A stretch of DNA of 64,000 nucleotides from Tubulanus polymorphus (lineage: Eukaryota > Nemertea > Palaeonemertea > Tubulaniformes > Tubulanidae). The translations under genes and the position numbers were made by a program. The notes beneath the pieces were generated by a model. That model saw only the letters and a list, made by a program, of their open reading frames with translations. It did not search any database and had not been told where the DNA came from. This document shows, piece after piece, positions 1-64,000 of this stretch. The first letter of the stretch is position 1. The number at the start of each line of letters is the position of its first letter. The stretch is taken from NCBI RefSeq assembly GCF_964204645.1, contig NC_134034.1, positions 11,928,462 to 11,992,461 of the forward strand. The letters run 5' to 3'.

Positions 1-1330
1 TCGATGACGGTAACTGAAAGGATTTTCAAGGTATGGTTATTGAGGTAAAAGTGCAGATCCGCACCTCTCCGCGTAAACAGTTCAATCAATTACATGAAAT
101 ATCATTGTTTCAGATTCAAAATGTCATCAGCAATTCATAATAACATTGCCATTGGACTTGGTTGATTTTAAGATATCTTCATTAGAAAGATTTTAGACTG
201 GATTCTGTCATTCAGTAGATTGCGTCAATCACGAGAGGTTCGGATCTGCACTTTTACCGGTTACTGACTGTGTGGTGGTTAGGGCGTTGTTAACGTTCAA
301 ATTTTAGGGTGTGGTTAGAAAAATATCCTCCTACTACTACTGTCTGTCACACCTGCTCTGAAAGAAAGTAGTTAACGTTAGTTACCTAATCGTTGGTGGT
401 AAGCTTTTCATAATCAGTGTGGTGTGTGAAAATATCCGATCGTGAAACTTAACCTCAGACAGGTTACTGACTACATCGAGTACTACAGGACTTTTGGGGG
501 AAGCTAATGTCTGTTTCAACTTGGCTTGAGAGCACATCATGTGGCCTAACTCAGTCAGTTTTGGCGCTACATACCTGATAAAAGTCTTATTAGGACCAGA
601 ATGCACTGGCAGTCGACCTAAAACATTGATTTTTAATCCATTTTTAAACTGTGTTGAAGGATATCCAAAAAGTCTTCATTGAAAGGGGTTCATGAGAGAA
701 AAGTGACTCCATGATTTGAAAGTTTTAACAATATGTCTCCATGCCTACCGACTGAAATGTGATACGTAGGCATGGAAACATATTGTTAAACTTTCAAATC
801 ATGGAGTCACTTCTCTTCATTTAACCCCTTTCAGTGAAGACTTTTTGGATATCCTTCAATACAGTTTCAAATGGATTAAAAAATGATGATTTAGGTCGAC
901 TGCCAGTCCTTTCTGGTCCTATTAAGACCTTTATCAGGTATGTAGGCCTACTACCAAAACTGAGTGAGCTAGGCCACCCGGAATGCTCTCAAGTCAGGTT
1001 GAAATAGTCAATAGGCCTGTCTATGGTTTACTCGTTTCATGATCGCATATTTACCAAAGACATCAAATTATTTTTAAATACCACCAACGATTGTAGTAGA
1101 ATTATAGGCCCCTATATTAGAATTATAATTATAATATATTATTAGGTAACTAGGAGGGGGTTAACAAAGTTTCACTCGACAGTCTGTGTTATAATCGTCC
1201 TGTTGATTTCTGAAAAATATTATTCTTTATCTTCTGTAGAAATAAGAGATCACGATTTTCAGCGAATTTGGATACGAGACACATTTCAGTAAAATAAGGA
1301 TCGGGACTTCGTCGTGTACGGAGTGAAAAT
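1..1330. other. ABCB upstream region with two foldback elements
   Basis: No gene seen. A small foldback occupies about 8-265, its arms ending in agtgcagatccg and its complement. A large foldback element spans about 380-1149. The ABCB promoter and 5'UTR must lie mainly in 1150-1330, where I see no clear TATA box. Confidence 0.5.
380..1149. mobile_element. Foldback (long inverted repeat) transposable element
   Basis: Two arms of about 350 bp meet near 756 around a short loop (catgcctaccg / cgtaggcatg). The outer ends are gttacctaatcgttggtggt and accaccaacg...ttaggtaac. It has no coding capacity. Related copies lie at 9238-9735, 9963-10190 and 15625-15843. Confidence 0.75.
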
Positions 1331-4300
1331 ATGGCGGATAATGAAGCGTTCAGCGCGGATGCTGAGCGCGACGACGGACCTCAACCGGAGCCGCCCTCTT
1401 ATGAGCAATCTGTAACCATCATCGAGAATGGAGAACCACGGCCGAAATATTCCAGCGCTGTGGACGATAAAGGTGGCGCTACCGGTGATGAGAATTCTCC
1501 GAACGGAATCAAACCGTTAACCAACGGAAATACGCCGATTACTGACGAGAAGTAAGCGTTACGAAATAATCCCAGACCAGGGTGGCGCCACTGAACTGGA
1601 AAACCGGGAGAACTCGGGTATTAGCAAAGTCAGGGGAAACTCAGGAAATTTGAAAAATTTCAAAAGAAACCTGGAAAACTCAGGGAATTTGGATAATGCT
1701 ATTGAGTATATATCCTCAACGCGCCTTGCTGTTCCCCTAGTCCAAGATGAGACAGTCTAGCCTCGTCCAGTTGTATGAAAATCGGCACAATTTGGCGCAG
1801 GCCTTTATACCCTATGATAAGCTTTCAGTGATTGAATTATTTGAATCTCACTTTTAGGGATAAAGAAAAGACGGACTCTGAAGAAGAGGTCGCGATCAGA
1901 AGAGTAGGAATTACTGAACTTGTAAGTTTGAATATCTAGTCGATCAACGTGGGTCCCGCATCGAGAGATCGATGAGTTGTAGAGATTGATATTGATCTCA
2001 GTATTTCAATAAATGAGCAAAAAAACAAGAGTTGATGATTAAACAGCTCATTCTGACAGTTTTGGCTAAACTTAATCGGGGTCTATTTTCACTTAAAACT
2101 CGAATGTTTTGGTTATTTGTTATTTCATGTTTTCAGTGGGGACTACAATTAAAACTTGACCATTTTAAACATTAAGTTTTTCATGAAACCCGACCCTGAG
2201 AAACGAATAAATAATTCATTGATTATTTACCTGAATGGTTATTTGACAATTTTCAAGCATTCGATTGTATTCGATATTTTTCGCCAATTTTATCTCTTTT
2301 CGAAAAACAGTTTCGTTTCGCCGATAAAGTGGACGTTCTATTGATGATTGTTGGAACGGTTTCCGCGGTGACGATGGGTTGTTCGTTTCCCATCAATCTC
2401 GTCGTTTACGGCGAGGTGGCGGACATTTTTGTCGGAGACGCGCAAACGAAATTCGTAACTTCGACGGTCAACGTGACGTCTGCGACTGTGTAAGTTTAAT
2501 CTCGCTGTGTTACGATACAAACTATCATTGATGAAACACTTCATATGAAATCCGGCGCTTAGAACAAAAAATAGGGTCCTAAAAGATTGCGAATTGCAAG
2601 GGTGGATTCAATTTAGGGGGATGGATCTATAATGAAAAAAAAACTACTTTTAACTGGTATCATTCTGCTAGAATGAAAAAAGCAAGCTAAAAAAGATATC
2701 TAGTGTTTCAAGACTTGGAAATTCTGGTAGGCCAGTGTTATATTTCATGAATAGTCTGAGTCAGTGCCTAGCAGTCAATCGAAATGAATATTGCCCATCC
2801 CTATTGTTTCTGAGCGGCGCGGAGACTCGATGTTAATTCAAGAAAACCTGTCATCGCTGCTTTGTGGCTGTATTTAATTTTGGATGTTTTTATTTTCAGG
2901 TCACCGACGACGACAAATACATTAAGTCAAGTGTGGATGCTCTGCATTTTTTTCTGCGTCATCGGATTGGTCGTGTTGTTGCTAGGTTACCTGTCGATAA
3001 TGTGTTGGGTGTTGGCGGCCGAACGTCAAACGGAGAGGATTCGATCTCATTTTTTTCGCGCCATTCTACGTCAGGATATCGCGTGGTACGATTTACACGC
3101 GAGTGGCGAACTCAATACTCGTCTAGCTGAGTAAGTCTTATTCTACAGTTTCAGGGGGGGGGGGTAGTTTCAATGTTATTACGGTTTTGATGGGGTTGGG
3201 AAGCAGGAGGGATATGTCTGGATGGCCACTGACCTGGAAAACTCAGGGAATCAGAAAAATAAGAGAAAGTCGAAGGAATTTTGCCAAAAAAAAACAACCC
3301 GGAAAACTCAAGGAATTGAGATATGCTATTGACCACGTGTATACTCAGGAAATTTCCCCATTCACCTGCAGCAGATTCAATCGGGGATTTCTCCATTCAC
3401 CTGCCGCAGGTTCACTCAGGGAATACCTCCATTCACCTGCAGAAGGTTCACTCAGGGAATACCTCCATTCACCTGCAGCAGATTCACTCGGGGAATTTCT
3501 CCATTCACCTGCAGCAGATTCAATCGAGGATTTCTCCATTCACGTGCCGCAGGTTCACTCAGGGAATACCTCCATTCACCTGCAGCAGGTTCACTCGCGG
3601 TATTTTATATCTTGAGTTGAGAACTCAGGAAGTACTTGGGGGAGGGGAGTGTAATAAGAGTATAGAGGGGTATCTTTTAGGGAGGCAGTGAAATAACGTG
3701 TCAGAAAACCCAATATTGCTGCTTTGCATCCATATTTATTACGCTACTGTTTTCTAACAATAACACCGGTTTGTTTGCGTTGTTACTATAGCGACCTACC
3801 AGCGATACAGCGTGGAATCGGTGATAAAGTATCCACGTTCCTCCAGTGGACGACGACGTTCATAGCCGGGTTCGTTCTGGGATTCGCGAAGGGTTGGAAG
3901 TTAACGCTGGTGATTTTAGCGGTGACGCCGTTATTGGCTCTCGGTGCGGCCGTCATGGCTCGGGTAAGTGCACAACCGAAAAACAACACTAAAATACCAT
4001 CTCTGTCTAATGTCTGTGTTTGCAGTTTGCATTTTCAATTGAGAGATTGTCTCAGGTGAAGTTCTCAACACATGTGAAGTGTAAACATCAGTTTTTGGAA
4101 AATGTGCTCATAAAATGTCTAATGTCTGATGTTTGTAGTTCATTTTCAATTAAAAATGTCTCAGGTGAAGTACTGAACACATGTTGAAGTGTAGATGATC
4201 AGTTTTGGCCGATAAAATGTCTAATGTGTGGTGTTTGTAGTTCATTTTCAATTAAAAATGTCTCAGTTGGAGTTTTGAACACATGTGAAGTGTGGCTGAT

Positions 4301-7300
4301 CAGAAAATTGGAAGAATGCCTTCAGGGTTGTAGGATCCATGTTGGGCGTCGATAACAGTTTTGGACCTACGAACAACTAATCAGTAATTTCAACCCTATA
4401 AAACCAGCCGATAAAGTTTCAGTTTTTATCTCGTTTGTAGTTGGTTCAGACGTTCAGCGGTATGGAATTGAAAGCGTACGCTAAAGCTGGAGCTGTAGCC
4501 GAAGAGGTTCTCGGTGCTATCCGTACGGTTCAGGCGTTCGGAGGAGCTGAAAAAGAAACAAACAGGTGCAGAATGGAGTTTCATAGAGTTTGTTTCGCTT
4601 TAGGTCTTTCAGATCTTGGATTCCCAAGACTGAACCTTATTAGATTTTTCATAGAGTTTGTTCGTTTTGCTTTAGGTTTTTCAGATCTTGGATTCCCAAG
4701 ACTAAACCTTATTAGATTTTTCATAGAGTTTGTTCGTTTTGCTTTAGGTCTTTCAGATCTTGGATTCCCAAGACTAAACCTTATTAGATTTTTCATTTTA
4801 ACCTCAGGACGGTATCACAGTTTTTGAAGTGTTGTAAGTTACCAGCATTCGAACCTGCTTACCTCGAACTCGAACCGGCTTTGTTACTTAGCACTGATCT
4901 TGGTTCCCGAAAACTAACCCGCTATTAGATTATTCATTTAACCTCACGATGGTACAGTGTTTGAAGTGTTGCCCGCACACACTGTAAGCAGACGGCAGGA
5001 CTCGAACCCACTTGTCTTTCAGCACTGATACTGAAGGCAGCAGCATAAGCCTTATCCCGCTGAGAGCTACTGAGGCCGTTTTACTTAAGGCCTTTTTATG
5101 AACACTCGATTAGTATATTCGAGTATGCAAAACGTTTTTATGAGCATGGATTATGTCATAATCCGTCATTTTTATGAACATTGGTTATCATAATCGATTA
5201 GCATACTCAGCATACTCGCTCGGCGAGCAAGTATGCCGATTATCTAATCCAACCGATATGGTGTTCTCGGTAGAAGTCGCTGCTGAGTAGGCCATAATTG
5301 AATATTTCTACCTGGCGTTTTTATCAACCAACATACCCGGTTATGCTAATTGACACTAATCGGCTATATAATCTAAATAGCTAATCTATTTCGATTTTGC
5401 TGGTTCATAAAAAGGCCTTATATCATGACAACTGGTTGTTAAAAAGTTGTCGTAAAAAAGCTGTTGCTGAAAAGTTGATCGAATATGATGTTTAGAGTAC
5501 AAATATAGGTCGCCGAAACCGGAGCAGTTTTAACGGAATTTCATTTTCATCTCGTAGATATTCGAAGAATTTACTGCAAGCGAAGAAGGTCGGAATTCGC
5601 AAAGGAGCCGTATTCGGAGTCGGAGCCGGTTATTTGTATTTCATCATTTTCGGAGCGTTCGCGTTGGCGTTTTGGTACGGAGCTAAACTCGTACGCGAGG
5701 AGAACTTCAGCGCCGGCACCATTCTAATGGTACGTACACGTTTTATATGCACATCATTTGGGAAAAGTTTAAAACTCAAATTTAGGTTTCGTCGCTGTTG
5801 GTTGATTCTTGTTTTCAATGATTTACCGATGATTCTTGTTTTCACCCGGAAATCACGAAAAAGATGGGTAATTTTCTTTTCTTTGAAAAAGTCAGGGAAT
5901 AGTTACGGAATTTTCTAGAAAAACGAAGCTGAAAACCAGGGGCCGGTTGCATAGTCATGGCTTAGACTTAAGACCAGTCTAAGACCGACTTAGTTCTATA
6001 GCCAATCTAACAATTTAAGACCAGTCTTATGATTTAAGACCACTTTTGAACTTAAGTCACAACTGTGCAACTGGCCCGAGGGAAATTTGTTGAAATTGCT
6101 AGATCGCGCGTAAAATCAAACAGTTTCCATCTATGTCTTACTGATTTTATACTGCGTTAATTGATTGCATTTCTAGCGGATCAAGTCAGAGGAAACAATG
6201 TGCGTGTCGGGGAATAGTCGGGGGAAAAGCAAATAAGATAATATCGGTTACTTCGAAGACCGATCCTCACGCACCCACACGGTCCCTCAATCTATGGATG
6301 ATAATCGAACTCCTGGGCCCAGTTTCATAGACTGAGTATCAAAGTTATCCCTAGGGATAAATCCTCAATCTGGTTGACAACCACCATAGTAACAATGAGA
6401 AACCATGGTTATAACTGACAAATTTCAAAATGTTCCCAGGGACTATTTTTCTTCCATATCTATGAAACCCAGTCCTGCTGATTCAGAATAGTTGATCTCA
6501 TGTTTCAGGTATTTTTTGGAGTACTGTTCGGCGCGATGTCTCTCGGCAACGCGTTACCGAATATCGAAGCGTTTTCTAAAGCGCAGGCGGCCGCCGCGAC
6601 CATTTACGACATCATCGATCTCGTGAGTTCGCAAATCAATTTTACCCCCCAGTCGAAAATTTTCGTTTTTTTTTTTTTTTTTTTGGCGTTCTCGCGACAT
6701 ATCTCGCAAATGCGGGGATTCGAAAAAATATTGTTCCACAATTCCACTTGTTGTTTCGAAATATTTGAGAATTAGATCAAATTTTGTCTAATCCGATAAA
6801 TATTGGCGAAATTCAATTTACACTTCACGTAGCATACAATACATGTGGTTCTAAATAGTCGATAACTTAGAAGGCAACTTTCTTCAATTTGTCTTGAAAA
6901 TCACCTTCATCCACCAGTCGCCATTTAAGTCAAACTTTATCACTCGTAAAATACTTGCGGAAAACTGTGTAATTTTGGATTCATGTTTATGTGGAATGTG
7001 GAAATGGCGCGTTTGCGTTTTGAACCAGAATGAAAGGTAAATCTCTGAACTGTTCTTCGATCGTTGATAGGTACCGGAAATCGATAGCAGTTCTACTGAA
7101 GGAACGAAACCAAACATCGACGGAAATATCGAATTCTCAGACGTCAGTTTTAGGTATCCGTCCAGACCGGAATGCAAGGTAAACTCATCATAATCTTACG
7201 CTAATCGTACTTAAGTAATATATGATGTCATAGGGGGATTGATTATGGAGGTAGCCATCTTTTTTCTGGAAGAGTAGATCGGTTCGATGATATCATAGGG

Positions 7301-10300
7301 ATATTCTATGATGTCATAGGGGGATTTATGGATAGCCAGTCATCTTTTCTCGTATTTGTTAGTTTGAATTATCGTTCAGATTTTGTCCGGCTTTTCGATG
7401 GATGTTAAAGTTGGCCAGACGGTGGCGCTAGTCGGTTCGAGCGGTTGCGGTAAGAGTACGACCGTTAACTTGTTACAGAGGTTCTACGACGCCGAAGGAG
7501 GTTCGGTAAGTTCGGCTTTTTGAAAATCGGCGGAAAATCAGGGAATTTGAATTTTTGGTGTCTTGTTCTTGCTGGTGATGAGTGACCTCTTGATAAGAAA
7601 CAGCCCTCGCTGAGGGCAACTTATAATTTAATCAGGGAATATTTGGTCAAGTGTCAGGGGGTATTAGAGGATTTTGGATTCTCTGATCTGTAAGAACTTC
7701 AGTTTACAAACTATGTAGACTACAATAACCCTAACATCAAACTTTTTCAAAGACTTTCGCTTTAAGTCTGCAAAGTACATATACGATGAAATTTGTTGTA
7801 ATTCTGGCAGGTAAAAATAGATGGCGTAGACGTGCGAGATATGAATTTGAAATGGTTGCGTAATCACATCGGAGTGGTCAGTCAGGAGCCGGCGTTGTTC
7901 GCTACGACGATCGCCGAGAATATCCGATTCGGCGGCGACGACGGCGCCGTCACTCAGGCTGAGGTCGAACAGGCGGCTCGTAACGCAAACGCGCACGACT
8001 TCATCATGCAATTACCCGAGGTAACTATATACCGGGTATCTGTTATTCCTCCTCTACTGGGTACCTGCTACCTCCCTCTGCTTATTGTTCACAAGATCTG
8101 CTGATTTATTGAGCATACTGCAAAAATCAAGCTAGTTCGCGCCGAGTTTCATCGACTGGTATTATCTTAATCCTTGGTTGAGCCCGATTCATAGCTTATC
8201 GTTGTTGATCTCCGGGTCAAAAGTGAACACCAGGGACCAGTTCCGTAGTCTAGTAGCCATCTCAAATGTTTATACTGGTCTTACCGGCAAGTCGTTAAAT
8301 CGGTTATAAAACTAAGATTGTCGTAGACTGGTATTATCATGAAAATTGACAGCAGTCTATAAAACTGGTTCCTGTTGGATAACCCGTTTTAAAAAAGATT
8401 CACTCGCAAGGTTCACTCATGGACTCACCCGTGCTAGACTCACCGGTGCCAGACTTGCCCTATGCGGTTTTCTACGGGTATCTAATCTATTTTGTCGTGT
8501 GATTTATAGCGGTATGAGACCATGGTCGGAGAACGCGGAGCTCAGTTGAGCGGCGGGCAGAAACAACGTATCGCCATCGCCCGCGCTTTAATCCGTAACC
8601 CTAAAATATTGTTACTCGACGAGGCGACGTCTGCCCTCGATACCGAGAGCGAGGCTATCGTACAGGAAGCCCTGGAAAAGGTTGGTAAACCCTGAATAAT
8701 TTTGATTTTGTAATTTTGTTGAATCATTAAAATCATCTTGAATTAGTAACTAATCATAATTTTACTGAATCATTGAAATCATCTTGAGTTAGTAACTAAT
8801 CATAATTTTACTGAATCATTGAAATCATCTTGAGTTAGTAACTAATCATAATTTTACTGAATCATTAAAGTGATCTTGAATTAGTAACTAATCATGATTT
8901 TGCCGAATCATTGTTGAAGTCATCTAATGTTGAACTAATCATAATTTTACTGACTGATTTTGAAGTAATCTTGAATTAGTAACTAATCATAATTTTACTG
9001 ACTGACTGATTGATATATTTCAGGCGAGTAAGGGTCGTACGACTCTAGTAATCGCTCATCGATTGTCAACGGTTCAGAATGCCGATCTGATCGTAGCCGT
9101 TAAAGATGGCCGCGTTGCCGAACAAGGAAACCACGATAAACTAATGTCGGAACGCGGGTTGTACTACTCGCTAGTCACTAGTCAGGTAAATTGTCATCGT
9201 CACTAGTCGTGTTCGTAAATGCTAGTCACAAATACAAATGTCTATTTCAACCTGACTTGAGAGCATTCCAAGTGGCCTAGCTCAGTCAGTTTTGGTAGTA
9301 CATACCTGATTAAAGTCTTATTAGGGCCAGAATGCATTGGCAGTTGACCTAAAATATCGTTTTTTAATTCACTTTACACTGTATCGAAGGATATCCAAAA
9401 AGTCTGCATTGAAAGGGGTTCCTGAGAGAAAAGAGACTCCATGATTTGAAAGTTTAACAATATGCCTCCATGCCTACCAACTGAAGTTTGGTGTGTAGGC
9501 ATGGAAACATATTGTTAAACTTTCAAATCATGGAGTCACTTCTCTTCACTTAACCCCTTTCAGTGAAGACTTTTTGGATATCCTTCAATACAGTTTCAAA
9601 TGGATTAAAAAATGATGATTTAGGTTGACTGCCAGTCCTTTCTGGTCCTATTAAGACCTTTATCAGGTATGTACTACCAAAAATGAGCGAGCTAGGCCAC
9701 CCGGAATGCTCTCAAGTCAGGTTGAAATAGACGTTAGTCATTACTAGCGCTCGTTGAATTGTTTATTCAATTGTTTTACAGACCGAGGATTTCTAGAATC
9801 AGATACCGTAAACCCCGCCCGGGTATGGGTTTCTTTCCTCTCAATTCTCGCACATACCGTAGTATAAATATACCGACGCGAAGAATGAAAAGAATCCGAA
9901 ATTTTTCCTTGAATTAATATCTATTCTACGTTTCAACTGTATCCGTAATGATCTTTTCCGCAATTACTATTAATATCTATTTCAACTGGACTTAGAGCGC
10001 ATCAGGTGGCCTAGCTCGGTCAGTCTTGGCGCTACATACCTGATAAAAGTCTTTAAAGGACCAGAATGCACTGGCAGTTGAACTAAAACATTGAATTTTA
10101 ATCCATTTTGAACTGTGTTGAAGGATATCCAAAAAGTCTTCATTGAAAGGGTTTGAAAAGAGAATTTAACAATATGTTTACATGCCTACATACCGACCAC
10201 CAGTCGATAAAGGAAACATTTCGGATTATGACTGGCGGACTGATATTTATCTCCGTATTCAGTGTTAATGAGCAAAACCTAATCTCATTGCGTAATCAGT

Positions 10301-13300
10301 CTCTTGGTTCGGGGGCTGGTTGCACAGTTGTGGCTTTGAGTCCAAAATGAGTCTTAAGACTGGTCTTAAATTGTTACGTTGGCTACAGAACTCAGTTGGT
10401 CTGAGACTGGTCTTAAGTCTAAGCTGTGAATGTGCAATTGGTCCCTGGATTGTATATATTAAATCTCATGATTAAGTTATCGCACTAGATGAAGATGAAT
10501 TTTAGGATATACGCCAAACGTGAACATTTTCGTCCGGTTTTATTCCGAGTCTGGGATTGTATATTATCTTTACAACACGGAGTGTTTCGTAAGCGGTGTG
10601 GAATTTATAGCGCTTTATGTTTTTCCGCAATGTCTCAGTTATATCTATGAGACTTATAAATGAACACGGCTTTTGTTGATTCGGCACGGGAATCCTGCTC
10701 ACGTACGCGCGCCCGGGAATCCTGCTCATGCATGCGTGCCCACAGATCCTGCTCATGTGCGTGGGCCCGGGAATCCTGCTCATGGGCGCGTGCCTGGGGA
10801 TCCTGCTCATGCGCGCCAGCCCCTTGCCTCGATTATTGCAGTATTTATAACACTGCTTCTATTTTATCAATCTTCTGCTTCGTGATCGTATAAAATACAG
10901 GTTTCGGTTGCGACAAAAGAATTAGTAAGTTTGAAGACTGTCGTTGGTGCTGGTGTTGTTTCACTGTGACTGTAGAGTATATTCTATGCGTCCCTCCACA
11001 ACCCCCCCCCCCCCTGCACACAGTCTGCCTGCACTAGTGTTCGTTCGTTTGTATTAAACTACTGGCCTCAAATCACACACGTCTTATTACACACTATCAA
11101 CACTATTTAGATATATCCCCCTCCCCTCTCCCCTCGTTCCATGTTCTCTTAGAGAAAGTCTGAAACGTTGTCTCAGTAAATTATTGTTCTTGGTAAAAAG
11201 ATTTCATTCTTAATTACATTAATCATTTCAATTTATTAATCTTATACCTATCCTAATCGGTACCTCTGAGTATAAACTGTTCTATTCTAGGAATTATACG
11301 AGTTATATTTTCATGAATGAATTTTCAACAGCAGGTCTCACTGTTGATGTGATATTAGGATATCGATTTCATACCCTGCTAATTGAATGAAGATTCGATT
11401 CATCGGAGTTCAAATCTGACGACAGCAGTTTCTATTCCTTTGTAGGTTACGGAAAAATCACCAGAAAATGACAGTGAAGGTAAATACAAAATGCACAACC
11501 TTTTTCCACAGTTCAGGATCCAGTTCCACTGTTCTGGACCCAGTTCCACAGTTCTGGACCCAGTTCCACAGTTCCGGATCCAGTTCCACTGTTCAGTATT
11601 CAGTTTCGCAGTACGGGACTCAGTTCCACAGTTCCACAGTTCAGGACCGAGTTCCATAGTTCATAATCGAGTTCCGCAGTTTAGAATACAGTTCCACAGT
11701 TCTGAACCCAACTCCACAATTCTGAACACAGTTCTGAACCCAGTTCCACAGTTCAGGACTCAGTTCCACAGTTCAGTATCAAGTTCCACAGTTCTGGACC
11801 CAGTTCTATAGTTCAGTATCAAGTTCCACAGTTCTGGACCCAGTTCCACAGTTCAGTATCAAGTTCCACAGTTCTGGACCCAGTTCTACAGTTCAGTATC
11901 TAGTTCCACAGTTCTGGACCAAGTTCCACAGTTCAGGATCCAGTCCCACAGTTCTGGACCCAGTTCCACTGTTCAGTATCAAGTTCCACAGTTCTGGACC
12001 CAGTTTGACAGTTCAGTATCTAGTTCCACACTTCTGGACCCAGTTCCACAGTTCAGGATCCAGTCCCATAGTTCTGGACCCAGTTTCACAGTTCTGAATC
12101 AAGTTCCACAGAGTTAAACAGTTGCGGGCTCAGTCCGACATTACTAGAACTAGGTTGTGTATCAGAAATACCCAGATCTCACTGGATGCTCGGTTGTTTA
12201 TTCACTAATGATCGATGTAATTCTGTGTTTATTATTTCAGATGAAGATTCCGAATCAGAAGTGATGATTGTGAAACCGGCGTCTGCCGTCGGTTCCGGTC
12301 TCGTGCGTCGTACGTCCAGCAGCAGACACCACGAGACGTTCAGACGTCGCGGGTCACTGACCTCCAGTCAACGCAGTATTCATAGTTTACAACGTATCAT
12401 GTCCGGCGAACAACCTCAACCTGATGACGAAATTATTGAAGATGTGAGTTTTAATTGGGGATTTAGTTCCTGGGTCAGTTCCACGGGTTTAGAGTGATGC
12501 AGAGTTAACTCTCGATCTGGACCTGGATAAGGAATACTGACAGTAACTAATTCTGCTCAGTGAATATGAGGGGAACCCAGGGCCCAGTTTCACAAAAAGG
12601 TTTAACTCTTAAATCGATTTAATTTGTTAATTGATTCAGTTTATCTTAAATCGATTTAGGCCTCAATCAATCCTTTTTGTGAAACTAGGCCTGAATCTCG
12701 TTCAGCGGGGTGATGGGAACCCTGAGGAGCACTCAGCGGGTTGAGGGGAACCCAGAGTGGCGTTCAGCAGGGTGATGGGAACCCTGAGTGTTATTCAGCG
12801 AGTTGAGGGGAACCCTGAGGTGAATTCAGGAAAAACTCGGGGCATTGATAAATTGGCGAATTGTGGCAGTCCCCTGTTCAACCCGGTTCTGGTTGAAATA
12901 AGTCTATTGAATTGTTAATTTGTATTTGAACAGACAAAGGCGGCCGATAAACGAGCTGCTAAACAAGTATCCATGACTCGACTGTTGAAATTAAATCGTC
13001 CCGAATGGTTGTTTATTTTACTGGGTTGTTTCTCAGCGATCATCACCGGTGGAGTTCAGCCGGCGTTCGCGATAGTATTCAGTGAGATACTCGGGGTAAG
13101 TCGATTTCACGTCGATCAGTGGCATAACCCACTGGGTCCCTACGACTCATTAAAACGGATAATGTTTTTAAAGCTGCCTGAAACTGCTTTAATTTGAACA
13201 AAATTCCCAAGGCTTCAATTTTGAGAAATAGGCAATTATACATTCTTGTCTGGTTTGTAGTTCTATAGTAAACTACGCCTAGAAATTGGCATAATTTGGA

Positions 13301-16300
13301 CGACAAACGTTAGAAACCATGTTTAGTAGTGTATAGGATAAAAATTTGCTTACAAAACAGCTGAATTACTGGTTTACCGAGATAAAGGAGGAGAAGTCTG
13401 CTGTCATTGGGATATGAAAGTGATGCAGACGCTTCCTGAAAATTGGAAATTTCCTCCTAGAATACTCCTTATATGCCTATCTAGGATTATCCGTAGGGAC
13501 TCTGATTCTACTACGATATCTGAGGTAATCAACTCCTTATAAAATAGAAATCAGACGTAAAATTGATGATTTCATTTTCAGGTATTTGCGATTGTTGATC
13601 CGGACAAACAGTCCGAACGGGCCGTGTTTTACTCGTTGATTCTACTGGGAATCGGAATAGTTTCCGGCGGGTTTTACTTCCTACAGGTATTGAACAACAC
13701 CGCGGTTCTTATAACTCGTAAACGATCGAATTGTCTTTTTAGCAAAAAAACCCGTCTAAAATGTCGCGCTCGTTATTTTCAGAATTTCATGTTCGCTATA
13801 TCCGGCGAGCGGCTGACGTTACGTCTAAGACAGATGGCTTTTAAATCGATACTTAAACAGGTCAGCGTCCGAGACCGGTTCCACGGTTATTAAGTCAGTG
13901 CATTTGCGTACTGTAATGGCCGATTTTGCGTACAGAGGGGGAGGGGGTTGAAAAATTCAAATTTTATGCGTACGTAATTAATGAATGATCCCATACCAAA
14001 GTGACTATGAAGTGTTAATTGTTGCTAGGTCAACTATCAACTGGTAAATTCCATAAATCTAAGGTCACTTGCTGAAAAGTTGGTTAAAGATAAGCGGCGG
14101 ATAAATGTTATAGTAACATGGACTTTTAATTGTCACTGTCACCCCAGCTCTGACCAACTTTTGAGCAACTGTAGCACCTGGTATTCTCAGAAAGTTGATT
14201 TGAAAGATTTGATTTCGCAGCCTGATGCGACGTTTTAAAAAGTAATAAAGTTTGATATATTTGTAGGAGATGGGATGGTTCGACAACAGCGCGAATCAAG
14301 TTGGAGCTCTAACAGCGAGACTGGCTAGCGATACATCTCTAGTAAAAGGGGTATGTTAATATCGACTTATTGAAGACAATCCGGCTCTAGGACGTCATAA
14401 AAAACCGAAATTGAATCAATAATGTCTTTTCTTAAAGGATTGATGATGTCATAGGGGGATATACGGAAGAAGCCATCTTTTCTTATTAGTTTGATAAGGT
14501 CGTAGGGGAATTTTTATGGGGGAAGCTTTTCAATGTTTAGAGACATTCTTCCTGCCTTCATAAATCCCACTATGACAACATAAATTTGACATTGACGATG
14601 ATGTCATAGGTGGAATGTTATGTTCTTCCTGCCTTCATTTGACATCGATGATGATGATGTCATAGGTGGAATGTTACGTTCTTCCTGCCCTCATAAATCC
14701 CACTATGACGACATAAATTTGACATTATTGGGTGGAATGTTGTCATTGTTTTTGCAGGCTACTGGATCGAGGTTCGCGATTATAATCCAAGCGATTGCTA
14801 ATCTCGGGGTCGGTATTCTCATCTCGTTCGTCTACGGCTGGAAGTTGACGCTGGTCGTGTTGTGTTTCCTGCCTCTGATGGCCGTCGCCGGCGTGATGGA
14901 GAACAGGATGCTCACCGGATTCGCTAAAACTGACAACAACGTCATCGAAGAAGGCGGAAAGGTCGGAGAGACGATAATTCGATTTCGATTTTACAGGGTT
15001 CTTACAGATCATTATTTTCCCATGCGGGGAAAATCAGGGAATAAGAATTTTTGTTGTTCTTGCTGGTGATGAGTGGCACAAGGAACCTCTTGATATGAAA
15101 TAGCCCTCACTGAGGTTATCTTATAATTTAATCAGGGAATTTGAATTTTTGGTGTCTTGTTGTTCTTACTGATGATGAGTGGCACAAGGAACCTCTTGAT
15201 AAGAAAAAGCCCTCATTGAGGATATCTTATGATTTAATCAGGGAATTTTTGATTCCCTTATCTGTAAGGACCCTGACGCTTCCAATAGACTAATGACTTG
15301 TATTAGAATACTCTCATGTTGAAATTGTTTATGTCTTAATAAAGAAACTAATATTAACTGTATGGAAAATTTAGTAATAGACTAATGACTTTTGTCTGGA
15401 TATCTGATGTCTGATGTTGAATTTGTAGATCGCGGTTGAAGCTACTGAAAACATTCGAACCGTTTCATCATTGAATCGACAACATTATTTCTACAGTAAA
15501 TACATCAGTTTCTTCGAAGCCCTTCACAGGTAACCACCAGAAATATATGAAAATACCAACAACGCAGTCTACTGCAAGTAAAACGCATGCGCAGTCTACC
15601 GCAAGCGCCATAGACTTGCAACTTAGGTCTATTTCAACTTTGCTGAGCAGACGTCCGATCGCCTAGCTCAGACATCCGATCGCCTAGCTCAGTTATTTTC
15701 GGTAGTGAATACCTGAAGCACAGATGGGCAGTTGAACTAAAACATCAATTTTTAATGCCGGTCCTAAATCATACTCGCATCACGTATTTTCTGCCAACAC
15801 TGACTGGGCCACCTGATGTGCTCTCAAAGTTGAAATAGACATTAGTCCCAATTAGTTTCACCAATAAATGTCTCGATTTAAGAATGTCGCAATAGAAGCT
15901 TGATGTGATTAATATTTCAGCCAAGGATCTAAGATTGTCAGTTATTTCAGAAAGGGATCTAAGATTGTTAGTTATTTCAGACAGGGATCTAAGATTGTTA
16001 GTTATTTCAGACAGGGATCTTAGATTGTCAGTTATTTCCGACAGGGATCTTAGATTGTCAGTTATTTCAGAAAGGGATCTAAGATTGTTAGTTATTTCAG
16101 ACAGGGATCTAAGATTGTCAGTTATTTCAGACAGGGATCTTAGATTGTCAGTTATTTCAGACAGGGATCTTAGATTGTCAGTTATTTCAGACAGGGATCT
16201 TAGATTGTCAGTTATTGTTAGTTATTTCAGACAGGGATCTAAGATTGTCAGTTATTTCAGACAGGGATCTAAGATTGTCAGTAATTGTTTGTTGTTTCAG

Positions 16301-19300
16301 ACAGGGATCAAGGAAGGCTCACATCCACGGTATCACTTACAGCTCCGCTCAATCGATCATATATTTCGCGTACGCCGTGTCGTTCGCTTTCGGGGCATAC
16401 CTCGTCGATCAGGGCGAAATGGTGTTCATCGATATTTTCAAGTAAGTTCTATCGATTCAATCGTTGAGAATATTACGGACCTAGTTTAAGTTAAAAGATT
16501 TAAGATGGCTGACTGGTGGCCATCTTGGCATCTATCTCTTATTATAGGTCTTTCCTTGCGTTTTGATGGATCTCGATAAACATATTGCGCTTGCGATTTA
16601 TTTTAGAAAAAAGGTCAAAGATGGCTGACCGATGGCCATCTTGGCATGTATGTGTACGAAGTAACTTAGGCCTTTTTAACTGTACAAAATCTGCGGGAGG
16701 TAACTCAGGCCCGGGAGGTACTAGTCGGCCTGAGGCAGACATTTCTACTTGGATTCTCGACCACGTTGAAGCGAAGTTAAGTAACGAAGTTTCTCTTCAT
16801 TTTGCTTGTAGAATATTTGGAGCGATTACGTTCGGAGGAATGGCGTTCGGCGAGGCTACGACCGCCGCTCCCGATTATTTCAAAGCCAAGGTCGCCGCTC
16901 ACAAACTGTTTAGACTATTCGATCGCGTTCCGGAGATTGATTCGAGCAGCACAGACGGACTGAAACTGGTAGGTGAAAATAGCGGAGTTGTCTTCGGTAC
17001 GAAGATTTAGATTTGAAATTTATGTCGCTTTTGAGTTCATTTTCATTGTTTTATGGAAATCTTGAGTCAAATGTTGATAAGTCGGGACCCAGTTCCACGT
17101 ACCTTAAACATAAATTGGACCTAAAGAGAGCTAAAACATGGAAAATTAGCCAATTTTGTTGGAATTGGACCCTGTGGCTATTGATTAAAGACCGGTTCTA
17201 TAGCCGATCTAACAACTTAAGACCGGTCTAAACTCATTTTAGTTCTATAGCCAATCTAACAACTTAGGACCAGTCTAAGCTCATTTTAGTTCTATAGCCA
17301 ATCTAACAACTTAAAGATCAGTCTTAAGTCATTTTGGTTCTATAGCCAATCTAACAACTTAAGACCAGTCTAAGCTCATTTTGGTTCTATAGCCAATGTA
17401 ACAGGTTAAGACCAGTCTAAGCTCATTTTGGTTCTATTGCCTATCTTACAACTTGAGATCAGTCTCAGCTCATTTTCTGAAGCTAATCTAACAACATGAA
17501 ACCGGTCATAAGATTTGAGATCATTTTTGGACTTTATTCATGAGTCTGAACCAAGGTCCATGGTTTTGGGTTAGAAATGTGGCATTAGTTTAGGAACGTT
17601 GGTTATGAACTCGTTTTACCTGGAACCGGATCCGATACTTTTACTGTTTTAGAAAATTCCGATGGCTTTATTTCTACTGTAGAACGTGGACAGTTTCTCC
17701 GGTAATGTCCGATTCGAGAAGGTGAACTTCCACTACCCGACGCGTCCGAACGTGCGGGTGTTGCGTAATCTCGACTTGTCGTTGAACGCCGGTGAAGTGC
17801 TCGCTCTGGTCGGTAGCAGCGGTTGCGGTAAGAGTACGACCGTTCAGCTGATTGAACGATTCTATAATCCGATTACTCCTCATCAACGTAACGTCAACGC
17901 TTCAAACATCGATCTGAAACCCGGACACGTCGTATGTATTCAACTTATACTCATTTCTTAATTCATTTTCTGACAATACATAAATTAAGGCCATAAGTTA
18001 GAGACAGAGTCTACTGCATTTTACAAACTCTTACTCAGTATTTGACACAAATTCGGGGTATTATTTTACCAGTCTCAACTTTACGGCAGTAAGAGACAGA
18101 GTCTACTGTATTTCACAAACTCTTACTCAGTATTTGACACCAACTGGGGGTAGAATTTTACCAGTCTCAACTTTACCGCAGTAAGAGACAGAGTCTACTG
18201 TGTTTCACAAACTCCTACTCAGTATTTGACACCAACTCGGGGGAGAATTTTACCAGTCTCAACTTTATCGCAGTAAGAGACAGAGTCTACTGTATTTCAC
18301 AAACTCTTACTCAGTATTTGACACAAATTCGGGGTATTATTTTACCAGTCTCAACTTTACCACAGTAAGAGACAGAGTCTACTGTATTTCACAAACTCTT
18401 ATTCAGTATTTGACACAAACTCGGGGTAGAATTTTACCAGTCTCATCTTTACCGCAGTAAGAGACTGAGTCTACTGTATTTCACAAACTCTTACTCAGTA
18501 TTTGACACTAACTCGGGGTAGAATTTTACCAGTCTCATCTTTACCGCAGTAAGAGACAGAGTCTACTGTATTTCTTGACTTAAAGTGACTTGTATCTATT
18601 TTTTCTAATTTTCTCAGATGTTAGACGGTCACGATGTGAAGGATTTGAACATTCAATGGCTGCGATCTCGTATCGGTATCGTCGCTCAGGAACCGGTTCT
18701 ATTCGCTACAAGTATCCGAGAGAATATCGAATACGGAGAGAACTCTCGCGTCGTTTCGATGGATGAAATTATCACAGCGGCTCGAGACGCGAACATTCAC
18801 GACTTCATACAGTCGCTACCACTGGTAAGTGAGGTTTCAGTCGCTACCACTGGTAAGTGAGGTTTCAGTCGCTACCACTGGTAAGTGAGGTTTCAGTCGC
18901 TACCACTGGTGAGTGAGGTTTCAGTCGCTACCACTGGTAAGTGAGGTTTCAGTCGCTACCACTGGTAAGTGAGGTTTCAGTCTCTAACATACACGACTTC
19001 ATACAGTCGCTACCACTGGTAAGTGAGGTTTCAGTCGCTACCATACACGACTTCATACAGTCGCTACCACTGGTAAGTGAGGTTTCAGTCGCTAGCATAC
19101 ACGACTTCATACAGTCGCTACCACTGGTAAGTGAGGTTTCAGTCGCTACCATTGGTAAGTGAGGTTTCAGTCGCTACCACTGGTAAGTGAGGTTTCAGTC
19201 GCTACCACTGGTAAGTGAGGTTTCAGTCGCTACCACTGGTTAGTGTGGTTTCAGTCGCTAACATACACGACTTCATACAGTCGCTACCACTGGTAAGTGA

Positions 19301-20257
19301 GGTTTCAGTCGCTACCACTGTGAGGTTTCAGTGACTGATTAAGTTTAACTGTTCAGGACCCCTCCGCTGTTGTAAGAGAAGATATGAATCAAAACATTGA
19401 AAATAAACTGGTTTTAACTCACAACTATAGAACTGGATCCTGAGTTCAGAGTTAACTCAAACTGACAACTGCGCAACTGGATCCTGAGGTCATTTGAGGT
19501 CCGGGTTTGAGGAAGTATCGGTTTACAAAGTTTAAACAACGCCATATTAGAAACAATGCATGGTTCCCACAGTATCGGGAAATTGGGAAAAACCTTGAAA
19601 TGATCATTCCCAGTTTGGAAATATTTGGGAATTTGAGGGATATTTTGGAAATTCATTTACATTTCACGTATTGCATTTGCCAAGGGCAACTTTCCTTCAG
19701 CAATTTTTACTTGTAAATCACCTTTATCAACCAGTCACCACTAAAATGTTGACTGTAGTATGATGATATCTGTTCATTACCATTTGGGAAAATTGTTGAA
19801 AATCACCCGTGTAATACTTGGGAAAAACCTGGGAATTTCTAATCTTTTTGAACGATGACAATGAATTAGAATTAGAATCTTGTTGTGAATGTTGATATCT
19901 GTATTTCAGGGATATGAAACGAATGTAGGTGATAAAGGCACTCAGTTGAGCGGCGGGCAGAAACAACGTATCGCCATCGCCCGCGCTTTAATCCGTAACC
20001 CTAAAATATTGTTACTCGACGAGGCGACGTCTGCCCTCGATACCGAGAGCGAGGCTATCGTACAGGAAGCCCTTGACCGCGCTCAACGAGGTCGCACGTG
20101 CATCGTCATCGCGCATCGGTTGTCCACGATTCAGAACGCGAATCGAATCGCGGTGATTCATCGCGGCGTCGTCGCGGAGATCGGTACGCACGCCGAGCTG
20201 ATGAAACACGAGGGCGCGTACTATAAACTACAACGAGCTCAAAACAGATCGAAATAA
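1331..20257 (+). CDS. ABCB1-like: Full ABC transporter, P-glycoprotein/MDR type (ABCB1-like)
   Basis: Encodes an ATP-driven multidrug/lipid exporter of the plasma membrane, arranged TMD1-NBD1-linker-TMD2-NBD2. Exons by phase: 1331-1551, 1858-1921, 2311-2489, 2900-3130, 3792-3963, 4441-4565, 5558-5729, 6509-6622, 7071-7178, 7380-7505, 7811-8020, 8510-8680, 9024-9185, 11446-11479, 12241-12443, 12934-13095, 13582-13686, 13783-13860, 14267-14350, 14758-14961, 15429-15529, 16301-16441, 16812-16968, 17683-17931, 18618-18824, 19910-20257; 4128 nt, 1375 aa (human ABCB1 is 1280). Walker [10 protein letters not shown] is at about residues 481-489 and 1152-1160, LSGGQ at 587-591 and 1273-1277, Walker B ILLLDE near 607-612 and 1293-1298, and the H-loop IAHRLST follows in both halves. 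The N-terminus is acidic and proline-rich. The linker (about 686-764) is Ser/Arg-rich with RRTSSS, a likely kinase site. The start ATG has A at -3 and G at +4. Oddities: an insertion in NBD2 after Walker A, and a 133-bp tract shared exactly by both NBDs. All phases join, so the model is sound; a bile-salt-exporter-type (ABCB11) name is the alternative within the family. Confidence 0.95.
3350..3605 (+). repeat. 36-bp minisatellite, ABCB intron 4
   Basis: About seven tandem units of ttcacctgcagcagattcac type, period about 36 bp. Multiples of three keep several frames open, which makes spurious reading frames on both strands. Confidence 0.85.
4010..4290 (+). repeat. Three diverged tandem copies of about 100 bp, ABCB intron 5
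   Basis: Units share gtttgtagttcattttcaat, a tgtctcag motif and gaacacatgt. Confidence 0.7.
4579..4800 (+). repeat. About 72-bp tandem repeat next to the exon 6 donor
   Basis: Three units (ttcatagagtttgtt, then cagatcttggattcccaag), with a decayed fourth near 4890-4940. Confidence 0.8.
4985..5076 (-). mobile_element. tRNA-like (SINE-type) head, minus strand
   Basis: Read on the minus strand, an A-box-like tagctctcagcgg is followed about 60 nt later by a B-box ggttcgagtcc. A second B-box-like ggttcgaatgc lies near 4840-4862. No full cloverleaf, so a SINE relic rather than a tRNA gene. Confidence 0.35.
5939..6080. mobile_element. MITE 'ggccggttgcatag' type, copy 1
   Basis: About 140 bp with inverted ends ggccggttgcatagtcatgg and gcacaactgtgcaactggcc. 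The interior is built from taagaccagtct motifs. Confidence 0.65.
6319..6477. mobile_element. MITE 'cccagtttcatagac' type, copy 1
   Basis: About 155 bp, ends gggcccagtttcatagac and tctatgaaacccagtcctg. A second copy at 21129-21291 is highly similar throughout. Confidence 0.7.
7222..7340 (+). repeat. 'gatgtcatagggggat' repeats, ABCB intron 9
   Basis: Two to three units of atgatgtcatagggggat plus a gccatctttt motif. The same family occurs at 14440-14740 and 20586-21070. Confidence 0.7.
8541..8673 (+). other. NBD1 signature/Walker B segment identical to the NBD2 segment
   Basis: This part of exon 12 encodes LSGGQ through Walker B and the D-loop. All 133 bases match 19941-20073 in exon 26. Identity stops at the base before 8541 and the base after 8673, where the two halves again differ at the level usual for NBD1 versus NBD2. 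Confidence 0.95.
8688..9020 (+). repeat. 47-bp minisatellite, ABCB intron 12
   Basis: About six units containing aattttactgaatcattgaa and ttagtaactaatcat. Confidence 0.85.
9238..9735. mobile_element. Foldback element, second copy (ABCB intron 13)
   Basis: A near-perfect palindrome of about 500 bp with ends gtctatttcaacctgacttg and its complement. The interior (gactccatgatttgaaag and complement) is almost the same as in the 380-1149 copy. Confidence 0.8.
9782..9796 (+). other. Possible alternative terminal exon of ABCB (adds TEDF then stop)
   Basis: A convincing 3' splice site (T-rich stretch ending tttacag at 9781) is followed in the correct phase by codons T-E-D-F and a stop. Joined to exon 13 (ends 9185) it would end the protein right after NBD1, giving a half transporter of about 689 aa. 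No clear AATAAA follows closely, so it may be a cryptic site. Confidence 0.25.
9963..10190. mobile_element. Foldback element, left arm only
   Basis: Matches only the left arm of the element at 9238-9735 and is diverged. It stops after the acatgcctac loop segment. Confidence 0.6.
10307..10446. mobile_element. MITE 'ggccggttgcatag' type, copy 2
   Basis: Ends ggctggttgcacagttgtgg and tgtgcaattggtccctgg with the same gtcttaag interior. Confidence 0.6.
10683..10820 (+). repeat. 27-bp GC-rich minisatellite, ABCB intron 13
   Basis: Five to six units of gggaatcctgctcatg plus a cgcg-rich spacer. Period 27 keeps frames open on both strands. Confidence 0.8.
11505..12115 (+). repeat. 20-bp minisatellite, ABCB intron 14
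   Basis: About 30 units of cagttccacagttctggacc, with a 40-bp higher-order alternation. The unit resembles the end of the dispersed 'cagttccacagttgtgag' MITE. Confidence 0.9.
12588..12692. mobile_element. Small MITE 'ggcccagtttcacaaaaa' type
   Basis: Inverted ends ggcccagtttcacaaaaagg and cctttttgtgaaactaggcc surround aaatcgattta palindromes. A relative lies at 39871-39992. Confidence 0.65.
12700..12835 (+). repeat. About 29-bp tandem repeat, ABCB intron 15
   Basis: Four to five diverged units of attcagcgggttgaggggaa type. Confidence 0.7.
14440..14745 (+). repeat. 'gatgtcatagg' repeats, ABCB intron 19
   Basis: Mixed direct and inverted units (atgatgtcataggtggaatg, aaatcccactatgac) up to the exon 20 acceptor. 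Confidence 0.7.
15040..15255 (+). repeat. Tandem pair of about 100-bp units, ABCB intron 20
   Basis: Two copies with ttgctggtgatgagtggcac and aggaacctcttgata. A third, single copy is at 7545-7640 in intron 10. Confidence 0.7.
15625..15843. mobile_element. Foldback element, internally deleted copy
   Basis: Has the gtctatttcaac end and its complement gttgaaatagac about 210 bp apart, with part of the arm sequence between. It lies in ABCB intron 21. Confidence 0.55.
15911..16310 (+). repeat. 30-bp array whose unit contains a 3' splice site and exon start
   Basis: Units of gttatttcag + acagggatct + aagattgtca. The last unit, gttgtttcag with acagggatca, is the real acceptor and the start of ABCB exon 22 (16301). 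Eleven intact acceptor-like copies (AG at 15920, 15950, 15980, 16010, 16070, 16100, 16130, 16160, 16190, 16230, 16260) and one broken (16040) precede it. Confidence 0.92.
17180..17490 (+). repeat. 46-bp minisatellite, ABCB intron 23
   Basis: About seven units of ggttctatagccaatctaac + ttaagaccagtctaag. The unit matches the interior of the 'ggccggttgcatag' MITEs. Confidence 0.85.
17990..18565 (+). repeat. 92-bp tandem repeat, ABCB intron 24
   Basis: Six very similar units containing agtaagagacagagtctact and ttttaccagtctcaactt. Confidence 0.9.
18796..19330 (+). repeat. 28-bp array whose unit contains a 5' splice site and exon end
   Basis: The end of ABCB exon 25 (tcgctaccactg, then gtaagt; exon ends 18824) is repeated about 14 times as tcgctaccactg|gtaagtgaggtttcag. 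Some units carry a longer exon piece, atacacgacttcatacag. Confidence 0.92.
19941..20073 (+). other. NBD2 signature/Walker B segment identical to the NBD1 segment
   Basis: Partner of 8541-8673, exactly 11400 bp downstream in direct orientation. It lies in the last ABCB exon and encodes the second LSGGQ and Walker B. Confidence 0.95.
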
Positions 20258-20261
20258 TCAC

Positions 20262-20585
20262 GAATCACTGAGGAGATCTCACCTAACAAACCATGAATCA
20301 CCGTGGAGATCTCACCTAACAAACCATGAATCACCGACGAGATCTCACCTAACAAACCACGAATCACCTTGGAGATCTCACTCAACAAACCACGAATCAC
20401 CTTGGAGATCTCACTCAACAAACCACGAATCACCTTGGAGATCTCACTCAACAAACCACGAATCACCTTGGAGATCTCACTCAACAAACCACGAATCACC
20501 GAGATCTCACCTAACAAACCATGAATCACCGACGAGATCTCACCTAACAAACCATGAATCACCGAGGAGATGTCACTTAACAAAT
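20262..20585 (+). repeat. 33-bp minisatellite directly after the ABCB stop
   Basis: About ten units of aatcaccttggagatctcac + caacaaaccacg, in the probable 3'UTR. Confidence 0.9.
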
Positions 20586-21070
20586 AGGAATGTCATAGGG
20601 GGATTTATGGAGGCAGTCATCTTTTCTGCATGGTTATTTGATGATGTCATAGGGGGATTAACGACAGGGCATCTTTTTTGACAGGGTGATTTGATGATGT
20701 CATAGGGATTTTTTGAGGGTGATTTTATGATGTCATAGGGAGATTTATGGAGGCAGTCATCCTTTCTGCAGGATTACATGATGGTGTTATAGGAGGATTT
20801 ATGTATTGATGTCATAGGGGGATTTATGGAGGCAGTTATCTCTTCTGCATGGTTATTTGATGTCAAAAAGGGATTTATGTATTGATGTCATAGGGGGATT
20901 TATGTTTTGATGTCATAGGGGGATTTATGGAGGCAGTCATCGTTTTGGCAGGATTACATGATGATGTAATAGGAGGATTTATGTTCTGATGTCATAGGGG
21001 GATTTATGGAGGCAGCCATCTTTTCTACGGGGTAATTGATGATAATATTGGGGGGGATGGATTTATGGAG
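20586..21070 (+). repeat. 'gatgtcatagggggattt' array in the ABCB 3' region
   Basis: About ten irregular units of gatgtcatagggggattt + atggaggcagtcatcttttc. Confidence 0.85.
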
Positions 21071-21128
21071 GCAGCCTATTTTAAAGAGTTTGTAAAGATG
21101 ATATTGAAAATGGTCCACTACTATACAG

Positions 21129-21291
21129 GGCTCGGTTTCATAGACCGGTATCAAAGTTATCAGTAGGGATAACTCATAAATCTGGGTAACAACCACCATA
21201 GTAACAAAGAGAAACCATGATTAAAACTGATAGATTTCAAAATGTTGCCAGGGACTATTTTTCTTCCACATCTATGAAACCCAGCCCTGGT
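21129..21291. mobile_element. MITE 'cccagtttcatagac' type, copy 2
   Basis: Ends ggctcggtttcatagacc and tctatgaaacccagccctg, sharing aaccaccatagtaacaa with copy 1. Confidence 0.7.
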
Positions 21292-21399
21292 ATATAACTA
21301 ACGCTGCTTGATTGTTTATTAATTCTCAGTATTTTTAAATTATTATAAAAGTTTGAATTTCTTTGTAACTGTTTGCATCGAATTGTGTAAATATAGACG

Positions 21400-22265
21400 A
21401 TGATCCTACCCTTAATACGGGATAGGGGTACTGTTAGGTTGGTCTGGAGCAGAGTCTGCCCTACTCCGGGATTTATAGCTTATCCGTGACCACAACCCTT
21501 AATACGGAACAGAGGTACTGTTGGAGCAGAATCTGTCCTACTCCAGGATTTATAGTATATCCATGACCACAACCCTTAATACGGGGCAGAGGTACTGTTG
21601 GAGCAGAATCTGTCCTACTCCAGGATTTATAGTATATCCATGACCACAACCCTTAATACAGGACAGAGGTACTGTTGGAGCAGAATCTGTCCTACTCCAG
21701 GATTTATAGTATATCCATGGCCACAACCCTTAATACAGGACAGAGGTACTGTTGGAGCAGAATCTGTCCTACTCCGGGATTTATAGCTTATCCATGACCA
21801 CAACCCTTAATACGGGATAGAGGTACTGTTGGAGCAGAATCTGTCCTACTCCAGGATTTATAGTATATCCATGACCACAACCCTTAATACGGGGCAGAGG
21901 TACTGTTGGAGCAGAATCTGTCCTACTCCGGGGTTTATAGCTTGTCAATGACCACAACCCTTAATACGGGACAGAGGTACTGTTGGAGCAGAATCTGTCC
22001 TACTCCAGGATTTATAGTATATCCATGACCACAACCCTTAATACGGGACAGAGGTACTGTTGGAGCAGAATCTGTCCTACTCCGGGATTTATATTTTATC
22101 CATGACCACAACCCTTAATACGGGACAGAGGTACTGTTGGAGCAGAATCTGTCCTACTCCGGGATTTATAGCTTATCCATGACCACAACCGTTAATAGGG
22201 TACAGAGATACTGTTGGAGCAGAATCTGTCCTACTCCGGGGTTTATAGCTTATCCATGACCACAA
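21400..22265 (+). repeat. 77-bp tandem repeat (about 11 units) in the ABCB 3' region
   Basis: Regular units containing cacaacccttaatacgggac, tactgttggagcagaatctg and ctactccgggatttatag. Confidence 0.92.
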
Positions 22266-22477
22266 CTTCTGAAATTTTTGTCTTTTAGTTTTATCGACCC
22301 ATATCAAGAATGATAACCACTATTTTTATAGACAACGTTTTGACCTTTTATAGTTTATATCTATTTTACTGTTTGTTCACAACTATACACGTTAAACAGT
22401 TAAATCCGCCCAGAGTTAAAGAAAAAAAAAACAGATCTGTGATTTGAGATACTTTAGGAAAACTAGAACATCCTTAG

Positions 22478-22577
22478 GCCAGTTCTACAGTCGTGAGTTA
22501 GAGTTAACTCCGAGTCGGAATTAGTTCATTTTCAATGAGTCAAATCTTAACTCGCAACTGTGGAACTTGGTCCTCAT
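22478..22577. mobile_element. MITE 'cagttccacagttgtgag' type
   Basis: About 100 bp, ends ccagttctacagtcgtgag and ctcgcaactgtggaacttgg, around gagttaactc palindromes. Similar copies lie near 25318-25435, 39747-39871, 44120-44225 and 48058-48169. Confidence 0.7.
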
Positions 22578-22677
22578 CCGTTGATACATGTTCGAAGCAG
22601 GGTAAAGATTTTAGTACTTCACATTCCTTTTAATGTTTTAAAACTCTAATTTTGTATTCTTGAAAAACTATGAAACA

Positions 22678-23036
22678 GGGTGGCCACTTACCTGCAGGGC
22701 CTGGTTCCATAGTCATCAAGACTTAAGACCAAAAGTGGTCTTAAATCTTAAGACTGGTCTTAAGTTGTTGATTGGCTATAGAACTAAGTTGGTTTTAGAC
22801 TGGTCTAAAGTCTAAGCCCTCACTATGGAACCGGCCCCTGGAAAGATCTTGTAAAAAAGTTTAAATCGGGGAAAATTCAGGGAAATTTGTTGAGATCGCT
22901 TGATTGCGCGTAAAATCATCGTGCCCGTCTATGTCTTACATATTTGACTGCATTATTTGATTGGATTCGTAGCAAATCAAGTCAGGGAAAACAACGCACA
23001 GGGCAAAGCAAGTCCGATAAAAGTGGCCACCCTGAG
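22678..23036. mobile_element. Non-autonomous element with CAGGGTGGCCAC ends, copy 1
   Basis: Ends cagggtggccac and gtggccaccctg; the interior has ggattcgtagcaaatcaagt and gggaaaacaac. A MITE of another family sits inside. Relatives: 31768-32034, 37199-37451, 38051-38316. The ends look hAT-like, but I did not establish target-site duplications. Confidence 0.6.
22697..22845. mobile_element. MITE 'ggccggttgcatag' type, copy 3
   Basis: Ends ggcctggttccatagtcat and actatggaaccggcccctg, with the interior matching the other copies. It lies inside the 5' part of a longer GGTGGCCAC-ended element. Confidence 0.65.
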
Positions 23037-23119
23037 TAACTATTAACTGTTTTAATGTATGTTCCGTGTTTGTTGAAGCCCGGTGTTTATTATTGTTATG
23101 AAATATCAACATCCTTTAA

Positions 23120-23407
23120 CCCTTTCAGTGCTGACTAATTAATACCCTATAGTGCTGAAGATAATTTGAAAATTCTGAAAAATTCCACCCTAGTGTGTTG
23201 AATAACGGGAATGCCACTATAGTGCGTCTACACCACGGCGCGGTGTATCATTAGTTACTGATATTTCACTATGTTTGACAGGTGCTGCCATCTTTCAAGA
23301 GAGATAATTAGTATTAACTAATTAAATCAATACACCGCAGTGCGGTGTACTAGCAAAATCCTTCACTGATTTGTACACCGCACTGTGGTGTACACGCACT
23401 GAAAGGT
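23120..23407 (+). mobile_element. piggyBac-like MITE, copy A (TTAA flanks)
   Basis: Starts ccctttcagtgctgac and ends cactgaaagg, flanked on both sides by TTAA. Contains three copies of a caccgcagtgcggtg-type palindrome. Confidence 0.8.
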
Positions 23408-23581
23408 TTAATCGTATGAAGCTAGTCTAATATCAGTATCTTGTTCGGGGAATCCCTAAGATTTTCGGGGATTCAGACTAATTTATAGCATAATCTTATT
23501 TATTCTGATGTTTTTTCGTAACGTTTGTAGTTTGCTGTTTTAGTTCTTATATTAACGATATTGTATTATTTGTTTCGAAAA

Positions 23582-23587
23582 AATAAA
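23582..23587 (+). terminator. Candidate poly(A) signal of the ABCB gene
   Basis: AATAAA about 3.3 kb after the ABCB stop and before the TATA box of the next gene. It implies a long 3'UTR made mostly of tandem repeats; an earlier, weaker signal is possible. Confidence 0.4.
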
Positions 23588-24232
23588 TTAGTTATGATTA
23601 ACTCAGTCCAGAGTGACTTATTTGTAAGGTTTTCTGCATGGACTCTCAGGCACTGGGAGGATCCAGGTGACTTTTACGACAATTTTCAGTAAAATCGGCT
23701 CAATTGATTGGACCCTGCCAAAAATAAATTTTCCCGAATGTATGGCTCGAATCGACTCTTTCTAATAGCTTACTTCGGTAAGCGAGTTTGCGATGCGTTC
23801 AACAAAGCGTCGAATATTCGCTGAATACAATTTTTTAGTACCGTAATTCGGAATTTTTCTTTAGTGAGATTTAGAAAACCAAATCGAATAAAAGTTCTCT
23901 CAATTAAAACCAGACTTTTGAAGCGTAACACTGCTTATTTCTATATTGATGAGCAAATATTTCATCCAGCAGAATTTACACTAGAGCTTCATGTTTTTGT
24001 CAAAAGTAATTTTGACCCAACTAAATCGATCTTTTTTTTCCGAAAACAAGTTAAATTAAAACAATTTTCAAGAACAAACTTTTAAACTCATTCGTTATCA
24101 TTTTAGGATAAGTGTGTAATTTAAGATATTTCGATTGAATTATTAATTTAGCAAAAATTATACGCCGGCGAAATTTCTCTGTGTCACATGACAATCATGT
24201 GATGGTGTAAATATGTCGACCTTTGTGTTGAT

Positions 24233-24240
24233 TATATAAA
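24233..24240 (+). promoter_or_regulatory. TATA box of the secreted-protein gene
   Basis: TATATAAA lies about 85 bp before the ATG at 24322, which allows a transcription start near 24265 and a short 5'UTR. It is the clearest core promoter in the window. Confidence 0.65.
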
Positions 24241-24321
24241 ATGCGAAATCGTCGGTCACCGAGTTCTATTTTACTGCGGATCACTCATTCGTGCTGTTCG
24301 TTAGATACTTGTATAGCGATC

Positions 24322-26773
24322 ATGTCTATAATAACAGTTACTGGTTCATTAGTTGTACTGTGTTCAGCTTTAGCCTGGTCTTATCCTTTACACGCGTCCT
24401 GTAAGATTGATTGGTAAGTTACCAGCAATAATGCCAATAAATAATAACAACCTACTATTTCACTTGTTTGTTTATAAATGTACATGTTCTTTTACACAGG
24501 GTCCTGACACTTAACGTTTTTGACCCCAGTATCTTACTAGGTAGGCCTACCTTATAAAAAAAGTTTTAGGATAATACTGGGGGCAAAATCTCTCAGAACT
24601 TGAACTCATACAGTGCCAGAGTGGAGTCCTATATAACTGGGCACTCCGATATCAGCAGTTTGGTCTAATTGCAGTTTGAGTCACCTTCCAACGAATAGTG
24701 CTAAGGTTAGGTACCGGTACATAACCATTAGGGACACCAAGTGCAGTCGCTCCCAGGAGTCATGACTGTGAGCCCTATGATCACTCAGGGGGCCTGTGAC
24801 TGGAGCCCTGTGATCACTTAGATATCCTATGACTGGGGCCCTTTTTGATCAGGAGTCATATGACAGCGCCATGACACTCGGGTCCTATGACTGAGGCCCT
24901 GTGATCACTCGGGTCCTATGACTGAGGCCCTGTGATCACTCGGGTCCTATGACTGAGGCCCTGTGATCACTCGGGTCCTATTACTAGAGTCCTGTGATCA
25001 CTCAAGATCCTGTGACCGGAGCCCCTGTGATCACTCAGGGGTCCTGTTATCACAATCTTATATATATATATATATCAGTATATTCATTCATGTACTAATT
25101 TCAGGACATTTGGTGAAGATTGTAAAATAATTCGTGATAAAATACTAAATCAGATATCTGTATGGAAAACTGATGATAATTGTAAAAATGGTGGAGAAAA
25201 ATGTCTTTATACGGTAACAATTATTAAACCTTATATAAAACATTGAAAAAACACGAGCGTATTCAAGGGTTTCCTTCAGTAAATATGATTTTCGACTGTA
25301 TCCTAAATTGGTCACCTGGACCCAGTTCCACTGTTGTGAATTAAGATTTGACTTAACTTCGAGTTAACTCATTGAAAATGAACTAGTTTTAACTGAGTGT
25401 TAATTCTAACTCATGACTGCGGAACTGGATCCGGTATTCCTGAAGATGACTGTTGCGCTAATTGAAATGTCGAAATAACAAGTTAACTTACCCGTGTCGA
25501 AATAAACGTAAAACCCAACTATTGTTGTGTGCTGATTTAATGTGGGGGGGTATTATTTTTCAGTTACTCTCGGCGACCGCGAACACGATTGAAGCTCAAC
25601 ACACGACTCCCGTAAAACATTACAACGACACGTTAAACTTTACATTCAATTCAGGAACTTTATGCCGAGTTAAGGTACGTGCTAATGAAGTCTTGCCCGT
25701 TTTTTTAGTCAGAATTTGTTTCAATTTACCGTGTGTCAGTCAGTGTAAGTCATCTCTATTTATGAGTCCCAATTTGTATTTCCAATTCAATTTACTATTT
25801 ACTGAGTGTTAGTCGCGGAAGTGGATCTTGGAAAATTTGAAGAAAAACAGAAATTTCTTGGATAAAGCATCCAAGACAAAGACCTCGATTGGGGTTCCGG
25901 CCTCAGTTTTAGACATTTTTGAAGAATTACATCCAAAAAAATTCAATTTCCCAGAGGATGAGGGTCAGATTTACAGGTCTTAATGATCTCTTGTCTTGTC
26001 AAAAAGGGCGGCTAACTCAATGAGAAGGCGGGGGTCCGCGCAACGAGACCACCCCCTAAATCTGCCCCTGAGTTATCAACATGATGATCGCCCTAACTAC
26101 AGTGATTTAATGTAGTTTTTCTAGATCTTCGCTTAATGTTCTGTTACTTCAAGGGACTATAAGTTTATAAAATTTTCTTAATAATTTGTTGTTTTTTAGG
26201 CTAGATCATCCTCTGACACGTGGTACGCTATCTTAGACTACGGAACTAATTACTGCAACTTACACAATCTTATAACAGGTACGAATCATATCAATATCAA
26301 TCATATATATCATATCAATCATATCATCATCGAATTTACTGTAGTCCACCTACTTACCTATTTATTTTACCCTTTCAGTGCTGACTTATTAATACCCAAA
26401 AGTACTGGAGATAATTTGGAAATTTAAATAAGATTCCATCCCTTTGTGTTGAATAATGGGCTTTTTATTGGATCTACACTGTGGTGCAGTGTATTGTTAG
26501 TTACTAATATTTAACTTTGACAGCTTCTGCCATCTTTTGATAGGAGATGAAAACTAATTACTACTAACAACATTACACCGCGGTGCGGTGTACTCACATA
26601 GTCCATGACTTGATTTATACATCGCACTGCAGTGAAGACTCACTGATAGAGTTTGAATTTCTACAAACGATTTATTTTCAGGAGCTGGTTTAGATAAAGA
26701 CACCAAATACTCGGAAAAAACAAGCGATTCGATTTGCACTCAATTCTCCTCAGCCGACTGTGATAAATATTAG
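24322..26773 (+). CDS. Small secreted cysteine-rich protein, family not named
   Basis: Five exons join in phase: 24322-24413, 25105-25213, 25564-25674, 26200-26278, 26682-26773; 160 aa. The N-terminus MSIITVTGSLVVLCSALAWS is a typical signal peptide, probably cleaved before HASCKID. The mature part has eight cysteines (CKID, EDCK, DNCK, EKCL, TLCR, NYCN, SICT, ADCD), enough for four disulfides, and no further membrane segment. Aromatic-rich patches such as WYAILDYGTNYCNLHNL suggest a compact extracellular fold. I have an impression of similar uncharacterised secreted proteins in other animals, but I cannot name the family or a function. A TATA box lies 85 bp upstream and AATAAA at 27318 closes the gene. 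Intron 1 holds a 31-bp tandem array and intron 4 a piggyBac-like MITE. Confidence 0.8.
24770..25055 (+). repeat. 31-bp minisatellite, intron 1 of the secreted-protein gene
   Basis: About nine units of ctgtgatcactcgggtccta + tgactgaggc. Confidence 0.88.
25318..25435. mobile_element. MITE 'cagttccacagttgtgag' type
   Basis: Ends gacccagttccactgttgtg and ctcatgactgcggaactgg, in intron 2 of the secreted-protein gene. Confidence 0.65.
26370..26655 (+). mobile_element. piggyBac-like MITE, copy B (degraded right end)
   Basis: Left end ccctttcagtgctgac after ttta; internal cggtgcggtg palindromes are present. Intron 4 of the secreted-protein gene. Confidence 0.65.
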
Positions 26774-26879
26774 TAAAAACTTTATACAGCTGTAAGGAAC
26801 CAATATTCATAAAGTACGTACCATTCACCGGGCATCAATACCGAACATTTGACTCTGTATCGACTAGTGTGAGTTTTGT

Positions 26880-26970
26880 TCCGTGGCTGAGTGTAGCGAT
26901 GTCTTCGGGTTCAAATCCCCGCCGGGATCGGGGATGAGTCAAACTGGGCCCCGGTTTAGTCACATCAATC
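26880..26970 (+). mobile_element. Truncated tRNA-like (SINE-like) segment
   Basis: tggctgagtgtagcg resembles an A-box and ggttcaaatcc a B-box, but they are only about 24 nt apart, so no tRNA can fold. Likely a SINE relic. Confidence 0.3.
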
Positions 26971-27317
26971 GTCCACGCTTAGTGCGAGCGTACTCATACA
27001 TCCATACAGGTCGTGTCCACAAGGGGAGTCTTAGAAAGTGGCCATATTTCCATACGCCTCAAATTGCGTAGATTATGACATCATTGCTAAAATCTACGCA
27101 ATTTTGTGAACGCGTCGTACTTTATGTAAATGGCTCTTGTAATTTGTAAATAGTTGAGACTGTTTGTCGACAATCTTTTCGATGTAATTTTCTATGCATG
27201 ACAATTTTTGTACCAGAAAAAAAAACGTCGCCGATCAATTTGTAGAAAATGAGGTGATTTGTATTTGTAAAGTTTTCATCGACATTTGTAAAACGCATCG
27301 ACTTTCCATTGACAAAT

Positions 27318-27323
27318 AATAAA
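27318..27323 (+). terminator. Candidate poly(A) signal of the secreted-protein gene
   Basis: AATAAA about 545 bp after the stop codon at 26773, in AT-rich sequence. The implied 3'UTR contains a truncated tRNA-like (SINE-like) segment near 26880-26970. Confidence 0.45.
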
Positions 27324-28436
27324 TGATTTTGTTTAACTTTAATTAAAAAGTTGTCTTTGAAGTTTTCAATGTGTGTATATAAAAATAGTACAGGACAGTG
27401 TTATAGACGGCGCCACAGGTTCCATATCAACTACACGTACTCAATGGTACGGTCAATGTAAAGACAAATAGTACTTTGAACTTAGGTTAACTCCTCGATT
27501 TTATCGCAAGTACGAGCTTTCGTGTATATAGAAGTTAACCTAATGAAGCTACTCTATACATTTAGTAGCGAAAGCTCAGGATTTTCTTATAAGTTAACAT
27601 TCAAATAACAAGTTGTCCTCAAGTTTGCTAATTCTAGACAGCACCTCCACCATCGTCTATTTTACAGCAGTTTAACTCTTCAGAGTCAAATCTGTGACTC
27701 ACAGCGGTGTAACTGGTTCTAGTATCCCCTTTACTCCAATGTCCCCAATAGCGATGGATCTATCTTCTGCTGCTGTCCGTCCATCCGTCTGTCGGAACAA
27801 TTGAGAGACTCCAAAAATTTTAATTAAGTCTACACCTGCTTTTTTTAATGTACAAATAGTTTATTATTGATTTTAATAATAACTACATGTATATACGTAT
27901 TTATATCATATTTACAATAACACAATACTTACAATACAATATAATACATGTATCGATGTAATGAGATGCGTAGGGGGCGGGGTCTAAATCATGGGCGCAA
28001 TAGACTAGAATTCATTTTCAAATTCAATACTTCGATACAAGGAAGTAAAACTTTAAGCGACTTTGTTTTCTTAGATGAAATAAATTGCCAATGGGCAAAG
28101 TCTGGTTTACCTTGAAAAATGGAGCCTGTTTGGCATGGGCATTGCTTATGGAAAATCTTTTTAATTCGTGAATTCAAAGTTCTACTATTTCATATTATCT
28201 TTCTGAAAGAATTATTTTGTAGTCAAATAAAAGCCAAAAAGATACATTTGTTCACGGTCCACGTCCAAAATTTAAACTTGAAATGAAAAAACAAAAATTA
28301 TGATGGTTGTTACCTCGATGTAAGCATTACCATAACAAATTTCTATAGCTTTTCCACAGGGGCTGGAAAAAAATTCCGATTTTCCAAAAACTTTCCAAAA
28401 CACGTAAGAACCCCATCTTTCGAATCAGGTTATTAA

Positions 28437-28717
28437 CCCTTTCAGTGCTGACTAATTAATACCCTATAGTGCTAGAGAAAATTTGAAAATTCTAAAAAAT
28501 TCCACCCTAGTGTTTTGAACAATGGGAATACCACTATAGTGCGTCTACACCGCAGTGCGGTGTATCGTTAGTTACTAGTATTTAACTATGTTTGACACTT
28601 TCTGCCATTTTTCAATAGAGATAATTACAAATTACATCAATACACCGCATTGCGGTGTACTAGCAAAATCCATCACTGATTTATACACCGCACTGCGGTG
28701 TAGACGCACTGAAAGGG
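28437..28717 (+). mobile_element. piggyBac-like MITE, copy C (TTAA flanks)
   Basis: Intact ends ccctttcagtgctgac and gcactgaaaggg with TTAA on each side, and three internal palindromes. Confidence 0.82.
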
Positions 28718-30586
28718 TTAACAGTACACAATTAATTCAAATTTTTCTTACCATTGTAGACTGCACCACATAAAGCATGTTTCGAAAATTGTGCCTCAGC
28801 ACTATTTAGGGAGCGCCAATGCATACCATTATCCGGTATCGTACCTTGGGTACTTTTTTTTTTAAAATCAGTTATCACTCTGCAGTATCAAATTCAAAGT
28901 CTAAAATGCAAATTAGATACTTTGTCAAAAAAGCGGGCGCGTAAGTTTCAATAAACCGGTCGGTATTTTCTCTATACAACGTTCACATAAAAACAATTCA
29001 TTCAATAATTAAACATTTAAACTATGATTTATTCATATTCACAACAATACTTTCAGTTTTTATATATATATATATATTCACACTTTGAAATGTAACTGGG
29101 ATGCTAAACGGACTTAGCTATTCTTAAAGCTCGGGCTTTGGTTTTATAGACCGAGACAGTTTCACTGTTGTGCGAGTCAAAATTAGTTCATCTTCGTTGT
29201 GTCTAAACCACAACCGTTGAACGGGCTGCCGAGGCCTGTTTATAACAACGAACGATCTTCGAGCCCTTGAAAATTTTTTTACAATCGAGTTTTTCTCTTC
29301 GAAGCCTCAAAGCGTTAGAAACCAAGTCATTTGCACCATATAGCCTAGTACGGACAGTTCACAGTACACTCTGTCTCTTACTCCTTATAAACCTGACAGC
29401 GTTGGCACCAAAATATACCGATTAAAAAAACTTTTCTAATATTTCACCAAGTCGACTGATTTGACAGGTTGAATGACCGGGTCGACAGTTTGACAAAATG
29501 AGATTTTCGTCAGCCATTTATCTCTAGCGAATAATCATAAGTGACTGATATTACCAGTAATACCTCGTAATATGAGTAATACATATCTATATCTACTATA
29601 CAGATTTTGGCCGCTAAATGCATCAAACGTATCATCGGCGACAAATATCTCGGTGAATTTTTTAAAACAGAAAAATATGGCGATCCAAACTCAAACGCCG
29701 GCAAAAATACCGGGCAAAGAATCATGGATTTTTTACATGTTATATAAGATTAGTGAAAACTTCAAGATCAAATAAATTATGGCTTAAAGCGGGGTTACAT
29801 CTAGTCTAGTCAGTAACAGGACTCAGGGGCGGATCTAGGGTCTGATTCAGGGTGCACCCCCAAAATAGGGCATACCGGTTGCATATAATTAAAAGGGTAC
29901 CCGAAAGAAAGCTCATCAGAAACTTATTTTTGAAATTACAGAGAATGAAAGCTTTTGAATTATAACCTTTTATCAGTTTAATATTTTCAATTTTCCTGTG
30001 AAACTTCAGGGCAACTTGGCATTTTCCCCATCAACACCTACCCTGCGCTCTCCCCTTGCATCCGACCCTGGGACTACAGTACACAAGTGAGTAACCGGAC
30101 TACTGCGCTTTAGTCAGTAAGTCATGGAATTAACTGGTTCAGCCAGCCACCGCACCAAACTATCCGATGATTATCCGAAGTTTGACATCGATAATTAGGT
30201 TACAAGTCGCAAGTTAAACAACAGCAGGTGACATGAAAACAATACGATATCAAGATTCGAGCAGTTTGGCGAATTGCGATAACAACCCGATAAATTACGT
30301 AAAAAAGTGGAGAATGGCGACTACCAAGAATGAACATGAATAAACAAATAAATAAATAAATCACGATCCACCGAAGTCGATTAGTCAGTTTCCTCTTTAC
30401 GAGATAGTAATTCGTTAATTTCCGATTCACGATAATTAATTAACCCAAGAATCGAATTCTCAAATTAAAATTACGATTAGCAATCAAAACGACGAACAAT
30501 ATTTCGCGGTGACTTCAATAATGATCGTCATGTGAAAATCGGGACATGGATCGCGAAATAAAATAGGCTAAAAAAAGCCTTTTTAA

Positions 30587-30870
30587 CCCTTTCAGTACTG
30601 TCTAATTAATACCTGAAAATACTGGGGATATTTTGAACATGTAAAAACGTCCACCCTAGTGTGTTGAATAACGAGCATACCGCTATAGAGTGTCTTTACA
30701 CCGCAGTGCGGTGTGCCGCAAAATTTCACTATATTTGACGACAGCTGCCGCCATCTTTCAAACTATATACTAATAACATCAACAGAACACACCACGATGC
30801 CATACGTATACTGGCAAAGTTCCTGCATGATGTATACACCGCACTGTGGTGTAGAATTGCATTGAATGGA
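30587..30870 (+). mobile_element. piggyBac-like MITE, copy D
   Basis: Left end ccctttcagtactg after TTAA; right end mutated to cattgaatgga but still followed by TTAA. Confidence 0.7.
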
Positions 30871-31564
30871 TTAAGATCGGTCGACTGATGACGAAGTGTG
30901 GACTTCAGTAAGTCATAGACAAAGTTTCGAACTAATGAAGTTTTCCCACCTTCCGTCGAACTCCTACCCATTAGTCAAAACTATAAATAATATATCAATA
31001 ATCAATTAAATCTTAGTCGAAAAATCAAAATAAGTAAAAATAAAACGTGTCTCCGACTCCAAAAACTCGCAAAATGTCTTTACTCGCGACGCCGCGGCGC
31101 GACTATCGGCAACTCTGTTGATCGTGGAACAATACGCCGTTATTATTGCTTCTCTGAATGGTAACGCAACGCGGTGATTCTTAAAAATGAAGAGAAAAAA
31201 AAAAAACGAGAAAGTTTTTCAATTCAGTCGCAATATCGAAGGAGAAACGGCGCACTTTTCTCTCGTGTCGGGATCAAAATTCATGACGAAATGTTCTGAG
31301 CGCTGAACCCGGTTTCAAGGTGAACCCGGTTTCACTGGGGCCAGTCAAATCTTTTAAAAGGATTTGAGTCGGTTTTCGTAAAAACAATCTAAAAACCGAC
31401 CCCTTTCAAAATATTCACTTCGTGTGGTTGATTACTAGATTAAAGCGAACGTCATTTAAAAAAAAGAAAGAAATTCAAAACCTTTTTCTCGTCCGGACCC
31501 GACGACGGGCCGAGAAGCGAAATTCCCGATACGTCGATAGATTCGACGGCAACGCGGTTGGTGT

Positions 31565-34500
31565 CTATGAACTGTACGGCGGTGGAGGTCCATCAGGTGG
31601 CTCCACCTGTGTATACGGCGGCGGCGGGCTATACTCCGTACTGGTTTTCTTGTGCGAATATTTTGCATAGGCCGGCGGCAAATTGACGTGGCTTCCTTGA
31701 AACATAGATCCCTGAAACGCGAAGAGAAAAACGTAAATAAGTCGACCTCGGGAAATGACGATTATCGCGGTGGCCGCTGACCTGGAAATAAGGTCAAAAG
31801 TCATGTAGTAGTCAAGGAATTTTGTAATAAAGGGAAAAGTCATGGAAAATTTGTTGAGATTGCTAGATCATGCGTACAACTAAACAGTTTCTGTGTATGT
31901 GTTACGTATTTGACTGTGTTAATTGATCGGATTCTTAGCAGATCAAGTCAGGGAAAACAACGTGTGTGTCAGGGATAAGTCGGGGGAAAAGCAAGTCGAT
32001 CAAAAGTGGCCATCCTGTGAAAATTACATTATCATTTCTGATATTCATTTTCTGATCGAATACGATACGTTTTATAGAGTAGAATAGTACGACGCTATAC
32101 GGACGAAGGAATTTTCTGATTTCAAATGAGACCCGTTCTAAAAACAGGTTTTTTTGTATATACGTGTACGAACGATGATAACAAACGGCCGAAAAGTGGA
32201 GCGTCACAATTTCACAATCGAGACACTTTTCTAACGAGGGTCTAATGAGCTTAGTGTAGACATAGCTAAATAGTTTTCTATTCAATCGTCGTTGGCCTTT
32301 TTTTCCATGGCCATTTTTTTCCTAGGCAAATACCTTGGCAGTGTCTGATTGCCGGGACAAGTTTATTATCATAAGGGCATTATATCATTATCACTTGTCC
32401 TCCGGGCTAGTGCAATTTTATGTCTCAAAGCTTTTTGCCAATCGATACAACAGTTGGACTGCTTGTGTAGGGCAAGTAGATTTTGGAGGGGGCAAGTAAA
32501 ATTTCAGATATGCTTGCCCCCGGGCATGTGGTCCTTATTCCTTAGATCGGACCCTGCTTGGCCATTCTTTCCTTGCCCATTTTTTTCATTCACCAGCTAA
32601 GCAATGATAGGACATAAACCCCAGCATCATGAACCCAGACCATAAGGGTTTATTTTACGCCCCACTTCTGTCAAATTGAACCAAAGGACGGGTTAATTCG
32701 CCCCTCACATCTCCATCAGTGTTTTCAATAAGAAATTACCAAGCCAGGTCCCTTTGAAAAACAGGAGGGTCCCATAATATGTCACAGTCCCTGAAACGAA
32801 AGCTGTTTTCAAAAAATAGGCGGGTCCTGTTCAAACGACAGACAGGTCTGGGACCTGGCTCTTATTGAAAACACTGTCCATATAGATTACCTGCATGGGT
32901 AAACGAATGTCATCGTCATGGTCGTCGTGTTGTAATCGAGAATACGGTTGATTACCGCCCTGGATTACGATCGCCGCCCCGTAATACGTTAAACGATACT
33001 TCCAGAAACTCGCGCACGCCGACAGCAATATCAGAAAAAATACTAAACCGAACCTAAAGACAAAAAAAATACAATTCATAAATCATCAATATTATTATCA
33101 AAATTCGCTGCACCTGGCTGCCAACCTCTGAAAAGTGCATCAATAATGATGTGAATTTTTCTCAACATTTCATTGAAACATGAAAGAAAATGTTCAAATT
33201 AATCAGTTATCAACATTCAGACCCGACAGTAACACCTTTCAAGTAATCAAGGGGGGTAAGACCCTCAGTAACATCTTTCATATTTCTGTTCAAATTAATC
33301 AGTAATCAACCGTAAGACCCTCAGTAACATCTTTCATATTTCTGTTCAAATTAATCAGTAATCAACAGTAAGACCCTCAGTAACATCTTTCATATTTCTG
33401 TTCAAATTAATCAGTTATCAACAGTAAGACCCTCAGTAACATCTTTCATATTTCTGTTCAAATTAATCAGTTATCAACAGTAAGACCCTCAGTAACATCT
33501 TTCATATTTCTGTTCAAATTAATCAGTTATCAACAGTAAGACCCTCAGTAACATCTTTCATATTTCTGTTCAAATTAATCAGTAATCAACAGTAAGACCC
33601 TCAGTAACATCTTTCATATTTCTGTTCAAATCAATCAGTAATCAACACTAAGACCCTCAGTAACATCTTTCATATTTCTGTTCAAATTAATCAGTTATCA
33701 ACAGTAAGACCCTCAGTAACATCTTTCATATTTCTGTTCAAATTAATCAGTAATCAACCGTAAGACCCTCAGTAACATCTCTCATATTTCTGTTCAAATT
33801 AATCAGTAATCAACAGTAAGACCCTCGGTAACATCTTTCATATTTCTGTTCAAATTAATCAGTAATCAACAGTAAGACCCTCGGTAACATCTTTCATATT
33901 TCTGTTCAAATTAATCAGTAATCAACAGTAAGACCCTCAGTAAAATCTTTCATATTTCTGTTCAAATTAATCAGTAATCAACAGTAAGACCCTCGGTAAC
34001 ATCTTTCATATTTCTGTTCAAATTAATCAGTAATCAACAGTAAGTCCCTCAGTAACATCTTTCATATTTCTGTTCAAATTAATCAGTAATCAACAGTAAG
34101 ACCCTCGGTAACATCTTTCATATTTCTGTTCAAATTAATCAGTAATCAACAGTAAGACCCTCAGTAACATCTTTCATATTTCTGTTCAAATTAATCAGTA
34201 ATCAGCAGTATGCATCCTTGACATAACTAAACTCTGTTTCTAATTCAGCAACCACAGATCAGGGTAAGAAAAAAATCCTGAATCTGGTACCGAATAAGAT
34301 TAATGTACAACTTCCGAATTATCGAAGCCTAGTTCTCAAATTAGGGGGGGGGGGGGGGGTTAGAGGAGTTTCTGATATTTTGCTCAAACCTAAGGAGTAT
34401 CAAGCACCTTCAAAAGCATTTAGAAGGAGTTTTTTAAAGAATCAAGGAGCCGTAGCCAACCAATCCCTGTCGAAATTACATACCAGAAATACCAGTTTTG

Positions 34501-36384
34501 CCACACCATGTACGACGTGCAACATTTATTATCACCGCAGCAATATTCCTCTTCTCCGCATCTACAACAAATAGATCGATAAAAATATTCTATTCGCGAG
34601 AAGCAAGATTTGATTCAAAGTTGATTTTCATTTAGACGCGATACACGTGTGTGATATATTTATAAGCTTACCGTCCGCTGTCGCAGTAATATCCATATAC
34701 CTAGAAATAAACGATATACTGAGACAGGTTGACTGAATCTAATAATAATAAATTATGATAATATTAACCCTTTCAGTGTGTCTACACTGCAGTGCGGTGT
34801 ATAAATCGGTGATGGATTTTGCTAGTACACCGCACTGCGGTGTTTAGATGTAATTAGTAACTACTTTTATCTCTATCGAAAGATGGCAGCACCTGTCAAA
34901 CATAGTGAAACATCAGTAACTAACGATTCACTGCACCACGGTGTGGACGCACGCATCAATGTTTAACCCTTTCAGTGCGGTGTATAAATCAGTGATGGAT
35001 TTTGCTAGTACACCGCACTGCGGTGTATTGATTTAATTAGTAATCAGTAATTATCTCTCTTGAAAGATGGCAGCACCTGTCAAACATAGTGAAATATTAG
35101 TAACTAATGATACACCGCGCTGCAGTGTAGACGCACTATAATGATATTCCCGTTATTCAGCACACTAGGGTGGAATTTTCCCAAATTTTCTCAAGCGCTA
35201 TAGGGTATTAATTAGTCAGCACGGAAAGGGTTAATAGGTTTTTATAGGGCGCTATTCGACTTTGCATTCATCGCGCTATCTACATGAGAAATCAGCGGTT
35301 TCTTGTTTGTGGTTTCGGCGATGCGCTGAGAGAGGATTTCATAGATTTCATCTGTATTAATGATGATTTCCCAAATAACGATATAGACCAGGGGCCAGTT
35401 ACACAGTCGTGACTTAAGTTCAAAAGTGGTCTTAAATCTTAAGAATGGTCTTAAGTTGTTAGATTAGCTATAGAACTAAGTTGGTCTTAGACTGGTCTTA
35501 AGTCTAAGCCATGACTATGCAACCGGCCCCTGGACCGAACATAGGCCTAACATAAATTTTCATCTTATATCAATTTTACAAATATACTAGGCCTATATTC
35601 GCTATCAATATTTACAAAAAGGAATTTCGAGGGACACTGATTCTTTTTTTGTTCGAAATCGTGAGCTCAGTTACCTGTTTGTGGTTTCGTTTAACGATCG
35701 GATATTTTCAGTTGGTAAAAAAACCATCCGAATATAAAATCACTAATCGGTTAGGTTAAGTAAGGTAGGCCTAACTAAATTGCCACTTAGTGCAACACAG
35801 TAGTTTCATCCGGGAAATGAGTACATGATGTCAATGAAGAAACGGTAATTAGCCCAATTCCACGGGAGAATGAGAGAATATAGAATGAGCTACGTAATCA
35901 CAAATTAATACGCATGATATGGGTCATTTGCAAATAGACAATGAAGTGAAAAAAAAATCAGGTGGCCAATTTTGATGAACAAAGGGCAATGCTGGCCCGA
36001 CGCACCACTGCCACAAATCTAATGTTCTATTTCTCAAATTACCCCTCGCCAGCAATGCATGCATTTAAAAAGTCGAGAACAAAATCAAGACACTGGTTAA
36101 ATCGACCAGGCCTTTGTGATTACTGAAGGGTAACTACTTTAGTAGAGATCAGCTGATCGTGATGACTGACTGACGATCAACAAATTGTCAATTTTGAACG
36201 ACCGATTACTCGAGAATTTCCGCTCCCAAAATAACATTTCTTCGATTAAAATAAAGACGAGTATCCAATGATTGGATTTACTTACCGAATTGGCGCCTAG
36301 GACGACTGTCATCGAGTAGAACAGTAAATATTTCGAGGCGAATCGGCCCAGAGTCACGGACACTGGTGCAGCAAACTCCGCCAT
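31565..36384 (-). CDS. Small membrane protein with three PPxY motifs (probable WW-domain ligand)
   Basis: Read on the minus strand the exons are 36286-36384, 34672-34700, 32891-33053 and 31565-31711; all phases join, giving 145 aa. Residues about 18-33 form a hydrophobic signal or first membrane segment ([16 protein letters not shown]). A very short loop with YYCDSG follows, then a strong membrane segment ([17 protein letters not shown]). The cytosolic tail has an acidic patch (HDDHDDDIR) and three PPxY motifs (PPAY, PPPY, PPPY); the last is close to the C-terminus. PPxY tails bind WW domains of NEDD4-family ubiquitin ligases, so a sorting or ligase-adaptor role is an inference. The start at 36384 was chosen for its context (A at -3, G at +4); an in-frame ATG at 36402 is possible. 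I do not recognise the exact family. It is head-to-head with the VOPP1/WBP1-like gene, which has the same general design. Confidence 0.75.
31768..32034. mobile_element. Non-autonomous GGTGGCCAC-ended element, copy 2
   Basis: Ends cggtggccgctgacctgg and aaaagtggccatcctg; interior ggattcttagcagatcaagt. Lies in the last intron of the minus-strand PPxY gene. Confidence 0.55.
32340..32565. mobile_element. MITE 'agggtccgatctaag' type, copy 1
   Basis: Contains the cttgcccc and ttgtgtagggcaag motifs; the end cttagatcggaccctg is intact. Relatives at 46438-46741 and 59060-59284 run in the opposite direction. Confidence 0.55.
33225..34205. repeat. 56-bp tandem array (about 17 units), intron of the minus-strand PPxY gene
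   Basis: Very regular units of agtaagaccctcagtaacat + ctttcatatttctgttcaaa + ttaatcagtaatcaac, with few point differences. This suggests recent homogenisation. Confidence 0.93.
34768..34962 (-). mobile_element. piggyBac-like MITE, copy E (truncated)
   Basis: Begins ccctttcagtg after TTAA in inverse orientation and loses its other half where copy F begins. Confidence 0.6.
34967..35230 (-). mobile_element. piggyBac-like MITE, copy F
   Basis: Ends ccctttcagtgcgg and gcacggaaaggg with TTAA at both sides. It abuts copy E. Confidence 0.75.
35390..35530. mobile_element. MITE 'ggccggttgcatag' type, copy 4
   Basis: Ends ggggccagttacacagtcgtg and catgactatgcaaccggccc, in intron 1 of the minus-strand PPxY gene. 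Confidence 0.65.
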
Positions 36385-36853
36385 TTTGTTGATGTTGTTC
36401 AATTCAATTGGAGTTTATTGATTCATTTCTAAAATGTACATTCTAGATATTAATGCAGCTGATCATTGTTTTAAGAACTTCAAAGGTTAAAGTTTGATTT
36501 GTTTCTCTTCGAATTCTATTTTCACCTGATCGATCTAAAGCACTCGTTAAATTTGTTTCATTTATTTCAGAAATAATTTCACCGTCAAGTGCTGCCTCTA
36601 TACATATAGTTGACGGTGAATTCGTGAACTAACTCGACATGGAAACATTCCTACTGTGGCATGCGAGGGAAGAGTTAGCTCGCGCGTTCGCCGTTAACCA
36701 TTTATCTAGAGGCAGCACTAGACGGTTGTCTAAGTATCAAGGTTGCGTGGAGAAATGTCAAAACTGGTTAACTCTTTTTCAGATTTTTAATAGAATTTTG
36801 TAAAATTCGCTGCGCATTTTGCGGTGAATTGTGTCTCAATTTGTGAGTGTGAA
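36385..36853. promoter_or_regulatory. Shared head-to-head promoter interval of two PPxY membrane-protein genes
   Basis: The 469 bp between divergent start codons must hold both promoters and 5'UTRs. I see no TATA box in a convincing place. A 13-bp inverted repeat (gtgctgcctcta near 36591 and its complement near 36707) flanks about 105 bp that includes a GC-richer core at 36660-36700. Confidence 0.5.
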
Positions 36854-39658
36854 ATGGAGATGCATTCTTCAACTACTTATAAAGCGGTTGTCTGGTGGAT
36901 TTTATTCATCATCATCCCGGTAAAAATACTTCGAAAAAATCTTTCATCTTTTGTTTCTCAGGCAAAAAATCTTTTCCTCTCAACCTCCCATTCTTTTCAT
37001 CTCAATTATTTTCACCCTTTATTATTATGTTATCGATAGTAGACAGTGTTTGCCTCTGATTATTGCGTGCCTCAGCGCCCAGACAAAAAAGTATTTGAAA
37101 TTCATAAAATGCCCGATCTCTGACTCTTTGGCTTGGATGGATTGTCTTATTTTACATTCTGCCTTTAGCACACTGGTCCACCTGCACATGATAAGAAGAG
37201 GGCGGCCACTTACACCTGGAATATCGGGAATTTTGTTTTCTTGTAAAAAGTCAGGGAATTATGTGGAAAGAGCTATAATTCAGGGAACTATGTTGAGATT
37301 GAAATTAAATAGTCTCCATCAATGTCTTACGTAGGCCTATTTGACTTTGTTAATTGATCGGATTCTTAGCAGATCAAGTCAGGGAAAACTACGCGCACAT
37401 CAGGGATTAGTCGGGGGGGAAGGTAGCCAGTCGAGTAAAACTGTCCACCCGTCGAGCTGTCTTTCGTATTCACTGTATCTGATCTCATTTTTTTTTCGTA
37501 ATTCTATTTTAAGGTCGTTGAATGTAGGAACTGTTTTTACAATGGTTATGGGCATACGAAATACTTTTAGTAAGTTATTAAGTTATTTACCTAAAAACCG
37601 ACATCCTTGCCACACCCCCCCTGGTTCCTCTCTTCCAACTCCCCTCCCCATTCCTCTCCCTCATGTTACCTCCTTCATTCCTCTCTCTCCCTTACACCTC
37701 TCCCTAAGATCCCCTCTCCACCAACTCCCCTCTCTTGTCTTTCCTGACTAGCTACCCTCCCCATTCCTCCACCTCAGCTCCCCTCTCCACTAACTCCCCT
37801 CTCTTGTCTCTCCTCCAGCTACCCTCCCCATTCCTCCATCTCAGCTTCCTGCTCCCTGTCCGAGCGAGTATCTCTAATATCTGACGTTCTATAATTTCAG
37901 TTGTGCTGCTAATGAATATTGTTGCGGAGCTCACTGTTGCCAAGCCGTTTACTCATTTTATCGACTGTGGTACTTTTGGTAATTATCCTTTAGTAATTAA
38001 TTAATTAATCAAACTGAGGAAAACATGAGGTTCTAGCGAGATAAACAACAGGGTGGCGCCGCTTACCTGCAAATCAGAGAAATTTCTTTTTCTTTAAAAA
38101 AGTCAGGGTGAGGATAAGGAAAAAAGCTAGAATAAGGGAAAAGTCAGGGAAACTTGTTAAGATTAATAGATAACGCACAAGACCAAACAGTATCCATCAA
38201 TGTCTTACATATTTGACTGTGTTAATTGATTGGATTCTTAGCAGATCAAGTCACGGAAAACAACGTGCATGTCGGGAAAGTCGGGGGAAAAGCAAATCAG
38301 ATAAAGTGGCCACCCTGATGTCATCCTGGCACACTAAGAAAAAAAGAGTGCGAAAGTAGAAAATAACTAATAATTATGATATTGTTGTATTTGTATATTT
38401 TTGCAGGATGAGTATAATATTGATATTTGTATTCTGTTCGGGAGGAGGATACTGGTACAGACGTCGGTATATACAACAACGAGTATTCATCAATCATCAG
38501 ATGAATGTCGCCGCGGCAGGCGACGCTATTCCGATGACGAACAGACGCCCACCGATGTCCGGTCAGACAGCCATGTGTCCGAATCAACAACAAAATATCG
38601 GTAAAATTCAACTTAACCCTTTCAGTGCATCTACACCGCAGTGCGGTGTATAGATCAGTGATGGATTTTGCTAGTACACCGCACTGTGGTGTATTGATGT
38701 TATTAGTAATTATCTCTCTTGAAAGATGGCAGCACCTGTCAAACATAGTGAAATACTAGTAACTAACGATACAATGCGCCGCGGTTTAGATTAACTATAG
38801 TGGTATTCCTGTTGTTCAGCACACTAGGGTGGAATTATTCAAAATTTTCAAATTATCTACAGCACTATTGGGTATAAATAAGTCAGCACTGAAAGGGTTA
38901 GACCAAAAATGCTGGAAATGCTTATTTTTTTAGAAGAAATCTTGCGCAACTAGAGCCCAATGACCTATGTCAAATATTATGTGGTCTTAAATCTATAGGC
39001 CGGTCTCAAGTTTGTACAATAACCACACTCAAACGTGGTGAACAGATATTAAAATCCACTAAGCACAAATTAAAAGAGTTTTAAGATCGATAATTTATTA
39101 ATTCAAAAAGTGAGACACGACGTTTTCGATCTCACCCTAGAGATCATCGTCAGATCATCGAATTCTTTTAATTTGTGCACAGTGGGTTTTCATAATAAGG
39201 TTTCAAATTGTTAGATTGACTTCAGAACTAAAAAGGCCTTAGACTGCTGTTGAATCTAAGCCACACTACAACGCCGGACACAAGTCACGAGATTGTATAG
39301 AAACAGAGGGTTCAGTCTTGGATGAATCGTTCTTTTCGACTATTGTAACCTTCTTTCTAAATTACGCTCGTTTATTTCAGGAATGACGTTTTCTCCTCAA
39401 GCCGGAGTGATGCCGCTTCCTCCAGGTTATCCCCACAGCGGATCGGGAGCCGTTTATTACGCTTATCCGACTACGACGTTCTACGGACCCCCGCCGAGTT
39501 ACGACAGCGTTTACAACCCTACAACGCGGATACAAGTCCAATCTATCGGTCCCGCTGGCGGTGGTTTGCAGATGGCGCCCTCGCATACGCAGGTCACCAT
39601 TCCTAACCCGGGGCAGCAGCAGCAGCAGCAGCATCTACCGACAACATCAGAATCTTGA
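36854..39658 (+). CDS. VOPP1-like: VOPP1/WBP1-like type I membrane protein with PPxY tail
   Basis: Five exons join in phase: 36854-36919, 37514-37569, 37901-37978, 38407-38600, 39381-39658; 223 aa. A signal peptide (WWILFIIIP, about residues 14-22) precedes a short ectodomain whose cysteine pattern (VECRNC, FYCAANEYCCGAHCC) matches the VOPP1/WBP1 hallmark. RLWYFW then leads into the membrane segment MSIILIFVFC and a basic stop-transfer WYRRR. The cytosolic tail is Pro/Gly/Tyr-rich with LPPGY and PPPSY motifs and ends in a glutamine run. Vertebrate relatives sit in late endosomes/lysosomes and bind WW-domain HECT ubiquitin ligases; the same role is inferred here. Exon 2 is only 56 bp, but it alone restores the phase between exons 1 and 3 and supplies the first cysteines. 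The ATG has G at -3 and G at +4. Intron 4 carries a piggyBac-like MITE directly behind the splice donor. Confidence 0.86.
37199..37451. mobile_element. Non-autonomous GGTGGCCAC-ended element, copy 3
   Basis: Same interior (ggattcttagcagatcaagt), diverged ends. Intron 1 of the VOPP1/WBP1-like gene. Confidence 0.5.
38051..38316. mobile_element. Non-autonomous GGTGGCCAC-ended element, copy 4
   Basis: Ends cagggtggcgccgcttacctg and gtggccaccctg, with the same interior. Intron 3 of the VOPP1/WBP1-like gene. Confidence 0.6.
38617..38897 (-). mobile_element. piggyBac-like MITE, copy G
   Basis: Ends ccctttcagtgcatc and gcactgaaaggg, flanked TTAA and TTAG. It begins 16 bp after an exon end (38600). 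Confidence 0.75.
39040..39200. mobile_element. Inverted-repeat element with a hammerhead-like fold
   Basis: Outer arms share aaaatccactaagcacaaat and atttgtgcacagtgggtttt. Inside, on the minus strand, ctgacgatgatctc...gagatcgaaaacg could fold. Intron 4 of the VOPP1/WBP1-like gene. Confidence 0.5.
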
Positions 39659-39746
39659 GACTTGACTGAACAACCCCTGCTCATCTACAGCCCTACCTAG
39701 AATTTAGAACCTACTCTACTCTCCGGGGAGGTTCACCTATAGCCTA

Positions 39747-39871
39747 CAGGACCCAGTTCCACAGTTCTGTTCAAACAGTTCTGTGTTAAGATTTGACACG
39801 GAGCTAACTCATTGAAATGAACTAATCTTTACTCGGAGTTAACTCTAACTCGCAACTGTGGAACCGAGTCC
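39747..39871. mobile_element. MITE 'cagttccacagttgtgag' type
   Basis: Ends ggacccagttccacagttct and cgcaactgtggaaccgagtcc, just downstream of the VOPP1/WBP1-like stop. Confidence 0.65.
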
Positions 39872-41138
39872 TGGGCCCAGTTTCACAAAAAAATTTTTGG
39901 CGTAATCGCCATTGGTTACTTCATGTTTTCAATGAGGACAACAATTCAAACTTAACCATTTTAGGCTTAAACTTTTTCGTGAAACTGGGCCCTGCGGTCT
40001 ACAATCTGACAGTAGGTTCACCTAGAACCAACTGTGTAGCTGCCACATTTTCTAAATCAAGACACCACCTAGAACCAACTGTAGCTGTTGAATTTCCTCA
40101 CCTAGAACCAACTATAGCTACTACCAAAAATCGGACAAAAAAATGTCGGATCGATGAAATGCCCGATAAAGCAGTATTCTAATCGTTGTCATTCACGATA
40201 ATATCTCTTTTGTTATTCGAGATTTTCTGTGGGGGAAAAAAAGTGTAATGTGGTCAGATTTGAACTTAGTTGTGATACCTAAATCTGCACTTATCCGTTT
40301 TACTTTGCACATTGCTTAAACGATTTAAATATTACTTCGAATTTCCATCTTTTGAATTTTTTCCTCTGCCTTTTATTGTAAAATTGTTTCATTTCAACGA
40401 TCGTTTCTATTCTAGTCATATATTCTTAATGTTTTACGTATATCTGACTGTTATCAATGTTTTCCAATTTATTCCTCGTCATTTTTCGAAAAATATTTTT
40501 GAACTGTGTCATTTCTAGTCGCTCGGTCCCTTCGACTACTTGAAAACTCCTTCAAAACGGAAATTGCTTTTACAGGTGCTTGAAACTCCTTTAATTTCAG
40601 TGAACTGCCCAAAACTCTTTATAATTTTGAGAACCAAGCAATGAAGAATGTTTGTTGTGTAAAACCAAGTTTCATTAGTGTTAAGGGATAAAAGTTTGCT
40701 TACAAAACCACCAAATTAACGGTTTACCGAGTTAAACAGTACCGATTAGGAGGAGTCTATAGTAATTGGGATATGCAAGTGATGCGGACACTCACTGGAA
40801 ATTTGAAAATTTCTTCATGTAGGCCTACTTTCAAACTCCTTGAATACTTCATCCAGGAATGCTTGGATTTTTGAAACAGGATATACAGCACTATTCCAGA
40901 AGAACTATTAACAATATATAATTCCAGAAGTAAATTATCATTATTCAGCATTTAGAACATTTTTGTTATTGATTCTCTCGCGCTGGACTTATTTTACTAC
41001 TGTTACGAATTGACATTTTTAAATTTTTGTTTCTATGTTTTACCGCCAAAATATTTTGACATTTCATGTATCTGTATTATTTGCACGATGTATTTACATA
41101 AAAGAAATGTATTCAATAATCACTATTGGATTTTGTGT

Positions 41139-41144
41139 AATAAA
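41139..41144 (+). terminator. Candidate poly(A) signal of the VOPP1/WBP1-like gene
   Basis: AATAAA in AT-rich sequence about 1.5 kb after the stop at 39658. The interval holds two small inverted-repeat elements. A nearer signal was not obvious. Confidence 0.35.
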
Positions 41145-41971
41145 ATACCGTAAAATACTTAATGAATCGTTGAATTTCTTTCTTCTGTCCACTCTCGTCT
41201 GGCAGCGTTCAGATAGTACGTAGGTCAATGTTGCTGTTTTTAGGTCCCTCAATTAGATGATTATCAGATATTTTTCTACAATTACGTAAGTGAAAGTTCC
41301 AATATCAATAATGATAATGAAAATTATAATAATTTAATTGTTAATATACCGTTAATCATAGCGCTTAACAATAATAATATATGAAACCATATTATGATTA
41401 ATATTATCATTGCAATACAAGAACATGAAAACAAACTGTTAGAGACATTATTCGATGGTAAAAGCTTTCCTAAAAACGATATGTTGTGGTGAGGTTTCGT
41501 TTGAAAGTATCGAAGGATGAATATTCGCTAATACTGGATGCGGTTAAAACATTCCATCCCTCGACGGTCGTAAAAAACTTCGTATCATGGCTCCGATTAC
41601 AGCAACGGCTTCAAGATCCAAAGGTGAACTCGCATAAAGCAGGCAATCTATAGAGCGAAAACCAGATGAAGATATCATTTCTAATATTTTTTATTGTGAA
41701 ATATATATATCTTTCCTACAAGTTCTACAGATAATGCGTATACATTATGTATATAACACCCGACGATAATTTACATCATAAAAAATCAGGGTTTCTCTAC
41801 AAATTATATGATTATGATATAAGATATACAAACCACACCCATCATCTAAGGTAATTGCTTCAGGGCACTGGGGTATTTACCCAGATTGATCGGTGCAGCT
41901 GCTTCTTATAGCCTAGATTTTCTTGTATTGAAAAAATATCACAGGCCTATAATTCAGGTTTATACCCTGTG

Positions 41972-42150
41972 TAGAGAGAATCCCACAATGACAAGGAAAA
42001 AGTCCGAAAATGTAACTTTGAGCTAGTCTAGTTTATTCAACGTTTCGACTATATCCTAATAGTCATCTCCAGGAACTACTATCTCAAAGTTACATTTTCG
42101 GACTTTTTCCTTGTCATTGTGGGATTCTCTCTACATCGCATCAACACGGA
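41972..42150. mobile_element. Foldback element with 'gagaatcccacaatga' ends
   Basis: Arms of about 50 bp (agagaatcccacaatgacaa and complement). The centre carries a gtttcgactat...atagtcat stem. Confidence 0.7.
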
Positions 42151-42199
42151 TATAGTGTTCTATCAATCGTGAGGTTTACACCCTATATTTTCAATAGTA

Positions 42200-42525
42200 C
42201 ATTCAACTGTGGAACTGGGTCCGGAGACAAATTAAACCCACACAGTCAACTCTGGAACTGGGTCCGGAGACGAATTAAACCCACACAGTCAACTGTGGAA
42301 CTGGGTCCGGAGACAAATTAAACCCACACAGTCAACTGTGGTACTGGGTCCGGAGACAAATTAAACCCACACAGTCAACTGTGGAACTAGGTCCGGAGAC
42401 AAATTAAACCCACACAGTCAACTGTGGAACTGGGTCCGGAGACAAATTAAACCCACACAGTCAACTGTGGAACTAGGTCTGGAGACAAATTAAACCCACA
42501 CAGTCAACTGTGGAACTGGGTCCGT
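42200..42525. repeat. 43-bp minisatellite just past the SLC5A8/12-like gene
   Basis: Seven to eight units of gtcaactgtggaactgggtc + cggagacaaattaaaccca. Confidence 0.9.
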
Positions 42526-42547
42526 TCATATCAAAATAATACAATCA

Positions 42548-42557
42548 TTTATTTATT
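42548..42557 (-). terminator. Candidate poly(A) signals of the SLC5A8/12-like gene (two overlapping)
   Basis: On the minus strand two overlapping AATAAA hexamers lie about 180 bp past the stop at 42739. A 43-bp tandem array begins just beyond. Confidence 0.5.
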
Positions 42558-42738
42558 TTCACCTCTGTAGTTAGTAACATTCTATTAAAAGCAGGCAGAT
42601 GGAAAAAGGATGGCAGCTTCCTTTCTCTAAACTTGTAATATATAGCCAAGCAAAAATCGTGGCGAAATCGTCATGGATGCTTAGAAGTGACGCCACGCGG
42701 CGGACTCAACTGGAGGCAGCCATCTTTTTAAGGGACTG

Positions 42739-45700
42739 TTACATGTGAGTTTCTCGTGAATAGGGCTCCGCAACAACTGACGACGTCATCGGGTCCTTTC
42801 GGGATTCTTCGGGAGTATCCCGAACGACGTACGGATTATCCTGACCCAACTCCGACCTGGATGTAGATTTTGACGGGGATGATGCGGAGTCGATCTAAAA
42901 GCAAAAGAAATGAGTAATTCAGATAATAGTTCAGTTGAGGAAGTTTGAAGTTATGTCCGGCACCGAGAAACCGAGACTTCTTCCATAACCAGTCTAACGA
43001 ACTAAGATTTAAATCTTGAAATCTTAATTACGAGCCAAAAGTCTTGACAATGGAACCGACTTGTGGGACAACTTGAAATTTCAGATTTATGGGGGACAGC
43101 CGGTCTTGTCCGGTCCCGTCGGGACTTGGGACTAAACAGGCAATAAGGGAATACAGGCATTAAATATCTCGATAAGCGCGAAGCGAAAAATCATTACTGA
43201 AATACCTGCCTGCCTGATTTTGTCATAGAGCCGTGGTCTTCGCGTGGAGGACTGAGGCGACCGGTTAAAAATCAGTCTGCGAAAAGATAAGCCATGCAAA
43301 AAAAGCAAAAAAGCAAAGATTAGAGCGAGAGAAAATCTAATGTTGGATATAGAATTATCAGGCTAATGCTAACAAATTGATACCGTGTTTCTCATTCCTG
43401 CCGAGCTTAAAAGTTGACCCGGCCGGCCGTCTATCTACCCAGTACATAACTGTTTTAAAATCGCGATCAAGCTAACAATAACAGACCCGGCAGTTATAGA
43501 AATGAACTGATTACAAATCTAATAGCAGTTTAAAAAATGACCCGACCGATTAGGAGAAACAAGGTATCAGTTTTAGCCTAATCACATGAAAATAAATATT
43601 TTGAACGGCGAAATTGTGAGTGAAATGTTTACCGTAAACTCTTCCGCTGCTGCAGACGAACCTTTCTCATTCTCGCCGTAGATAAACTTCTTTTTCTGCG
43701 ACTAATCATGCACAATGGTAATAGCAGTGATATACATGAGACGCAATTAGTTAAAAAGCCCTCAGAAATGTTAATCAGCAGGGGTCAGTGTTGCTCGAAA
43801 TGTTGCGAAATTAATTCAGTCTAACCACGGACGCTTAAACGAAAGAAGTTTTTTGAGTCCATGGTTTGGAACCAGTTTTTGAGCTTACCTCATCACGTGG
43901 AATTCCGCAGTGCATTTTATCTCTGAACTTCTTCGGCAAGCAACAACAGAACTTATCAAAAACAGGAACGATCAGGCGAGGATCTAAATCTTCGGTGTTT
44001 TCACCACCTGACGAAAAAGAAAAATTAAATGCCAAACTTTCAACATCGACTCATAAAGTCAATCAATCCCATCCGACAAACCGCCGCCTCCTTTTAGTAA
44101 AGCTACCAGGTGTCTTCCTACAACAGGAACCCAATTCCACTGCAAGTTAGGGAGTTGAATCTGATTTGAAATAAGCTAATCCTTTGAGTCCAATTTCAAC
44201 TCAGAACTGTGGAACTGGGTTCTAGCTGAGACGAGAAGATACACAATATCCGTGCAAGATGATAACGAGAGAAATCCCACAATAAATCATTCAGCCAAAA
44301 CGAGAAACTTGAGTAGAAGAGTAATATATATTTGCGCAACGTTTCGGCTAAAGACTAACAGCCATCATCAGGTGTATTGAAATACTGAAGTGTTCAGTAC
44401 TTCAGTACGCCTGATGATGGCTAATAGTCTTTAGCCGAAACGTTGCGCAAATATATATTACTCTTCTACTCAGGTTTCCCGTTTTGGCTGAATTCATTGT
44501 GGGATTTATCTCGTTGGTTTCTAGCTGTATTTCATTTTGGAACGTATCAAAATTAACTTCCATATAATACGACCTCCCATTCATAAACACGTTAAAAAGT
44601 GCGATGCTTCATAACGAGTTCCCACTTTCTTTAAAGTTGGACTCGTACGCATAATTAATGCGTCATCTAAATCTATTGATCGCACATGGGGCTAGTTCTG
44701 ATAATTAGTGAATACCAGCAGTACGGTCTTATCAGGTAATTACGGAGGTAACTAAGGATTTGTTTTTATCAAATGTCTAATACGAAATTCGGTTAGTACT
44801 CGATGATTTTTCATTTTCCCGCGGACATTGTACCGACGAGGTTCGACTATAGCGCAGAAATCCAAAATCAACGATGGAAGGCGGAATATGGGACTCGAGT
44901 GTTGAATGTAATGATATTTTATTTTGCCGTGTACCCAGAAAAACTTGTACTTTGTTTAACGCCCACCGCACACCGCGCACAGGGAAATACGGAAACAGTA
45001 GACGTTTAGATTGAAATTTCAGTAAATGATTCTTACCGGTTATAAAACTGAATATGACGCCGATAGTAACAGTGGTGATCACGGCTATTAAACTGTACCA
45101 CATGTACGATACATTATACACGCCGCCGTGTATTAAATCTCTGCGAAATAGAACATCAACTTTTAAAAACAATCAGATTGATCCAAAAAAAAACTCACAA
45201 GAAAACTAAGAGAGTGGTGATGTTTAGACTCAATTGTATGGGTCATTTTCAAAACTAAGAGAGTAGGGACGTTTAGACTCAATTCTACGAGCCTTTTTTC
45301 AAAACTAAGAGAGTAGGTACGTTTAGAATCAATCATATGAGACATTTTCAAAACTAAGAGAGTAGTGACGTTTAGACTCAATTCTACGAGCCTTTTTTCA
45401 ATACTAAGAGAGTAGGTACGTTTAGAATCAATCATATGAGACATTTTCAAAACTAAGAGAGTAGGGACGTTTAGACTCAATTCTATGAGCCATTTTCAAA
45501 ACTAAGAGAGTAGGTACGTTTAGACTCAATTCTACGAGCCTTTTTTCAATACTAAGAGAGTAGGTTCGTTTAGAATCAATCATATGAGACATTTTCAAAA
45601 CTAACGAGAGTAGTGACTTACTGAGACGTCGATTCGGGGACCGTGGTAGTCATAGTCATGGTACTCGTCATTACAGAAGTGGTGAAATTCGAAGTGATGT

Positions 45701-48700
45701 TACAACCGGCAATAGAGACCGTGGCCTTCGGGTTGAAGGGTTTGTGAACCTGAGCTCCGATTCCAATCCACAGCGTCACTATCAACCCGCTTATCAGACC
45801 TATAAACGAACCCTAGAAAATTCAAACGAAGAATACAGATTTCAATAATAGCCGTTGATAAAACACTATATCCGATCACGATTGATAAAACACTATATCC
45901 GTCCAATATCGCGACAAGCCCCTGTCATATTCTATGGGAGGCCATAGGTAAAGGCAAGGGTCTGAAAGGTCATCGGATACTAGATGTTATAGAGTATATG
46001 CCGCATGCAACAGGTCCCGTTATACGCCGAACACGTACCTTCCAATTTGACCAAGGTATAAACATTCCTAAAGTGAACACGCCTAGTACAGGACCACCTA
46101 TCATTCCGAACAGACCCAGAGCCGCCTGTAACACGCCTCCCAGCTGAGCGGCCACGAACGTCAGTCCTATACATATCACCCCGTAGATAACCGCTTAAAA
46201 AAGTAAGAAAGACATTTCATAAACATCTAGAATACGGACACGAGGAAAATAGTGAGAATCTATGAAACACCAACGTGCGAGTTCCGCGGGTAGTGAGCTA
46301 GAATTAATTCTTGAATTTAATTTTTAGTTAATTTCGAAGGTTTAACTATTCTGTGAGGTCAAATTTAAACTCACAACTGTGGAACTGCAGTCTATAGATA
46401 CCAGTACATAGAAACAGTTTCTCTATCGATAGTTGATTCAGGGTCCGATCTAGGGAATGAAAGCCACTTGCCCGGGATAAGCATATCTGAAATTTTGCTT
46501 GCCCCTTCCAAAAGCTACTTGCCTTACAGAGGCAGTCCAATCGGTGACACTATGATTCCTTTTCTCAACAAATTTATCGCGAAAACGAAATACGTTAGAA
46601 ATCCGTTGTCGGAATGGGAAAAAAAGCTTTGTGGCATAAATTGCACTAGCCCGGGGCACAAGTGATAATGATAACCTACTTGCCCTGATGAGGAGATACT
46701 TGCCCCGGGTAATGGGACAAATGCTTAGATCGGACCCTGTGATTGGAACAACCGATGTCTCTGCTCTGCAAGTTCCTCACATAATTCTAGTTCATATTTA
46801 CGCATCATGTACGCGAATGGCAAAACCTTTATTCGATTAAGTTCTAAATGTCTTAGAGAGACACGATTGAGAGGAAACCGCGGTATCGATCTAAACAACT
46901 GTTATTGTTTTTTTTCAAAAAGCAAAAACTATTGTTTAAAGTGATATCGTGGGTTTCTCTCAATGATAGTCGGCATCAAGACTGGAAACCGTCTGAACTA
47001 TTTACAACGTTTGACCTACCTAAAATTTTAGCTACAATTGTAGCCCTTTTGTCGTTCATCCCTTTACAACAAACTAACAGCACGATATCTTTCAACGTTA
47101 TAGCCGCTAAGGAGTTCAATCCTGATGATATTGTACTGGAAAAAATATCGATATGACTTATTACAGTGGAAACTCGTTACAACGAACTTCAAGAGACCAG
47201 AAAATCTGTTCGTTATAACTGATAGTTCTATATACAAGAGAACCTCGTTACAACGAACTTCAGAAGACCAGAAAATATGCTCGTTATAACTGATAGTTCT
47301 ATATACAAGAGAACCTCGTTACAACGAACTTCAGAAGACCAGAAAATATGCTCGTTATAACTGATAGTTCTTTATACAGTGGATTCTCGGTACAACGAAA
47401 TTCTGGAGACCAGAAAATCTGTTTATTAAAACCAATAGTTCACTAGATCCAGTATGAAATTACTAAAAGTCATAAAAGTCAAGTCGTGTTAGAACGGCTG
47501 TAGGTTCTGAGTCCAATTCGCAGAGAAAGAAATAATTTGTTTTCTTTTCTTCGATGTTCTGACTAAAATTTGCTAATTGTGGTCGTGGCACCCACTGTTA
47601 TGTTATGATATCATTTTATGTGACCACAGTCTGCGAGATCATGTCCAGGTCGAGACGGCAAACAAACCTTCCATAGACCACTCATGCGCAATCTATAGAT
47701 CGACCGAATAGGTCGGATTTCGATTGTTCTGGCACAAACCAGTTCGTGGCACGTACGACAAAAGGTATCCGTGTTATTGTGGTGACGGCTCTGTGGGCTC
47801 AGTTTTGTACACGAGAATTTTACGACGAAACGGTGGATGAGCTACACATATTTACGTATCTACATTTTGCCCTGAGATTTTACTACGCACGTACAAACTA
47901 ACCTCAATGATCCGCTGAAGAGGCAAGCCACAAACAGACCGGGCAAACCTGTGACATGATTCAAATTTTGCATCACGAACAGCGGTAGGAGCTGTAAATA
48001 GAAAGAAGAGAATCAATAATTTATTTTAAAATTTAGACACAATAAACTGTAATAGCAGGACCCAGTTCCACAGTTGTGAGTTAGAGTTAACTCTGAGTTA
48101 AAGTTAGTTCATTTTCAATGATTTAACTCAGAGTTAAATCTTAACTCGGAACTGTGGAACTGGGCCCAGGTGATTAGATTCAGTGATACGGGCATGGTGA
48201 CGTCATATGTGTTTTTATGGAGGCGGACATTTTTCATCGATAAACTATTCTTTTTTCAAACATCTTAAAACAAACTATAATAGCAAAAGTCTGATTTAGA
48301 GAAACGAGTAATATGATGTCGTCATTGGTGGTTTTATGGAGGCGGCCATTTTTTTCCATTACCTGATCCTGTTTTTTGACCAGTCCCAGCGTCAACGGGT
48401 CGCAATCTTTATAGGTGGCATAAATGATCATTCCGCACATTGAGGACAGTGTCATCAATAGGACCAGTCCTGGCAAGTTGATCCACATAGCACTGGAAGA
48501 AAATAAGTCACAGATTCTTACGAAAAGATCATTTCGTTCGAACGAAAAACATTTCGTTCGAACCTGTTTTATCAAATCAATCAATCAATCAAACGAAAAG
48601 ATTATTTCGTTCGAATTTATTTCTGACCATGTCCCTTCCGGGGCTCCGTAACAGAGAGAGACTTACATTTGAGCATACTTTAGTTTCGGTACTGTGATCG

Positions 48701-51700
48701 CGCGTTGTACTTGAGCTTGGTTGACGCCATAAATAGCAATCCACGTGAAATATCCGCCGATAGCTAGAGACCAGACGGTGTGCCGAGTCTTCGGGTCCAT
48801 GTCAAAACTGCAAAATACGTGATCTCATTTTTCTGGATTTGACTCTTTAAAAACGAAAATACAGTCAAACTCGGTCAAGTCATAATATCAGAGATATCAT
48901 CAGTATTTTTGAGTCCTAATTCATGCATGCATTACTATGTAATGGTAAATCTTGATGATTCTCTACCACTTCTCTACAACTTGGCTTCTAAAATCGCCAA
49001 GTTTCTTTATTTCATGATTCATTTTTGTCTCCGTAGATTTTTCAAACATTTGAACACGACGAGCCACGCCAGGCTGTGTGACTTACTTGAAGAATTCGAT
49101 CCTGTCGCCGGCTACATTCGCCGCCCAGACGTTCGACCATCCGCCGTGGTCTATACAGCCCTGAACGATAACGGCTATCAAACCGGCGAACATCATACAA
49201 ACCTGGAACGTATCCGTCCACATCACAGCTTTCATTCCACCCTATAAACAACAACAAAAAAACAAACCGGTGCGTATTTACAGGAAACCCTGCGACCAGG
49301 GGACCACCCACATCCGCGTTTTTTGAGATGATACTTACAATTGTGGTGTAAAATGTACAAACAATTCCAACTGCGATTACAGAACCCCATAAAGTAAAAC
49401 CAGTCACTGCAATGAATATGAAGATCAATTATTCAACTTTTAATTTATCAACTAAAATTGTTCCGTGTTATATTTATACAATGTATTGTTCCTGTTATTT
49501 TGAAACCGTCATGCGAAACCGTATTCGAAACCGTCATGCATTCAAAGTACGACCAATTTACAACCAATCGAAAGAAATTATCAGTAAAAAGTATATTTCC
49601 TGTGTGAACGTGGTGTGAAAGAGAGTGTTATTGGGTGTACGAGGGTGGCATGAACATCTTATAAACCTTAACAGGTTTCTTCGTGTATCCCTCCATCTTG
49701 AATTTATTGTATCACTTTGTACGATTAGCATAACTAGAAATTCTTAGTACGAAAATAAAATTATTATTATTTTGTTTATTAAATCACTGATCGTATCTCG
49801 ATGCTACCATTCTGGTTTATTGTACTTCGCTGTGATCTACGTACTTTTGATGTTTTTATAACTCTTCGTGTGGAGAAAATAAACTATACTGAATCAATGT
49901 CGAATCGGCAATTGAAAAAAAGTAAACCGTATTGAATTTTCTTAAAAGGTATTTTATCAACGATACCGTTAACAAAAACCCATAACCTAAATTACAATTC
50001 GATGTTATACAAACGCAACTGGTACTTATATTCCCAAGAGAGAATTGTTGTCACTTGTGACAAAACAGAAAAAAATTTAGATTGCAAAAAACTGCATTGA
50101 TAAAAAAAAAGTTTATTTTGTCAATCTGAAAAGCGATCGGTTCTGAAAAATACCGTGCTCTTTTTAAGCATTCTATTCATAATCCGGTGTGAATACAAGT
50201 AGGTTGGTGTGTATTTCGAAGAATAGCTTGAAGAGAGGATTGTACCTTAATAGCCTTTTTCAAAACTGATTTATTATGCAAGTGTATTGTTGTCACAAAA
50301 ATGGCTCATGGAATAGAGCCGAACCGTCAAATATAATTTTAGTTTTAGAACATGTCTCATAGAATTGAGTATAAACGTCACTACTCTCTTAGTTTTGAAA
50401 GTGGCTCGTAGAATTGAGTCTAAACGTCACTACTCTCTTAGTTTTGAAAATGGCTCGTAGAATTGAGTCTAAACGTCACTAGTCTCTTAGTTTTGAAAAT
50501 GGCTCGTAGAATTGAGTCTTAACGTCACTACTCTCTAAGTGTTTTTTTCATGTTGGCTTTTCCCTCGGTCGAAGAACGTACGTACTTTTAGATATATACA
50601 TAAGTATTCCCATTTCATTTCACGAGGTGATCACGTGCAGTTATTGGGGAAACCACCTGTCGATTATGTCGATCAATTACTCTATTTTTTTTCGCGTGGA
50701 TCAAAGCAAACAATTTCAGTCTAGAAAATTGCCAGCGCACGTAAATCGTGATTCACAAATCCAACGCATGACACGACGACCATGTTTTATTTCTGGTTGC
50801 AGCCAAAACAATCCGTAGCAACTGTCTTCGTTAAAAATATGTTGCTCTTTTTTCGGAGCTTATGTTGTGGGATTAAACTAACCACACCGATTACTATACT
50901 TAGATATTATCAGCAGATATCCCGGGTGTCACTAGGATTTTTTCAAAGGGGGTCAGAATTAATACAAGCGGAACTATATGCCATACTTTATCCACCGAGC
51001 ATTTCTGAATTCTTGGATGTTGCTTGAGAACGTTCTTATATTATAAATAGTCTTAATTTTTTGAATTTGCGGAGTTTGGGAAGGACGTTTTCTGGACCTT
51101 TTTTCAAGGCAAAATAATTATGAAATTCCCGGAATGTTAAAAAGAGGAACTAAAGAAATGCGGAAATTGGATTTAAAAAGGGGGTCGCCCGCATCCGGCC
51201 TTCAACTGGGGATTTGTTCTATTGACACGACACACTTTATCGCCATCAAATTACCTTCTAACGGTGTGTGAGTTGTTGGCAGATGAAGAATAAACTGAAC
51301 TTTTTTTACTTCAGAGTGTTACCACTTAACACTGGAGGTCATTAGGGAACTGGGTGAATGGGTCGTGGGCTCCGCGGGGACTTAACTCTCAACTTGATCT
51401 GTTATCTATCTTCATCTCTCGCGCCATCTGTTCATGTTTGTAAAAACAACCGTTGATATACTAGAGTCGTGTTATCCGAAGGATGTTCAGTACATGACCT
51501 CTCCGAACTTTAGACCGTCGATTCCACAGTCGTTAAACTGATAAGATATGTAAGGGGAATTTTGTATGAGAAAATCTTAAAACATTGATATCGTTCACAC
51601 CAGTCTCCTGGCGTGGCGAACCCCTTAACAATAGATGCATTCAGACGATAGTCGTCGTTTCATTCTAAGATTCTCGCGTACAGAACTGAGCCCAAAGAGC

Positions 51701-54339
51701 CGTCACCACAATAACACGGGCACCCTTTGTCGTACACGCCACGAACTGGTTTGTACCAGAACAATCAAAAACCGACCTATTCGGTCAATCTATAGATTGC
51801 GCATGAGTGGTCTGTCGAAGGATTATTCGAGCACGCCTTGAGCATCGCCCCGCATAGACCAGGGTCATATAAAATGATAAACGCACGACCTGAGATGCCA
51901 CGACCACAGTTTTGTAGATTTTTTAGTTCATAAACGATGCGGAATGTAACGCGCTGAACCCTGCGCGAACTGAACCGAACGCGATTTTGGGTCAACTGAA
52001 GTTGAAAGCTTGATTTCAAATTTCACCCAGCTCTCTAGCTCCGAAGTAAATGATTTCAGTGCGAACTCAAACAATGACCTTCGATTGTACTGTCTAATAT
52101 ATCATTTTCTATTGAAATTTTTGTTGAACTTTATTTGAATAGTTCGCAGAAATCTATCGCACTGCAGTGACGTCGTGTACATTATGATGTATTTACATTA
52201 AACTTATTAGACGCTACTTTGACCCTTACTGCCGATAGCTATTCTCGCTGCAAGTCGTCACTGTTCAAATCAGGGTCACACAATAAAGTCCCGGCTCAAA
52301 CAATCGTGCGTCTAGTAGCACTTTTATTTCATTATTATTATCGACAACACGACTGCACCTCCAGGACCCTCGATTGAGTTATAATAGCCGTCTAACTTTA
52401 AAGAAATATTTACTCGGAAGTTTAGAAACTATTTCTATCAAAACACTTGTATTCTTTATGTATTTTGGAGGGGTTGAGTGCAATGAAAAAGTATTTTCGT
52501 GAACTTGTACAATGTATCGTGGAACTGGGTCCAGGGTCATATCAAACCAACACAACTGTGGAACTGGGTTCGAGTCGAATTAGACCCACACAACTGTGGA
52601 ACTGGGCTCAGAGTCGATTAAAACCCACACAACTGTGGAACTGGGTTCGAGTCAAATTAAACCTACACAACTGTGGAACTGGGTTCAGAGTCAAATTGAA
52701 CCTACACAACTGTGGATCTGGGTTCGAGTCGAATTAGACCCACACAACTGTTGAACTGGGTCAAGGAGAATTAATGAGAATTCCCATGCGGTAATTAAAT
52801 AAACACACACCACTTAGTAATTATTATGCCACGTTTACAAATATAGGCTACAAAATCATTACAAATTGTAACAATCATTGACAAATTACTACAACGTATG
52901 AAAGTTCGCGACCCGGATAATACAGAACACGTGATTAGTACTGAATTAAATAGATAGCAGAATTCTGATTAAATGAAACACAAATAAATTTATTAATGTC
53001 AATTTATTATTCCACAAAAGCGGGATGTGTTCCTGTTATTAGCGACGTTATCAGACATTTACTGAGCGCATCCGCGTTTTTTGATGAAAACTTATCTCGT
53101 TAAAACTTACCCGCATTCAAAGCCAGTGATGGAGCGTACAACACAATAGCCATGTACAATGTCTAGAATGTAAAATTGCGTTCATTAGTTCTACAATCAG
53201 AATTGAATCGATTCGGAAGATTAAGTCATTTAACAGGTACATGCTCACTGGTCGGAGCGGATCAATGCAGAAAATTAGCAATTGTTGTTAAAACTATACG
53301 ATATTTCAACAAAACAGCAAAAACCCCTAGATCTTAAAATAGATTTTTACCGAATTTGGGCTTTTTGTTTTGTTAACATATATGAATTTGTCAAGATCAA
53401 GGAGAATTTGAGTTATTAAAATATTGGTCATCAGTAGAAAATCAACGGTGGGGCTAATTAGAATATTCAGTTTTCATAAAAAACAAGAAAGAAATTGTAA
53501 AAATGGGCTTGCTGACATGGTTGTACTGAAAGCTGGCTTGGTGGTTTGTATTTCTGTAGTAGAATTAATCGAACTTTGAATTGATTACTTTTTAAAGAGC
53601 TAAGAGATCGGTGTTGTCTTACATCACTACATGAAATGTTACACTCGGGGACTGGGAATCGGATAAAAAAAATTTGAAAAAATACGATCGGCAATCATCG
53701 GCAAGGCTTCGGATGCGAGCAATTGGATAGATTTCATGGCGCCGTTTTTTAAATTCAGATCTTACCATTTGGAATATGAAACAACACGCGCACGCGATAC
53801 GCAGAGCCTTGTGAAACCGTAGCTCCAGATACTGAAAAAAAGAAATTAAACAACTGGACAAACTTTTTTGCCGGATAAGAATCTGTTTTGTTTCGGGAAC
53901 AAATGTGCGTCCCTTTTCAAAAATGGGACGTAAATCGAGATCGGATTTTTTATCTAAAGGAAATCAATCGAAGAATTTTATTTACCTCGAAAACACTGGT
54001 CACTCCGAGATTGTAGAACATCGGAATGAACACGTGAGCCGCTAGTGGACAGACGAAAAAATACGACAGCCCGATAGCCATATACTGTGTACCGTACACG
54101 TACAGTTCAGCCGGCGTTCCCAATATCGTAATAGCCGACATGAAACTAGCCAACAACGATAGAGAAACCGGGAAAAACGACATTTGTCGATCAGCCATCA
54201 GGAAAGTGTGCGTCGTACTCTGTCGATTTCCCGTGCATCCGTAATAGATTCCGATTCCGGCCGAAACTACTAAAACTATACCGAAAACGACGTAATCCCA
54301 AGCAGAAAACTGCGGTATATAACTCATATCCACGGCCAT
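42739..54339 (-). CDS. SLC5A8-like: Sodium-coupled monocarboxylate transporter, SLC5A8/SLC5A12 type
   Basis: A plasma-membrane symporter of the SLC5 family; vertebrate SLC5A8/12 carry lactate, pyruvate, short-chain fatty acids and nicotinate with sodium. Minus-strand exons in order: 53986-54339, 53766-53831, 53111-53162, 49339-49406, 49087-49241, 48667-48807, 48363-48492, 47903-47991, 47020-47135, 46039-46193, 45622-45812, 45037-45140, 43889-44007, 43633-43695, 42739-42894; 1959 nt, 652 aa (human SLC5A8 is 610). Family marks include SLSLLASFMSAITILGTPAE, GGMKAVMWTDTFQ, IYGVNQAQVQR, GLPGLFVACLFSGSLSTISS (a sodium-site region) and LGGVLQAALGLFGMIGGP. The loop before the last membrane segment is Thr-rich with NIT and NFT glycosylation sites. 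The tail has a CCCLPKK cluster and ends ETHM, a possible PDZ ligand like the TRL end of human SLC5A8. Exon 9 is AT-rich and easy to miss. The start at 54339 opens the conserved exon MAVDMSYIPQF. Confidence 0.92.
43265..43276 (-). other. Possible alternative last exon of the SLC5A8/12-like gene (TDF then stop)
   Basis: After exon 14 (phase 0) a 3' splice site (ttttcgcag on the minus strand) is followed by T-D-F-stop. Used instead of the exon at 42894, it would end the protein EEFTTDF, which still fits a T-x-hydrophobic PDZ pattern. It may be chance. Confidence 0.2.
44120..44225. mobile_element. MITE 'cagttccacagttgtgag' type
   Basis: Ends ggaacccaattccactgcaa and ctcagaactgtggaactggg, in intron 12 of the SLC5A8/12-like gene. 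Confidence 0.6.
44262..44515. mobile_element. Near-perfect 250-bp palindrome with paired hammerhead-like motifs
   Basis: Each arm (about 110 bp) contains cctgatgatggctaatagtc-type sequence followed by tttagccgaaacg. The outer ends are aaatcccacaatgaa-like, similar to 41972-42150. Intron 12 of the SLC5A8/12-like gene. Confidence 0.8.
45195..45612. repeat. 48-bp minisatellite, SLC5A8/12-like intron 11
   Basis: Eight to nine units of aaaactaagagagtagggac + gtttagactcaattctacga. The complementary array is at 50355-50540. Confidence 0.9.
46438..46741. mobile_element. MITE 'agggtccgatctaag' type, copy 2
   Basis: Ends cagggtccgatctaggga and gcttagatcggaccctg, interior acttgcccc repeats. Intron 9 of the SLC5A8/12-like gene. 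Confidence 0.65.
47160..47445. repeat. 72-bp tandem repeat with 'acagtggaaactcgttacaac' unit
   Basis: Four units, the first starting acagtggaaactcgttacaa, then ctcgttataactgatagttc. The unit start resembles ends of pogo/Tigger-type DNA transposons, but no transposase is seen. Confidence 0.7.
47590..47815. repeat. Dispersed repeat, inverted partner of 51690-51910
   Basis: Shares actcatgcgcaatctataga and accagttcgtggc with 51690-51910 in opposite orientation. SLC5A8/12-like intron 8. Confidence 0.7.
48058..48169. mobile_element. MITE 'cagttccacagttgtgag' type, best-preserved copy
   Basis: Ends ggacccagttccacagttgt and cggaactgtggaactgggcc with clear tgagttagagttaactc inner arms. Intron 7 of the SLC5A8/12-like gene. 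Confidence 0.75.
50355..50540. repeat. 48-bp minisatellite, inverted relative of 45195-45612
   Basis: Four units of cgtagaattgagtctaaacg + tcactactctcttagttttg, the reverse complement of the intron 11 array. Intron 3 of the same gene. Confidence 0.9.
51690..51910. repeat. Dispersed repeat, inverted partner of 47590-47815
   Basis: Contains agccgtcaccacaataacac and tctatagattgcgcatgagt. SLC5A8/12-like intron 3. Confidence 0.7.
52505..52768. repeat. 39-bp minisatellite, SLC5A8/12-like intron 3
   Basis: About seven units of cacaactgtggaactgggtt + cgagtcgaattagacc. Confidence 0.9.
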
Positions 54340-55289
54340 GATTATTGCCGTAGTCGCTGTGAGTGTGAATAGAAAGTTCGCTCTCGCTTCTTACTTCACA
54401 ACTAGGCCGACTGCCTGACGAGATTGAACTAACAGCACTCTCGCTAGTTTTGAGTGGTAGTTTAGAACTGGTGTCGGTTTGTCCTGGAACTGAACTGCCG
54501 GTTCACCCACACACTAACGCGACAGAGGCCTTCTGGGTATCCGCCTGTCAAGCATTTTCCGAAAAATACTACGTCACTGTTTGATTACGATTGATAAACA
54601 AACATAAGTCACCGTTATCAATAGTCAATTGAACGTTTATCGATCTTCTCGTGAAAGATTTCGCATAAGGGGCCATTTAAAGGCGATTAGTAGATAACCA
54701 CTAATCTGGCTGATAAAGACCGATTCGATGAGCCGGGAACGTTTTAGTTGTACTAAGTCAACTAACCAACCTTTGGGTGCCCGGCCGGGCCCGTATTGAC
54801 TGACCCACAGAGGAACCCCCCCCCCCATTAAGATAGTATTTCAGTCGGGTGCTACCCTTTCAGTCCAACCGGGCGTCCACAGGCACGACGATCCGAACTC
54901 ATAGATTTCTCCCAGTGACTCAAAATGGCAGACTTGCATTAGCAGGGGTCCGTAGCTTAAAAGTTGGTTAAAGATAACCGGTGGAATTTATTAGTTTCTG
55001 TAAAAGCGTTACAAAATACGATCTTTTGTAGTTTTTTTGGTAAGTATTGTCGCCGTCCCGCCGGAGCTAGCCCGCGATTGAGAAGTGTGGAGCACGCCCC
55101 TTAACGCGCAAACTAATGGCAGCCGCGATACGAGACTCGTCGTGGGTGATGCTTGTTAGAGTAGAGAACTGCCCGATACGGTATTTTGTATCTCTCACAC
55201 ACGCATTCTCGAGCACGTAAACGCGGAAGTAATGCTCGACGGAAAAGTTGTAATTTTCGCGACCATATGTTGCGTTCAAAACAACAATC
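54340..55289. promoter_or_regulatory. Divergent promoter interval of the SLC5A8/12-like and EAF genes
   Basis: 950 bp between opposite start codons. It holds a short C-run near 54819-54827 and a GC-richer part at 55050-55290 that probably serves EAF. No convincing TATA box. Confidence 0.4.
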
Positions 55290-58200
55290 ATGAATGAATC
55301 AGTTTTAGATATCGACGATAAAGTCAACGAGTTAGTTTTAGGCGACAGTTTCTTCAAAGATGGAGCCGCATTTCACGCCATTCGCTGTGAGTTAAAAGGA
55401 AATTCCTATCAACAATGTTTCAACAATTTTTTTTTCTTCGACTTCACCTTTTGAAATGAATACTATTGAAATGTGGTTTCAGATGATTTTAAACCGGCCT
55501 CTGTTGATACGAGTCAAGTGGCAGAAATCGACGTAGGAAGCGGTAATCAGGTCTCAGTAACAGTCCCACATGTTGAGGTAATCAATAATTTGTGGAAATT
55601 TTGCTGATGCCGCGATATTTGTGTAAACGCTATTTTATTTTAGCCGCCATCTTTATAGAACGAGATATACTATTGAAAATAATGATAAAATCGATTTATT
55701 AGGTAAGGGTTTGAAAACAGTAAGGTGCACATGCGCCATGTAAAGCAGCCAATCCGAACGAGCCGAGTTGTCAGAAAAAAAAGCGTTAGGCCTAACAGGA
55801 ATAATATCAATCGGCAAAATAAATATTGCCAATCGATAAAATACCCCCCCCCCCCACCCGAACCTACTGGCTACTATCCCTAGAATAATGATTATTTCTA
55901 AGATCCCATGTTCTTATATGAAGATTCAAGTTGATTTCGTATATTAGACCGCTTCTTCCTTGAACCCTTGAATCCTTGGATCGAGCTGAATTCGAAAATA
56001 TTATCAGTTTCATGAAAAAGTAAAACCCTTTCAGTGCGTCTACACCGCAGTGCAGTGTATAAATCAGTGATAGATTTTGCTAGTACGCCGCACTGCGGTG
56101 TATTGATGTAATTAGTAATTAGTTTTTATCGCTATTGAAAGATGGTAGCACCTGTCAAACATAGTGAAATATCAGTAACTAATGATACACCGCGCCGTGG
56201 TGTAGACGCACTATAGTGGTATTCCCGTTATTCAACACACTAGGGTGGAATTTTTCAAAATTTTCAAAATATCTCCAGCACTATAGGGTATTAATTAGTC
56301 ACCACTGAAAGGGTTAAGCTTATAGTGATTGAGTTTGAATTTTTGTCCTCACTAAAAACATGAAGTAACTTTCAAGCGCGTAACGCAGAAAGTTAGGTTT
56401 TATTTTTCTTTCGTGTCAGGGTTCCGGTACGAGTCACACGGTTTATAAAGGCAACAAACGACCGTCGACGAAAGAATGCGTTCTAATCATCGACAACGTC
56501 ACCGGCGAGATACGCCTCGAAAAACTCGAGTCGACTTTACAGTTGAAAAAAACGCGTATGGAAGGATCGCGCCGCCTCGGGCAAGTGAGCGCGGCGACGA
56601 CCGCGCGCCCGGTCACGCCGTCCGACATGAAAATGAAAGATTTACGAACTTCGCCGAATAAAAAACTCGCGAAAAAACAATCGAAGCATCACCACCACCA
56701 TCATCAAAAACAGACGGAAAATAGTTCCTCGTCGACGAGTAGTAATACACCGCAGCCGGTGAAGAAAGAAGTTCCGTCTGCTGCGAGTAAGAAACAGGTG
56801 GCAGCACCGGAGCCAGTGAGACCGGAACCGACGTGTCTTATGAAATCGGAAACTGTTAAAGGTACGCTTTATTACCATTACTGAAAATATGGCGGCCTCT
56901 ATGAAATCACCCTATGACATCACTTGTTATTGGGTCAAGATTACTAGGTACCGGGTAATTGCATTCATTTGATGATAGCTCAGGCAATGTTTGAATGCAG
57001 CCATATTTTCGTAGAACATCCACTTCGAATTCAATGATGTCATTGAGAGATTTATGGAGCCAGCCATCTTTTCTTGATCTGTTCAGTGCTGACCAATTCT
57101 TACGCTAAAATGCTGGAGATAATTTGAATACAATGCATTTTGAAATGTTCCACCCTTGTGCGTCGTATAACAGTGCAGTGTCTTGTTAGTTACTATTTCT
57201 AACATGTCACAATAACAAAATGTAGATGATCCCAGCAGTATTACGGAATTTGGTTGCAATCTATCGGAGTATTGAAGTGTTCCCTCCATATACTGGAATT
57301 CTAAAGGGGCTGCATTCATCGTTAAGAGTATGTTGAAGTTGCAAGGCTTTCGATCCCCCCAAAAATACAGGTGTAATTTTCTATTGCTGGTATGGGTAGC
57401 AAATTTCTTATAAAGGGTGGCTGGTATTCAGAGGGGTGGATGTAATAATGAATGGGGTGGCCGCCCTTCTAAAACCTGTTGTGGGCCCCTCTAAAACGTG
57501 TTGTGGTGAACACTGCCCAGAGGTCTTTTGTAGGCATTAAAAGATATTAAGCGTATGTATGGTGAATCTTTTGATATTTCAGTATCTCGTAACAGCGCGT
57601 CGTCCCCGGTAGAAACTATGGACGATTCCTCGGATAGTAACAGTAGTTCAGATGACGATAGTTCCAGTTCTAGCAGTGATTCAGATTCTGATTCCGGGCC
57701 CGAATCGAATCGGCCGCCGGCGCCACCTGGACCTCCGCCGGTGCAACCCGCACCACCACCGCCGGCGCCACCTACCGTCAAGCAACCATCGCCGAGACTA
57801 TCATCTCCTCAAACTGATTACATGAATACTTTGAGTACGTTGGTTATTTTATCGTTCATTCTTAGGAGAAAGATTTCTGGACCCTGTTTTTCCGCAGTTT
57901 GTGATTTTGGTTCTAGAAATGAATTGATTTTAACCCAGAATTAACTCTTAAAACTGAGGAACTGAATCTTGAGTTCATAGTTAACTCTTACTCACAGCTG
58001 TTCCGTGGGATCCTGAGTTCAGAGTTAACTCTAGTTTACAACTGAGGAAATGGATCCTGAGTTCAGAATTAACTCTAGTTTACAACTGTTCCACTGGATC
58101 CTGAGTTCAGAGTTAACTCTAGTTTACAACTGAGGAAATGGATCCTGAGTTCAGAGTTAACTCTAACTCACAGCTGTTCCACTGGATCCTGATTTCAGAG

Positions 58201-58665
58201 TTGACTCTAGTTTACAACTGAGGAAATGGATCCTGAGTTCAGAGTTAACTCTTACTCACAGCTGTTCCACTGGATCCTGAGTTCAGAGTTAACTCTAGTT
58301 TACAACTGAGGAAATGGATCCTGAGTTCATAGTTAACTCTTACTCACAACTGTTCCGCTGGATCCTGAGTTCAGAGTTAACTCTAGTTTACAACTGTTCC
58401 ACTGGATCCTGAGTTCAGAGTTAACTCTTACTCACAACTGTTCCACTGGATCCTGAGTTCAGAGTTAACTCTAGTTTACAACTGAGGAAATAGATCCTGA
58501 GTTAAGAGTTAACTCTAACTCACAACTACTGAGGAATCTGGATCCAGATTTCTAACAGAGTAATTTATCAATTATAAAGAATTCAGCGAATTAAAGAATG
58601 TTTCTTTTGTTTTTATCACAGGTGCAGACTTACAACTCAGTGAATCTGGTAGCGATAGCGATTGA
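55290..58665 (+). CDS. EAF: ELL-associated factor (EAF1/EAF2 homologue)
   Basis: A nuclear partner of the elongation factor ELL in RNA polymerase II super/little elongation complexes. Exons: 55290-55386, 55483-55577, 56420-56861, 57583-57834, 58622-58665; 930 nt, 309 aa (human EAF1 is 268). The conserved N-terminal EAF domain is clear: [61 protein letters not shown] and LKKTR. A basic and His-rich middle follows (HHHHHHQK), then a Ser/Asp-rich transactivation-type stretch ([19 protein letters not shown]) and a proline-rich block. The C-terminus [12 protein letters not shown] closely matches the vertebrate end. The start gives a normal length before the domain. Intron 2 contains a piggyBac-like MITE and intron 4 a roughly 44-bp tandem array. 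The gene is head-to-head with the SLC5A8/12-like gene (950 bp apart) and tail-to-tail with the SLC16-like gene. Confidence 0.93.
56026..56313 (-). mobile_element. piggyBac-like MITE, copy H (EAF intron 2)
   Basis: Ends ccctttcagtgcgtc and cactgaaaggg, right side followed by TTAA. Confidence 0.75.
57945..58548 (+). repeat. About 44-bp minisatellite, EAF intron 4
   Basis: About 13 units of actggatcctgagttcagag + ttaactctagtttacaactg. It resembles the gagttaactc core and ends of the 'cagttccacagttgtgag' MITE. Confidence 0.9.
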
Positions 58666-59059
58666 TCCGCCCACTGGTGGCGGTAATGTGCTTCACATGA
58701 CAATCTAGTCCCTATATTTCTGCAACGTGTTGAATGCTGTGTGTTGTGTCGCGATTGTGTTCAATTCGGATCAGTTGTGAGATTATAAACGCGCGAATGA
58801 AATAATGATCCGGATTACGCGAGTTTTGCTGTGTTTGAAAATAGGAACCTAATCCGCATTTCTTATAATTTGTCACAATTTTTTTTTTTAATTTCAATAA
58901 GAGACAAATTGAGAATGAATTGTTAGCTAAGACGAGTATTTGTAGCGCTTTTAACGCATAATTCTTACCGAAAGAATGAATGCTCCGGGAACAGAAACTG
59001 TAAGAATTATTGTCAAAATCATGTATCAAACAATTCCATATTTTGTGAACGGTTAAACA

Positions 59060-59284
59060 GTGTCCGATCTAAGGAATAAGAACCACTTGCCCCGGGGGCA
59101 AGTATATCTGAAATTTTACTTGCCCCCTCAAAAATCTACTTGCCCTACGCAAGCAGTCCAACTGTTGTATCGATTGGCAAAAAGCTTCGTGTCATAAAAT
59201 TGCACTAGCCCGAGGGACAAGTGATAATGATAACCTGAGAATATACTTGTCCCGGGCAATCGGACGAGTGCTTAGATCGGACCC
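59060..59284. mobile_element. MITE 'agggtccgatctaag' type, copy 3
   Basis: Ends agtgtccgatctaaggaata and gcttagatcggaccct. Lies in the EAF 3' region. Confidence 0.6.
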
Positions 59285-59813
59285 TATTAAGACGCTGTTA
59301 ACCCCGCTCGGTGACCCGATCGCCTCAGATTAGCGCGTGTCCCGTACTCTCTGTCTGCCCCCGGGTCGAGTACCCGCGAGCCCCGCTCCAGACAATGTAT
59401 TGTAAATTGTATTAGACAATTATCATAACCCGATTCACGCGACAATGACTGCTGCAACTTACTGCCCCGGAATGTTGTCTACCTCCAAGAGAATTTATCG
59501 GTTCTGCGAGATTTGAGGCAAAAACTGCATGAAAGATGAATCTGTAAAAAGTTTTCTCAAAAACATGGAAATCATTGCTTTATTTTTTTGTGTCTGCTTC
59601 CATCCATCTGATTACCGATGAATGTTCAGTAATCTCTACTCTCACTTTATGTTATAATTCTGCATGTTAAACGGCTGTATTCCCGGGCCCTGCCCTCGGG
59701 CACTCGACACCCCTCACCCCCGCCCGGCTTTTTTCCTCGTTTGTGAATCGGAAGCAATCAAAGTGTCTTTCACAAATCGTATTTTTGTATTCAATGTAAA
59801 TTTTGTCGATGAC

Positions 59814-59819
59814 AATAAA
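59814..59819 (+). terminator. Candidate poly(A) signal of EAF
   Basis: AATAAA about 1.15 kb after the EAF stop. The opposite-strand signal of the converging SLC16-like gene is only about 50 bp further on. Confidence 0.45.
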
Positions 59820-59865
59820 ATATTTTTTGTGACGAAAAGGAGAATATTAAACAAAATTGTTTTTT

Positions 59866-59871
59866 TTTATT
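59866..59871 (-). terminator. Candidate poly(A) signal of the SLC16-like gene
   Basis: On the minus strand AATAAA lies about 540 bp past the stop at 60408. Both converging genes could therefore end within the same 60 bp. Confidence 0.4.
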
Positions 59872-59983
59872 GTAACGAAGTAGTTGATGATATCATCACG
59901 TGACTGATCTATGACGTCACATCCACCGCTTGGCTTCAGTAGAAAATCCATCGTTAATCAATCTACGTGTAATAACTCGTTAC

Positions 59984-60060
59984 CTAATCGTTGATGGAAA
60001 ACAAATAAGGCTTTAGACCAACCGGAAAATATCCGATCGCGAATATACGGACAAACAGAA
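59984..60060. mobile_element. Solo end of the large foldback element
   Basis: gttacctaatcgttgatgg and aaaatatccgatcgcga match the outer arm of the element at 380-1149 (gttacctaatcgttggtgg, aaaatatccgatcgtga). Confidence 0.5.
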
Positions 60061-60407
60061 ACGACAGACGAGAGTCAATCATACTGTAAACATTGTTCAA
60101 TGACGTCATACTGGGATTCACGTCAATCACGTCAAATTCATTGTGCTTTTGTAACACTATTAACTAGGAATGGTAGATATGATCGGGAATTCGTGTCACT
60201 AGCTGCAGAGGGTTAATACATATGAGTACAATAGAATATCAGAATTGGAGGAGTTGATGTTAGTCGGCAGAGCCAGAATAATCATGACAGGGTTCTGTTC
60301 TGTATCATGAAAAAGTAAAACGGATGAAATCTTTGGTTTGAATACAATTCCCCATCATTAAGATAAACCAACAATGTCGTTTTTACGGATCAGTGGCGAT
60401 CAGTGCT

Positions 60408-62967
60408 TCAAACCGCACTGTGTTGTTTTCGGTACAACATGCGTTTATCGGGACGGCGTCGAGTCGTCACCGGATAACGTCGTTTCTGGCTGCACCAATC
60501 AGCGATACTCATTAAAACGACGAATAAGCCGGCGAGCGCCGTACAGCTACCCGACGCGATAAACATCAACGAGTAATCACCGGTCATATCTCTGAGTAAA
60601 CCTGAAAAATTAAAAAGAGGATGAGAAACGATCGAAAATCGTCATTTTCAGGCGGTTTTGTCGCGGAAAGATTCGGTAAAGTCTTCACCAGTGCAGCGTT
60701 TGATAATGGGCTCCTATCGAATCAACGGTTTAATCATAACTTCGATTGGACGTAAAAACAATCTTCATTTTTTGGGATAGCAATTCCGGATTACAAACTC
60801 TCTACCGGCCGCTTCTATCAGGTTTACAGATTACAAACTCTCTACCGGCCGCTTCTATTAGGTTTACAGATTACAAACTCTCTACCGGCCGCTTCTATCG
60901 GGTTTACAGATTACAAACTCTCTACCGGCCGCTTCTATCAGGTTTACAGATTACAAACTCTCTACCGGCCGCTTCTATTAGGTTTACAGATTACAAACTC
61001 TCTTCCGGTCGATTCTATCGGTTTACAGATTATAAATTCTCTATAAACTTGGTTACACTATGATCGTAGAGCGACGGAGATCACTGGTGGAGACAACCAC
61101 TGCCAGTGCTGGGTGAAGCCTAACAAAGATTTTGGAGTTAGGATGAAAGGATATCAATGGAATATTTCCATTTCAAAGTAATACTTACCACCAATTGGTG
61201 CGCCAAACAGTCCTGCCAAACCTTGTCCGAAACAGAGCATACTGAAGGCCGTGATGAATTTTTCTTTCGGCACCAAATCGGACAGAATGTACCGCCCCAT
61301 CGATCTGACCATTCCTGCATTGAACCCGTAGAATATCGCAACAATCAGTAACCCCACGAAACCGTCGCTAAGATACGTGCAGCCGATAGTCACTCCTAAA
61401 ACGACCAGTACGCATGCGTACAAGTAACGATAACTGACGTGCGGTTTTTGGGCGATCAACCCGTACACGGGCTGCCCGAATATATCGGCGAACCCGATAA
61501 AGCCGATAGTAAGAGCCGACCGAGTCTCCGAAACGCCCAACTGTCGGGCGTGATTCGGGTAAAAATACAACGGATTCAACGCCGAAAGGAAAAGCAGAAG
61601 AGTAGAAACGAAGAATATGAAATAAGCCGGTTTTCTGCATATACCGGGACCCCGAGATCTGATTTGATCGTTCGTAGCATCTGTTTACTGGCGTCGACCG
61701 ATTCTTCGCTCATTATTGCGTTAGTGCTTTGAAAGAGACCGTTGGAATTAATTTCCGCGGCAGAAACTTCCATGGTTTCAATACGCGGAGGTCCACCCCA
61801 CAGATTCGGCGCGCTTAGACAAACCTTGATCTTTCTATCGCGGTCTCTTTGAATTTGTTCGCTGGCGTTTTTCAACAACACGTGTCTGGTGAGATTGGGT
61901 AACGATGCCAGGTCGTCGAGCGGGTGATGCGTTCGTTTGGGTTTCAGGTTCGGAGCGGATTTGATCATCGATACGGTTGGTTCGTTCACGGGTATATTGG
62001 TTCTTTCTGGTGGTTCTTTCTGCAGGTCGGAGTCCTCCTCGATATAGGTGGGCAGTTGTACCATCGACGTGAACATCAAATTCCCGCAAACGCGGTCAAA
62101 AGCCGATTCCGGCAATGTGCTGTATCGACGCTTTTTGCTGATATTTTCGAGTTCTGGTAATATTCGCGGATCGCCGGAACGAATTCCGTCTTCGATCAAA
62201 AATCGTCGGGCGTATTTTTTCGTCGACGCCAACGGTCGAAAGAGGGCGCCGCAAACGCACACGTTGAACAAAACACCGGCGAAAACTAAAGAAGCCCCGC
62301 GCCATCCGTAAAACTGGACCAGGAACGCCGCCATGTTGGCTAGCAAGATCGTACCGATGCCGCTTCCGGTTTGGGTCATGCCGATCACGTGACTACGCTG
62401 TCTCCTCAACGAAGATGAGGCTCCGAAGTAGATTTCGACGGCGGTGACGGCCGGCACGTAGGCGAACGATAGCCCGAGTCCGGCCACTATTCCGATGCCG
62501 ATTATCAACACGCCGATGTCCGAAGCGAAAAAACTTAAAATATGCCCGACGCACAGGAATAGACCGCCTATCATACAAATACATCGACTTCCGTATCTGT
62601 TGACGAGTATGTACGTAACCGGGGCGACCAGGAGAGGCACGTTCTGCAACAATGAAGCGATGAACGTCGTCTGAAACGCGGAGTTTTCCGAGAAATATAC
62701 CAGGAATTGATCCAGGAAAATGCCGAAAGATGTCGCATATCCCCCGGCGATCACGTTCACTAGAAACGCGGCCACCGCTATCGTTCGCCTGGTACATTCG
62801 TCACCGCTAGGGGTCGCCGCTGTTGTTCGCGTACCCCCTGCCTTGTCGGTACCGCCATCATCGCCGTCAGGGGTCGCTGGTGATTTTCCAGTCGCTGCTG
62901 CCCTCTCGTCCCCATGATTGTCAATCATGGCTATTGTCTCCGCCTCCTCCGCGTTGGATCCAGGCAT
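60408..62967 (-). CDS. SLC16-like: Monocarboxylate transporter-like MFS protein (SLC16 family), with a frame break
   Basis: A 12-helix major-facilitator carrier of the SLC16 (MCT) type; the substrate cannot be read from sequence. Minus-strand parts: long exon 61189-62967 and last exon 60408-60601, joined in phase. The N-terminus is acidic (AEEAETIAMIDNHGDE). Helix 1 (ECTRRTIAVAAFLVNVIAGG), the G-rich loops (GYATSFGIFLDQF, VNRYGSRC) and YVPAVTAVEIYF match SLC16. A cytosolic loop of over 200 residues separates the halves, longer than in most MCTs. The second half starts with PAYFIFFVSTLLLFLSALNP and contains GFADIFGQPVYGLIA. Near 61640-61660 the frame shifts: upstream coding runs to about KQMLRTIKS, downstream continues two bases out of phase. 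A missing base, a 59-bp mini-intron (61671-61729) or a real mutation could explain it. The ATG at 62967 (A at -3) was chosen because the upstream open frame lacks an earlier ATG. Expected length is about 640-657 aa. Confidence 0.87.
60785..61030. repeat. 40-bp minisatellite, SLC16-like intron
   Basis: Six units of agattacaaactctctaccg + gccgcttctatcaggttt. Confidence 0.92.
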
Positions 62968-64000
62968 TTTGAACACCGCGCAAAACCTTATTGTTCTTAC
63001 CAACAAGAATTCAACAAGAATTTGTCCACTTTTTCACGCTAACAGAGTCAATCCCTGATAAATCACCGCCCTCGCCTATATCCCAGGTTCTCCTCGAATA
63101 TAGACAGAATATCTTGGGGACAAATTAAGCCCTCTTTATACCGCCATACTCTCTTTAAATACCATGAAAATCCGAAATCACCGATTTGGGCTCAGTAAAC
63201 CGAGCGATTTATTGTTTATGTCACAGTCACAAAAATCGGACGATTTTCGATCGAATTCTGCAGCAGAATATTGTCCAAAGTCACACACACACACACACAT
63301 TCAATATCCTCGTTCAGTAGTTTCTAATTAGTATCACTCTAACTATAAATACTGTCGTTGTTCCTCCATTTACTTCACTCATTTACCTGTGATGAAGCTA
63401 CTACTATATATACATGGCACGAGTAGCGAAAGCGAAAGTTCCTAATGTTAATAAAAACTAGTTAACCTACAAAGTATATAAACTAGCTGTTCTTCTCGCG
63501 TACTGATCAAATTTCTCCGGCGCACTATCGTGTTCGAGGAAGTGAATTGTGCATTTTTAACGAAACGTTCGATTTCTCCATTGAACTTTGTGTCGCCTTC
63601 TAGAATTTGTCGATAATCAACGTAATAAAAATGATAATTCACTAATAATCAAATAATGTCACGGTTTGATAAAACATATCACGTGCTGGCAGTTTGACAG
63701 ATAACAACAGCACAGTTCAAACACGTATATACATCTGACTAAACAAACCAAACTATCTTTGATCGGATTTTTACGACGATTTCAGAAACGCCTGTCACCC
63801 CCGAAGTCCCGTGTGGGCACATGGCCCGATTTATTGTTTAGAGGTGTTTTCACTTGATATTAAGACTATTAGACACAACCCCTTGAAATTTTCCCAGTGC
63901 CCTTTTTCTTGCCCCTTTTTGATACACGAAAATCGATTTATTGCATATCATTTCCTAGTGATGTCACAATGCAGCAAGTCTGTAAAACCCAGAGAAATTT
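62968..64000. other. SLC16-like 5' region
   Basis: Contains the presumed promoter and 5'UTR of the minus-strand SLC16-like gene. A (CA)9 microsatellite lies at 63282-63299. No further exon could be supported. Confidence 0.4.

Follow-up and report, generated by a model that had tools for sequence, protein, structure and literature searches.

A probable mirage-type minisatellite repeats a 5' splice junction in an ABCB transporter gene of Tubulanus polymorphus

Minisatellite-like tandem duplications of exon-intron boundaries, on either side of the intron, have been described in amphioxus genes under the name of mirages (PMC3087553). In that globin paper, Adh3 has mirage units of 10-72 bp and the globins have longer ones of 150-160 bp, the arrays are length-unstable, regular splicing is reportedly undisturbed, and the mechanism is called unclear (PMC3087553); a second source adds PGBD5 to the mirage cases and refers to Adh and TnC (PMC3902484). 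The array that we describe here, at the donor of an ABCB intron, resembles the amphioxus cases covered in these sections (Adh3, TnC, the globins BflGb6 and BflGb9, and PGBD5) in having a unit that spans an exon-intron boundary, which may be the donor or the acceptor side (PMC3087553, PMC3902484). It also shares AG/GT signals in many units, and the 10-72 bp range given for Adh3 includes both its 28-bp unit and the 30-bp unit of a second array in the same gene (PMC3087553). It differs in lying in an ABCB gene of a 268-Mb genome, in the presence of donor and acceptor arrays in one gene, and in that 11 of its 14 donors are identical; moreover, the amphioxus mirages come with reports of RT-PCR and of variation between haplotypes, whereas the ABCB array is known from the sequence of one assembly. 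We consider it highly probable that this array is a mirage-type minisatellite, that is, a recent, single-locus array spanning exon and intron whose first donor is used while the rest are tolerated decoys, and it may extend mirage minisatellites beyond amphioxus.

In addition to mirages, other systems repeat or pair splice sites at short range. Dual-specific splice sites, as in human UBC and VCX3A, recur with a tandem unit and there give rise to variable isoforms; in the passages of the source used here, one AGGT serves as both donor and acceptor and, in UBC, delimits coding monomers (PMC10809524). In contrast, the ABCB array keeps CTG/GT and CAG/TC separate, and its units beyond the first are all intronic; a dual-specific array was rejected on the lack of a shared AGGT and on the 12 or 38 nt between sites. 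Recursive splicing, through ratchet points and RS-exons, likewise places a donor close behind an acceptor, and donor competition is named there among the factors deciding the product (PMC8605326). Ratchet points are described there as tandem acceptor-donor pairs, mainly of long introns (PMC8605326), whereas the intron carrying the ABCB array is 1,085 nt long and its acceptor-like sites and donors are spaced by 12 or 38 nt rather than immediately adjacent, so a ratchet point was rejected as well. Finally, a small duplication that creates new splice-site pairs, as in the case outlined in the cited part of PMC2891723, is a feature common to the ABCB array, but here it is the boundary of an intron already in place that was duplicated, and no intron was gained in ABCB, since all four paralogs read have the homologous intron.

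The array lies in the window, a 64,000-nt stretch of DNA. The terminal ABCB coding exons span 16301-20257 on the plus strand, and comparison of the translation of the last two with protein chains identifies their source as a P-glycoprotein-type ABCB gene (E about 1e-145 to 1e-143 against ABCB4 and ABCB1 chains). Our exon model, annotated by eye, has 25 coding exons and 24 introns, of which the shortest measures 96 nt. The exon at the array, numbered 25 in the preliminary description, is counted one lower in this model (Table 1); the higher number is plausible, because at least one linker exon is probably absent from the 25 exons. A phase mismatch was seen over a 3,055-nt gap at 9186-12240, where at least one small linker exon is probably missing. 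The junction itself we take, on the usual motifs, to lie between the Q-loop and the LSGGQ of NBD2.

Table 1. Features of the donor array, its flanking exons and the acceptor-side array (positions in the window).
Feature	Position	Strand	Remarks
Acceptor-side array, same ABCB gene	15913..16300	+	30-bp unit, TTTCAG/ACAGGGATC; authentic acceptor last, ending 16300
ABCB NBD2 coding exon	18618..18824	+	24th of 25 annotated; ends ...HDFIQSLPL, phase 0
First 28-bp unit	18810..18837	+	CAGTCGCTACCACTG exonic, then GTAAGTGAGGTTT intronic
Authentic donor CTG/GTAAGT, first of 14	18825..18830	+	paralog L001 has the same donor, single copy
Five units of 28 bp	18841..18980	+	12-nt SLPL core and donor (one GTGAGT)
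Three units of 54 bp (28+26)	18981..19142	+	38-nt core with added exon-like sequence, out of frame
Four units of 28 bp	19143..19254	+	variants 19155 (TTG/GTAAGT) and 19239 (GTTAGT)
Fourth 54-bp unit	19255..19308	+	
Final truncated unit	19309..19331	+	without donor; intron then resumes as CAGTGACTGATT
Last ABCB coding exon, to stop	19910..20257	+	preceded by authentic acceptor TATTTCAG

Tandem repetition of the exon's last 15 nt together with the intron's first 13 nt makes up the donor array, which runs from 18810 to 19331. The preliminary description had placed it at 18796-19330 and had reported about 14 repeats of the exon end and its donor, a 28-bp unit with a strong donor, an in-frame 12-nt S-L-P-L core and a frame-breaking 38-nt version, and each of these elements was recovered. 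There are 14 donor-bearing copies, the authentic one included, and a final copy that is truncated; the authentic copy is followed by nine units of 28 bp with the 12-nt S-L-P-L core, four of 54 bp with the 38-nt core and one of 23 bp. The donors lie at 18825, 18853, 18881, 18909, 18937, 18965, 19019, 19073, 19127, 19155, 19183, 19211, 19239 and 19293, and 11 of the 14 read CTG/GTAAGT, the remaining three being variants. Further exon sequence, ACATACACGACTTCATACAG, with one base different from the exon, is held by the 54-bp units. At the array edge the authentic boundary is preserved: the exon is open to 18824, GTAAGT stands at 18825 and the frame resumes at 19910. The copies are homogenised within the array (11 exact unit matches) and divergent at its edge, as seen in the truncated last copy. 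Such repeats are difficult to assemble, and an inflated copy number, or even the array itself, might be an assembly error; the units come in two main lengths and nine different sequences, arranged without periodicity, which argues against this, and we regard it as most improbable.

The intron is older than the repeats, since four paralogs (L001, L002, L005 and L006) share the homologous intron at the same position with a single donor each. In the nearest of them, L001, the intron is in phase 0, and its junction reads ...FIQSLPL/GTAAGTG and carries no array. We propose that replication or repair slipped between an exonic and an intronic CAGT lying 28 bp apart, which would yield exactly the 28-bp unit and would set the intronic TTTCAG ahead of the exonic TCGCTACCACTG. 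In line with such a step, CAGT stands at the unit boundary both where the exon copy begins and where the intron resumes in the 3' flank; with its 12 larger arrays set aside, 2.0% of the gene's 14,747 positions show homology of at least 4 at a 28-bp offset. The step describes one case, with a reconstructed parental sequence. Growth would then have followed by unequal exchange and at least one additional duplication taking in more exon, which presumably reached deeper into the exon because the 54-bp units hold more exon sequence. Since TTTCAG/TCGCTACCACTG would arise as the duplication joint, the units may look acceptor-like without any function in splicing. A slip at CAGT homology, with an acceptor-like site as its by-product, is thus a simple candidate for the birth step of mirages.

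The splice signals of the array were scored with matrices built from the 24 by-eye introns, a small set; leave-one-out scoring was applied to the real sites and the full matrix to those of the array. For the usual donor of the array the score is 11.6, a value reached by none of 820 other intronic GTs, and in this respect the GTAAGT donors are as strong as had been claimed. The usual acceptor-like site scores 3.0, compared with a median of 7.4 for real acceptors (range -5.9 to 15.7); 3 of 24 real acceptors fall below it, and 12% of 807 background AGs do at least as well. Pyrimidines fill 7 of its 17 positions (8-14 in the 24 real acceptors), and an AG lies 7 nt upstream, against a real minimum of 16, the AG distance having been computed for the usual site alone. 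Variant acceptor-like sites at 18924, 19170 and 19254 reach 4.5, 5.5 and 6.1, respectively, while scores of -6.2 to -9.9 were obtained for the CATACAG sites within the 54-bp units. Because the donors score at the top and the acceptor-like sites are mostly poor, the array is primarily one of donors.

These values bear on the proposal of the preliminary description that the 12-nt cores could enter the mRNA as in-frame micro-exons and so lengthen NBD2 by SLPL repeats. Such use is formally possible, as 9 of the 13 extra donor-bearing units have a stop-free, in-frame 12-nt core, 11 of the 14 donors carry the top score, three unit acceptors are better than the usual one and even the usual one exceeds 3 of 24 real acceptors. 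Neighbouring units are, however, separated by 16 nt, and adjacent units cannot both be used, because this intervening "intron" falls far below the shortest annotated one. The proposal would therefore be limited to a single unit or to a few that are not neighbours, which might be spliced in two steps, with the last donor used first and donor 1 then joined to an internal TTTCAG. For the third copy to serve as an exon, the intron that begins at donor 1 would be 44 nt long; from donor 1 to the acceptors from 18924 onward there are at least 100 nt. Against it stand the usual acceptor, poorer in pyrimidines than all 24 real ones and with its close upstream AG, the remaining 4 of 13 units, which break the frame, and LPL/GYE, the normal donor-1 reading, which is gapless and has no insert at the site in both ABCB alignments shown, each to ABCB4; a duplication joint would in addition account for the acceptor-like sites. 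As a functional reading of the sequence, micro-exon use appears weakly supported and we think it unlikely, while rare inclusion of a unit through one of the three better acceptors is possible.

If the array is a mirage, functional mRNA would come from the first, exon-adjacent donor and the remaining donors would be decoys lost with the intron, their occasional use being mostly frame-destroying. Only with donor 1 is the protein normal. An mRNA spliced at donor 2 would be 28 nt longer and out of frame, and would run into TGA right where the next exon begins (GGG ATA TGA); with a later donor the frame is likewise shifted, and a stop follows after 11 protein letters. How the first donor would be chosen is not accounted for by site strength, because 11 of the 14 donors are identical, and a strong downstream donor can be preferred over an upstream one. 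The idea that RNA structure selects the first donor was considered and rejected: the array folds well (z -3.39, with 0 of 100 shuffles as good, though shuffling destroys the repeats too), yet units of one sequence do not obviously single out the first.

A further reading is a regulatory role, in which the donor copies are decoys that cut output, transcripts spliced at downstream donors are frameshifted and decay, and the ABCB level is tuned by the number of copies. The stops met on extension, the stable fold (with the reservation that repeats are lost on shuffling) and the 11 identical donors, above the 820 other intronic GTs, would all suit this idea, but normal splicing is reported for amphioxus mirages in the sections cited (PMC3087553, PMC3902484), and we give it little credence. 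More broadly, it is doubtful that the array is a splicing device of either kind, one in which 14 donors compete and copy number sets the productive share of ABCB mRNA, or one in which non-adjacent SLPL inserts precede the NBD2 signature motif; if it were, a multidrug-pump-type transporter would be tuned by array length in a heritable way. We favor the mirage reading: the array resembles this known kind, and the spliceosome probably passes over the additional splice signals. With 14 donors in a row at one exon, 11 of which are identical and very strong, the locus offers a natural test of the choice that the spliceosome makes among equal 5' splice sites, since only the first gives a sound protein.

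Searching the 267.8-Mb genome for the 28-bp unit with up to 3 mismatches returned 14 places, every one in the donor array (11 exact, 2 with one mismatch and 1 with two), and the reversed unit returned no match under the same limit. The array is a local, single-locus minisatellite with no sign of a dispersed repeat. An array as such is ordinary in the window, where minisatellites abound (58 TRF rows), and it is the position at a splice junction that stands out. One of the neighbouring arrays, with 10 copies of a 33-bp unit at 20259-20584, starts 2 nt past the final base of the ABCB stop codon (20257).

To place this position in context, 100 regions around ABC and protein-kinase exon matches were fetched, one (L047) was dropped and 99 conserved exons were examined, yielding 31 arrays at 23 loci. 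An array lay within 60 nt of the match at 8 loci, of which 7 had it in flanking non-coding sequence and 1 (L101) in coding sequence. An array joining exon and intron within 60 nt of the match was found at 0 of the 99 exons, a limit past which true exon ends, and with them farther junction arrays, may lie. An exact repeat of at least 13 nt touching the match with 30 nt on each side was present at one of the 99 exons (L074), where it is intronic. At this locus (G000:C8:16416450-16417523) a 24-bp minisatellite begins 16 nt past the end of the kinase exon match, very near a donor but without crossing it. On this 99-exon sample, mirages are not common in the genome. Under the same TRF rule the ABCB gene has 15 arrays, and 2 of 15 on junctions, versus 0 of 31 in the survey, is suggestive only. 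Two mirages in one gene versus none at 99 exons would be rare under a purely random process, though the gene was chosen for them, and chance plus selection of the case may explain the pair. Two kinase matches, G000:C10:8114542-8115012 and G000:C36:93057-93527, have the same score, length and open frame, possibly an uncollapsed haplotype contig or a recent duplicate.

A genome-wide enrichment of donors in arrays was considered but found no support, as GTAAGT triplets numbered 249+194 (443) against 639+791 (1430) for the reversed control; overlapping matches were counted as they came, and a small number of long arrays supplied many of them, so the control is rough. A search for mollusc haemocyanin domains returned no match, though no control gave a signal either. 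The search for other acceptor-core-donor arrays with exact motifs gave 19 matches, 12 in the donor array and 7 singles, with 8 for the reversed control. With wider spacing the motif gave 54 matches against 13 for the control, and the donor array itself was without a match. Among the matches listed in that wider search, 28 fall in a 25-bp array of TTTCAGTAAGTGCTAGTGACTACTA at G000:C5:22166792-22167547, in which acceptor-like and donor-like motifs overlap within every unit.

The acceptor array that the preliminary description had reported upstream in the same ABCB gene does exist (15913-16300), and its 30-bp unit occurs at 10 places in the genome, all within that interval. In this array 8 of 11 upstream TTTCAG copies outscore the authentic acceptor, so strength alone does not choose the site, and the scores weigh against any easy account of site choice. 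We do not claim a CAGT-like birth for the acceptor array, because its 5' end resembles a worn unit.

Elsewhere in the gene, the NBD1 and NBD2 exons are identical at 135 of 136 nt from LSGGQ onward (8541-8676 and 19941-20076), while beyond this block blastn joins them in a single 46-nt piece at 78%. Recent intragenic gene conversion is the likely source of this identity.
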